Source: Paramecium tetraurelia (Eukaryota; Ciliophora; Oligohymenophorea; Peniculida; Parameciidae). From it: a stretch of DNA of 64,000 nt. Made by a program: the position numbers and the translations under genes. The DNA is taken from assembly GCF_000165425.1 (NCBI RefSeq), contig NW_001798989.1, positions 434,001 to 498,000 on the forward strand, written 5' to 3'. This document shows, piece by piece, positions 1 to 64,000 of this stretch. Position 1 is the first letter of the stretch; each line of letters opens with the position of its first letter. The notes below the pieces were generated by a model. It searched no databases. It had not been told where the DNA came from and saw nothing but the letters and a program-made list of their open reading frames with translations.

Positions 1-137
1 TTTTCTATATCAGAATCTCTTTGATGTAAAATTTCTTATTTAAAAGATGTGGGGAATGGTAGTTTTGAATCCTCCTGCTTTCCTTATTCTTGAAGCACTA
101 AATTGATTTTTCTTTTATTTGAACAAGCCAGACCCAT
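1..137 (-). CDS. 5' end of a gene leaving the left edge; probable N-myristoylated protein
   Basis: Reading leftwards from an ATG at 135-137, the frame is open to the window edge under the ciliate code (one TAA read as Gln). The product starts MGLACSNKRK. Gly2 with Ser6 and a basic stretch is a good N-myristoylation signal, and Cys5 could be palmitoylated, so a membrane-anchored protein is likely. Only about 45 residues are visible (Lys, Gln and Glu rich, no fold recognised), so function cannot be assigned. The start resembles MGLQCS of the MORN protein at 29.5 kb, but nothing beyond the anchor looks shared. Confidence 0.6.
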
Positions 138-1114
138 CAATCTTTTGATTTTTAAATTGATAAATTAAACAATGAACTTCGTAATAAGTTCTTTATTTAC
201 ATTTTACGTATTCAATTCAGTTTATTATGATTTTTTATATATGATATATTTTCATTTTTGAATTAGTCACAAATATGACAATCACATATGTTTACTTATA
301 CAAGGATAACATATGAATTTTATTTGTATGAAATTCTTGATTCAATTCTAATTTTACTTTTTTAGTGAAATGTAATAATTTCAATAGGTTTAATAAATAA
401 TTACAAGTTTGCATTATTGGCAATCTCACTCTTAAACTTGTCTTGAATCAGCCTTAAAAAGATTATAAATAAGGTTAATGTGAAAATAAACAAATTGTTA
501 ACATAATCTCGAACTATTTAGATTTAGAATAATATAACTAAGAATAAGAGCAAATTATACTTTTAATTTCTTATTTAATAGTTTATAGGAGAGAGGAAAA
601 ACTTAATCATCGAAATGAAGATTTTAATAAATTTCATATAGCATTAAAAAATTTAATATCATTTACATGATTATTCCTGAAATAATTTCTACAAACAATC
701 TAAATGAATGATCAAAGCAAGGGTAACATACAATAAAAAAAAACTAGCAATTGTAATGTATGTAAATTGGGACATTCTAATATTTTATCTTTTTAATTTA
801 AAAATTATTGATTCTATATATGATAGTTTAAATAATCTATTTTTATTAAATTATAGCTTAGAATTCGTACAAAATATACAACCAATATTGAATAAGACCT
901 AGAGCAGAATACGATTATAAATGCATTTCCTTAGTATCAATCACTATGAGATAACAAATTAAATTCAGCCTTATGATCTAAATGATAAATAGTCGAATCC
1001 TATTGTTTTCGATAAGAAATATAAAAAAAAATAATTATGATATGTTTTGTAATTAGAGTATTTCCTTAACATTCAAATAAATATTCTTATAGATTTATTA
1101 CTAATTTATAATTA
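138..1114. other. long AT-rich intergenic stretch without a clear gene
   Basis: Almost 1 kb lies between the start of the left-edge gene and the end of the TSG101 gene, far longer than most gaps in this window. Short open stretches exist, for example around 580-660 and 708-960 on the plus strand, but none has a start, stop and splice pattern resembling the neighbours. It may hold a decayed gene or a non-coding transcript. Confidence 0.5.
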
Positions 1115-2521
1115 TCATAATTTTTTTGTTGGTGATGTATACTTCTTTAATAATAAAATATTATTGAATTACTCTTCTGAATATTTACGAGTCATCTAAT
1201 AGATTTTAGCTATATTGATTTACTTTAATAACTGTTTCAAATGGTAGATTGAAATTCTTAAATTTGGTTACTATGAAATGCAATGTTTCTCTGCATGCTT
1301 GAATATCTGAATACAATTCTAAGATTGAGGTTGAGAATTGATCATTTTCTCTAATATTCTAAAAGAGAGTTTCTTCGTTTAACCTAAGATGCATACAATT
1401 TATACTCTAATACGTCATTTTTATCAACAAACTCACTCAATTTTTTATTTTCGTTTTCTAATTACTATATAGATTATTCGATTTAATTTTCTAGATTTTA
1501 TAAGTACATTTTTTTGGTTTCCTATTTTGTGACTTCATCGATTAATCTATCATGATGTTAATGCAAAATTTTGAAATCATTTTAAATTTAATTTAAATCA
1601 TCGCTTAATACTAAATGAATGAACTAAAATTTTACTTTAATTACATTTCTCCTTTAGTTTGTATTCAACTTGAGTTTATATGTTACTCTATTAATAATAT
1701 CCTGGAGCCTACGGCTATTATTATTGAGGAGCATACGGTTATTGTTATTGAGTAGCATATGGGTTATAAGGTTGTGTTTGATTATTATAATAATTAGGAG
1801 GGTTGTTTTAATATTAATAATTGTAGCCTTGGGTTTAATTTTAGTAGTATTATTGCGGCTGATTTTAGTATTAATATGGGGCTTAAGCATTTGGCGGTTA
1901 TTGAACAGCCCTAATAGATTGCATGTATAATTACATTGAATTTTATTATGCTCGGTTGAAGAAAGGGAAATGGCCTTCTAATTCTCTAACTAAAGCGACC
2001 ATCACTCTTGCCTTATTATAAAGAGTTATATTTACAATTGACCTATGTTGATACCAACTTTGTAATTCGGTGTTGTGGATATTTACAACAGATTGATCTT
2101 AGGAAGCACCTTAGATGAAATATTGATTGACAGAAAATTTGGATATGTCAGGATTATAAATTCTGATTACAGCTGGAGCATCTGAATAGATAAAAGGAAA
2201 TTAGATGGATGTAATAATAGAGTAAGTTGATCCTTTATATTTAATGGGCACTAATGATGAAATGAATTTATACACTCTCCTTTAAGTTCCAATAATTGTT
2301 TGATTACGCCGTTTTCACCTTTATTTTAAATAATTATGTACTTGTCTATGTGATTAGGGGATTGAATAATTTTGGGTAATTGTATAAAATATTAGCAGCA
2401 TCAGTAGCAACCTAAGAACTAGATTATTGATTATAAATTAATTCTACTGATTTCTGTACGCGCATTATGAGATTACTCTATATAATTCCTATTCTTTGGG
2501 AAACTTTTCTGCCATAGCCAT
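1115..2521 (-). CDS. TSG101: TSG101/VPS23-like ESCRT-I subunit (UEV domain, Gln/Tyr-rich linker, coiled coil)
   Basis: ESCRT-I subunit that would recognise ubiquitinated cargo at endosomes. It starts MAMAEKFPKEQ. The N-terminal half is a ubiquitin E2-variant domain: VPIKYKGSTYSI followed by IQFPFIYSDAPAVIRIYNP matches the UEV core (L.G.i.v.Y.G..Y.ip...wlp..YP..pP..yv.P), and no E2 catalytic Cys is seen. A long Gln/Tyr/Asn/Pro-rich, prion-like linker follows, then a coiled coil rich in Gln, Glu and Lys, then a short C-terminal part where the steadiness box would be, which is poorly conserved. At least five introns of 22-29 nt are needed, including ones near 2410-2440 and 1650. The exact C-terminus, placed at a TGA at 1115, depends on the last intron. 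The family call is confident, the exon ends less so. Confidence 0.8.
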
Positions 2522-2650
2522 TTTGAAATATATAAATATATTATATATACACACAAAATTTAATAATATAGTTTATAATTTCTAAGTTCTGAAATACTCA
2601 TTCACCATCTTAATAATCCTGAAAATACTCAATTATTATTAATTAAAGGA

Positions 2651-3268
2651 ATGAGAATTCAAGAACATTAAACAATTAATTACTCTAAGAATGAAATCTA
2701 ATTTGATTAGGTAATCGATGAAAGAATTCAATTAGTTCTAAATATTCAAAGGATTTCAAGAGTCTTGAATAGCAAATTAAATCAAGATTTATGTATTAAA
2801 AACAATCTAAAGATGGAAGACTAAATCTCACTTGTTAGATATTTTGCAGATGTAAGTAAGTTGGTTACAATTTGTTATAAATTGTCATTGGAGAAATAAG
2901 AATTATTAAAATAAGTCAAATGCCATTCAGAGTCTCAATCACCAAGCCAAATAAAATCACCTTTTAAGGTAGATTCTCCTAAATCAATCCTAAACAAATC
3001 TGAAAGTAATGTGAAGCAATAACTGGAAATACAAATTTCTAATTAAGATCAAAAGAAAGAAAAACAAAACTGTTTAAGTTAAACCAGAAAAGGAACAAAT
3101 TACTTCAAACCATAAATGTATTCTAATAAAGTTGTTAAAGTGTCAAAAGATGATAATATATTTAATTGTCAATAGTGCGATAAAAAGTATCACCATATGA
3201 AATCCTTAAAACGTCATATAAAATGGAATCATCAAATTGTTAAATTAACAAATTAGATAGAAGAATGA
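2651..3268 (+). CDS. single C2H2 zinc finger protein
   Basis: A 205-residue intronless frame starting MRIQEHQTINYSKNE and ending at TGA 3266-3268. The N-terminal two thirds is polar and rich in Gln, Lys and Ser. Near the C-terminus the segment FNCQQCDKKYHHMKSLKRH, followed by IKWNH, fits a classical C2H2 finger (C-x2-C-x12-H-x4-H). A single finger suggests nucleic-acid or protein binding rather than strong sequence-specific DNA recognition. It lies between two convergent or divergent neighbours with short spacers. The finger assignment is firm; the biological role is unknown. Confidence 0.75.
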
Positions 3269-3317
3269 GAATATTATCAAATATTAAAAGATCTGAAATT
3301 AATTATCTTAATAATAT

Positions 3318-4824
3318 TCATTATTCAAAATATTTTAATCTCTCTTTTTCCTCTTCTGTAATATCATCGACTACTTACTCCTCTACTTAAACTTAAGCTG
3401 GCCATGATCTAACCATTATTGGTCTTCCGGTTCTTTTATGAACAATTTATTCTTTTTATTGCTCCTTTTACTTTTTCTATTGATCTAACAGGTCTTGCTC
3501 TTATTTCATTTACTTAACGATATCTTTTCTAGCTTTTATGCAATTCTTTTCTTTTTCTAATACCAACTCAGGAGCTATCTATCTAAACATCTTCAAATCA
3601 TTTATTCTCTATTCTAATAGTTTTTCAGTCTCCTTAAGCATTTCAATTCCTGTAATATCTTTTCTTGGTTCAACATTAACATCACTCCTATATATCTTAG
3701 CTATTTAGTTTTCTAGATTCTTTAATGGTTCAAACACTTCACTATCGCTTCTAATTGCTTTTAGTACTTTGATTTAGTCATTAACTTAATCAATTTATTT
3801 AAGAAAGTCATTTTTTGTTTGTAAAGCAGTTTTTAATTTGTCTTCTAAGGTTTTAATCTTTATTTAATATTTGTTTCTGAGATCTTCTACCATTTATTCT
3901 CTTTCTTTTGTATTCCCAATAAGGAACAAGTTCTTTTCTTCTAATTATTAGAATATTTCTTCCAATTATTTTGGTTAAGTGAAATATGTCACTTATTCAT
4001 CATCTGAATCATTCAATAATTATTGTAATTCATTATTGATTTAATTATTTTAATTATTTCTGGATAACAAAACTTATTATTACTATTATTATTATTTCGG
4101 TTGTTTTTACTTCATTTGAAATTCCTTAGGAGTAATCTTATCTAAAAACTTTTTGTATTTTAAGAGGTCTTCTAAATTATCTATTTTCTATTGGATTTTA
4201 GTCATTAAATCTGTTCTATGTTCTTATAAAGATTTGATTTCGTTGTTTTTTTCTTGTTTCGATTTTGTCTCTTTTTCTGCTTCCTTTATAGCTTCTCTTG
4301 AACTCATCTTATTTTGCTCCAAAAATTTATTAAATAATTCGACATCTTCTTCTATGAGTGACTCACTTTTTTCCAAACCTAATCTATGTAACTTGGTCAA
4401 TTTCTCAAATTCATCAATCATACCTCTTTTATGATCTATCAACATCTAAAATAACAACATTTCTCTTTTCTTATCTATGAATTGATACATAGGTTCTTTC
4501 TATCGAACTCTATTCTTAACAGCATTGTCAGCAGCATCAATAATGTTTCTTAAATCAATCATATCAATACATCTTTGCATTGTATTCCTTGTCATTCTTA
4601 TCTTCTTCTTTGCCAATATCATTAATTTCCCTGATACTCAATTTTCCAATAGATTTTATGCCTTTTTCATGAACTCTGAGATTTTGAAACTTGATCCTTT
4701 CTTCCATTTTGATTTATTTTTCTTTTTCTTTCATCTTGAAGATTTCGTATTCATCGGGAACATAAAATGGATTTTCAATTGTTTAATTTAATCTTTCCTA
4801 TATTTTTGGCAGCTATTATGCCAT
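3318..4824 (-). CDS. CFAP100: CFAP100/MIA1-like axonemal coiled-coil protein
   Basis: Part of the modifier-of-inner-arms complex that regulates dynein f/I1 in motile cilia, by family knowledge. The start at 4824 gives MAQQLPKIQERLNQ, soon followed by ENPFYVPDEYEIFKMKEKEK, the conserved N-terminal box of CFAP100 (CCDC37). The central coiled coil contains KKREMLLFQMLIDHKRGMI, EDVELFNKFLEQNKMSS and EAIKEAEKETKSKQEK, then KKFLDKITPKEF, all in the family order (DUF4200). The rest is Gln-rich coiled coil with the end VVDDITEEEKERLKYFEQ before TGA at 3318. One intron of about 22 nt near 4580 restores frame; its exact ends are uncertain. Length (about 490 aa) is somewhat short of the animal proteins. 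Confidence 0.85.
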
Positions 4825-4881
4825 TTTTAATTAATTATTAATAAAAAAGAATATAAACACATGTAATAACATGAACAATTA

Positions 4882-6313
4882 ATGGGAAATTTTTCTAATA
4901 TTACAGGATGTTAGGATCAGGAGAAATGCTTAAATTATTTACAAATGGCTAATTTTGAGTTAGAAGTAAAAATGTGGTTTTATTTATTTATAAGAGTGCA
5001 ATTTAATTATTTTTTGAGATAGAAATACAATCATAATAATTTGTAGCTCCCACTCAAAAGGTAAGTTAATAAGAGTCACAACCTCCACAGAGATAAAGAA
5101 GATAAATCCAAGAGAACTTTGAGCTAGAATAGTCTTAAACAACTTAAGAATTAGTTTAAAAATATAAGAATTATAAAGAGAGTAAAATTGATGAAGATCC
5201 TGGATTGGTCACCGGAGTTTGGAAAATAGCTAAGGCTCTGTGTATTAATGATTTCTTATTTTGATAGTTACTAAAAATTAAAATTACGGAGAAGATTTCT
5301 AGAAACACATACAATCAAAAAAGGTAAAGATAGAAATCAAATTCGATTTGGGTTCATTTCAAGATAACATTAAAATAGCTTAAGACAGAATGCTTCCACT
5401 TTTTGTATATGTCCATGATGTTTCATGCTTGAAAATCTTACAAGCAATGTTTTAATGCAAATCTCTCGTATCAATAGTGAATAGATACTTCCTCAGCTAC
5501 GCTTTTATAGCTAATAAGGATACCTTAGCTTAGTTACCTACCTAAAATATTGAAATTCCATCTATTCTAATATATAGAATAAATTTTATCGATGAAGTTT
5601 GTTTAGTCAAATAAATCAAGTTATTTCCTTAAACTAATTTCGAGGAACTGGCCGTTGAAATAAAAACAATAAGATCTAATATTAGTAAGATTAGTGCATA
5701 GGAGAAATTAGCCAAAAGATTGGTTGATAGTCCTGAATAAATTCATTAAAATTAAATTGATAGATTTAGATAAAAACAATTGGACATGGAAGTAAGAAGA
5801 TAATAAGAAATTGAATAAAGGGAAAGGGAGGAATTATTATAAAAGTAGGATCTTGAATATATGATGGCCCTGCAACAAGCAGATGAAAAAAAGAAGAAGA
5901 TTAATGATGAAAAATTAAGATAGGAATAACTTATACATGAACAATAAGAAGAAGAAGTATTACTTAAATCGTATATTTAGGAATAACGCTAATTTTTAAA
6001 GGCTAAATTACTCTCAGATTTACCTTAAGAACCAAAAGAAAATTGTATAACCATTTAATTAAGATTTTTTGATAAGGTTATTACCAGAAACTTTAATTTC
6101 ACTGATAAGATATAGGTAATTACAATTCTAACTTAGTTTATTTTTGATTTTGTAATGTGCCAAGATGATTAGCTCTTTCTTAATCCCAAAGCAGATGTTG
6201 ATTTAATCTAAAATTTTCCTAAGCTCTCTTTATTCGATAAAAAAGACATGTTAATTTAGGAGATCTTCAATGATTCAACTGGAGAGTAGTTAATTATTTT
6301 AGAAAAGGAATGA
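4882..6313 (+). CDS. UBA-UAS-UBX protein (FAF1/FAF2/UBXN7-like p97 cofactor)
   Basis: Predicted adaptor linking ubiquitinated substrates to the p97/Cdc48 AAA ATPase. The start MGNFSNITGCQD opens a UBA-like domain (EKCLNYLQMANFELESAIQ), as in FAF1/UBXN7. A 29-nt intron interrupts it after about residue 37. The middle contains a UAS thioredoxin-like region (VYVHDVSCLKILQAMF with a long helical tail EVRRQQEIEQREREELLQ), and the last 90 residues fit a UBX fold starting ITIQLRFFDKVITRNF. A second intron of 26 nt lies near 5240. No membrane hairpin as in FAF2 was noticed, so a soluble cofactor is more likely. The domain order is diagnostic; the exact orthology (FAF1, FAF2 or UBXN7) is open. Confidence 0.8.
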
Positions 6314-6471
6314 TTATGTAATAATATAGAAATACTAAATATGCTCAACAATTAATTATTCATAATAAAAGACTAATTTAATATACAACAATTTTCTATA
6401 TTTCTTAATATCTATTCAAGAAATAGCGAATTATGATTACAATAATATTATTATTTATTATTATTTTCTAA

Positions 6472-7729
6472 ATGTCAGCTAAGGATCTGTTGATTTAATT
6501 ATTTGGATTGCCCAAAGGAGAAATAATATTCTAAGATTACTCTTGCGCTTTAAAAGGATTAATTTCAAAATATGGAAGAATCTTTATAGCTGAAAATCAC
6601 ATTTGTTTTTATGCCAATCTTGCAGGAAGCAAAACGAATTTGGTGATTAAATTGGATGATATTGCTAAGTTGGATAGTAAAAATAAGAATGATATTGATA
6701 TAAGTTTGAAGGATGGCAAAGCTTTCTGCTTCAATGGTTTTCATGACAAAGAATAAGTATATAATCTAATGAATGCATTAATATCTGGTTAGCCATTGTC
6801 AAATTAATAGACATTCTAATCTACTACAGATAGTGCTAGAGAAGATGAATCTTAAATTGAAAATGCGGAAGTAGAAATCCAATTCCTCTAATCTGGAGCA
6901 TCTATGGATTAAGAGATGTGCAAATTCACATTTTCCTTTAGTCAGGACAAATTTTTTGAATTCTTTCTTGCAGATGACGCACTTGTCTATTCAATTGCAG
7001 ATCATAGACAATCAGAAAAGGATACTGATATTTAATTAACTAAATGGACACCTGTGGAAGATAATCCATAAATGTTTTAGAGAGAAATGAAAAATGTTAT
7101 TAAGTTAACTGGAGTTCCTTTTAAAGATAAAAGTAGAATGCATAAACTTTTTACCTATAAGAAAGAGGCTGATAAATTAATTTATACTTGTACTACTCAT
7201 ACTTTAGATGTTCCTTATGGAAATTGTTTTTAAGCAGAAGAGAAGTGGGAAGTCTCATAGTTGGAAGATAATAAATGTTTATTGAAGATATTTGCTTCAG
7301 TTGTATTTACAAAATCCACAATGATGAAAGGCACGATTATGAGTAAAACAATGTCTGGGTTAAAGGATGATTATGAAAAATGGATAAACAATGTGAAAAT
7401 TAAATTAGAAGCCATGGCGAAATCTTAAAAGTCATAAACATCCAACATCAATCATGAATATGAAGAGTACTTATTCTATTTTATTTTTTAGTTCTAAAAA
7501 GTTAGATGATAATATTTTAAGCAAAATAATGTAAACTAGTCAAACTCAATAATCGAAGTAAACTACTTCTCAAACTTAATTTTATTAAGGCAGAAAGTCA
7601 GAATTACTTTATTTATTATCCATATTTCTTTTAATAATAATAATGCTGATTTAGATTGGAATATTAAATAAATAATCTTAAAAGCTTGAAAACTTAGAAT
7701 AGTTGGTATTACAATTATAAAAACGATGA
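6472..7729 (+). CDS. GRAM-VASt domain membrane protein (GRAMD1/LAM-like)
   Basis: Likely a tail-anchored lipid-sensing or sterol-transfer protein at membrane contact sites, by analogy to yeast LAM and animal GRAMD1. The N-terminus carries a GRAM domain: GLPKGEIIFQDYSCALKG, then GRIFIAENHICFYANLAG, with the usual nuclear-hormone-receptor-like PH-type pattern. Residues about 140-310 fit a VASt/StART-like domain (FFLADDALVYSIADHRQ, TKWTPVEDNPQMFQREM). A 25-nt intron near 7470 splices in a C-terminal exon whose segment ELLYLLSIFLLIIIMLIQIG is a transmembrane helix followed by a short Gln-rich tail. The domain-TM order matches the family well; lipid specificity cannot be read. Confidence 0.8.
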
Positions 7730-7760
7730 TATATATTATTTTAATATTTTGATTACTTAA

Positions 7761-8857
7761 TCAATCTGTAACTTCTGGTTGTTCTATAACTTCTGTTGTC
7801 TCTTCTGTTACCTCCTCTGTAAACTCTTCTGTAGTTTCTTCTCCTGTTTCAGTTGTTTCTTCACCTGTTTCAACGGTTTCTTAACCTGTTTCAGTGGTTT
7901 CTTAACTTGCTTCAGTGGTTTCTTCACCTGTTTCAGTTGTTTCTTCTGTCACTTCTTCTCCTTCCTCTGTAGTTTAAGTTTATTCATTTGCAGATGAGTC
8001 TGAACTTGATGAACTTTCATGTGATTCTGCCTATGATTCTGCTCCTGAAGCAGCTGAACTGCTTTCTGATCCTGAATGGCTTGAGCTTGCATCTGAACCA
8101 CTTTCTGCTGCTGTATGACTTTCGCCAGCATCTGAAGTACTTTCTGATTTTGACTTGCTTGCACCTGCAGCTGAAGTAGTTTCAGTTGTTGTTTTACCTT
8201 TATGATGATGATGAATGGTGATTTCATGAGTTTCATCATCTTAAGATGTTACCTTAACACCTGTTTCAGATCCATTACTTGTACATCCTCCTCTTATGAT
8301 TTCGAGATCTTTAATTTATCCTTTGATCTTGATGACTGTAATGGGAGTGCTTCTGCATTATTATTTGCAATTATTAAGACTGCTAATGTATTCTCTCAAT
8401 AATTTGCATAATTCTTTTTTAGCAGCTGTTCTATCTTCATGATCTATTATAACTATTTTATTTAAATACTTTCAGAATCTAAGGCATGGCATTATTCTCT
8501 TAAGGCCTTGACTTGGCTTAGACCAATTTTGCTTTTTGTAAGTGGCAATTCTAATTTGTGTAATTTCTTTAGCAATTTCTTTCCTGAGACGGAGACTTAT
8601 GCTTCTAAGAAAGAATGATGCTTTGTTGATAGCATTTTTTCCATTTATTCAAGGATCTTGATATCATGAGAAATGGCTTTTTGATGGATTAACAAATCTT
8701 CCCATTGCTTCATTTATTTTTCAATAAATGAGAATTGATCAGATCGTTAGCAATCCATTGTTTTAACGTTAAAATTTGCTAATTCTTCCAAAGACATCAT
8801 TTACTCAGTGAATGCAAAGGCACCCAAAGCCAAAACTAATAAAATCACAGCTTTCAT
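7761..8857 (-). CDS. secreted helical protein with Ser/Thr/Glu-rich repeat tail
   Basis: The start at 8857 gives a clean signal peptide (MKAVILLVLALGAFAFTEQ). About 200 residues of predicted helix and coiled coil follow, with a few Cys (LCKLL, NNCKQQC, RGGC). The C-terminal half is low complexity: a Ser/Ala/Glu/Gly stretch after a HHHH motif, then roughly eight units of the type ETTETGEE/ETTEASQE. A 26-nt intron near 8450 is needed to join the two halves. Such acidic, Thr-rich tails suggest a secreted, perhaps O-modified or calcium-binding surface or granule-content protein, but no named family was recognised. Confidence 0.7.
7795..7965 (-). repeat. in-gene tandem repeat coding T-E-T-G-E-E units
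   Basis: About seven to eight imperfect copies of an 18-24 nt unit (minus strand GAAACAACTGAAACAGGT and variants) form the tail of the secreted protein. Some units carry TAA where others have GAA or CAA, which in this code gives Gln rather than a stop, so the repeat stays open. Confidence 0.75.
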
Positions 8858-9153
8858 TTAAAATAATATTCACAAAAACGAATTCACAATATTCATCTAA
8901 AATTATTTATTTAACATACATTATCATTTATACAAATTTATATAGAATTTTTTGAGAAACTGAAATAAAGAACTCGCCACTCATTTTCAAAAAGTCTTAT
9001 CATATATTGATATAAACGATTAGATCATATATGAGAGTTAAATAAATAAATAATAAATAATAGCTAATTGTTAAAATAAAAATTGAAGTATTTATGAATC
9101 ACACTAAATATTCCTAAATTATTAAGAATTATAGTTCATTTGACCAATTAGTT

Positions 9154-9553
9154 TCAGTGTTCTCCACCCTTAAAATGATCAGCTCTTTCGATGGCATAAT
9201 ATTTTCTAAAAATAATTAATCTCTCAAAGTAGTAATCAATTATGTTTGATTTCACATTTTAGAAATGAAACTAAACAGAATAGTACAAAATTCTTGATAA
9301 AGTTGATTTCACTCATTTTTTTTTAACATTTATTAATGGTACTTTTACCAACTGGATTAGAGGGTCAAAAACTGATTTATCCAATTAAATCACCATCAGT
9401 ATTGTGAATATAATCAAGAAGAGTTGATTATGTTTGTATTTTTATTTGAGATTATAAATGCTACTACTTAACTTTTTAGATGATGTAATTCACTTTTATA
9501 TAAAAAAATAGGTGTCTAATTTTGAACAATTAATTTTCAAGGGCTCCTACCAT
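9154..9553 (-). CDS. possible small gene, splicing unresolved
   Basis: Two coding-looking stretches occur here. One starts MVGALENQLFKIRHLFFYIK at 9553 and, after a 22-nt intron, continues through a hydrophobic patch (NQLFLIIFTILMVIQ). The other ends KYYAIERADHFKGGEH before TGA at 9154. I could not find a single GT-AG combination that joins them, so they may be two tiny genes (the second as MLKKNEILYYSVQ with a 20-nt intron) or one gene with another intron. A small membrane protein is plausible. Unrecognised family. Confidence 0.35.
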
Positions 9554-9816
9554 AATGACAACTTGATTTTGGATAGATGATGAGAACCACGATCGTTTCT
9601 TCTGTTGGTTTAATGTAATTATTTTTAATTTGTGACTATAATTTTGAAAATAGAAATACAGATACACATTCAAGGTTATGTAAAATAAATTAATTTTCTA
9701 TATGGATTAAGCAAAAATAATATTCAATAACTCTATATACAACAGATATATGGATTTAAAGTGATATATAAGTGCTCATGTGAATATAGTTATATATATT
9801 GAATTTTAAATCTAAA

Positions 9817-12800
9817 ATGATTTACATTACATTATTGAGTTGTATTCTTCAGAGCATAGCCAAAGATTGCTCTTTATTTCCAAGTGATTACACCAAGATA
9901 GTGGGAAAGGAGAACGAAATAATTGTTTAGGATATATGGGAGTATTTTAGTTAAGTTAAATACGACGACATCCTCATATTAACAGATCAAAATAACAAGC
10001 TTACTTTGCTACCACCGATTGATCTAAAAACTAATAGCGAATCGGTTCCCAATGGTATTATATTAACTAAAATATATTTTAGTCGATAAAGTGTTATCAT
10101 ACTCTGTGTTGACTACTCAAAGTTAATGGATGAATAAATTTCAACTCCTAGCTATTAGAAATCAAGATGAATAAATTATATCATGGACAGAAAAAATTGT
10201 TGCAGGTACGTAATAGAGATACCCAACCTTTGATAAAACAATTTTACTTGGAAAGACTGACCAAGTTATTTGCCAATCTTCAACTATTTTAGATATAACT
10301 CATCTACTAATAGATTGCTATTAAGTTAATGAATAAGAGCCATAAAATTATTTTTATATGATTAGCGAAAATGATGCTTAATAATAATTAAAAATCGAAA
10401 ATGCGTATCCTTATGAAAAAAATTAATAAAGATACATTGTAAGCACTTAGAACTATATATATAGAGTTACTTTGAAAACTAATAATAATCCAGCAATTAT
10501 TGAATTGTTTACTTATGATTTAGAGAAAAAAGACATAAAACTTTAAAAAACCATTAACTAAGAGTTAATTCAATAAAATGTGAATATTACCGAATATTCC
10601 TTTGATATGGTTGATGCCAAAATTAGTCCATCTGATTAAATTGCTATTTTAGACAAGACTGGAAATGTATTTTTACTCAAATACTACTCCTCAAATGATA
10701 CAATCGAACTTAATCAATAGGGATATCTCTTAGGAGAATCTATTTCGTTTGATTATTAATTCAATAATAACGAATTTGCAATCGTATAAAAACAATCTAT
10801 CATACAAAACCATAGAAGTTATGATTCATTAGAAGACATATCAAATTCGAAACTTCATTTCAGCAATAATTTTATATTTTTAACTTCCCCCACTCAAATA
10901 ATAGCATTTGATAAATATTTATATGTAAATTAAATTGCATTAGGCGATTTCAGCAATGTATTGACAGATTAGAATTAAAATGACTTCTTAGTCTTCACCA
11001 ATAAAAATATCAAACATTATATAAGTAACCCTCACTATAGAATTTAGTATCATAATAATGAGCAAGGCATAACTGGAAATGCAAAACTAATTCTCAATGG
11101 CTGTTAAGTCACTATAGATTATTAGACAGTCCCAGCAAAATCTGTCGATTTGGTACTAGTATCAAAGGGAAATATTTAAGATTCTCCATTTTTCTCATAA
11201 AAAATATTCTAAAATAATTACAATATCCGTCCCAGATAATTAGTATCTGGTCCAAAACAACATATTAGTTTTTAATAGAATACTAAAAATGATCAAAAAA
11301 GTGGTGGAAATATGACTTATATTGGAGTTTAGGGAGATACATTTGATAAGTATACAAATAAAAACTTGAGTTTAACCGACTTAATCTTCCTTTAAACTGT
11401 TTCTATGGCTTAATCTTTTGATTAGCCTTTTGCAATAATCACCTAGAATAAACAAAAAGAATTGGCTATATATAGTTGCTTAACTTTTACAGCTGAAATT
11501 TGTTAATTGTCCTATTAGGCTAAGTTGGACTTTGAAATTACTAAGGAAAACACTCTTATCCAATACTATTATTATTAATTTACATTCATCACACTATTAA
11601 ATGAGAAAACATTGTTCTTTTATAAATATTAGTCAAACTCATATTTCAACCGAACTATTACACTTAAGGATGAGGACTAAATCAAAAGCATAGATAGCAT
11701 TTACTTGAGTTATTGGTATTTACTCTTATTTTCTAAAGCAGCCAAAACTATTAGTGTGTATAATTTTCAGTACGTTGATTTCCTTTACGTTATAAACTCT
11801 GAAAAATTAAGCAATTTAGGATTTGCTGATTGGGATCCATAAAGATTATTTTCAAATGACTTCGACCAACAATTATTTGTTGTTAATGGATAAGCATAGA
11901 ATCAACTTCTGATCTTGAATTTAACTAAAACAGATTTCTCTTTTGGTTATCAAATGCCTATTTCACAATCTTAGGACATCAGGGTTATTAGTTTTTATAA
12001 TCGATTTGGCATCCTTTAATAGCAGAGCTTAAGGGGAAATTTACATTCCAAATATACAATAGATAAGATCCTACAAATATCTATCTTGAGAAAACTCCAT
12101 CTTTTTATGACTATTAGATTGAAAGTTTTGACTCATTCTTTTGGGTTGCTTATAATAATTTGTTGCATGTCAAAGCAAAATCAGAATTCAAATCTGTTAT
12201 CTTATCATATATTGTTGATTTGACTGATCACAATTCATTATATTGTGTATAAGATTGGGATCCAGCCAATCAATTTGTGACAGCAACTTAGAATACAATA
12301 TTATAATTTAGTAAGGACAATGTTTGGGTATATTATATCTAAAGATATCCTTACGTGTCCTATTCAGTTAGTTTTGATGACAGCAATTTCATTTCTGATC
12401 AAGAATATACTATAGTATACTCAAATGAATAACTGTTATTGGTTAATAGAAATTTCAGATTGGTTAACATCTATATTGATTTGAAGATTAGTTAGGATAA
12501 ATTAAACATAACAACTAATTTAACTTCCAATCAAGAACACAATTATATATAAGATATGGGTAATGATTGGTTTTCAGGAGAGGTCACCTAATTTGAATTG
12601 TATTTACCTCAATTTAAAGATCAAAAAGCAGAAATAATAAATCCTATTGAAGTTGTAAAACCATATTATCTAAATAATTCTATGAATGCAATTGATTTCA
12701 GTACAAACTATATTTTTGTTCTGAAAAATGATTCCTATGTTCTTATTAGTAAAAAGACAAATGAAGTTGTAGTCACTGAGAAAATAACTGCAGATTATTT

Positions 12801-14004
12801 ATGCGAAGATGTCATAGCAAGTTTTGATTCCTAGGTCTTGATTTAATGTGTTAAAGATAAATTATAGTATATTGGTGGAATACAATGTGAAAATACCAAA
12901 TGTAAAATAGGTAGTTCTTGGCTATAAATTAATGGTGACATCATATCAGGATACATAGATACTGAAAATATCTTTATTATTTAAAGACAGGAGATCTTGG
13001 CGTACTCCAAAGATATTCTAGACTTATCCAAAGCTTAAAATTACGGTAAAGTAAGTGTTACAGATTTGGATAATTACTAGTATGGATTAACTATTTAAAA
13101 AATTAAGAAGAATCACTATCACGTATATTGCACTGATCATAATTATGCATTTATTACACTTGAATATAGCATAAAACAGAATCAAATTTAGAGAACCAAC
13201 AAAATTACTTTCAATTTATACGATTTTATCAATGAAAACTTCTATTAACTTAGTGGAACCATTTACTCTTGCATCAAAACAATTAATGTTGTGACTACTG
13301 ATACATCATACAAAGCAGACTTTATTCTATTTGCCACTGTTGGTCCTCATTATGGAGTACACGTTGAGTTTGCTTGTACTGCTGACCAATGCAATTTGCA
13401 ATCAAAGAAGATTGTTTTTGTTTTACAAGGCTATGGATCATTCGAACTCTTGGAGTACATATTCGCAAAAGTTAGAATTGTTAACAATTTCATTTAAATT
13501 TCCTATACAGACTCTGGCAGAGTGAAATTGGTTTAGACAATCTATTAACTACCTAAGGTCTAGGCTACCCATACAGCAGTAATCTTTTTTGCCGCTTTAA
13601 GACCTGCATACTATTATTCAAGAAATTACATTTAAGAGGAATTGTACTCATACGAAAACTAAGTATTATTATATATTTATAATTAGTTGTATTACATTAC
13701 CAATTCAGAGCATATTGACTAATTAGCATTGTATAAGATTAATTCATCTCCACAACTATTGCTTGACGGAAAATTTGATAAATCCTCTGGGTATATTAGA
13801 GTTAAAAACGATTTTTCATTTGATTAAATACCCATAACTATTCAAGGACCTGGTGGTAATGATGATGACGATCACGATAATACTACTACTAGTGGCCATA
13901 CAGGAGTTTGGGTAGCCTTGGGTATATTCGGAGGCTGTCTAATCTTGGGAACAGGATATTACTGTTACAAGAAGAAGAAAACTAAGGTCGACACTTTAAT
14001 TTGA
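9817..14004 (+). CDS. giant type I membrane (surface) protein, about 1370 aa
   Basis: A signal peptide (MIYITLLSCILQSIAKD) leads into more than 1300 residues of beta-type, Asn/Gln/Ser/Tyr-rich extracellular sequence. An Asp/Asn/Thr-rich linker (GPGGNDDDDHDNTTTSGH), one transmembrane helix (VWVALGIFGGCLILGTGYY) and a basic tail (CYKKKKTKVDTLI) close it. Two introns restore frame: 28 nt at 10055-10082 and 32 nt near 11990-12020. No catalytic motif or known domain was recognised. Repeated hydrophobic-aromatic strands would fit beta-propeller or beta-sandwich modules, but that is inference. A close paralogue of the C-terminal 180 residues lies inverted at 63460-64000, so this is a gene family. 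Likely a cell-surface or secretory-pathway receptor or adhesin. Confidence 0.75.
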
Positions 14005-14131
14005 TAAATATTTTAGGTTATTAATAAATTAATTATGAACTCAAATTTATACTCTTTTTCTAAAATTGTGAAAATAACATTAAATTGAAATGGAATTTAA
14101 TAAATTTTAATTTACACATGTATTAAACATA

Positions 14132-14710
14132 TCATTTCTTGGTACTGTTTTTCAATTTTTAATCAATATTTTTGAAATAAGTGTTCTGGATTCTTTGGGA
14201 TAAAGTTCTTTATTTCTTGTTTTCTGGAGATTTGTATCTACTAGTAAGAGGGGCAGCAAATTTCAATGACAGCTTCTTATCAAAGATATCCTGAAAATTC
14301 AAAGGATTTGAAACTCCCAATCTAGTAATATTAGATACTCGAGGATAGTAGAAGGTCTTTCTTTTGATTCCAAGTTGTTAATGTCCAAGGACTGGTTCAG
14401 TTTTAATCCGCTAGCCAAATAGTTGATTATCCAGTCCCTTTTGATCTATATCGTTTTCATTCTTCACTAATAGTTTCTTACGAATATTGCCACCGCATTC
14501 ATGACAATGGCAACTGAGATTCATCGATCTTTCTTCAAATAAGACTTATTTTAATTGCTGAAACGAATGACTCGGCTTTAGAGTTTTATAGGTTTTCGAT
14601 AAACAATAGACTTTGTATTTGCTCTCTTGTTTGTATGTTCTTTTCCTATACTTTGGCTTGCAAAAGACTTCGAGATTCTGCTGGGAGGATTTATTATCAA
14701 ATATATTCAT
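14132..14710 (-). CDS. basic protein with a CxCxxC motif, unrecognised
   Basis: About 190 residues reading from MNIFDNKSSQQNLEVF to TGA at 14132, Lys/Arg rich. In the middle is SCHCHECGGNIRKK, a possible small metal site. The C-terminal part (FAAPLTSRYKSPENKKQR) recurs in a relic at 63.25-63.36 kb. The chosen ATG overlaps the stop of the ORC1/CDC6-like gene by 4 bases (ATGA), which is odd for this genome. A later Met (MNLSCHC) or an unseen intron could be the true arrangement. The 3' end converges with the giant surface protein, leaving 127 bp. Confidence 0.6.
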
Positions 14711-15912
14711 AATTATTGTAAAATGTTTTTAAATGCATCTAGATCAGATAATTAATATTTCAATTCCTCTGCTGTAAATTTACATAGAATCTTTTTTACT
14801 GTGATTTTAAAGCCCATTTTTTATTGTTTCGCCTCCTTTGTAGTAAGTAGGTTATAATCTTTTAATAAATTAATTTCCTCCTCTACATCCACACTCAAGG
14901 GCAAACTCAGTTTATACTTAATTTCGTTAACCTTTCTTATGAGATCGGGTAAATCTATTTCAAGTTGAATAGAGTCCTTTTTTAATAAGGCAATGATCCC
15001 TAATAGTATTAATTACTAATGTAAAGTCAGAGTGGTGACAACACCCTTCATTTTGTTATCAAACACACTCATTCCTATTTCTTAGTTGACAGCATCTGTT
15101 GTAAATTCTTCTTTGTCTCTTAAGGTCCTTTTCACAATGTCTATTATATTTCTCATGTCTCCTCCCTTGTCATTATAGGCTCTGGTTGTTAGTATTTTGA
15201 TGGCTTTTTCATCGTATTTTCTATATAGATACACATATTTACTATATTTCTATTTATTTTAGGATGTCTAAAACCAGTTCTTGTAACTATTGGATGGTGT
15301 AAGGCTTCAAAATTAAATTTTTAAATTAAGGGAGCTAAAATTTATATCTCACTGATTAGGTTTAAAGGAACTCTATGTCATTACTAATGCCAATAATGAT
15401 GGCATGTTTGGACAGGGAAAATAAATCAAAGGCTTCTTTTTCACTCACTTTAAATAAATTGTCAAACTCATCAATTGTGATGATCCTATTGTTTATTAAA
15501 TATAATACGTATTCAACTCTTTGAGTCTATCCATAATGACTTTGCGTGTTTATTATTTGGCAGTGGAGCTTTTAACATTCAATTGCTTTTTACAAATGTT
15601 TAAAAACTCTGTATAATTTTTACATTGCATAGCATTTATATAGATAGTAGTGTAGTTATTCTGCCATTGCTTGAGACATTTAGTTAGGAGCATAGTTTTG
15701 CCGCATCCAGGTTGACCAGTAATCATCAGAAACTTTTATTCGTCATGAGAAGCGATAAACTATTGGATCTCAAATTCCTCCAGCTCTCTGAATTTCATTT
15801 TTTTAATGAGTTCAGACACATTGCTTTGAGTGTTTTCTAAATCTTCATAAGCGTTGGGCTGTTTCTTGTTATTTTATAAATCATCTTGAGGTATTTGTCT
15901 TTTCTTTTTCAT
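14707..15912 (-). CDS. ORC1/CDC6-like AAA+ ATPase
   Basis: Initiator-type AAA+ ATPase, probably in replication licensing. The start MKKKRQIPQDDLQNNKK is followed by a Walker A motif (MITGQPGCGKTMLL) near residue 65, a Walker B motif (IITIDEFDNLFKV), a sensor-1-like segment (AIIIGISNDIEFL), and GGDMRNIIDIVKR, which fits the sensor-2 region of ORC1/CDC6. The last 130 residues could be a winged helix (GVVTTLTLHQQLILLGIIAL). There is no BAH domain or long disordered N-terminus, so it is closer to CDC6 or an archaeal Orc1 in size (about 390 aa). A 22-nt intron near 15225 is used, and a gap-like region around 15530 may hide another. Which of ORC1 or CDC6 it is cannot be settled by eye. Confidence 0.7.
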
Positions 15913-15970
15913 TAATTTATATATTATGGCGCTTAAATTAGCGTACCATTTCGATATATAATATAAATTA

Positions 15971-16874
15971 TCAAGTTTCTTTTTTCTTTTGACTTTTTTA
16001 TCTGGCCATTAATCTATCCTAGATAGACTTTGATTGATTTTGCAATTGTGATTCCACCACATTCTATTTGACTTGATGTTCCTCTTTCAGCAACAATTTC
16101 GGAATGGGTGTTTCATTATTCTCATTTCTGAATTCTATTTTTGGTGATCTCTTCTTAGTAGATGATTCATCTATTTTTTATGCTTATTTGGTATCATTAA
16201 ATTAAGATTATGGAGATTCGTGATTCTTCATGATGATATCTGGATTCTCTTTATTCTTTTTGCCTTCTTCTATCAAATTTTGAAGTTGAATGACAAGTTT
16301 CTTATTGTCGATTTCTTTATACTGATCTTCGTTCTTCGGAGTAGCATACTCAGTGGGCTTATCAATCCTATCGTTAAAATCCTCGAAATCCTTGAAGTAA
16401 CTAACTTCACTACTCATTATTTAAGTAGGTTATTGACTATTGATTATTATTCATAGTTTACATTTTCCTTTCCGAAGATTATAACGATCTAGGTTCTCTT
16501 TAAGTAAACTTGTCAGCCTGTTAAACTATATTCTTAATTTTGTCTAAGAAATAATATTTAATGGGATCCATAAGAGTATCATATTATTGAACACATTCCT
16601 AATACATTCCAACCAATTAATCCACCATATTTATTTGTTTGATTGGAGACAAATTGAATTTGCTCTCCATCGTAGACATAGTTAAAAAAAATTGTTTCGT
16701 TAAATTTATTTTCTTTTATTGTCCTAATTGCACCTCTTTGTTGTTCTGTTTGTACAGAAACTCTGGTGTCATGAATTGTTCATCTACATAAAAGGCTCCT
16801 TTTGAACCAGATTTGTTCTCCTCTTCCCCTTTCTTCCCTTGAATACTCTCGAATGCCTATTTAAATATTCTCAT
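15971..16874 (-). CDS. charged, mostly disordered protein, unrecognised
   Basis: Two overlapping frames (MRIFKQAFESIQGKKGEEE... and MSSEVSYFKDFEDFNDR...) join into one product of about 290 residues when a 25-nt GT-AG intron near 16430-16455 is removed. The sequence then runs RSLQSSERKI to QQPTQIMSSEVSY without a stop. The first half has some helix (MVDQLVGMYQECVQQYDTLM); the second is Lys/Glu/Asn/Ser rich and ends RLMARQKSQKKKET. No domain was recognised. The gene is packed between the sulfurtransferase (26 bp) and the AAA+ ATPase (58 bp). Confidence 0.6.
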
Positions 16875-16899
16875 TAAATTTATTAAATATATTATAAAT

Positions 16900-17856
16900 T
16901 CACTTCTTTCTTATCTCCACATCCTTGGTAGCAGCATACTCACTCCAACTTCCATCGTACAATGAGATATTCTTCAACCCTATCCTTTCCAATGCAACAT
17001 AAATCACTGAAGCTGTAACACCCGATCCACACGAACACACTATGTTTCTATTCACATCAACATTGAGACTATTGAGAATCTCTTTGATTTCCTCAGGCTA
17101 ACACTTTAATCAAATATGATACTGTCTTCATCAATCCTGTTTTTTAATCAATTAATTGACTGAAAGGTAACGAAGTTGAATAAGGCATATGACCACTCGA
17201 CAATCCTGGTCTGGGTTCAGGCACCTCTCCATTAAATCTAGGAGCAGGTCTAGCATCCAAAACTTGATCTCCTCTCTTCCCTTTATTTTGATTCTCTATA
17301 TTTTTTAATATGAAATCCAACTCTCTCAACATATGAACTTAAGGAGTGGCTTTATACTTGGCTTCCTTTATCAAGGGTGGAGCATCAGAAACTGCACAAT
17401 TCTCTCGAACCCAAGCAGGAAATCCGCCATCTAAGACTGCTATATCTTTGTGTCCAAAGTATCTGAATTACCAATATGCTCTTGCAGCCGAAAAGATATT
17501 CATTCCATCATAAACTACTATCTGATCTTTATTACTAATTCCCATGTCAGATACAGACCTTTCTTAGTTGTATCATATACCTTTCAAAATCTTCTGTTTT
17601 TGGAAGCATGTGAGGTAAACTAGTTTCTTAGAGGCTGTTTGCATCGATATCAAAACGGATTGCTCCAGGAATGTGTGATTTTTTGTATTCTAACTCTGCA
17701 TTGCGATTCATTTGAGGAAGGTACCATGAACAATCTATTTTCAGCCTTTGCTTTACCTAAGACTTTGACTTTATTGAGATTTTATTTCAAATATTGCACT
17801 GAGACTAAAGGTGAAGGGAAAGTCGAAAAGGCATATCTTGCAGATCTGACAAACAT
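16900..17856 (-). CDS. 3-mercaptopyruvate sulfurtransferase (tandem rhodanese)
   Basis: Transfers sulfur from 3-mercaptopyruvate to a thiophilic acceptor (H2S and persulfide metabolism). The first, non-catalytic rhodanese domain reads VKVLDCSWYLPQMNRNAE, KSHIPGAIRFDID and LPHMLPKTEDFE. The second has VLDARPAPRFNG and the active loop CSCGSGVTAS, where CGSGVTA is the MST signature (thiosulfate sulfurtransferases have CRKGVTA). The start MFVRSARYAFSTF looks like a mitochondrial presequence. Three introns (22 nt near 17750, 22 nt near 17570, 25 nt near 17115) each restore a textbook family segment, which supports the splice model strongly. The stop is TGA at 16900. Confidence 0.9.
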
Positions 17857-17943
17857 TATATATTATGATAATATGTAATTTTTACAATTTCTAATTTTGA
17901 TTTTTATATTGAAATATTCTATATTCAAATCAAATATGAATAA

Positions 17944-20250
17944 ATGTAATTATCAGAAAACTTGATTGCTAGAGTATTTGTGATTATTTTATGCCTTTTG
18001 TCAATGACAGGCTGTTCTCTAATTTTGTGGACATTCTTCAGAACACCCAGATTAAACAAAAACCCAGGGAGTATTATTTAAAGAATGACCATAGCTTAGA
18101 TTGTATTGAACAGTATTTTATTAGATTATTACTTTTCTGATGCTGTTTGCACAATTTTATATTAGTTTTGATGATCATCCGACTGGAGGTGCCTTTGTAA
18201 TATCCTAATAATTTTGCTCATTCCTAGGCTTCATTGAGATATTTTTTTCCTCCTAATACTCCCTCTATAACATCTATTTCCCCATAAATCTATACTGCTC
18301 ACTCAAAACACAGGACTATAACTTTAATAAGTACTTTAAGTTCATGGAGATTTCCTCATTAATATTCTCATTTCTATTCACTTTGACTATGTTCTTTGTT
18401 TAGGATGTCAAAATAAAGTATCAATAAGATATAATTAGTGTTGTCGGTGTTTGCGGTCTAATGATGGTTAATTTTTCCACCTCTTTCAGTGCTATCTTGG
18501 TAATCATAACATTAAGCATTTTAATATTGCTTGTTTTCATAATCAACGAAAAATCATCATTCAAAACCACTCTTTATAATAAGGATTCAGAAAAATTCCA
18601 TTAGAAATATCATAAAGAGTTCATTATAGTTAATACACTCTACACATCAGTATTTCTAGGCACTTATATGATTCCCTCATGTCTGATATTTTGGGGTTAA
18701 TTAATTTTTAATGATGATACTCACTTCTATTCTTTTCCAATCATCTACCCCTTGGGAGGTATACTACTTTTCTTCATAAGAATAAATGATCCGATTGTCA
18801 AAAAGTACATCTATACTATGATTATGGGAAAGAAAAAGAAAAATCAAAATTGTAAATTAAAGGATAAGCTATTACAAAAGGAAGATGTAACAAAAAGCAT
18901 ATTATAATATAGTACAATGGTATAGAATAGATGAGTATGGATTCTGGACTAGAAATTAGTGTGTGCAATAACAAGAAGCTCAGATACACAGTAAGAGCTG
19001 TGCCTAATGACAAATAAGTATAACCAGACATCACGGTCTCCTCAGTTTTCGGAAGCCAAATCAAACTGATTAAGAATAACTAAGAATTATTCATTGTATT
19101 ACTTTCCATTAAAAATGCTATTAATCATTGTATTGAAGAGAAGTAAGCGTTACTGAAATCTTTAAAGCCATTTAACTTTACTCATATCACAAAATACTCG
19201 CTATATTTGCAAGATGACTTTAAAGATTTGGATTAGAAATACAAAAATTATAATGTATTATTATTTGATTATCTATAGAATCTCTGTTTAAAGGATTATG
19301 TCAATAACATTTGCTATAAGAGAGTTATAAACTGTTACAGTTATGCAAGCAAGACTCTGATCCACCTCTTTAGCTAAGTGTTAAATATTGATTTAAATCA
19401 ACTCAAATCTAGTTTAAGAATCGAATAGAATACAAAAAAAATAGTCAATTCCAAATTACCTTAGTCTTATGGACCCATTTTCTTAACTTATGACAATTAC
19501 TTTTCTATTGAAATCATTTCTAAATAACACAAACTCCTTTTAACAAAAGGGGGAGGATTGATGAATATTTGTAAACGCTATCAAACCGAATATAGTAGGC
19601 AAAAAAATGGCAATACTTTGTTGCCTGCGATATTGGGATTGTATACAATCTAAATTGACGAAGATAGATATATTAACATCGTATTAAAGTTAAATTAAAT
19701 AAAAATAAACTATCCCTTATAAGTTAATCATTTCAATATTCAAGTGGAATAAGATTAATTAATTCAACAGGACGTATTTGGCTGGATATAATTAAGTTTA
19801 GAAAAAGGATAATTTAAATTATTCATTGCTGAAAAGCTATTTGATGATAAATTCCAAATCAAAATTGAAGATAATGACTTTAAGCTATCTCAAAATGCTG
19901 CCAAAGATTTAGTAAGTATTCTCAGCAAGGATATTGAAGAGTTTTGTTTTTGTAGAAATGTTACTATTTCTTTGGTTTACTTCAAATTACCCACCAATAG
20001 ACTAGATTCTATGTGTAAACATGAGAACTCATTGTCCTATCATTATTAAATTTATAAGAATAGTCAGTAAATTACTCCATTACAGATGAATGAATATTTT
20101 AAAGATTTGGGATAATTTGAATTAGATAGTAAAATAGGGTTTGTTAGAATTTATTTTGATAACTTTTGGTAGGAATGGGAATATATCAATGAGAATGAAA
20201 GATGCTTGTATTTTGATAAACTAGTGGAATAGTTGTCAGAAGTAATTTGA
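17944..20250 (+). CDS. GPCR-PIPK: seven-TM receptor fused to a PIP-kinase-like domain
   Basis: The start MQLSENLIARVFVIILCLLS gives TM1. The rest of a cAMP-receptor-like 7TM bundle follows, including RTPRLNKNPGSIIQRMTIAQ after TM1 and the loop FDDHPTGGAFVISQQF. The receptor part ends near residue 290 with a Lys-rich tail. The C-terminal 420 residues resemble a phosphatidylinositol-phosphate kinase: SYGPIFLTYDNYFSIEIIS corresponds to the SGSFFYFT...KFIIKT strand pair, and GNTLLPAILGLYTIQ to NTLL.R..GLH. The lysine of the IIK motif is Glu here, and no DLKGS or MDYSLL motif was seen, so catalysis is doubtful. Introns of 21 nt (near 18153) and 26 nt (near 18890) are needed. The fusion is known in Dictyostelium (RpkA), oomycetes and ciliates. 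Confidence 0.8.
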
Positions 20251-20293
20251 TTTCTTTTTGATAACAATAAATTAAAAATTAATACAAATTTAC

Positions 20294-22598
20294 TCAATTC
20301 GCTAATTCCATTGATTGTCTTCTTGTAAAGATCTCCACCTTCTTATTTTTATTATCACCTTAATCTTTAAATTCTTTTTTCCTTGACTTTTTCTTTTTAT
20401 CGCTATCAACTATATCCTTATTATTTAATATTTACTTCTTTCTATTTAAATCTCTTAGAAAATCTCAAATATTCTTATGTAAGGGAATATCTATGTATTA
20501 TTGGAATAAGAGAATAATCTCAAAAATAAGAAATCATATTAATCATGAGTTAAATCGATACCCATATATTCAAAAGTTTCAACTATTTGCTTTCTTTCTA
20601 ATAACCCTTCATACTTACTTGTTAATTAATCAAAATATTATTTCAAGCTATTTTTATACTTACTAATAACCTAATGATCAATTTCAAAAATATACTTGTG
20701 TTATCTCCTTTGTTTTTTATATTTCAATTTCAATTGTTAAAATTTCGTAATTGCCAATTAATTTTTACAATATACTTCTTACAATAGTAGTAGATTAATT
20801 CAACTAATCGTTATAAACTACGAATTCCTAAGAATTATCCTCTGTAAGATATCTGGCTACCAATAAAGCTGAATCTTCATCAATTAATAAGAAAGGTTCC
20901 TTCTGCATTCTTTCTGATATCTCCTTTAATTTTATTTCTCCAGTCTTCTTGTTTTTATTGTCAAATAAATATTTCTCAATTGCATCTGCCAAAGTTATTT
21001 TTTTAGTTCTCAATCTATAATTTAATTCAAATCCTAAATGATCTACATCATCTTTTTTGATAACCTTAAATTTTTATTACTGTTAATTTTTATCTTAATT
21101 GATACTGTCCGGAGTATTATTTTAATTTAATGGTCTCTAAGTCTTTAAATTAACAGTTGCTGCTGTTTGAGCTTACTTCTATTATATAGATGGAGCTGTC
21201 TCTTTTAACTTAGATTAAGCATTTATTAATAGCAAGTGTTTATACTTTTCATCTAGTTCCTCATATGCAATTTTAAGCTTTTTCAATTCATCCTATAATT
21301 GATCCTTGATTTTAGCTTCAATTGAAGATTTCTCATTTAATTTTTATTTCAACTCAGTTGTTGTTTTATCTAAATATTCTATATCTCTTGTTTTCTATTA
21401 CAACTCTTTTCTTAATTCTTATTCAACTTTTATCAATCCTATTATTCTTAATTGATTATTGTCCAATTTATTCGCTTTTGAGATTAGATTTTAATTTATA
21501 TCTTTATATGAATTTAATTCCTGCTAAAGTCCATCAATGTAAGTTGATTTATCTTTGAGAGTTTATTGAAGATCATCAATCACTTAGTTTTATTTGTTTA
21601 GAAGTTTTTAATTAGTTTCCATATGATTTTGGAGTTTAAACTTCTCTTCCTATTCAATTGTGATTTGGCCTTAATAAAATGAGTTTTCTTGTTTTAAGGA
21701 ATTTATGATTTGCATTTAAAGGTAGAATTTGTGCTCAAATTAATTAAAATCATGAGTCATTTAAATGATCTATTCATTTCTTTAAGACTATTCTAACAGA
21801 GTCTTCAATCTGAGGGTTTCTTCTTAAAATACATTAATTTCTTTTTCCAATTCTTAAATTTTAGTATATTTGATATCGTGCTTCAAATTTGATATTTCTT
21901 CATTCTATTATTTTATCAAAGTTCTTAACTCCTTGATTTGTTTCTTTAAAGTTATTGTCAATAAATTCTAAATGAAATAATTTTAAGATTAATACTTCAC
22001 TTATACCCAATTTAGTCATCAAAGCTAAATCCTACTTATCAGCAACGTATTTCTGCTGCAAATACCCACCCACATTTTGCACAACAGTTTACATTCGCTC
22101 TGTATTTTTATTCAAAAATCTCATTTTTGCTTTAAGATCATAGTTTTCTGAAGTTAACTTGTTTATCATATCTTTCAAATAAACAGTTTCTGCGTATAAG
22201 TCATCCTAGTCTAAAAAAATAAAGTAATTACTTTATCCTTGGTCATGTTAACAGGTATTTTCTTAGTTAAGTCTTGCACAACAGGTGAATTTCTAAATGA
22301 TTAGTTTGAAATAAGTACTTTAAAATTTCTGTATGAGTGGATCTACTTTATGTGACAGAACTATCATTGATGACATTTGTTTTTCTAGTAGATAGTGTTC
22401 TAAACTTATTAGGGGATGGTTTCAATACAAATTTGTCTAAATCATTTTATTCACCTGCTCCAAGAATAACCACCTTTAAACCCTTTGGAGACACCTTATC
22501 AAGTTTTTTAGTATCATAGATGATGCCTGATTAAGGCCTACTTCTTATTTGACTGAAAGTCTTAGACGCAATCCTTTTGTTATTTTATTTCTTTACAT
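20294..22598 (-). CDS. long coiled-coil protein with a globular C-terminus
   Basis: About 730 residues. A Ser/Lys-rich head (TFSQIRSRPQSGIIYDTKKL) is followed by more than 350 residues of Gln/Glu/Lys/Leu coiled coil. The C-terminal 200 residues look globular (DDVDHLGFELNYRLRTKKIT, ADAIEKYLFDNKNKKTGEI, EPFLLIDEDSALLVARYL), with a helix-loop-helix feel but no canonical EF loop, and then a Lys-rich tail. At least five introns of 23-26 nt are required. The start is unusual: the only ATG in position is interrupted after AT by a potential 23-nt intron, so the initiator may be a split codon. Structural role at basal body or cortex is a guess from composition only. Confidence 0.65.
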
Positions 22599-23086
22599 TT
22601 ATAAAGTTTTCGGAAGTAATATGTTTTATAAATAAAATTCAATTCTAATGACAGAAATATATTTTGGCTTAAAATAAATAAAATTTTTATTTTATTAGCC
22701 TATTTCTCACTTTTTTAAGAAGGCCTACATTAAATTTTATTTGTTTCTTATATTTAATAGTTGCAATTTACTATTTTAATATTAAAATACTGCTCTTCTT
22801 TCATCATTAAAGTAATTTAAAAATTAATAATCCCATATAACTTGAATGAAATTTATGCTTGTAATTGGAACATAGAAAAATTTCTATAGACATCATCTTA
22901 ATTTTACCTCCTGACTTTTATTTATAAGTTTGGATAATAATGTTTTCACTAAGAATTCACCTTTTCCACTAACTTTACATTTTTTAATTATAAATACTAA
23001 CTGTAATCATATTTTAAGTTTATTTGGATTAGCAATTATTAAAAATTAGTTTATTTGGTTTTTAATCGTAATAAAGACAGAATTCT
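22599..23086. other. intergenic, nothing recognised
   Basis: About 490 bp of A/T-rich sequence between divergent gene starts. It should hold both promoters, but no motif stands out. A short self-complementary AT stretch occurs near 22670-22695. Confidence 0.5.
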
Positions 23087-24216
23087 ATGAACCTTGAATC
23101 AGAAACAGTTTTGAACTGATTAGCAAAAGAAGAATCCTATTTTTTAATTAATTTCGCATAAGCAGAATATAAGTATCCAATTTATAAGATGAGAAAATAT
23201 AAAGAATTTTTAATATTTTATTAATTCATTGTAAGTATATAGAAATGCTGTTATAATTTATTGGAGATGATGAAAGAAAAGGGATTGATGAAATGCATAG
23301 AAATTATGAAAGAAATAAATCAAAATTAAAATTCAAGGGAAAATGGGACTCTATAAATTTTGAGTTTTTTCACTCAAAGAATTAAATTGATATCAGTAAT
23401 ATTAATTTTTCAAAATCTTCCAATAAATTAGAATCCATCTTTAAACCTGAAAGTTAGTTGNNNNNNNNNNNNNNNNNNNNNNNNNNNNNNNNNNNNNNNN
23501 NNNNNNNNNNNNNNNNNNNNNNNNNNNNNNNNNNNNNNNNNNNNNNNNNNNNNNNNNNNNNNNNNNNNNNNNNNNNNNNNNNNNNNNNNNNNNNNNNNNN
23601 NNNNNNNNNNTTAAAAGTTAAAATCCATTAGAATCACTAAAAGTTATGGGTTTAATTATATTAAATATATCTAAGAAAACGAAGTATTTAAGTATGTTTA
23701 TAAAATATATTTTAGGTGCTATTTTTATTTTAAATGATAGGAAATTATATGAAGCTAGTTATAAGTAGTTCAAGGTTAGAATAGTTAATGAAATTCAAAG
23801 GGAAACATGACATAAGTTGTTAAGGTATTGAATAATGTTGATAGAGAAAGTTCAAATAGTTGATTTTATATACAAGACAGCAATTCCCATTATTAAATGG
23901 GGAACAATTAAATTGTGATGTGGATATAATGAAGCAGGCCTAATTAGTGGATGATGTCAGCTCCGATTATTCAGCATTTCTAAATACTTCCTATAATCTG
24001 CTGTACTAATTATACTCCTCAGAGATTTAGTACAGTAATGAAAATACAATAACACTTGAGTTATAAGAAGATTTAAAAATCAACATTATTTAAAACAAAA
24101 ATCAAATACTAATAGCATACTCTTTGAACAAAATCTTTAAAAAATTTACTTTACTATTTTTTATTTATTTTAATGAAAAAGTAAAAATAAATAAATTAAT
24201 AATTATTGGAAATTGA
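23087..24216 (+). CDS. unrecognised protein, interrupted by assembly gap
   Basis: Several coding-looking segments line up on the plus strand: KIQRIFNILLIHCKYIEMLL, GDDERKGIDEMHRNYERNK and SSNKLESIFKPESQL before the gap, then GLIILNISKKTKYLSAIFIL, QQFPLLNGEQLNCDVDIMK and AQLVDDVSSDYSAFLNTSYN after it. They join through several 20-26 nt introns, ending at TGA 24214-24216. The start MNLESET at 23087 is tentative, because one join would need an implausibly short intron. The 150 N hide roughly 50 codons. No family recognised; composition is that of a cytosolic helical protein. Confidence 0.5.
23461..23610. other. assembly gap (150 N)
   Basis: A run of exactly 150 undetermined bases inside a coding region; true length unknown. 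Confidence 0.99.
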
Positions 24217-24749
24217 TAAGAATCCAAATTGTTCTCAATAAAAAAGAAATTTTGAATAAAGGGAAATGAATATAATAAAACTTTATGATTTTATTGAGAA
24301 TGCAGTTTTTAGGAAAAACCGCACTCTAATTAGAATGAAAATTTTTTTTCAAAAATAATTCTTTAAGTAAAACTTTAATCCATCATCCATATAAAAAGAA
24401 AACTATTTTGTAAATAATTGATTTTATATATGGTAAAAAAAATAATATCTTATTTTAAATTATTACGACATATAAAAAATAAATATTGAAATTAAAAGTT
24501 TATATCTCTAGAACTCGTGGTAGAATTGATGTTGATTGATTCAAAATGGTAGAGTAAGTCTAATTAGCAATGCATAGAGTTATATATACAGGATTTTCTG
24601 TATATTAATTATGCTGTTTGAATTAATACGCATCAATTATATTAAAATAGTTCAAAATCAAGATTTAATAATTAATCAACTCAAGTCATCATAAAGGCGA
24701 TTTTGAATATCTTTCAATTAATAATTTAGATATTTTATAAAATCTCTCA
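24217..24749. other. intergenic, nothing recognised
   Basis: Over 500 bp of A/T-rich sequence. The only structure seen is a short near-palindrome at 24301-24323 (10-nt arms, one mismatch, 3-nt loop) that could fold as a hairpin or sit in the upstream gene's 3' region. Confidence 0.5.
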
Positions 24750-25211
24750 ATGGATATCAGCCCATTCTTATATGACAACTTACCTTAACCTTAAGAGAAC
24801 AATTATTTGATACAAGAAGAATGCCATCAATACCTTTCTAAATTGAATTTCAATAAGACTTTATTTAGAATGCAGAGTCCTGAACCTTCTATTCAGGATG
24901 ATTGCTTCGAGAATGAAAATGAAAAATCTTATGATGTCGATTTTGCTGATTTCAACCATCTCAATCACCAAAGAAATCTTACTTCTGATGATGAGGAAGA
25001 AATCTAATGTTCTAAGAAGAATCAAAAGGCCAGAAAGTTAAGGAAAAAGAGCAAAAACCGAGAGGGACCCCTTTCGGAGAAAGAATTTATAGAAATAATG
25101 AAAAAACTGGACTAGTGCCATTAAATTATGAGTATGATTGACAACATGTCGAAAATTGTAAATACATTTAAGCTGTAGTTACAGAAACAAAGTAGTTTAA
25201 ATCTTAAGTGA
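24750..25211 (+). CDS. small acidic/basic protein, unrecognised
   Basis: An intronless 153-residue frame starting MDISPFLYDNLPQPQENNY and ending at TGA 25209-25211. The middle is acidic (DVDFADFN, TSDDEEE), followed by a very basic patch (KNQKARKLRKKSKNREG) that could serve as a nuclear localisation signal, then a predicted C-terminal helix (KEFIEIMKKLDQ, MIDNMSKIVNTFKLQL). A small nuclear or nucleolar factor would fit the composition, but no domain was recognised. Confidence 0.6.
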
Positions 25212-25332
25212 CATAAGTGGATTATTTTGTTTCAATATTTTTTTATATATTTTTTGCTGTTGAACTGACAGTTTATTCGCTCATGAAATTAAAATGAGAA
25301 TGAATTTAAAATTATAAATGATAAACAAATAT

Positions 25333-25658
25333 ATGTCAAAAGAGCATAAAGACTAAAGTTATCACGATGTATGTAAGAATTGACACGATTAAAAGATTCA
25401 CAGGCGAAGCAAATTTTCTTGGCCACTGAATTTAAGGAAATTCATCTATCTGCTAACTCGAAGCTTGTCTAAACAGTAGCTCAAATACCACATCAAGACA
25501 AAGAGGAAATAAAACTCATAATCCCTCAAAGGTGCTTTCCATTAATTAATTTAACTATATCTAATTAATAAATTTACATTTTAGCTCTTGACAACCTTCC
25601 AGTACTTTTGGAAGGACTTAAATTCCTCATGGGCACTACTTTTATAGTCGACATTTGA
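25333..25658 (+). CDS. possible small gene, 3' end antisense to its neighbour
   Basis: MSKEHKDQSYHDV, then a 23-nt GT-AG intron, then YSQAKQIFLATEFKEIHLSA, KLVQTVAQIPHQDKEEIKL and further open frame to a TGA at 25656-25658. The first 60 residues have balanced coding-like composition. The remaining 40 lie antisense to the end of the 680-aa gene on the minus strand and may not be translated. Function unknown. An alternative unspliced start exists at 25371. Confidence 0.4.
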
Positions 25659-27568
25659 ATGTTAAATTATTCTCCTAAATATTTTACAATTTTATCATTT
25701 TTTATATTCTTCTGCTATTGGTATTGCATAAGCCAGATAATTATTTGTTATATCCATTTTTAAATGTTTTCATTTTATTTTATCAAAAAGTCTTCCTCTT
25801 TGCTGTCTTTGATATAGATGTCACAGAAATTTTTTACTTCAAAATATGCAGGATTTTAGTATGGTTAGTTTTATTAACACTTCAATAGATCACAAAACAA
25901 TGCATTTTGATCCTAAGAATATAAAAATGTAAGTAAATGCATTATTCCTTAATATTCTGTATCGCTTAAATAGCTTAGATTATTAATGCACTTAAAGATT
26001 GTAATTAATAATTTAGTGTAAAATGGATAATGAACTCTTAATAGATTTTTCATTTGATTTCGATATTAATCCAATTCTCTATAATGGAAATTAACTTCAT
26101 ATTCGTGTGAATTAAATTTAGACTCTATACATTATAATAAATTTGAAGGTCTAAATTCCTTAAACAATATTGCTTGAGGGCAATATCCGAATTTATTTTT
26201 GCATAATTAATAAATAGGTTACAACTCACTTAAGATAAATCGAGCAATTGGATTGTTACTTTTGTATTAGAAATTTTATTGTTTGGAAAGCTAATTTAAT
26301 ATTGTATTTTGTGATATTAAACAAGACAATAGTGCTTAATCAAATATCAACACTTAATTATATATAGAAATCTCATAGACAGCAAATTACTATCTCAAAA
26401 ATAAGACATAAGTTGATAGATGGGAAAGCAATGAAATTTAATTGCATTATCTTTCGTTGTGATAGGATTCAAATGAGTTCTATAAAAATTTATATAATCC
26501 TTATTAGTAAGTAACTTGCTATTTTTGTCTTCCACATTCAAAAAAGAACCCTCTGTTTTAATAATAGATTTGACTTTGTTTGCTGAGGATATCTGTACTC
26601 TTAATAAAATGTTTAAATTATGAGTATGTAGCTTCTAAGTCTTATCCATACCTATTATTAAAGAAGATAGTTAAAAATATTAACATCATTTGAGTATCTA
26701 ATATGACACTGCTGGGTTTGATTTTATAGAATAACTTTTATTATTCATTTGTTAAATTTAAATCAAGCAATTTTGATACATATAAATGTTCATACATAGA
26801 ATATTCTTATAATAGTATTATCATCTATTGAAATGTGAAAATAGTAACTTGCTTATTTTAATTATGTTAAATTGGATTGCCAGGCTTGATCTACAAAACC
26901 ATATATTCAATTATTCTTCTTATCAAAATTAAATATGGATTGAAAGTAAGCTATTTTAATAAAAAGTCTTTGGTGTTAAATTTCTTTTTGCATTTGCTAA
27001 ATGCACAATCAAGTATTTTTTAACTATTTTCAGTGGCATGTAAGGCACTTTCTTTAAAATTTACAGCACCATTTAGTAAATAAATCCAAAACATCATTTT
27101 AGCGCTAACACAAAATTTTAGTTGTGTTTTTTCAACCAAAATATTTTCTTGGAAAATTTCTTAAAATGTTTAAAATGATGAATTCATGTTAACGATGGAT
27201 GGATCCTTCAAAAACAACTACAAATGAGCAGGCAATATATCACTTTGAACTGGGTTTAAAGGATATTCAGAAGGCAATGATTGATAAAATGATTATTCAT
27301 TTGGTGAGAGGACATTAAGAATTTTGATAAAAAACAGAGTATCCTCTATAGATCCAAATCGCATTTGAGTTGTTCGAAAACTACTATTTAATATCCCATC
27401 TTATTTGAATATTAGTTCATAAACTTGATGCTAAAATTTCAAGAACTCTTGACCATAGGAATATTCTTTTTATGTTACGAGTTCAAAGCTGAGATTTTAA
27501 AGCCAGTTTAAAAACTCATTTCCATTGGCTTTTTGAGCATATTTCAAATCGTCTTCAAATTTATTCAT
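25526..27568 (-). CDS. 680-aa protein, unrecognised, intronless
   Basis: A single uninterrupted frame of 681 codons including TGA at 25526, starting MNKFEDDLKYAQKANGNEF. It is helical throughout, rich in Gln, Leu, Phe and Tyr (KILNVLSPNEQSFYQSL, KMMFWIYLLNGAVNFKESA, EYMVLQIKPGNPIQHNQNKQ), with a basic tail (RNLSPSKSTGRLSRAKMQ). No signal peptide or clear transmembrane helix was seen. No family recognised. The absence of introns across 2 kb contrasts with nearly all long genes in the window. TAA/TAG glutamine codons are frequent, so it is a genuine ciliate-code frame. Confidence 0.7.
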
Positions 27569-27659
27569 AATTATTTTATGCAATAAGTATATTTTTTTAA
27601 ATTGATTCAAATTTAAAAGCCTTCATAAATAGAATCTTATTTATTATTAACAAAATTAC

Positions 27660-29403
27660 ATGAGTACGATAGGTCTCAAGACAATAGATGAAACAATAAA
27701 GAGAGAAGTACTTAGTTAAATTTTAAGGTCAGAATATAGTCATTTGAGACAGATTATTAGAATAAAGCAGGAATATTTGCAATATGAAAAATATACTTAA
27801 ATATTGATATTAATATATAATTAATAAAAAATAATAAAAAAATATAATGAAAAGATCTAAATTATAAACATCAGACATCTTAGATTGGTATAAAAAGAGG
27901 TAAATTTTAATCTCTAATATAGATTTCCTCAAAAAGTAAAACGAAATTATTTGTATTTACCAGAGGAAATCAAACAGTAAGAGAGAGCATAAGTTATATT
28001 TGAGAATTTGGATAAGAAGAAAGAAAGTAATACAAATTAGAAATATTAATAGATAAATTAGCAATTGATAAATTATATGATATTTGTGTGAAGAGTGGAA
28101 TGAGCATAAATCGAAACTAAGTAAGAATGCTGTTTGAAAAGATTGATGAAGATAAGAGCAGTATAAATGTATTATTTAAATAGAATGGATTGATTTGGAA
28201 GAGTTTTAAAAATCGGTTCTTGATTAGGAAGTAGGAGAATGTAAATCTGTATTGAATTTTAGAATTTACCTAAGTTGCAATGAAAGTGAGGAAGAACTTA
28301 GAAGAAGGATATCTACCAATATATTATAAGAGTTTAATATCGCATTTAAGCTTTGTTTCAAATCGAGAAGAGCTCATTTAATAAATTAATGATTAAAGCA
28401 AAAGTAAGATAGAAAGGTTTGATAAAATAAAAGAAATAATGAAATTACCCTATGATGACATAGAGTAATAGGACAATAACTTATAAGTTTAACAAGCAAG
28501 GAGAAAGTTGAGTGAATTAAAGTAGGATTATGAAGGAGTTTAAAAGATGGACCCAGAAACATAGGAGTTTATTACTTAAATGAATTAGAAATTAGAAGAT
28601 ACAAAGAACAAAGGGGATGAGGATTCTCTGTTGTTGAAAAAGAGAGTCAAAAGGAAATCTTTACCTCATTATAGTTCGATTATGAGTTTACCTAAGATAG
28701 AGCAAAATCATATGAAATGGCACAAGAACTTGAGTTTGATCGACAATTAAGTCAGATAAAAAATATTTAGTGAAATATAAACTAAGAGTAATTAAATAAA
28801 TTAATTAATTTCCCCAAGAACGAAAAAGTAAAAAGATTTAGTATATTTGAAAAATCAATAATCGAAATACATAAAAAAAGCAAAAAAATAATTTGATATT
28901 CAATTTGATTTTATTGATGAGAATCAATAATCGATAGATTATACAGGTGGCAGAAGTTTTGAAGAAGGAATATTAAGTTTATTCTAATAATAACAATAAT
29001 AAGGTAGTTTGTGCAACTTCACTAATATATCAACAATAAAAAATGATAAGAATGACAGGGATGAAATATTAGATTACTCAGGAGATCATTTGCCAAAATC
29101 TATCTTAAGAAAACTTCAGCAATATAAAAATGTTACCAGAGACTCTACTCAAATTTTGTTGGACAAGTCAATACTTTCCAGTCAATAATCCAAATAATCT
29201 GGGAAGTTGACCCCAATCTATTATCAAAGAATGATCCACCAAACTCATACTAATACAGATTCTCTAAACTCTAATGATATGCCTACGCAACCTAAAAGGA
29301 GAACATATTCATAACAAGATATCAAATATTAAACTGTAAATCTCATTTATTATTTAATTAGCCTCATTTTAAGCAATCAGAATTCTAACTTCCATATTTA
29401 TGA
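27660..29403 (+). CDS. EF-hand protein with long Gln/Lys-rich tail
   Basis: The start MSTIGLKTIDETIKREVLSQ opens about 140 helical, basic residues. One good EF-hand follows (MLFEKIDEDKSKWIDLEEF, loop D-x-D-x-S-x-W-I-D-L-x-E), assembled by removing introns of 26 nt (near 28030) and 23 nt (near 28160). A second hand is not obvious. The remaining 300 residues are low complexity and positively charged (LKKRVKRKSLPHYSSIMSLP, LRKLQQYKNVTRDSTQILL). A 26-nt intron near 29340 leads to the C-terminus and TGA at 29401. A calcium-responsive scaffold is likely; partner unknown. Confidence 0.7.
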
Positions 29404-29495
29404 ATTATTTTATGATATTGATTCATTTAATTATTTTTTGATTGTTGAATCCTTCAACCAGTGATATATTTTTTTAGTAAATTAAAATAATTTTT

Positions 29496-30461
29496 ATGGG
29501 TCTCCAGTGTTCTAAATGCCAAATCAATGATGAAAAAGAATTTATTCTAGCTAATATAGTTCCAGAACACAAACACAACATGTAATTGGAAAATCTAGAA
29601 GATAGTTTTGAAAGTGATCCAAGTATAATAGAATCACTATAAAATTATTTATAGATTATCCACCTTCGACAGCAATAAGTAAGACTATGGAAGAAAAAAG
29701 TATTCAATTTTCAAAGATGCAAAAAGAAAGTTAACATACAATACCATCTGACTACCAAAAACTAGAAGAATTATAAATGGATGATGATTCCAAGTTTTTT
29801 GGCTAAACTAAAGATGGTTAAGCTAATGGAAATGGAAAATTATGGTTAAGAAATGGAGACTATTATGAAGGTGATTTCTAAGATAATCTAATGCATGGCA
29901 AAGGAATTTATAACTATTAAAATGGGCCTATTTTTGAAGGTTAATTTTTATATAACAAACCTGATGGATTCGGTGTTGAATCTTGGCCAGATGGTTCTGT
30001 ATATGAAGGAAATTTTAAAGAAGGTAAAAAATGTGGAAAAGGATGTTACAAGTGGTATTAAGGTTGTGTTTATGCTGGAGAATGGAAGAATAACAAAATT
30101 CATGGAATTGGCAGATATGATTGGCCTGATGGAAGGGTATGTTGATAGATAATAATTCCAGTCTTACTCCGGTAGTTGGGCCTATAATCAAATGCATGGG
30201 AGGGGAAAGTACATTTGGAAGGACGGTAAATGCTATGACGGTGAATATTAGAATGATAAAAAATAAGGTTTCGGAATATTCTATTGGCCAGATTATAAAC
30301 AATATTAAGGCCCATGGTAAGATGGAAAACAACATGGGAAAGGAATAATGATATACCCAGATGGAAAAAAAAAAGTCGGAATTTGGTAATATGGAAAATT
30401 GATAAATTATACTGAAGATGATAATTTTCAAATAATTCCAGAAAATTGGTAGCAATAATGA
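29496..30461 (+). CDS. MORN-repeat protein with probable dual acyl anchor
   Basis: The start MGLQCSKCQ carries Gly2, Ser6 and Cys5/Cys8, suiting N-myristoylation plus palmitoylation. After a polar linker, about eight MORN repeats follow (DGQANGNGKLWLRNGDYYEG, NLMHGKGIYNYQNGPIFEG, NKPDGFGVESWPDGSVYEG, NKIHGIGRYDWPDGR, QMHGRGKYIWKDGKCYDG, KQGFGIFYWPDYK, KQHGKGIMIYPDGK). MORN arrays act as membrane-proximal scaffolds, often in cortical structures of alveolates. Two introns, 32 nt near 29615 and 25 nt near 30137, join the frame exactly at repeat boundaries. Function is inferred from the repeats only. Confidence 0.85.
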
Positions 30462-30597
30462 AAATAACAACTATCTTTAAATATTTTTATACAAATTTAT
30501 AATTAATCGAAAAACCTATTAGAAATTTAGGATAATTATTAATTTTGTAATAAAATTATTAAGATTAAAGTATTATAATTTATATATGTTTAATAAA

Positions 30598-32768
30598 TCA
30601 TTAGTTAATCTTTTATCCACCAAATTGAGGCAAGTTTTAAGAAATGCCTGTTGATATAGGTTATTAAATAAAAGTTGGAACTGTCTATTGCACTTCTGAA
30701 GGAATAACATGGTGTTTAATGACGACTCCTTTTCTAGCCTCAATGATTTTGCTTTCATATTTTGATTTTAATTCCTTCAAATAATGTCTAAATTGTTCTT
30801 ATTATTAATTGTTGAATGCTCTGCCATCCTCTACCATATATTCTAGTTCTTCGATATCAAATCTTAATTTGTCAGATATTCTCCTTTCTTTGATAACTTC
30901 ATTTTCTAATTTGTTGGCTCTATCTTCCCAAATACCAATGATTCTTTGTAATTCCCTATTTTCGATATTCAACATTTCTAATTCTGATTCATCCCTCACA
31001 TATCTATCTACATATCTGTCAACAGGAACTTCCACGATTTTTTCAACAGGCACTTCAACAATCTTCTCTACAGGCACGTGAACAATCTTTTCAACTGGCA
31101 CTTCAACAATCTTCTCATATGGAACTTCCACTCTCTTTTCAACTGGTACTTCCACATATCTATCTACAGGTCTGTCAATGTATCTGTCCATATATCTATC
31201 GACATATCTATCAACATATCTATCTCTGGGAACTTCCACTATTTTTTCATATGGAACTTCCACTATTCGCTCATATGGGACTTCAACAACTCTCTCATAA
31301 GGATATGGAATTTCATATGGCACAGGTACCTCTACAACTCTATCAACAGGAACTTCAACTATTCTTTCGACAGGCACCTCAACTCTCTTTTCCACTATTC
31401 TATCCACTGGCACTTCGATATAAACAGGAACTTCCTTAATCACCTCATAGGGCACTTCCTTGATGACTTGTTTAATCACTTCATATGGCACTTCTTTGAT
31501 CACTTCTTTAATAACTTCATATGGAACTTCCTTGATCACTTCATATGGAACATCTCTATAATAAGGGACCTCATAAGGAACTTCGATTCTTTAAACTACA
31601 GGAACTTCAACAGTTTGCACTTTTGGAACTTCAATGTACTAAGGAACTTGTTGATACACATATTCAATTTTTGGTATTTCAACTATCCTTTCCACAATTT
31701 TAGGTTCAGAAGGAACTTCTTTAATGACTTCCTTGATGATCTCAACTGGTTTAACATCATGTACTTGTTGAGGTTGATTAACATGCACTGTTTTAATTAC
31801 CTCAACTGGTTTCTCCACTATCTTTTCAACAACTCTTTCTTGAATCTCAATTTGCTTCTTTTTCTTTTTCTTTCTCAACCTCTCTACTTCATCCTCTAAT
31901 TACTTAACGTAACCATTTTATCTTTCTAATTATACTGTTAAGTCAAAGACTCTTAAATTAATAATAAAAATTACTTTTTATCAGCCACCTTGAGTAATGA
32001 TTCTAATTCCCCTATCCTATCAAACATTTCTTGGTTTTCTCTCTCCAACTATTGCTTTATTATTAAGGCTTCATCCCTTTATCGACCTACTTCGTAAAGT
32101 TCCTTTTCGAGTGATTTAATCTTTTTGCACATCTTTTTCAGACATTTCTTATTGTCCTCTATATACAACTCTATCTCTGAATTGCTCTATTGTTTTGGCT
32201 ATTACTCCATCTATCTTATTATTCTCTCCATCTCTTGAATTTCTCTTTTGATTGTATCTATTTCAGGATCTTACACATGTTATTATGGTCTATGTTTTTT
32301 TGGAGTCTCAGCTATGGTAGACACTATTATTTCTTCCTTGCTTTGTTTCAACTTCTTATTCTATTTTTTCAATTTCTTGATCTCTTTCTCTAAATGTCTT
32401 TAGTCATTCCCTCCCTAAACTACATATGCTTATGGGGGACAAACAGGTTGCTGTTAACAAATAAATTATGGTTAACAGACAGATGAGTACATTGGTTGGC
32501 ACATTGGTTAGCATGGTTAACATATGCTTGGAGCACATGAGTGGCCAGGACTTCTTGTTACTGTAGCCACTGATTCATTTAATTGATCTGACACTCTTGA
32601 AGATGTAAGCTTTTGTGCTTAATTATTAAAAGATGTTCTCAACTCTTGAATGGCTGAAGTCACTTTAGACGATTTGCTTGATCCTGAACTTGTGGTATTA
32701 GTATTGACAGGTTGTAATACTTTATGACCTTCATTGAATCGTACAGATTTTGAAGACTAATTATTCAT
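30598..32768 (-). CDS. alveolin (epiplasm/inner-membrane-complex family) protein
   Basis: Cortical cytoskeleton protein typical of alveolates. After a Ser/Thr-rich head (MNNQSSKSVRFNEGHK), a Cys/Pro/Gln patch (CQPCQPMCQPM) and a coiled coil, about 260 residues consist of the alveolin Val-Pro repeat: VEKIVEVPVEKIVEVP, VPYEVIKEVIKEVPYEVI, VDRYVDRYMDRYIDRPV and similar. The C-terminus is again helical (NIENRELQRIIGIWEDRAN) and ends NLPQFGGQKINQ. One 23-nt intron near 31950 is required. EKIVEVP-type units identify the family; in ciliates such proteins lie in the epiplasm under the alveolar sacs. The highly regular codon pattern also opens long spurious frames on the opposite strand. Confidence 0.9.
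31015..31700 (-). repeat. alveolin Val-Pro coding repeat array
   Basis: Roughly forty imperfect copies of 9-18 nt units coding VPVEKIVE, VPYEVIKE and VDRY variants in tandem. The repeat shows homogenised blocks (VIKEVPYE copies at the 5' side, VDRY and VEKIVEVP copies at the 3' side), suggesting local expansion. Confidence 0.85.
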
Positions 32769-33192
32769 TATTTAAATTAATAACTGATAATATAAATGTT
32801 TTATAAATAAAAATTATTTATTTCATCAATTTACGTACAAAATTCAAATATTTTTCTATCTATTTAAATCAGCAAATTTATAATTAGAAGAACATCTATT
32901 TCCAATCAGAAATTTATAATTATTTGGGGGGACATTCAAATTTATTCTAATACTCAAATATCCAAAAATACATTTAATTGATTCTTCAAATTAATCGTAT
33001 ATATATTTATTAAATTTTTATTTTATATAATGTTATTGTGGAATATGTTAATTTATTTTTCAACAAAGACTTTTAAATCTGTAAAACTTAAATAGGATAT
33101 TAATTGCATTCTTACAAAATTTAAATCTAAAATCAAGATCAACACTGCTCTTTAAAAATTAATTCGAATAATTTTAATATAAAAATAATATC
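32769..33192. other. divergent intergenic, nothing recognised
   Basis: About 420 bp of A/T-rich DNA between the alveolin start and the MGNTCA gene start. It must include both promoters. A G7 run occurs near 32927-32931 in otherwise AT sequence; no other motif seen. Confidence 0.5.
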
Positions 33193-33701
33193 ATGGGCAA
33201 TACCTGTGCAGTTAAATAAGAAATCTCAAACGAAGAAAAAGCAGAAATATAAAATGAAGAATAATCACATAAAACTCGGGCAGTGAAAATTCCAGTGTTT
33301 ACAAAAAAATTAGGACTGAATTTTAAATTAGATGAAGGAATACAGAAGATAAGACCGAAGCACGACAACGAATCAGTTTAGGACATCTCAACTGAAAGGA
33401 ACTTGCAAGACTCTAATGCCCCACAGTTTTATATAATTATTTAGATAGCTTTTTCGTATAGTATAAATAAAATGAAGATTCATGTAAAGGATATTGGAAA
33501 CAAAAGCACACCGAAGATTTTCTTAAAGAAATATGTTCAAAAGAGGTAGTTTCTGAAAAAGCAGTGATTTAAAAAAAGGAAGATGAATATGATGATTACT
33601 ATGATTAAATAAGGGAAAATGATTTGGATTAATTTAAATTTTAAACGATATTTATAATGAAGTTGGTGGACAGGAATCAATCATAATTTTAAAGAAAATG
33701 A
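33193..33701 (+). CDS. small probable N-myristoylated protein, unrecognised
   Basis: Starts MGNTCAVKQEISNEEKAEIQ; Gly2 with Cys5 suits an acyl anchor, although residue 6 is Ala. Removing a 23-nt intron near 33377-33400 joins RPKHDNES to ELARLQCPTVLYNYLDSFF, then QNEDSCKGYWKQKHTEDF and an acidic tail (KKEDEYDDYYDQIRENDLD). Three Cys in the middle are spaced too irregularly for a clear zinc or CHCH site. About 160 residues. Function unknown; a membrane-tethered regulator is plausible. Confidence 0.55.
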
Positions 33702-33763
33702 AAAGACTGATGAAATGTAAAACATTGAAATATTTATAATTTTTGATATTAATGATATTTTAA

Positions 33764-34344
33764 TCACAATCCTCTAATTGCTACTTTTCTTGGGAAATCA
33801 GATTATCCCTTCTCATCACTCAAAAATAAGTCAAAATGACTATTGAGTTAGAAAGAAATTCTGACTCTAGATACTAGATCTGGATTATTATACATAGTTG
33901 TCCAATAGACGTCATGCTTGATATCCTGATTTGCTCTCCAAAGAAAAATAGAATATATTATAATAAGAATTCCTTTGTAATTTGTCTAAAACTCAATGTT
34001 TTCATATTTTTTCGACTTTTGTCTTCAAGTCAGATTGAGTTTCATGATTGTTGTTATAGATATTTATACAATTGAAGTGCTAGTTTAATACTAACTCTTC
34101 CTAATAGATAATATTCAATTTAATCATATCAAATGAAAATTTTACATTTATTTATACCTTTCCTTCTCTTTAATCATGTCAATTTTCAGGAAGTTGTGTA
34201 GGAATTAAGTTCATTCACACCTAAAACTTTATATTGCTGTTTTGTTCCTCTTTTCTTGCATTCTTACCTATGATTCACTACTTTTGTCAAGAAGTATTTC
34301 GTTCTTTTAATGAAACATAATTTATTGTCAGAATAAGTCTTCAT
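33764..34344 (-). CDS. doubtful gene, exons not joined
   Basis: Two coding-looking pieces: MKTYSDNKLCFIKRTKYF (start at 34344, open for about 50 codons) and a 3' piece ending HFDLFLSDEKGQSDF, PRKVAIRGL before TGA at 33764. In between, frames are broken and I found no convincing set of short introns. It may be a real small gene with several introns, two tiny genes, or a decaying gene. Confidence 0.3.
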
Positions 34345-34492
34345 ATGCAAATGTATTTATATTTCCATTCTTCTTATTTATTTTGATTAGTATCATTCTA
34401 AATTCCTTGATATGAATCGAAATTGCTTTATTATTTTTTCAAAATTTCTTAAAATATTATTTAAATTTATTATAACAAAATAATTGTCCAAA

Positions 34493-35713
34493 TCAATTAC
34501 AAAAGAATTTGTGATCTAATGCTTGGAAGCAACTAATTCTTTTATTAGGATCTATTTCTAGCATCTTTTATAACAAATCTCTTAGTAATGGATCAAGAAT
34601 CATTTCTCTTAGAGTTTTTTGATTCTGGACCTTGAGTATGCTATCCTTTGTAGTCGTTCCTTACGGCCATTAATAGTACTTTCCATTGGTGACATTCTTT
34701 GTGTTGAAACAATACTTTAGACTACCTTTCACATTACTTGCCATCCAATAAGGAAAGTTCTATTCTGTTATCTTCTCCACCAAAGCCATATGTTCGTATT
34801 CATTTTTTCTCGTTTAAAATAGTAAATGACCTAATATTTTAAATCTCATTCCTACCTGTGTATAGTTCAAAGATAATGCAAGCTATTCCCCAAACATCAC
34901 TTTTGTAATCCCATTTACAACACTACAACTGAACCTCAGGAGCTCTATATTGACGTGTATTAATTATACAATTATGGTCTTCATCATCGAACTCCGCTCC
35001 ACCGAGGTCAATAATCTTGATCTTGTGATCTGCTGGTAAATACCTAGTAAAATTTAAATGTAGTTCTTACAAATCATTTTGCCCTTTTTTTAATTCACGT
35101 ATCCTACTAAAAAGAATATTCTCTGGTTTTAAGTCTGTGTGAGTCAATCTTATATCATGCAAATACCCTATGCATTTTAATAATTATCTGCTTATGCATC
35201 TAACCAAATTCATTGGGATTCCACGATCTTAATTCATTCTTAGCATATCATATAAACTTGGTCCAAGCTAAAAAATCAATATTTATCAAACAATACTCTT
35301 TCAAAGACCATACAATAATATCCTCTATGATAAAAACTATCAATTATTTCAACAAAGTATCTATTTAAATCTTTTTTTTTCAAATAAAATAGTATGTCTG
35401 CCTCTTACTAAGCACTTTCTGCATGATTACTTCTCACTATTTTCATTGCATAGGATTTTGAACTTTTTCTTCTCACTTTCAAGACTCTTCCAAAAGTTCC
35501 ATCAGAAATATGTCTTCTTACTTTATAATCTTTAATGTATTCGCCCTTTCGAAATCTGTAATGCTTATAATCATCAGTTGAAGAACTTCCATTTGATCCT
35601 TCATCCGTGATACTTGATGTACTTGTAGAACTATGGTTGAATTATCAGGAATACCATTTGGGTTTTTTATGGGATCTTCTGTTCGACCTTTTACGAGATT
35701 CTTTTGAAGACAT
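34493..35713 (-). CDS. CLK/LAMMER-type dual-specificity kinase
   Basis: Would phosphorylate SR splicing factors, by family role. The start MSSKESRKRSNRRSHKKPKW gives an RS-like basic head. The kinase domain opens with HISDGTFGRVLKVRRKS, has YAMKIVRS (the Lys), catalytic LTHTDLKPENILF (HTD, as in this family), IKIIDLGGAEFDDEDHNC (DLG, CLK proteins have DFG), and INTRQYRAPEVQLQ. The LAMMER segment is EHMALVEKI instead of EHLAMMERI. The subdomain XI arginine is in IDPNKRISCFQALDH. Several 25-30 nt introns interrupt it (around 34810-34850, 35045-35095 and 35270). THTDLKPEN and TRQYRAPE with EHMALVEKI make CLK clearly better than DYRK. Confidence 0.85.
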
Positions 35714-35747
35714 GGTTTTCAGCATATAAATTTTTTAATTATTAATG

Positions 35748-36147
35748 TCATATTAATTTGGGATCAATCAATTATAGAGCACAACAGTTCCAAATGCAAA
35801 GTATAAAACTATCCTCTGTAGACACTATTAAGGTATGAACACTCAATCTATAAAAATAGCAACCAAATAATGTGCCATTGGTTCGAAATGCTAATTTGCT
35901 CATGGGATAGAAGAATAAAGGCAAATGAATGGTAATAGATATTGAAATAATCTAAAGATCCCTTGCCTGCTTCAGCACTTTCATCAATCACTACTGCACC
36001 CTAATCAACAACAATTGAACAACAATAAAAAAATTAATCACCTCTGTTTAAAAGTATGAATAAGAAATAAAAAAGTACCTTGTAAATATCATCAAACTCA
36101 ACTTTTGTAAGAATGGGGCAGGTTGCCAATACGTGCATGGTATGCAT
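35748..36147 (-). CDS. small protein, frame partly unresolved
   Basis: Starts MHTMHVLATCPILTKVEFDD (alternative start four codons later). An intron or introns rich in T follow (near 35995-36075). The C-terminal part reads either in one frame (SLDYFNIYYHSFAFILL) or, after removing a 25-nt intron near 35960, in another (SKLAFRTNGTLFGCYFYR, SVHTLIVSTEDSFILC). I prefer the second, which ends at TGA 35748. No family recognised. Its start overlaps by a few bases the possible start of the plus-strand poly-Q gene. Confidence 0.4.
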
Positions 36148-36616
36148 TTATTAATTATACTAAATAGATTCTGATGTACAAATCTAAACAACGTAGTAAT
36201 AACAGCAACAGTAATAATAATAATAAATCTAATTATTATAACAATAACAATAATAATAACAATAATAACAACAATAACAATAATAATAACAATAACAATA
36301 ATAGCAATAATAACAATAGCAATAACTACTTTAAACCTAATAGTCCATGGATCCTATGGCTATCACCTTAACATATATCTTAATGGAAATGTAGTCAATT
36401 TTCACTTAGGAAGTATGCTAATAACATAATATTTAGGATTTACTATAAAAGATAAGGTATGCTATTGAATTAGTGAGATAAGGAAATTTGGTATCAGCCT
36501 GTGATTAGATTAGAGCCATAATTAACTCATAAGACAGAACTGCAGATGAAATTCAATAATATACATTGTTATATAATTAATCAGTAGCATATTACAAATA
36601 ACTATAATAACAATGA
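36137..36616 (+). CDS. poly-Q protein (tract of TAA/TAG/CAA codons)
   Basis: A 159-codon frame starting MVCIYQLYQIDSDVQIQ, then about 40 Gln encoded mostly by TAA with some CAA and TAG. A helical C-terminus follows (IQDLLQKIRYAIELVRQGNL, CDQIRAIINSQDRTADEIQ) with the stop at TGA 36614-36616. Under the standard code the same tract looks like poly-Asn, but only the Gln frame continues into a coding-like C-terminus. The start is uncertain because the upstream codons overlap the divergent gene, and a downstream Met (SMDPMAI) is possible. Function unknown. Confidence 0.5.
36194..36324 (+). repeat. trinucleotide microsatellite (AAT/AAC)n
   Basis: About 130 bp of AAT and AAC triplets with a few AGC/AGT. 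In the favoured frame it encodes poly-Gln through reassigned TAA and TAG codons. Confidence 0.9.
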
Positions 36617-36656
36617 TAATTTATATATATGTATTTCTATAAACATTTTTATCTAT

Positions 36657-37531
36657 TCATTGTCTTAAACCAGCTTATAATTATTATTCATAGCAGTCTC
36701 TGTAAATTGCCCTAATGAGTGCTAAAGAGAAGAATGCCCCAAAGAAAGGCAAAACCGAGTAAATCCATAAGTTCCAAAACCTTACCCAGTGTCCATCCTT
36801 ACAACATTCAAATAACACTAAACTAGTCATCTACAAAATATCACTTACCCGAATGCGATAGCTGGGATTCAAACTACTCTTAGCTACATAACTAAGTGTT
36901 CTGCCAACACAGTATAAAGCACTGATTATTATGCTATGTTCTAATCTATCTGATGATAAACCCATTAAATCATCATATTAAAATATGAATCCTGCACAAA
37001 GAATTAAAGACCCGAATATTTCCCCAAAGATCACTGCAAAATAAGCCTCAATATTTGTTTACGCTAAATATGGAACATCATTCAAACTATTGTTCGTAGT
37101 CTATAAATATTTTACTAATTCTTAAAACAGAGAAATCCAAACAAACTTGCCAAAAATGCTCCTCCAAATTAACTACTAATTGCCACTGACACCCATAATC
37201 CGTTATCTTGTCCTGATAACACTGTTGTGATTGCAGGATTGAATGTACATTTTTAATTTTAAGCAACCAAAATTAACATTCCATAGGCACAAGCAAAAAC
37301 AAAGGGGTTATTACTTAGCTTATTAGAAAGACATATATACTTGCTAGCATAAATACTGAAAGTCAACATGAAAGTTCCAATGAATTCAAACCAAAAGATA
37401 TATAATGCTTCCTTTTTCATTATACCTACCTTAGTCTGAGGCATGTTATCTGCATCCCATTTTATGGGTTTATTTTATTGTATTTCTTAATTTACTAAAT
37501 CGCTATAATTTTATCGTTATTATTCTTCCAT
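36657..37531 (-). CDS. aquaporin/aquaglyceroporin family channel
   Basis: Six-TM channel for water or small solutes. The start MEEQQRQNYSDLVNQEIQ gives a polar N-terminus. TM1 is ALYIFWFEFIGTFMLTFSI, with the family Glu in FEFIGT. The first pore motif is intact (CTFNPAITTVLSG). The second half has AYFAVIFGEIFGSLILCAG and SSLNPSYRIR, where NPA is replaced by NPS and the usual downstream Arg context is changed. The last TM is LWIYSVLPFFGAFFSLALI. A short intron near 37105-37130 is needed between LFGFLCF and the next segment. Contractile-vacuole or plasma membrane location would fit a freshwater ciliate, but the sequence does not show which. Confidence 0.85.
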
Positions 37532-37633
37532 TTTATAATTATTATTATTAATATTAATGTTGGCAATATTCTTATGTACGTAAGTTTACTATCTTAAATT
37601 GTAGTTATTATTTTAGTGACCTCTAACCATGCT

Positions 37634-38704
37634 ATGAATCTTAGCAAGAGGGAAACTCAAAAATATTAATAATATTTGAATCGCATTGAAAAACGATAAA
37701 TTGGATCTTTGATTATTTCTATGATATAACTAGATTAGCCATAGATAAATTAATTGATTGAATAATCCATAGAAGATTTTGAATCAGAATATTCAACTTT
37801 GCAAGATTTTCATATTAGTAGGAAGACATAAATATATTAATCTATGTAGTAATTGAAAGCACAACTCTTAGATTTAGATTTGTTATAATCATCCTTTATT
37901 GATGGGCCTTAAGAGAAAGAAAGGGAGTTCCATGAATAAAAAATAACAAGACTTAATCAACTGATCAATCAAAATTATAAAACGATTGATTAAAAAGAGG
38001 TTCAATTGATAAAAATGCAGAACAGGTATTGCATATACATTAATAATTTTAGTTTAAGTTCATTGATTGATGAATATGATTTGAATATCAACTAAATAGA
38101 TCAAATGCTTCAGACAATTGATTCTATTTTATATGATGAAGAGAAGGTAGGCATTAAATTCTTCTAAAAGAGAGGAAAGGTGAATGAGATAATTGAGCAT
38201 TTTGGAAAATCTACAATTAAACATATCAAATTAGATTTACCTATGCTAAAACAAATAGCACAGATTGGTATAAAAAGCAATTTTGCGGACAAATAAACTT
38301 ATAAATAAGTAATTATAGTCAATAATAATTAGGTGCAAGAACTCTTGATTTCTTTAAGAAAAAAGTTAGTTGGAGAACTTAATAGTCTAAATACTGACAA
38401 GATTGATCAGCTTGAAATAAGTATTAATGAATTAAAGAATGACACTCTCAAATTGAAAAGTCAATTGCTAGAATCTACATAGAAGTTGCAAATAGAGAAT
38501 AGGGACATTAGTTCAATCACAGAGTCTAAGAAGCGTATTGAGTAGGAACTTGTTATTCTTGATGAAGACTTGAGATTGGAGAATGAGTTATTCAATTAGA
38601 AGGAAACATTTTTAATAGAAGAAGTCAATGAATTGATGGAGATTGAACAGTTGTTGAAAAATAGAGAATTGATTTAATACATTCAAGAATAAGAATAATA
38701 ATGA
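37634..38704 (+). CDS. coiled-coil protein, unrecognised
   Basis: An intronless frame of 357 codons from MNLSKRETQKYQQYLNRIEK to TGA 38702-38704. The product is almost wholly helical with heptad-like Leu/Ile spacing (QQLKAQLLDLDLLQSS, KIDQLEISINELKNDTLKL, KKRIEQELVILDEDLRLEN). This would suit a ciliary or basal-body structural protein (for example a CCDC-type protein), but no specific family was identified. Only 24 bp separate it from the next gene, which starts on the same strand. Confidence 0.7.
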
Positions 38705-38728
38705 TAATATAAATAAATATAAAATTCG

Positions 38729-40080
38729 ATGGATTATCAAATACAAATTAAGGAACTCTTGAAAAGGCTCCATTTGTAGTTGAAGTTTGCTGTCACTCTC
38801 TAACCTAAAATTCAATTGCTGAATAATTTGATTTTACAAACAAATGATTTTTTAGATCTGTATTCCTTTTTATTAATTTGAGGTTTGCATAATCTAATTC
38901 AATGAAAATAATTACACAGTACTTAAAGGATGCCTTGAAATCTATCTAACCTAATGAAGAATTGATATATAAAATTTTGACTTTAATATTGAGGATGAAT
39001 TTAAGTGAAGAAATAGTTCGAGAATCTGAAATTGCTAAGCCTTTATTAAAAATCAAAGATAAAAAACTTTTTGATAACATTCGATCTAATATGATTGAAC
39101 AATTATAATAGTAATGGTCAAGGTGCTATATTAAATTCAAGCCATTGCTTGAAGAATGGAAAAGAAACAATAATTAGAAGGATAAATAAGAAGATCGTAA
39201 GAAAAAAGGAAAAAGAAATTAATCATCAAGTTCAAGTGAATCATCTAATAAAAAAAAGAAGAACAAGAAGAAATTTGTTAGGTAATGTTGTTGAGTGCAT
39301 AATTGAATAGATTTCAAAGGGATGAACTTCTACTTAATTTTAAATATTTTAAACGAGATGACGAACCTAATCAAAGAGGAATGACCTTGGAAGAAGTTGC
39401 ATAATTCCAGAAACAATATGCTGGAGAATTAAGGAGATTTAATCAAATAAATGGAGCTTATAATATCAAGCATCGAGAATCATTAATGGAAGGATAAGAA
39501 CATAAATTGCAATAAGATAATATTCAATAGATGTTAGAATAGATACCATTTATTAAACCTGCAAGTTATATATTACTTCTAATCTTTAGAACTGTTTTTG
39601 TAATCATAAATAAACTATGACACCAACTACATTGAGACTGCAGTCTAATAGAAAAGAACGGAATCTAAAATGTCTGCATTCTATAATAGAGATGTATCTC
39701 AATATTCATCAACCATTAGAGTATTCCAGATCAACCAGGGTATAACGAGATTTCTAATACTCAATCAGGCATGCAACCAAAATCAATCCATTTAGATCCA
39801 CCAAAAAGAGAAGATCTCATCTATATGGTCTCAATTATTTGTAGCAGAGGGCTCAAAGAAATAGAAGAAAAGAACAAAAATGCTAATAAGAAATAAGTTA
39901 AGGGAATTCTTAAAAAGCCTCCTGATGAATAAATGAAACAGAAGGATGTTCTCAATCAAGCTAAGTAAGATTTACAACCGAAAATGCAATAATTGGTTTA
40001 AATGGTTGAGTAGAAGCATTAACATAGCCAGGAAACCATTTGTATTTATATTTCATTATTTAAGTAACTTTATTACATGA
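38729..40080 (+). CDS. TFIIS N-terminal (TND) domain protein
   Basis: Probable nuclear transcription or elongation cofactor. The start MDYQIQIKELLKRLHLQ leads, after a 23-nt intron near 38863, into a helical bundle of the TFIIS/LW type (EELIYKILTLILRMNLSEEI, EIAKPLLKIKDKKLFDNI, EQLQQQWSRCYIKFKPLLEE), followed by a very basic Ser/Lys stretch (KKKGKRNQSSSSESSNKK). The rest is disordered with a conserved-looking patch (EDLIYMVSIICSRGLKEIEE). Further introns of 29, 25, 26 and 23 nt near 39283, 39564, 39697 and 40041 keep the frame. PPP1R10/PNUTS- or IWS1-like relatives are possible; the domain call is moderate. Confidence 0.6.
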
Positions 40081-40174
40081 TATTATATAAAAATTAAAGG
40101 ATATTGGTGAGGAAAAATATATAAAAAATTTTAAATCTATCCTTGAAGTAAAATTGAATGATAAATAAACAATA

Positions 40175-40516
40175 ATGAGTGAAGTTGACCGTGTAAAAGC
40201 TTAACAGGATTAACAGAGACTTAGACTTGAGTAGCTATAGACTATCAATCCTGTTTAGGCTCTTCGATTAAGAGCTTACAAAACCAAGCATTGTCACAAT
40301 TTTCATTCTTCTTTAGGTTGTACAAGAGGAGATAATTGTAACTTCATTCATGACTCTCGTTATCCTGGAAGAACAGCCCCAACTCTTTAATATCCAAATT
40401 TTCTAAATAAAACTTTATATCCTTAATCCAGTATGGCTATAATAGTTCCGCCTTTGCTTCAATAACTTAATCCTGAAATTTTGCTTGGTCGACAGAAAAA
40501 ATATGAAAGTCTATGA
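40175..40516 (+). CDS. CCCH zinc finger protein
   Basis: A 113-residue intronless frame, MSEVDRVKAQQDQQRLRLEQ to TGA 40514-40516. The centre reads YKTKHCHNFHSSLGCTRGDN followed by CNFIHD, a C-x8-C-x5-C-x3-H finger as in TIS11/U2AF-type RNA-binding proteins. Only one finger is present. The C-terminal half is Pro/Leu rich (YPQSSMAIIVPPLLQQLNPE). Probably an RNA-binding factor; target unknown. Confidence 0.8.
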
Positions 40517-41063
40517 GTCAAAATTATTTTAAATTATAAAATTATCATAATATAGGACCAAAGAGCTTGAGGTGATTCGTCTTCATATCTACATTTTTTT
40601 TATAAAAATAATAGATCTTTATTTTTTATTGAATATAAATAAACGACGTTTCTTAAAATGTGTTTTATCAAGAAAAGATTTCATTTTTCATTTTCTCTTT
40701 TTCTAGATTTCCAAAAAATACTTACTTTTTCATCTTTATTTCAGCTAAAATTTAATTTTTTGATTATATTTAAAATTTAAAGGTTAATATCATGAATAAA
40801 ATAACTTAGGCTTTCACTGTATTTTCGACTCAATTAAATCACATGAATTCTAAATTTTCATATCTTTTACTAATTATATATTTATAGTGGTTGATCCTAA
40901 GTTGAAAATTCTTTTGTTTTATAGCTTTTTTATTAATGATAATTTCTGATATATACATTCTTTCAGTATTATCTATCTATAAATTGTTAGTTTTATAATA
41001 AATGATCCTTCTCATTTAATATATTCTTGCATTGTTTATAAATAATATTATTAATCAATATAA
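40517..41063. other. intergenic, no clear gene
   Basis: About 550 bp between convergent gene ends. A 36-codon plus-strand frame from an ATG near 40792 (MNKITQAFTVFSTQLNHMNS) is the only candidate and lacks support. Otherwise simple A/T sequence. Confidence 0.45.
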
Positions 41064-41505
41064 TCACATCATATAAATTATTGCTCCAACTATACTCATA
41101 AATAAAACAAATGTGATGGACATTAGAATCAAATACCAAAAGATGACATATCTCAATAAATTGCAAGGTTCATTTTTAAAATATTCAATAATTAAAAATA
41201 TATTGCTAATGACAAATCCAATTAGCAAAATTCCATATATGTAGAGCTTAATCTTGGAATCAGGTTGGGGTTTCCATTAGATCAATATGCTAGTTTTACA
41301 TTCAATAAGAAACGTACCAAATTAAAATGACATATACTATGTATAGCCAAACCAAATAATATGCACATTCTCTTAATGCAACACACCCATCCCCACCATA
41401 GAGTTCTGGTTTTGATGTGAATTAGTAGAATAAAAAGCTTACTAATGATAGGGAAACAACTGCAAATAGGGTGACTTTATCAAAAGCTGATTAATCCTAA
41501 TTCAT
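41064..41505 (-). CDS. small four-TM membrane protein
   Basis: About 137 residues starting MNQDQSAFDKVTLFAVVSLS. Four hydrophobic segments are visible: VTLFAVVSLSLVSFLFY, CAYYLVWLYIVYVILIW, IKLYIYGILLIGFVISNIFL and LRYVIFWYLILMSITFVLF, with short polar loops (a CVALREC loop between the first two). A 28-nt intron near 41300-41330 removes an in-frame TGA. The product ends AIIYMM before TGA at 41064. Tetraspan topology, but without the Cys motif of tetraspanins; family unknown. Confidence 0.65.
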
Positions 41506-41592
41506 GTATGTATGTTGTATGTAATAATTATAAAAAGTTTATTTATATATAATTGAACTTAAATTGGAAATAAATAATTTTATTTTTATATT

Positions 41593-43271
<1,679 letters not shown>

Positions 43272-43420
43272 TTTAAATAATTTAATAGGATTTGAAAAAA
43301 GTATTTGATTTGTTTTGATAGTAAAAAACATAATGACATAGGTTTTATAAAGAATTATTTTATATAATAATTATGCATACAAATATATTATTACATGTAA
43401 GTTTCAAAGAATGAATAAGA

Positions 43421-45121
<1,701 letters not shown>

Positions 45122-45329
45122 TATTTATTTATTATATTGTAAATCTAAGATTTTAGATTTGCTTAAATTTCAAAAAGCATTATGTAATAAATCATTCATA
45201 AATAATCAGAAAAATTAATTGATTTTGAAGCATATATTTAGTTATACATAGATAAGTTGAAAAAGATACTATTATTACAAGGATAATAAACTTGATTAAT
45301 GAGATGCTAATAATATATGATTTATATAA

Positions 45330-47018
<1,689 letters not shown>

Positions 47019-47053
47019 GTTTTATGAAAATTAATGAGTAATTAATTGAATAT

Positions 47054-48064
47054 TCATGCATAAAACTTTTAAATCTAATCCTTAGAGATTTCGTAAGCAT
47101 AGAATCCAATTGCATTAGCATAAAAGGCTCTTAGCATACATGCTGAGAACCCTCTCCACAAAGAAGGAACTCCATCACTTTTTATCCTATATTTGAGACA
47201 CTCAATAAATCCTCCATCAAGAAATTTAGGCTTGAATCTTCTTTATGTAGTACCCATCTCACATTACAGTATAGTCTTAATCGTCTATTTTAATACAAAT
47301 CAAACTTACATCCTAAGGATATCCAACAACCCAACATGCCATTCCAGCTAACCCTCCAGAAATCAGCAAATCATGAGATGATGGTTCCCCTTTGTCTTAT
47401 AACCACATCAATTAATCTCTAACGAATTCATATGTGGCGAATTGAGCACTATATCCCAAAATTTCTCTTTGCTATGTTGCATTCATTCCCCTAAATATAT
47501 ATCTAAAGCCTTCTTATTTAGCAATCTAACCCCTCATTCATATCAAATACCTTCCATAAGCAATCAAAAGGATTCTTATATATTTTATGTGCATTGTCTA
47601 TTTGCATCTATAATCTACATTTAGTCAAATCAATGGAGCATGCCAACGTTGCTGCACAACTCCCAGATATCCCTCCACATATTGCACTATAATAAATCAT
47701 ATTTACTGTTTACGTCTAGAAGTAAGTCATGGGTTTTCCGTTTTCATTATAACCTGTAAACTACCGTCGTGAATATTCATAAACAGCAAATACTATAGCA
47801 TTCAAAAAAGGAACTGATAACAAGGGAAAAGTCATCCCTTTGTAAAATGCTAGTATCCCCTCGTGTTTAATTATTTTTATTATTGACCTCCAAAAGTTTT
47901 CTTTTGACATTTGCATTCTCACTTTCAAAGTATCCATTGGGTGTCCAAATAAACAATTAAAGCTTAGTCCATATATAAAGATACATTCCACTAACTGTTC
48001 CAGCAGCCAAGTCTATTGATATCTATCTGCGATTTTCCTGGAGCCAAAGTGAAAATTCTGCCAT
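47054..48064 (-). CDS. mitochondrial carrier family (SLC25) transporter
   Basis: Six-helix inner-membrane carrier. The start MAEFSLWLQENRRQISIDLA leads to repeat 1 (FNCLFGHPMDTLKVRMQM; the PX[D/E]XX[K/R] motif is PMDTLK), then GILAFYKGMTFPLLSVPFLN. Repeat 2 has CSIDLTKCRLQMQ (here SIDLTK in place of PxDxxK), and repeat 3 has CWVVGYPQD-type sequence in the exon near 47320, ending AFYANAIGFYAYEISKD. The GHPMDTLKVRMQ box is most like the acylcarnitine/ornithine subgroup (SLC25A20/29/45), but substrate cannot be deduced. Four or so introns of 24-30 nt break the frame. Thirty-five bp from the CDPK start. Confidence 0.85.
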
Positions 48065-48451
48065 CGAGCAAAAATTTAATGATTAAATTATTTGACGTGT
48101 TTTTTGATAGTTATTTCCTTAACTAAAGATTAAAGACCATGTGTATTTATACATTTATATTAGACATGATCATTAAATATACAATTCCTTTAGAATAAGC
48201 AAAGGACAATAATTATTAAATAAATTATAATAAAATTTTATCTCTTTGGTAACATAAATATCTATCATCGTATATGATAATTAATAGCAAGATTTCCTAC
48301 TCTAGATGGAACTAAATGATGGAAATTCCATCTTTCTAATTAGACTTGAGCAACTAAAATATGGTTAAGAGAAGGTTCTATATAAATGAAAATTTAAGTA
48401 TCAATAGTAGCTTTAATTATTATTATTATATAAATATTATATTTATATATA
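48065..48451. other. divergent intergenic, nothing recognised
   Basis: Nearly 390 bp between the carrier start and the redoxin start; very A/T rich, with a short TA-rich run just before 48452. No motif identified. Confidence 0.5.
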
Positions 48452-48933
48452 ATGGATAACAATTTTTTTGGAGACACTTTTGTAAATAAAAATGGGCCAT
48501 GCAAAATCAAATTGTCTGATATGAAGGTGATTGTACTCTACTTTTGTGCCAGTAAATGCAGTTGATAATTTAAGGTTGGTGTCCTCCTTGTGTAAATTTT
48601 ACACCAACTCTCGTTGAGTTTTATAATGATGTTAATTTGGAAACTAAATAGCTCGAAATTATATGGGTATCATAAGAGGAATCAGAAAGTTAATTCAAAA
48701 AATACTTAGAAGAGGTGTATGCATTCAATATTTTAAAGATGCCTTGGCCAGCCATTCCACATAATGATAAGAGAATCTAGTAACTGGTTGATAAATATGA
48801 AATTAAAGGAATTCCCACAGTGACTGTATTGAGGAAAAATGGTGATGTAGCGAAGAAGAATGGGAAATAGGATATTTTAAAAGAAGGAGAAGGAGCTTAT
48901 AATTTATGGGAATAATTAGTGAATAGTGAATGA
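48452..48933 (+). CDS. tryparedoxin/nucleoredoxin-like thiol oxidoreductase
   Basis: Thioredoxin-fold enzyme of about 150 aa. MDNNFFGDTFVNKNG, then VIVLYFCASWCPPCVNFTP with the active site WCPPC, the signature of tryparedoxins and nucleoredoxins. The cis-Pro segment is KYEIKGIPTVTVLRKNGDV. A 23-nt intron just before WCPPC (about 48552-48574) removes an in-frame TGA. MPWPAIPHND is the conserved W.A.P motif of the family. It probably reduces protein disulfides or peroxiredoxins in the cytosol. Confidence 0.9.
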
Positions 48934-48977
48934 ACTCAAGTTTTTATTATAATTATTTATAAAATATTAATAATAAA

Positions 48978-49238
48978 ATGTCTGCTGGAATCTTTATTGG
49001 CACAATCATATTTATCGGTATTGGAATTGGAGTTACAGTATGGCTCAAAGGAGTTGTTACTAAAGCAACCAAAAATTTAAGCGATCTGAACGATAATTTA
49101 TTGTAATACATCAATCTTAAAGATAGGCTAATGTATGTTTCAGTTGTTTCCGGTACTATTTAATTTTGGCTCTTATGGTTTTGTATGTATATGCACCAAC
49201 TCAATCCTATAATAACGCCGTTTAGAGGACATGAATGA
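48978..49238 (+). CDS. ATP6V0E: V-type ATPase V0 subunit e
   Basis: An 86-residue intronless frame MSAGIFIGTIIFIGIGIGVT to TGA 49236-49238. Two hydrophobic helices with a short polar loop, and the C-terminal FWLLWFCMYMHQLNPIITP, match the invariant W-L-x-(A)-x-L-x-QLNP segment of subunit e (Vma9 in yeast). The subunit is part of the proton-translocating V0 sector and supports assembly of the pump. It lies 44 bp downstream of the redoxin gene on the same strand; no functional link is implied. Confidence 0.85.
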
Positions 49239-49523
49239 GTTATTAATATATCGAATTAAAATTTAATTTATAGATCATTCATCAGATATTTCCTATTATC
49301 AAAATTACAAAAGAGTCAAATATCTTATGGACTTAATCATATTTGTTTTGTAATAAGGAAGATCTTCTGATTGGACTATTAATTGTTAGTGATGAAATCC
49401 TTAGATAATGAATCTATTTGTGAAAAGTTTGAAGAAAATGACTCCCCTTATTAAGAAACAGGGAGTGTAAGAAAAATATTATACAAATCACTTTCTATAA
49501 TAAAAATATAGTGATATTCAAAT

Positions 49524-51132
49524 TCAGTTCGAAGTTTATTATAAAAGTTGAGAAAATTCTTAAAATGAAATTTTTCCATTTTAATTCAAATCTCCTTAAT
49601 TAAATATCAGTTCCCATTCTTTATCAGTTAATCTGGCTTCGATGAATAAGGATTTTAATTCTTTGATGGTTATTTATTAGCTTTAATTTTTATCGATAAA
49701 TTTAAATAGTAATTCGAGGTTTTCTTGATTAACAAGTTTGTCAGTATTGCATGAAGCTAGTAAAAACTCATTAAACTCTATATATCCATTTTAATTGGAA
49801 TCTAAAATTTAGAATATTTTATTAGTGAGTGACTTCTATTTCTCTGACGCTAAGAACTTTTTGAGTTCACTTTTTGTGATCTTTCCATCTTTATTATCAT
49901 CTATTGCTTCGAATGCAACCATTAGTTTCTCCTTCTCCTTTTCATCCATCAATTTATTAATCATAATTGACAACAATAATTTTTGAAATTCAGATTTTGA
50001 CTGATATTGTTAAATTCTCTAAAATACATCTTCAACAAAAGTTTTATCAGTATAGCTTACAATATTTTTGAGATATTCATTCTATAAGCATTGAGCAGCA
50101 GTTAGTCGTTTAGCTAACAATAGATGATATATTTACATGGATCAATTTTCAACATTGAATTAATCAACTTTTAAGCTTAAATTGGAATTTGATTCCAATT
50201 TTCATCTTTGGTAATTCTGCATTTTAAGATATTCTCCTTCTTCTCCTTATAGTTATCCCCTTTGAATGGTTAGAATTTTGTCCATATTTCATAGAGTAAT
50301 ACACCACATGACCAGATATCGGAGGCTTGAGAGAATTCCTAATTTTAAATGACCTCAGGCGCTAGATAAGTAAGATCAAGGATGTCATCATCCTTTTTAT
50401 TCACTCTTGTATTACTATAATCAACTAATTTAATCAATTAACTTTGTTAGCTTTAAAATAAAATGTTTTCAGGTTTGAGATTTCTATATAGAAAATATTT
50501 TATACTTGTGATTTATCCCATTACTATGCAAGTATTGTAAACCTGCTAAAATTTACTAGAAGTAAATTTAAATCAACTAGTTTTTCCTTGTTGATTCTTC
50601 CTTGTTCTCAAATTTTAGTCTTGACAATAGAGTTCCACCATCATAATTTTCAGTAACTATATACAATTACTTGGAATCAACAAAAAATTCATAAATAGAC
50701 ATGATATTTGGATGATCCTAATATTATTATATTTAATACTAATTTTTTAAGCTATTGTATTTTGTTTTGAACCTTTATTAAATCAGCTTGTTTATAATGG
50801 TGGGTTTATATAATTCCAATTTTCGTAACTCCAGTTTAATTATGTTATACAGTACAAACTTGTCGTATTTGTTCGTTGGGACTTTTTAAGTTGTTCAACA
50901 AAGTGTAGGTGTTAAAAAACTTCCCTTTGTTTGCAGTGTTTAATCTATCTGGAGTCATTAGTTCCTGACTTCTAATAAAGAAGTCTTATTGAGAGAATGC
51001 TAGTTGAGAACCTGCTGCAACATTATTGGGACTATTCTCTCTAACGATATCAGCAGTATTCGCTGTTTTCACATTTTAGTTTCTCAAAATTGGAGGTGAG
51101 TGGTTTTGTTTTTTAGATTTACAAATTCCCAT
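49524..51132 (-). CDS. CDPK-like protein with a degenerate kinase domain (predicted pseudokinase)
   Basis: MGICKSKKQNHSPPIL suits an N-terminal acyl anchor. The kinase region is recognisable by DHPNIMSIYEFFVD, TENYDGGTLLSRL, LKPENILF, LTYLAPEVI and ASDIWSCGVLLYEIWTKFQP, but key motifs are altered. There is no GxGxxG loop; the VAIK strand reads VTKIGIIQT; HRD is HKN (GINHKNLKPEN); DFG is DYS (KLVDYSNTR). Four EF-hand loops are intact (DDNKDGKITKSE, DSNQNGYIEFNE, DKNQSQQITIKE, DLNQNGKISFQE). Introns of 22 nt near 50480 and 50720 are used. It may act as a calcium-regulated scaffold. It is more divergent than the triplet at 41.6-47 kb. Confidence 0.85.
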
Positions 51133-51408
51133 AGTAAAATAATTTATTTATTTTTTAGTTTCATCTATACAATATTAATATCAAATTTTTATAAAGATTT
51201 ACTAATATAATCCTTTCAGAATATTTCAGAATACCTTTAATTTTTTATAGTTTTGAGTAATTCAGATTAGCTAATAGATTCAGTAAAAAAACTCAATTAA
51301 ATTATACTATGATGATTAAAGGATGTATAGAGTTTATAATGAGAGTTAATGAAGTATGAGATTAAATATATATTTTATGAAAGAGAATATATGATGCAAT
51401 CAAGTTTA

Positions 51409-52452
51409 TCATACTTGTTTTTTTATAATAAATGATCTGCCTTTGCTTTGGGCAGTCCGAGGAGGAGCATACATGGTTTTATTAAAATACAATGTATATT
51501 CTCTGGATACCCAGTTAATGAGTTTGTCAGTTTCTTCAAATCGCCTTTTTTAATCCTTTGCTCCTATCAAGACTACTATTATAGATCCCAACAAACTCTC
51601 ATAAGAGACAGCAAGACAAGCACCAGCATTAGGTGTTATTCCTGTTTTAATTCCTGAATAATTTTCAAAATGCAACAATTAATTAGTATTAAACCACTCA
51701 TAATTTCTACAAGAATAGGATTTGCTATTGCAAATTTGTTTTAAAATGGGAATCTTCATATAAGCTGAACTCATTCTACACATGTCTAATGCTGTTGATT
51801 TATTAGCCTATATTTAACCTAGTATTAAATATGTACTTTTGAACTGAGACCATGTGGATTTGAAAATTAAGAATCTCTCATGCCTAATTTCATTGCATTC
51901 TCGTTCATTTATCTTACAAATCTATTCATGTTACTCATTTGAGTATCATCATAGAACCCTTAGATAGTGTCACATGTGATGTAACTGGCAATCTTTTATC
52001 TTCGATGAGTATTTAGTATCGATCCAAAATGCAGTGCAATAGATATCGCAGCATCATTTCCTGAGGGTAACATGAGTGCATATAACAATTCTTCTAAAGA
52101 CAATGTGTCATCCCTTCTTAAAAAGGCCGATGTCCCTCCTATCTATGTGGCAATTCTAGGAATACGAATAAAGGTTTCATTCTAAAATTAGATTATATCG
52201 GCTTGAATTACATAATCAAGATTTAATTCTTCACATAATTGTATCGCCGTATAAGCTGTCATTATCTTGGTAAGACTTGCAACCTCTAACTTCAAGGAAG
52301 GAGATTTGCTAGCTAGTTCATCTCCAATTGAAGTAACAATGCACCAAGACAAAGCAGTAGTTTATGGAGGATTCACTACATATTATATAAATATTCTTAC
52401 ATAATGATAATGCTGACTATCTTTTGGCATGTAAAGATTTATTCTCATTCAT
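51409..52452 (-). CDS. peptidase S11 (D-Ala-D-Ala carboxypeptidase/PBP5-type) family protein
   Basis: Serine peptidase of the penicillin-binding fold. MNENKSLHAKRQSALSLL, then the SxxK motif in LEVASLTKIMTAYTA, the SxN motif in YALMLPSGNDAAIS and the KTG motif in NYSGIKTGITPNAGACLAV, in order and at normal spacing. No signal peptide is obvious in this model, though the N-terminus depends on a 25-nt intron near 52400. A second intron of 29 nt near 51830 restores frame. In bacteria these trim peptidoglycan; a ciliate has no peptidoglycan, so digestion of bacterial cell walls or a repurposed role is likely. The spliceosomal introns and codon use show it is a resident nuclear gene. Confidence 0.85.
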
Positions 52453-52494
52453 TTTAAATAAATAATAAAATAAGAAATAAATAGCTTATTATAT

Positions 52495-52818
52495 TCATGA
52501 GCACTAATGATAATATTCTATTATTTTTTATAGTTCAGCTCTTTTCGACATAACCTACTGTTTTAATAGTTAATTTTCTTCAATCAATGCCTTCATAAAT
52601 TGCGAATCATCGCTAATCATATTCTTCGGTAATTGCTATCCTCTTTGACTAAAATCATCCCTCTAAGTAAAAGAAACCGTATAAGCATTTGGTTTATGCA
52701 ACACTGGAGTGATTGATCTCTGTTATTGTACCCTTGGAATCTATTATTGACCAATATATTATGTTTGAACCAAATTTGGTTACCGCTAAAATGCTTATGT
52801 AATTGATTATTAGTACAT
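52495..52818 (-). CDS. small Gln-rich protein with C-terminal helix
   Basis: A 107-residue intronless frame, MYQQSITQAFQRQPNLVQTQ to TGA 52495. The first 60 residues are Gln/Pro/Arg rich and disordered; the end (SDDSQFMKALIEENQLLKQQ) is a predicted coiled coil. Only 42 bp separate its stop from the start of the S11 peptidase on the same strand. No family recognised. Confidence 0.6.
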
Positions 52819-53774
52819 AATTATTTTAATAATTAAAATTTACATGGAGAAATACTTCATTGAATATCTGTAAAATATTGTTTAATATACCCTTAAATTA
52901 GATAATTATTTTATGAATATTAAACTTAGACTAATATTATTGACACATTGTTAGAATTTCAATTAGATATAATCTTTATTTTTATCACTAATTTATTTGC
53001 TTCTAAATCTGTAGATGGTTAATATGTGTTCTTATAAATATGTATAAACAAAAGTAAAGACATATCATTAAAATCTTTAAAAAGTATTTATAAGATATTA
53101 TATAAATTTCAAGTGATCTGCATATTCAATATATTTCTCTATAAATATTGACAAGAATAATATCTACCTAATTTATTTTATCTAATATTATAATGTATAG
53201 TGAATTAAATCTTGCTTAAATTTAATCATATCTAATTTTTAAAACATGAAAACCAAGTAATCATCGATTGAAATATGTTAATCAACATTGCCTTCAAATC
53301 CAATTCAGAATTTTTTCATATATCTTAATATATAATAAATGGTCGCATTTTATTAACAAATTATAGTATTACATTACAAGTGGAACTAGTCATAAGTATT
53401 TAGAATCAATTATACTTAGTTTTGCTATGGTTTGAGAGAGTGTTATATATTTGTAGAAATTACCTCTTATGATATAACGATGAGTTTAAGATACTTAATA
53501 TTTTTAATGTTTAAATTAACCAGATCTATAAGGAATTAGGATTTCATTTATGTTCATAAAATTATTGTATTTAATAATATTGATGTTTAAAAATAATCAA
53601 TTATTAATATCGCTGAAGTATTTGTCAAAAGTATCATAAAATAATTCGAACAAGAAAATTAATCGAATTTTTATCATTAATTATTGCGTAAGATTTAAAT
53701 ATATATTGTATGAAGATTGAAAATATTTTAAATATGTAATTGATAGTTATGAAGGAAGAATGAACATGTTATGA
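52819..53774. other. long A/T-rich intergenic stretch, possible gene relic
   Basis: More than 950 bp without a complete gene in either strand. On the minus strand a few 15-30 codon open pieces (for example FELFYDTFDKYFSDINN near 53650) look vaguely coding but are separated by TGA and lack splice logic. I regard it as spacer or a decayed gene. Confidence 0.4.
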
Positions 53775-54026
53775 TCATTATTTAGTTTCACATACGAAAT
53801 GTTTGTTATTTCTCTTAAAAAACTTGTTTCTCACCAACCCCAGATCTTTATTATCTTCCATATTATCCATTTTGGAATAGTAATCTTCCTCTTTTTTGCG
53901 AGGGTCTGTACAGAATTTTAGATTTTTAGATCTTAGAAAGTTTAGGATTGCTTTGATTTAGGGATTAGGTCTATGGTATAGATCCAATTCCAAAGAGTCT
54001 AAGCTGGAATTTAAGTCCTCCTACAT
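53775..54026 (-). CDS. small charged protein, unrecognised
   Basis: An intronless 83-residue frame from MQEDLNSSLDSLELDLYHR to TGA 53775. Polar, with Asp/Glu and Lys/Arg patches (DPRKKEEDYYSKMDNMEDN). It starts 46 bp from the plus-strand gene at 54073, so they would share a very compact bidirectional promoter. Confidence 0.55.
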
Positions 54027-54072
54027 TTTAATATATAAATTTTCAATTCACGAAATCAAATATATTTTTAAT

Positions 54073-55700
54073 ATGAAAAAAATACATAGTTGTTAATTAC
54101 GGACCTTGGGTTTCGTGAAAAACTATTAATCGGATTCGATTTCAAACAATATCATTAACCACACTCTTTATCATAAATATGCCTCCTCTTAAAACTATTA
54201 TTACACAAGAGAAATTAACGAGATTTTAAGTAAGCAACGAACTTCATCTGTAATATTGTTCTAAGTATCAAAGCGATCTAATAATAGGATTATCTGCATT
54301 TTGATGATGAGGATGAATATCTTAAAAGATTTTATATTAATGAGGTATATGATAATAAAATGAAATTGCTCAAAGAGTTTTATAAATTTCACAAAGATCT
54401 CCCAAGGTTTGCATTGACTAAACAAATACTCTAAACTCTAAACTACTATTATGATAAGCGTAGAAAATTAGATTATTATAGAATCTAGAGATAAATAGAG
54501 TTTGAAAATAAATAAAATCCCCAATTACCCTAAAAAGGAATAGTTGGAGACAAGCCAATCGAAACTCAAAGCACTCCCAATTCAGAAAGCAGTTCAACCT
54601 CAAATCTGAACACTAACATTGAAAATATCCTCAAAGACATAACTCGATAGGAATCAAAGCAATAAATTGAGATCAGTAAAATAACTTAGGTCTAAGAGGA
54701 ATAGCAGAGTGAGATCCTTAAAATAATCAATATGATTAGCACACCCCTTATCAAGAATTATTAGGTATTCAAGAAGTCTAAAGGCAATTTCAAGAAGCAG
54801 TTGAAACTTGACGAGTTGGGTCTATCATTATCATCCAGAATTCAATAGAACCCACAAGAAGCCAAAATGCCTCTCTCAGCTCGCTATCCTTCATATTCAT
54901 TAAGCAGACTCAACCACAAACATTAATCACTCTCAAAAGAGAAGACGGCAGATACTCATTTAATAAAGGATAATCTATTGTAGCTATTTAACAAATGTCC
55001 TACGACCAAGAAAATCAAAGTAGAAAATAAAAGCAGTTCACGAAATATACAACTTGATTAAAAAAAACAAATCCCTGAAATAAAGCAATTAGAATTGAAA
55101 ATCATTAAGTCCCTCTAGGAAATCGAGAAAAATAAAAATACACAAAAGATAGTCTCGTTAGATAGCAAAGCTCTTCATTAAATACTTAGCAAATTCAATT
55201 AACCTCTATCTTAAAGGCATATCCAATAAGTGGACTCCTTCAAGAGCACTTCTAATCAATCTATTAAGATTGCTCATAATAAAATTGCAATGTAGAAGGT
55301 TTATACTCCAAGAAATAAATTTGTGAGTTCAAAAACTAATGAGATCCATCCTCAACACACAAAAAAATCACTTGAAAAATAGTAATAATTAGTTAAAGCC
55401 CTTGATCTTAAGAAATTAATGGTCTATAAATCTGAGAAGTCTGCGAAGACAGAAAGAGTGAAGAAGAATGTGCCTGTTCTGAATCTAAATGCAGTCTAAA
55501 ATAATAATTAATCTTCTCTGACTTCCAGGAATTAAAGTGGCAATCCCAGCTTTAATCAATTGTTGACTCCGAAACCATAGACTAGCAGATATAAAGTTAA
55601 TAATCTGATTCATTGGTAAGTCAAGGCAATTCAAGCTGCTTAGAGAGAATATAAGTTATAATTAAAACCTTCATAAATGAAAATAGAACAATTAATTTGA
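54073..55700 (+). CDS. long basic, mostly disordered protein
   Basis: The start MKKIHSCQLRTLGFVKNYQS is followed by YTREINEILSKQRTSSVILF. A 23-nt intron near 54266-54288 joins this to QDYLHFDDEDEYLKRFYINE and a helical, Tyr-rich segment (EFYKFHKDLPRFALTKQILQ, YYYDKRRKLDYYRIQRQIEF). The remaining 400 residues are Ser/Lys/Gln rich and uninterrupted, ending KPSQMKIEQLI. The helical part could be a small protein-binding domain. A ciliary or cytoskeletal scaffold is possible; nothing identifies it. Confidence 0.6.
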
Positions 55701-55765
55701 TATTATATGAACTAATTTTAAATAGAAATTATAATAATTAATAATCATTAAAAAAATTAACTTCA

Positions 55766-56657
55766 ATGTCAATCATAAATTTAGAGCTCTTACAAAAAGT
55801 CATTGAACTAATAAACAGTCAACCCTCCATTTATCAGCAATTGAACTCATCAGAACTTGATAAAGGAATAGATCTCATTGATATCTATTCTGTTTATGGA
55901 GATGTAGATTAAAATATATATGAAGAACCAGGCGAAATTCAATTCAATTTTGTCATGGAACAAGAGCAGCCATTCGAAGAAGTCAAAGAAAGCATCCCGA
56001 TATAGAATACCAAAAAATAAACAATCACTTTGGATTACATTAAAAATTATGATAAATGCGATCAAATATTTAGAACAATAGCTGAAACCTAGGGAGAACT
56101 GGAAGTATTCTTGGATAGGAATCAAGAAATATACAGATAGTTTAAAATTTGGAATGATTAATTAAACTATGGAGAACTTTACTCAAAAGACCCTAAGTAC
56201 ATAGAGAAGATCAAATTCACATTGATTCTTGTAATAATGAATATCTAATAGTTAGTTGTCTGAATGGTTGATTGCTGTATGTTATAAATCACAAGTGAAA
56301 AAAAGGATCTTAATACAAACTTAAACTTAACCTAGAGTGTAATACAAGGCAAATATATTTTTGGAATATATATATGAACCCAAGAAAATAAATGAAAGCA
56401 GAAGAACAAGTGAAGTGAAACGACAAGCAATTCATGAAATCCTATTAGCTGCAACTCCAGATATGGCGTATGTTCTGTCTGAAGGGTTTATTATCTCAAA
56501 ATTAACTAATTAATTAATTGCTCCTATTTAGGGAAGCTATTGCAAAATAAAAGATTGGCTGATTGCTGTTCGTGGAGTGACAAACTTAAATGTGAAGGAA
56601 TTTTAGGAATTGCTTAAAATCAGCAGAGAATATTTTTCTGAGCAGAGTACTATTTGA
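55766..56657 (+). CDS. unrecognised protein, about 285 aa
   Basis: The start MSIINLELLQKVIELINSQP gives a helical, acidic first half (VMEQEQPFEEVKESIP). A 25-nt intron near 56230-56254 joins IEKIKFTLIL to LSEWLIAVCYKSQ, then a basic segment (ESRRTSEVKRQAIHEILLAA) and a second WLIAV motif (IKDWLIAVRGVTNLNV). The two WLIAV boxes could mark an internal duplication of a beta-hairpin. Converges tail-to-tail with the K+ channel gene with only 36 bp between. Confidence 0.55.
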
Positions 56658-56693
56658 TTTTTATATGAATTAATTACAAATATAAAATAGGTA

Positions 56694-59010
56694 TCAATCA
56701 ATTGATGAAACTAATGAATATATTTAATAGTAGACAGATTCCATTTGGTCTTGCGATTCATGTGTTTAATATTGTGCATCATATAAGATGTCGATTTATT
56801 CGATTAAGTCCTCATAAAGAGTGTTACATATTTGGTATTGTCCAATAAGGTTGATCTTGATCAATCTATTCGACAATTCTTAGATTTTATTTTATTTTTA
56901 TTTTAACTACTGCTTCTCTTCTTTTCTTTCCTTCAAGATTTCCTCATAATAAGGATAAGGAGTGATAAGCATAGGAGCAGAATCTTTTTAACTAAAATGA
57001 TTTAAGATGTCTTTCACTTTAACTCTTTATTGATCTTTCCCATTCTTTTTGTTTTTATAGATTTAATTTTAAATTTTCAATTCCTGTTATTTAACTTGAG
57101 CAAAGTTTTGCAACATTTGTTTGCCGATAACACCGTTTGTCTTTTTCTAAGTTTTGCTTTATTTAAGATGATCTATGATCTTCCTCACAGCCATTTTGAA
57201 CATTGCTCTATGTTTCCATTTCTTTTCTTATTAATGGCCAAAGATACTTCGCAATAGCCTTTTATGAATTTGCTAATAACTTTCTTTAATGACATTAGCT
57301 TTGAATTATTTTTCCAGCAAATACTTCTTATAAACATATTGAGTCATTGGATCTCCTTCAATTACATTGATTCTTTTCAGTTATTTTGCATTTTCTATAT
57401 AAATAAACTAAAATACTTTTAATCCTAGAAAGGTTCTCTTAGAGTAAAAGTTTCCTTCTTAACCCTAATTACTCAATTTCAAACAGCAGAGATTCATCAT
57501 CTTGAATTAATTATAAGAATTGTGAAATAGGACAGATTATTACCAAAGAATCTCTACAGGCAACTGCTGACTGTTTTCTATAACAATCTTCTAATATTTC
57601 GATTTCTCCAAATATGTAACCTTCTTATATATTTAATAATGTGTTCCCTTGTTCATCACATAGTCTTACTTCTCCTGAGACTAAGAAGTAGACATCCAAA
57701 CTTGGAGATCCATTGTAGTAGATAGTATCAAATTGTTTGAAATTGTACATTGTAAAGTAGGGTAGTATGGCTGCAGCGAAATTAATGTTGAAAGCAAACA
57801 TATTGACATTTTCAATCAATTGCTTTTGACAAAAGGCTATGGCAAAGATCTTTAATTAAGATGGCAATGTTTCTATTATCCTATGATTCTTATTTATAAA
57901 TACAATTTACTTTCTGTAATTCCAAAAAGGATTATTCTCAATGTTATATTAAAAGTAAGAAAATAACTGATTACTCAACTCTTCTGGAATTATGATTTTC
58001 TACACTAACGTTTCCAAGGCCTCCAAATCCTCTTCATAGCCATCTGTCGAAGATTGTTAGTCTAAGATATCTGCTAAATTCCCTATTGTTAATGAATAGA
58101 ATCCAACTCCTATGAATATCCAGATGATAGTTAAATTGTATTGCATTGAGGTCGTCAAAGGTATGTCTCCATAGCCAATGACGGTTACTGTTTAAATAGC
58201 CCAGTACAATCCTTAGATGTAGATGGAATAATTATTTTCTTTCTGTGCCAGTCCTTCATAAAGCAAAACTGAATGAAAGAGACACCCAAATAAACTAATG
58301 AAAATGAGCATGTTTTTGAATATTTTCAAAATACTTAAAATTTTGCCATCCAACTGAAAAAGTTTTTCAAAATATTCAGACTTTTCCAAAGAATTATGAG
58401 ATTCCTAATAAATTTATCTTTCGTTATAGCAGAAGTATTTTATGAATCTCAACAATTTGAGCAGATTTAATCCCATTAAATCAAAGAAAGTAGGGGCAAA
58501 TAATTTGTAGGGGATGATACTAATGATGTCGAAGATGAGCCATCTTTGCAGGTTGAATAGGAAGATGTCAAAAAAGTTGTTGATTAAATTGTAATTATTA
58601 TCTATTTGGCAAGTTATTTATTTTAAGATTATATCAATTAAATAGAGTGCATCCAACAAAAATGTAATTATTGTTAATGAATCCTAAATGAATATAAGAT
58701 TTATCTATACAAATTCGTTGAAATCAGAGAGACTTATGTAGATTGGGTAAAGCATTAGTGTGACTGCTGTTTAAAGCAACATGAATTGTTTCCACAAATA
58801 TAACTGGTCTGGGTAAAAGGGTAACTTTTACCGTTTTCTTTGGATCTATTTTGATTGAAATACATTTTCTTGTTTTTTTTGTTTGCTCAAATATCTGAAG
58901 AATTATTGGAGTATTGTTAATTTTCTAACAGCACTCCCAAATTTCATTTTGATTGGTTTTTCTTAAAAGCTATTAATGACATCGTCTTGATTGGTCTAAT
59001 CCTAAAACAT
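56694..59010 (-). CDS. voltage-gated-type K+ channel with cyclic-nucleotide-binding domain
   Basis: Six-TM potassium channel of the EAG/HCN/CNG superfamily. The start MFQDQTNQDDVINSFQEKP precedes S1-S6. The pore is GLYWAIQTVTVIGYGDIPLT with selectivity filter GYGD, so K+ selective. S4 is weak (LLKLLRFIKYFCYN, few Arg), suggesting modest voltage sensing. A C-linker follows (EALETLVQKIIIPEELSNQ), then a CNBD whose phosphate-binding cassette reads IFGEIEILEDCYRKQSAVA. The C-terminus is a Lys/Gln coiled coil. Intron boundaries were not all traced. The upstream start is uncertain because an open frame continues toward 59150 without an ATG. Paramecium uses many such channels in ciliary control. Confidence 0.85.
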
Positions 59011-59261
59011 AAATAAGCTGTGTTTTGGACTCAAGAATTGTCGATTGCTATTGGCACTAAAATTTAAATGAATGTGAACTTTTTTGGAGATTGAATGATG
59101 AGAGAAGTTTCTTTGGAGGTCTGCTTACTTTACCGTATTGAGTAAAATAGTTTTAGTGAACTACAATATTAAAAATGGTCTATTACTCTATTTCTGTTTT
59201 GTATTCTTTGAGGTCAATAGGAATTGAGCTACTTGGATGAACTTATCCAATACTCATTAAT

Positions 59262-61401
59262 ATGTTAATTATACTAATATATACAATAGCTCATTGCTTT
59301 TAAGCTGACAACACATATGTCACTCATGTATTTGACAAAGCCATCGAAAACAATTACACAAGGTACCCTGAACTCTTTGCAGTTCAAAATATTTATGATT
59401 CAGTCTCTAAATAAATAACTCTAAAAAGTAAACTATTATTCTAATTCTCAGACGGCAGAAAAGTCCTCTGTTAAATCCCCATACCCCAGATAACTTAGCC
59501 ATTTCAGCTCGACAAATTGACAATCGTAAGAAACCTCACCGATGAGGAAGTCAACCATATACTTTTTCCATTAGAAGATTAATGTGTGCAACATTATACC
59601 AAAGAATTCGTCTATGAGTATTGCTTCAAAAAATACATCCGTCAATTTGACGATCTGAATACCATGCTCAACATGAGAAAACAAGTACTTCATTTTTTTA
59701 CTAAAATAGTATAAAGAGGACTTCAGTCTTGGTATTTCCAAATCCTACCTTAGAGCTACTGATGAAACTAATGGTATTCATTAACCTGATCATGCCCTTT
59801 ACACACTTGATACTCATTACCATCAAATTATCAATTAAGTTGATTAATTGATCATCATTTCTGAATGCATTGCTAAATTGAGAAATTACACCAAAATTTT
59901 GTTAAAAAACTATGGATACAACCTAACTGTTAACACAATCACAGCAACTTATCATTTTGAAATTGCTCTTGTTATTCACAGTCAATTATTGTTGCTAAAA
60001 CAGTGTGCAGATCAAACCATAATTTCTGATTCCTTTGAATTTTAACCATTCGATGAAATTCAAGAGAGGATCCTACCCAATCAATATTACTAATATAAAA
60101 ACATCATATTTGGCATGAATCTCAGAGCCTAAGAAATGTTCCATCCCCAACAAAGTCTAGGTGTTGTCTTTACTGAGCATGTCCATATAGTTCAAGTTGA
60201 AAAAATTATAGATTTCTGTGCCATTCTTGTGTCTGGCAATTCCTTTAGAAAAAAACCAAAACCCATCTTCCAAATTAAGAACTTGATTTTGATGGATACC
60301 AATGCTGTCTATGTGGAAATGAAGAGACCTGTTTAGATTATTGAGAACATACTATTTTTCGAATGGGTAGATTAAATGGATATCAATGATTATGTAACTA
60401 TTTTTGAGAACTCAACTTCAGTTTTCAGTTATGTCGAAACCTTTAAAATAGTAGGGTATCAAAATGGCATGGCTACTTTGGATAAGTAACTAACAAAAGG
60501 TCTCAAGTATTCGGGCAAAGCCTTCATTAAAAGGAATGGCCAATTCAACTATGCTGAAAACATCACTCTCTTTTAATAGAACAACTCTGAGAGTACAGAC
60601 GAAGAATACTTGGATTTCTATAAAATTGAACATGATCAAATCCAACTCTACTTGTTTAATAACTCTTAATAAGGGATAAAGATCAAATAGGAATATCAAA
60701 ATTTCAATGGGATCACTTTTCATGTCAGTCCTTTAAAATCAGCTCAGGCTCCATCTTTATTTATTGACATCATAAGTCAAATGTATGAAGAGACACATAT
60801 ATCCTTTCTTACAGTTCCTTAACACACCATTTTTATCAAAAGCAAAAGCAGACCTTATAAATAAATGGAACCGAGATACATGAACAGTTCTATCATGAAC
60901 GAACAATATTGGATTATCATTGATACTCATACTGATAAATTATATATTGGAAATGAATATGAAATTGATCTGGTCAATAGAATGGTCGAATTTCAATTAC
61001 TGAGAATCAGAAACACAACTTCGCCAATCATTTTCGATTTCACCAAAAAATCAAATGAAGTTAAGGTACTGGATATTATGCTTTTACCTTTAAAAAACTT
61101 TCAGATTTTTCAAAGCAATTTCTTGAATGGCACCTACCATCCTCTAAATTACACTGGATAAGGATAAGGCCAATATTTTGAAAGCTATGATCAGGGAAGT
61201 TATTGCAAACCAATCAACTCGACTCGAAAGAGCATTGTGTAATTACGGTGTTACCCAGGAGACTTAATGAGGTTTCTATCGATATATGAGGAGGAAATTT
61301 GCCAGTATAAAATTAATATAGGCACATATCTCCTATGCGAGAATAATTAAGACATCGTAGAGCCTTCTGAATAACATATTATGTGTATATTAAATTAATG
61401 A
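59262..61401 (+). CDS. OS-9/YOS9-like ER lectin with MRH domain split by a large insertion
   Basis: A signal peptide (MLIILIYTIAHCFQADN) and 704 residues, with one 25-nt intron at about 59690-59714. MRH-type sequence appears in two places: near residue 110-165 (DQCVQHYTKEFVYEYCFKKY, then IRQF and EDFSLGISKS), as in the first strands of OS-9, and again at the very end (ESYDQGSYCKPI, RKSIVQLRCYPGD, IYEEEICQYKINIGTYLLCE), as in its last strands. About 450 residues of unrelated, beta-rich sequence (LDFYKIEHDQIQLYLFNN, YWIIIDTHTDKLYIGNEYEI) lie between. OS-9 recognises trimmed N-glycans on misfolded ER proteins for ERAD. The Tyr/Cys/Glu pattern of the second half is good; lectin activity is inferred. 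Confidence 0.7.
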
Positions 61402-61495
61402 TTTATAAATTGAAATTTAAAGAATATCGGAAATTCTAACTCAATTTAAAAAGGAATTTAGGATTAATTCTAAAATTAATAATATTTTACCCAAA

Positions 61496-63062
61496 ATGAT
61501 TGAAATCCCCAGAGATTACGAACAATTAAATTCATAATAGAGACTAGAGATATTGCAATTTTATGTACCTCCATTTTTGTATAAAACTAGTTCGAAACTA
61601 TTGTTTCAGAATATACATCGTTTAACCACTCTTAATTTATATATCCTCTTTATCAAACGTTTTAAGTCTAATTAAACCAACAAATGAGATCATTATCAAA
61701 TTAAGATGAAGTACTTTCTCTATCTATTTAGGTTTATGAATCATTTAAAAATCTTTAGAAAAAAGCCACGGAAGATTCCACAATCCAAGAGATGTTATTC
61801 GAATATGATGAATGTATTCCCTAAATTAAACTATCTTAGTCATTCATCCCATTAAAATCCAAGCTCTACCTAAATTAATAAAATAAAAATAAACAAAACC
61901 AAAAAGTGACAAAAAAGCAGCCAGTTGCATCCTAGACGAATAACCAATCAAGCATGAATTCATAATGACCGGCTCCTAATCCATGATGGTTAATTAAAAT
62001 AGGGACAGAGTCCGTAGTATATCCGAATTAGATGATGACTTAAAATTAAATGTGATTAGAGAGTTCGATGAGAAGAGTTACATTTCTTAAATTAATTTTG
62101 AAAGAAGTCCTCAAAGTGATTTGAAATCTGTCATTGAACAAAGAATGGAACAGTCCCAAAACCATTATTTCAATGAGGCTCAATTGGATGACGTAACTAT
62201 ACTCCTTAATTTTAGGCATACTATGTAATTCAATAGGCTAAGGCTGAGATTTAGAACAATCAACAATTAGAAGTTTGGTTCTAAGAAGTCTATGGAGATT
62301 TCATTGATATGATACAAGACAAATATGTCACCATGTAGCATAATCTCAATGAGTTAGATTCAGATGGATGGGTCATTGAAAAAAACACTAAATAATTAGT
62401 AATCAAATATAAAATTGACTCCAAAAATTCAACAGTAACTCTTTTTATGGATTCAGTCTTCGAAGCCAACATCACTAAATTAATGGCTTTAATCAATGAA
62501 ATTGAACTCTATCAAAATTATGTACCTTTTTGTGTCAGATCATCCATGCCTAAAAGGATCGGAAAATGTTGCAAGATTTGTGATATTCAAGTCTACTTTC
62601 CCTTGATCTCAGATAGGAAAGCTGTCTTTGTTGGAGAAGGCATCGATAGACTCAACATTAACGGAACCATTGTTTTTTTATGTAAATCTGTTGATAATAA
62701 TCCTGAATTTCTTAAATTACATAATGTAGATTTATCAAAGGATAAAGGAAAGTTTGTAAACTTGATACTTAATTATTATGTTTTTGAACTCACACCACTT
62801 AGTGATAATAAATGTAGAGTAAGGGCTGTTACTAATTCAGATCCTTAATGTAGATACGTTCCAAAAGCCTTGGTAGCACTTGTAGCTAGAAAAGTAATTA
62901 TAATGTATATCTTAGATGGCAAGCACCTTGTTTGAAAAAATGTAAAAGATTACCTAGAATTTCGCCAAAAGCCCCTGGTATCCAAAATATCTTGAAAATT
63001 AAGAATTTTATAATTGGATTGACAATAAAGTAACCAACCACTTTTCTAAACAATAAAATTGA
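61496..63062 (+). CDS. StART-like (SRPBCC-fold) domain protein
   Basis: Probable lipid-binding protein. The start MIEIPRDYEQLNSQQRLEIL is followed by a Gln/Ser-rich half (QQMRSLSNQDEVLSLSIQVY). Two apparent genes here (a stop at 61966 overlapping an ATG) merge when a 29-nt intron ending at about 61953 is removed. The second half carries a START-type pattern: VYGDFIDMIQDKYVTMQHNL, DGWVIEKNTKQLVIKYKID, NITKLMALINEIELYQNYV with PFC, then RYVPKALVALVARK and a C-terminal helix (STLFEKMQKITQNFAKSPWY). Introns of 20, 29, 23 and 22 nt are used. The ligand is unknown. Confidence 0.65.
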
Positions 63063-63249
63063 TTAATTCTCTTTATTTATATAATAATTATTAATTATTT
63101 TGTAATTTTATTAAGATTGTGATTTGGTAATTCATCTATTCCTTAAGGATCTAAGAATTGATATTATTATTATTAAAAAATAATCAAAATATGATATGAT
63201 ATGATGAAACTCTTTTATTCAACATAAATTATCAAAGCTAGATATTAAA

Positions 63250-63357
63250 ATATTAACTGCCCCTCTTAGAAACGGATACAAATCTCCAGAAAACAAGAAA
63301 TAAAGACCATTGTCCTAAAGAATTCAGAACATTTATTTAAAAAATATAAGTGAAAAT
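63250..63357 (+). pseudogene. relic of the 14.1-14.7 kb basic-protein gene
   Basis: Plus-strand text GYKSPENKKQRPLSQRIQNI matches RYKSPENKKQRTLSQRIQNT at the C-terminus of the basic CxC protein at 14132-14710. Upstream similarity fades within about 20-30 bp, and the rest of that gene is absent, so this is a truncated remnant. It sits convergent with the surface-protein copy at 63460, in the same relative arrangement as the intact pair at 13.5-14.3 kb, and must have been carried by the same duplication. Confidence 0.75.
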
Positions 63358-63459
63358 TAAATTTATTTAATTCAATTTCAATTTAATGTTGTTCTAAAAT
63401 TTTAGAAAAAAGTAGGAATTTGAGATCATAATTAATTTTTGAATAACTTAAAATATTTA

Positions 63460-64000
63460 TCAAATTAAAGTGTCTACTTTAGTTTTATTTCTTTTGTAAC
63501 AGTAGTATCCTGTTCCCAATATTAGACAGCCTCCCAATATACCCAAAGTAACCCAAACTCCTGTATGGCCACTAGTAGTAGTATTATCGTGATCGTCATC
63601 ATTACCACCAGGGCCTCTAATAGTTATGGGTATTGAATCCATTGAGAAATCGTTTCTAACTACAATATTGCCCATTGATATATCAAATTTTCCGTCAAGC
63701 AATAGTTTTGGAGATGGATTAATCTTATACAAAGATAATTATTCAATATGTTCTGAATTGGTAATGTAATACAACTAATTATAAATATATAATAGTACTT
63801 AGTTTTCGTATGAGTACAATTCCTGTTAAACCTAATACGATCCAAAATAGAATGTTGGTTTTAAGGCTGCAAAAAAGGTTACTGCTGAATTGGTAGATTA
63901 AACCTTAGGTAATTAATAGATTGCCTAGACCAATCTCATTTAGGCAGAATCTGTGTATGAAACTTATATGAAATTATTAACAATTCTAACTGTTGAGAAT
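63460..64000 (-). CDS. 3' part of a paralogue of the giant surface protein, leaving the right edge
   Basis: About 180 C-terminal residues, open to the window edge: VRIVNNFIQVSYTDSAQ, ELYSYENQVLLYIYNQLYY, NDFSMDSIPITIRGPGGND, the TM helix VWVTLGILGGCLILGTGYY and the tail CYKRNKTKVDTLI. It matches the end of the 9817-14004 protein along its whole length at roughly four residues in five, including the Asp/Asn/Thr linker and basic tail. The copy is inverted relative to the first. Only the end of the gene is in view; it should extend about 3.5 kb beyond the window if full length. Confidence 0.85.

Follow-up and report, generated by a model that had tools for sequence, protein, structure and literature searches.

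The lectin OS-9/Yos9 of yeast, mammals and plants reads a mannose that is exposed only after slow trimming, and the glycan acts as a clock. A gene of Paramecium tetraurelia, located in a window of 64,000 nucleotides (contig NW_001798989.1, positions 434,001 to 498,000 of the forward strand), encodes both halves of an MRH domain of this type, with several hundred residues between them. This locus raises the question of whether the two halves belong to a single interrupted lectin domain, are what is left of two domains, or have been brought together by an error in the gene model and, if the lectin is real, of what it might read and to what end.

Translated with the ciliate code (table 6), the lectin gene runs on the + strand from an ATG at 59262 to a TGA at 61401 and is interrupted by two short introns (59428-59451, 24 nt; 59685-59709, 25 nt). 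The original prediction had a single intron and a protein of 704 aa, which was not borne out, the 24-nt intron at 59428-59451 having been translated as 8 residues. This intron is a multiple of three and free of stops under table 6, and a frame-based reading cannot detect it; it was recognised because its counterpart in a duplicate gene has 23 nt, which is not a multiple of three, and reading through it meets a stop. The window protein is most likely 696 aa in length. The features of the gene are as follows.

59262..59427, + strand: exon 1a, hydrophobic N-terminus and start of the N-terminal region; edge set by means of the duplicate gene
59428..59451, + strand: intron of 24 nt (GTA...CAG); matched in position by a 23-nt intron of the duplicate
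59452..59684, + strand: exon 1b, N-terminal region (remainder) and the greater part of the first MRH half
59577..59769, + strand: first MRH half, residues 98-153 (PF07915; ERLEC1/OS-9 alignment), with the intron 59685-59709 inside it; carries C100, C113 and the putative sugar-contact residue Q120 (codon 59643-59645)
59685..59709, + strand: intron of 25 nt (GTA...TAG); matched in position by a 25-nt intron of the duplicate
59710..61401, + strand: exon 2, end of the first MRH half, entire insert, second MRH half and stop TGA
59773..61140, + strand: insert, residues 155-610 as cut here (excision and comparison with the duplicate); either edge may be off by 10-20 residues or more
61141..61350, + strand: second MRH half, residues 611-680 (PF13015; ERLEC1/OS-9 alignments); carries C632, C647, C664 and C676 and the putative sugar-contact residues R639 (61225-61227), E660 (61288-61290) and Y666 (61306-61308)

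By eye, the N-termini of the window protein and of the duplicate are hydrophobic, and the former may include a signal peptide. The 704-aa model held 13 N-glycosylation sequons; one sequon, NST, lies just before the putative sugar-binding Arg639 (residues 636-639, 61216-61227) and is kept in both paralogues, and a glycan on it, if present, would sit next to the predicted sugar pocket. The divergent neighbour on the - strand (57361-59253) encodes an ion channel (PF00520/PF07885) that also carries a cyclic-nucleotide-binding domain (PF00027); its open frame extends to 59253, adjoining the lectin ATG, and its first in-frame Met is near 59010. Downstream of the lectin gene, frames on the + strand at 61812-62935 have a counterpart beside the duplicate lectin gene, as judged by eye, and no Pfam match at E 0.01 was found for the piece 62192-62932.

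The duplicate lies on the - strand of another contig (G000:C109) and has the same architecture, an open frame and the same intron positions. It is a segmental or whole-genome duplicate, because the downstream reading frame is recognisably shared at both loci (by eye). The two proteins are identical at 350 of 691 residues, with 31/56 identical over residues 98-153, 213/447 (48%) over 154-600 and 54/96 over 601-696, so that the insert is nearly as conserved as the remaining protein. Both MRH halves and the insert align in register, and the split predates the duplication because the same layout is found in both copies.

In hmmscan searches of the 696-aa protein, the profile for the first part of the MRH domain, PF07915, matched residues 98-153 (E=7.2e-8, profile 1-57 of 74), and residues 601-680 were matched by PF13015 (E=1.3e-5, profile 63-132 of 154), where the original prediction had placed the two halves. 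Both matches exceed the Pfam cut-offs; in the duplicate, PF07915 is over its cut-off (35.2 bits) and PF13015 slightly under (21.3 versus 23). All six MRH cysteines (100, 113, 632, 647, 664, 676) are present and identical in both paralogues, as are the mannose-contact positions Q120, R639, E660 and Y666, which were aligned to ERLEC1 and OS-9. We take the Q, E and Y of MRH domains to be sugar-contact residues. The Trp pair of MRH domains has a role in alpha1,6 specificity. At its position before the first YExC both paralogues have Glu-Phe, where OS-9 has WW and the two domains of ERLEC1 have YW and WW; to judge from these residues, the replacement of the double tryptophan of OS-9 may change specificity. 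We treat the pair as a feature of specificity and not as a defining one, since ERLEC1 MRH1 also lacks it. R639 aligns with OS-9 R188, a change of which strongly reduces binding according to a passage of PMC7835635.

Excision of the insert in silico (residues 155-610, 456 residues) brought the two halves into one match. Against the PDB, a phmmer search with the unjoined protein (704-aa model) gave ERLEC1 at E=1.7e-4 through a best stretch in the second half (621-686), with 1.3 bits for the first half, and a search with the first half alone gave no MRH match; the joined protein gave ERLEC1 at E=4.2e-9 over a best stretch, 92-222, that crosses the join, together with OS-9 at 0.017 and 0.095. A profile made from the pair of paralogues behaved likewise: unjoined, it matched ERLEC1 at 2e-6 through the second half (best stretch 619-682), and, joined, it matched ERLEC1 at 8.1e-14, with both of its MRH domains aligned, followed by OS-9 (9og0, 0.004; 3aih, 0.011), 6f99 (0.34) and one unrelated chain (1.5). 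The OS-9 matches of the joined constructs are thus weak (E 0.004-0.095).

We also built an MRH HMM from three known segments (OS-9, ERLEC1 MRH1 and MRH2) and applied it to 1,292 excisions in each gene. For the window gene, cut at a fixed place, it gave 18.1 bits for the full protein, 9.8 for the first half, 22.3 for the second half, 28.3 for the joined construct and 18.8 for the halves in reversed order; the corresponding values for the duplicate were 20.2, 17.7, 23.9, 41.1 and 20.4 bits. When the first half was shuffled, 0/300 constructs in each gene reached the joined score, the maxima being 27.3 against 28.3 in the window gene, a thin margin, and 28.6 against 41.1 in the duplicate, a wide one; shuffling the second half gave maxima of 16.8 (window) and 20.7 (duplicate). 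The twelve best cuts per gene delete 445-455 residues. The best cut in the duplicate is 155/600 (47.1 bits), and those in the window gene are 125/575 (37.1 bits), 180/625 (35.3) and 155/600 (35.0), the first of which also deletes part of the first MRH half. Because these cuts form a ridge of nearly equal scores, the exact insertion point is uncertain by 10-20 residues or more. With the Pfam profiles, PF07915 in the window gene scored 33.7 bits in the whole protein, 35.5 in the first half alone and 38.3 when joined (then over the full profile, 1-74), and PF13015 scored 25.4 in the whole protein, 27.2 in the second half alone and 26.4 when joined (profile 34-132). Shuffling of the first half in the joined construct left PF13015 at 24.3 bits (profile 51-132), and in the duplicate the joined construct scored 37.2 bits with PF07915 (35.2 before joining) and 23.2 bits with PF13015 (21.3 before), with neither best stretch spanning the join. 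Taken by themselves, the Pfam scores are weak evidence for a single domain, because the gains on joining are modest and the shuffled control still reaches 24.3 bits.

Chance is an unlikely explanation, since the halves and the insert are in register in a paralogue that is about 50% identical and the joined score beats 300/300 shuffles of the first half in both genes. At the sequence level, the claim of a single MRH domain with a large insertion has good support from the match across both halves after excision, its loss when their order is reversed, the contribution of sugar residues from both halves and the same layout in the duplicate. We infer from these comparisons that the two halves would fold into one barrel from which the insert is looped out. 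The predicted model with one joined barrel that had been envisaged was not obtained: AlphaFold, run on exon 2 alone and without relatives, returned no confident fold (pLDDT 31.3, pTM 0.21).

The insert is about 445-456 residues long and, in the alignments with ERLEC1 and OS-9, lies after the '(Y/S)LG' strand and before the 'G(T/S)xC' segment, the site at which the lengths of OS-9, ERLEC1 MRH1 and MRH2 diverge more than anywhere else in the three-sequence alignment. Nothing points to exon shuffling, since the insert lies entirely inside exon 2 and no intron was seen within it. The original description of a large middle region of about 450 residues, resembling nothing recognised, agrees with our searches, which detected no relative outside the duplicate. 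Nothing convincing was found in the PDB (two nanobody sequences, E=2.5) or in NCBIfam, and the insert searched in six pieces against Pfam gave sub-threshold matches only, the best being PF14157 (E=0.012, 16.2 bits; cut-off 27). Scans by two short peptide patterns, which distant relatives could escape, gave no relative in viral contigs (with the pair of inserts) or in bacterial and archaeal contigs (with the full pair). In the genome of P. tetraurelia itself, the insert was found in the two lectin genes only. No internal repeats were detected, blastp returning the self match only and hhalign of three overlapping pieces giving nothing past the 10 columns that they share. A FAMeT-like stretch in the insert was suspected by eye; Pfam scans gave it no support. 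The best reading of the insert from these searches is a lineage-specific accessory domain placed in an MRH loop of variable length. Originally it was conjectured that the insert might stand in for the parts that bind HRD1/SEL1L.

The remaining genes of glycan assembly and quality control were sought in the same genome (69.07 Mb, 231 contigs) by six-frame, exon-level searches. Neither PF07915 nor PF13015 was found outside the two lectin genes. Alg6/Alg8 are present (E=5.6e-106, with further matches on another contig), and two contigs carry matches to the HRD1 N-terminal family. ALG3 was not found by this search of the genome, nor were GH47 mannosidases, the N-terminal family of glucosidase II beta (PF12999) or UGGT (PF06427), although for the last three the same search matched in no control genome; the catalytic family of UGGT (PF18404) gave one sub-threshold match only (E=0.09). 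One GT22 locus was found, which reads by motif as PIG-B-like rather than as ALG9/12; we take its motif to be of the PIG-B type, and, as it is the sole GT22 locus found, ALG9/12 would be absent from the genome. A table in PMC4973528 (Table 1) credits P. tetraurelia with Alg6, Alg8 and Alg10 but not with Alg3, Alg9 or Alg12, and a passage of PMC7003075 names Tetrahymena among the organisms without UGGT activity; no publication dealing with ciliate GH47 was found. Overall, the set for quality control of glycoproteins in the ER looks stripped: the searches found ALG6/8 and HRD1 but not ALG3, GH47 or glucosidase II beta, and gave a sub-threshold match for UGGT. This context alters what the lectin would have to read, a point that the original interpretation left aside.

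Several other accounts of this gene have to be weighed. The protein could derive from one with two MRH domains, like ERLEC1, of which only the front part of the first and the rear part of the second survive, without forming a common barrel. ERLEC1, the best match, does have two MRH domains, and both align to the joined profile; however, no MRH remnant was found in the insert, whose best scores (-3.8 in the window gene, -4.4 in the duplicate) were reached by 194/300 and 178/300 shuffles, and neither paralogue has lost any of the four residues that would make up one sugar site, Q in the first half and R, E and Y in the second. This account was rejected, as the MRH scores of the insert are no better than those of shuffles, and we hold it to be very unlikely. 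An artefact of gene model or assembly, or a pseudogene in which the insert joins unrelated pieces, is extremely improbable. The earlier model did misread one intron, but the second locus on another contig repeats the architecture, the open frame and the intron positions, has by eye a matching downstream neighbour, and shows the same split with an insert that is 48% identical, for which reason this account too was rejected.

It is also conceivable, though rather unlikely, that the split lectin serves a secretory step other than ERAD, for example as a partner of glucosidase II or in glycoprotein sorting. The N-terminal family of glucosidase II beta was not found in a genome whose only PF07915 and PF13015 domains are those of the two lectin genes, and a mannose-trimming timer would be impossible without GH47, although neither the PF12999 nor the GH47 search matched in any control genome. 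Against this, among solved structures the closest relatives are ERLEC1 and OS-9 and not glucosidase II beta, and the HRD1 family is present in the genome. By all that can be read from its sequence, the window gene is a real, conserved lectin with a split MRH domain, a variant of the OS-9/erlectin kind. Its product is probably an ER-lumenal ERAD lectin of the OS-9/erlectin type, with one MRH domain whose variable loop hosts an accessory domain of about 445-456 residues, and directed at terminal alpha1,6-mannose on Man5 glycans.

How such a lectin might work follows from the glycan that it would meet. OS-9 reads alpha1,6-mannose on the D3 branch uncovered by EDEM, as a passage of PMC6272264 has it, and the pocket of the Paramecium lectin would likewise bind terminal alpha1,6-mannose. 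Without ALG3 the D3 branch would not be built, and the core alpha1,6-mannose of Man5GlcNAc2 would be exposed on every N-glycan from the outset, so that trimming by EDEM would be unnecessary for the signal. The ligand is most likely Man5, always exposed, a proposal we make both because of this exposed core mannose and because Yos9, according to part of PMC7835635, interacts with Man5GlcNAc2 clients in alg3-lacking yeast. The lectin would then hand Man5 glycoproteins to the HRD1 complex, and the selection of misfolded clients would need a second contact, since the glycan would no longer mark time or folding state. In yeast, selectivity has been proposed, in a section of PMC9478403, to arise from a double contact, of the MRH domain with the glycan and of the Hrd3 groove with a flexible peptide. 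In Paramecium the second contact could be the SEL1L/Hrd3 groove, which would need nothing new, or, more boldly, the insert itself. On the latter proposal, which we regard as quite unlikely, the insert would be a novel lumenal domain that senses directly how clients are folded and replaces EDEM trimming and UGGT selection, lectin and sensor forming one interdigitated module in a lineage with Man5 on every glycoprotein.

An OS-9/erlectin-type lectin has thus been retained, and duplicated, where ALG3, GH47 and an above-threshold UGGT were not found by our genome searches. If the glycan is Man5, the signal would be permanently on, as in alg3-lacking yeast, and the discrimination of misfolded from folded glycoproteins becomes testable in a natural system, with the insert as a concrete candidate for telling such clients apart. 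The joined barrel, if true, would be an extreme case of domain insertion within a small disulfide-bonded lectin fold. Among the titles and abstract openings listed from the open-access literature, we found nothing on a split MRH domain or on OS-9 of Paramecium or Tetrahymena, which does not imply that these are unpublished.

Among known systems, the window protein matches the MRH domain of the OS-9/erlectin family once the insert is excised, and partially without excision. In neither paralogue is the domain uninterrupted, the insert being of about 455 residues, and because of this interruption we file the protein as a variant of the OS-9/erlectin kind and not as a plain member; nor is it an erlectin with two MRH domains, as it has one set of halves and no MRH remnant was found in the insert. 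With glucosidase II beta (PF13015/PF07915 families) it has in common the match to the MRH profile; glucosidase II beta, however, has a PF12999 N-terminal part, for which hmmscan gave no match in the window protein, and was absent from the PDB matches of both the joined and the unjoined constructs. OS-9/Yos9 (PDB 9og0, 3aih) shares with it a single MRH domain near the N-terminus and an Arg at the position of OS-9 R188, but the MRH domain of OS-9 is unbroken, has Trp-Trp in place of Glu-Phe, and is followed by a long chain (100-229 of 612 residues), whereas about 20 residues follow the MRH domain of the window protein. ERLEC1 (erlectin, XTP3-B; PDB 8kes, 9uav) shares with it the MRH sequence over both halves, the six cysteines and the Q/R/E/Y residues; it has two unbroken MRH domains and lacks the insert of about 450 residues, whereas the window protein has one split MRH domain, and among the three aligned MRH segments it is ERLEC1 MRH1 that has the longest loop at the site of the insert.
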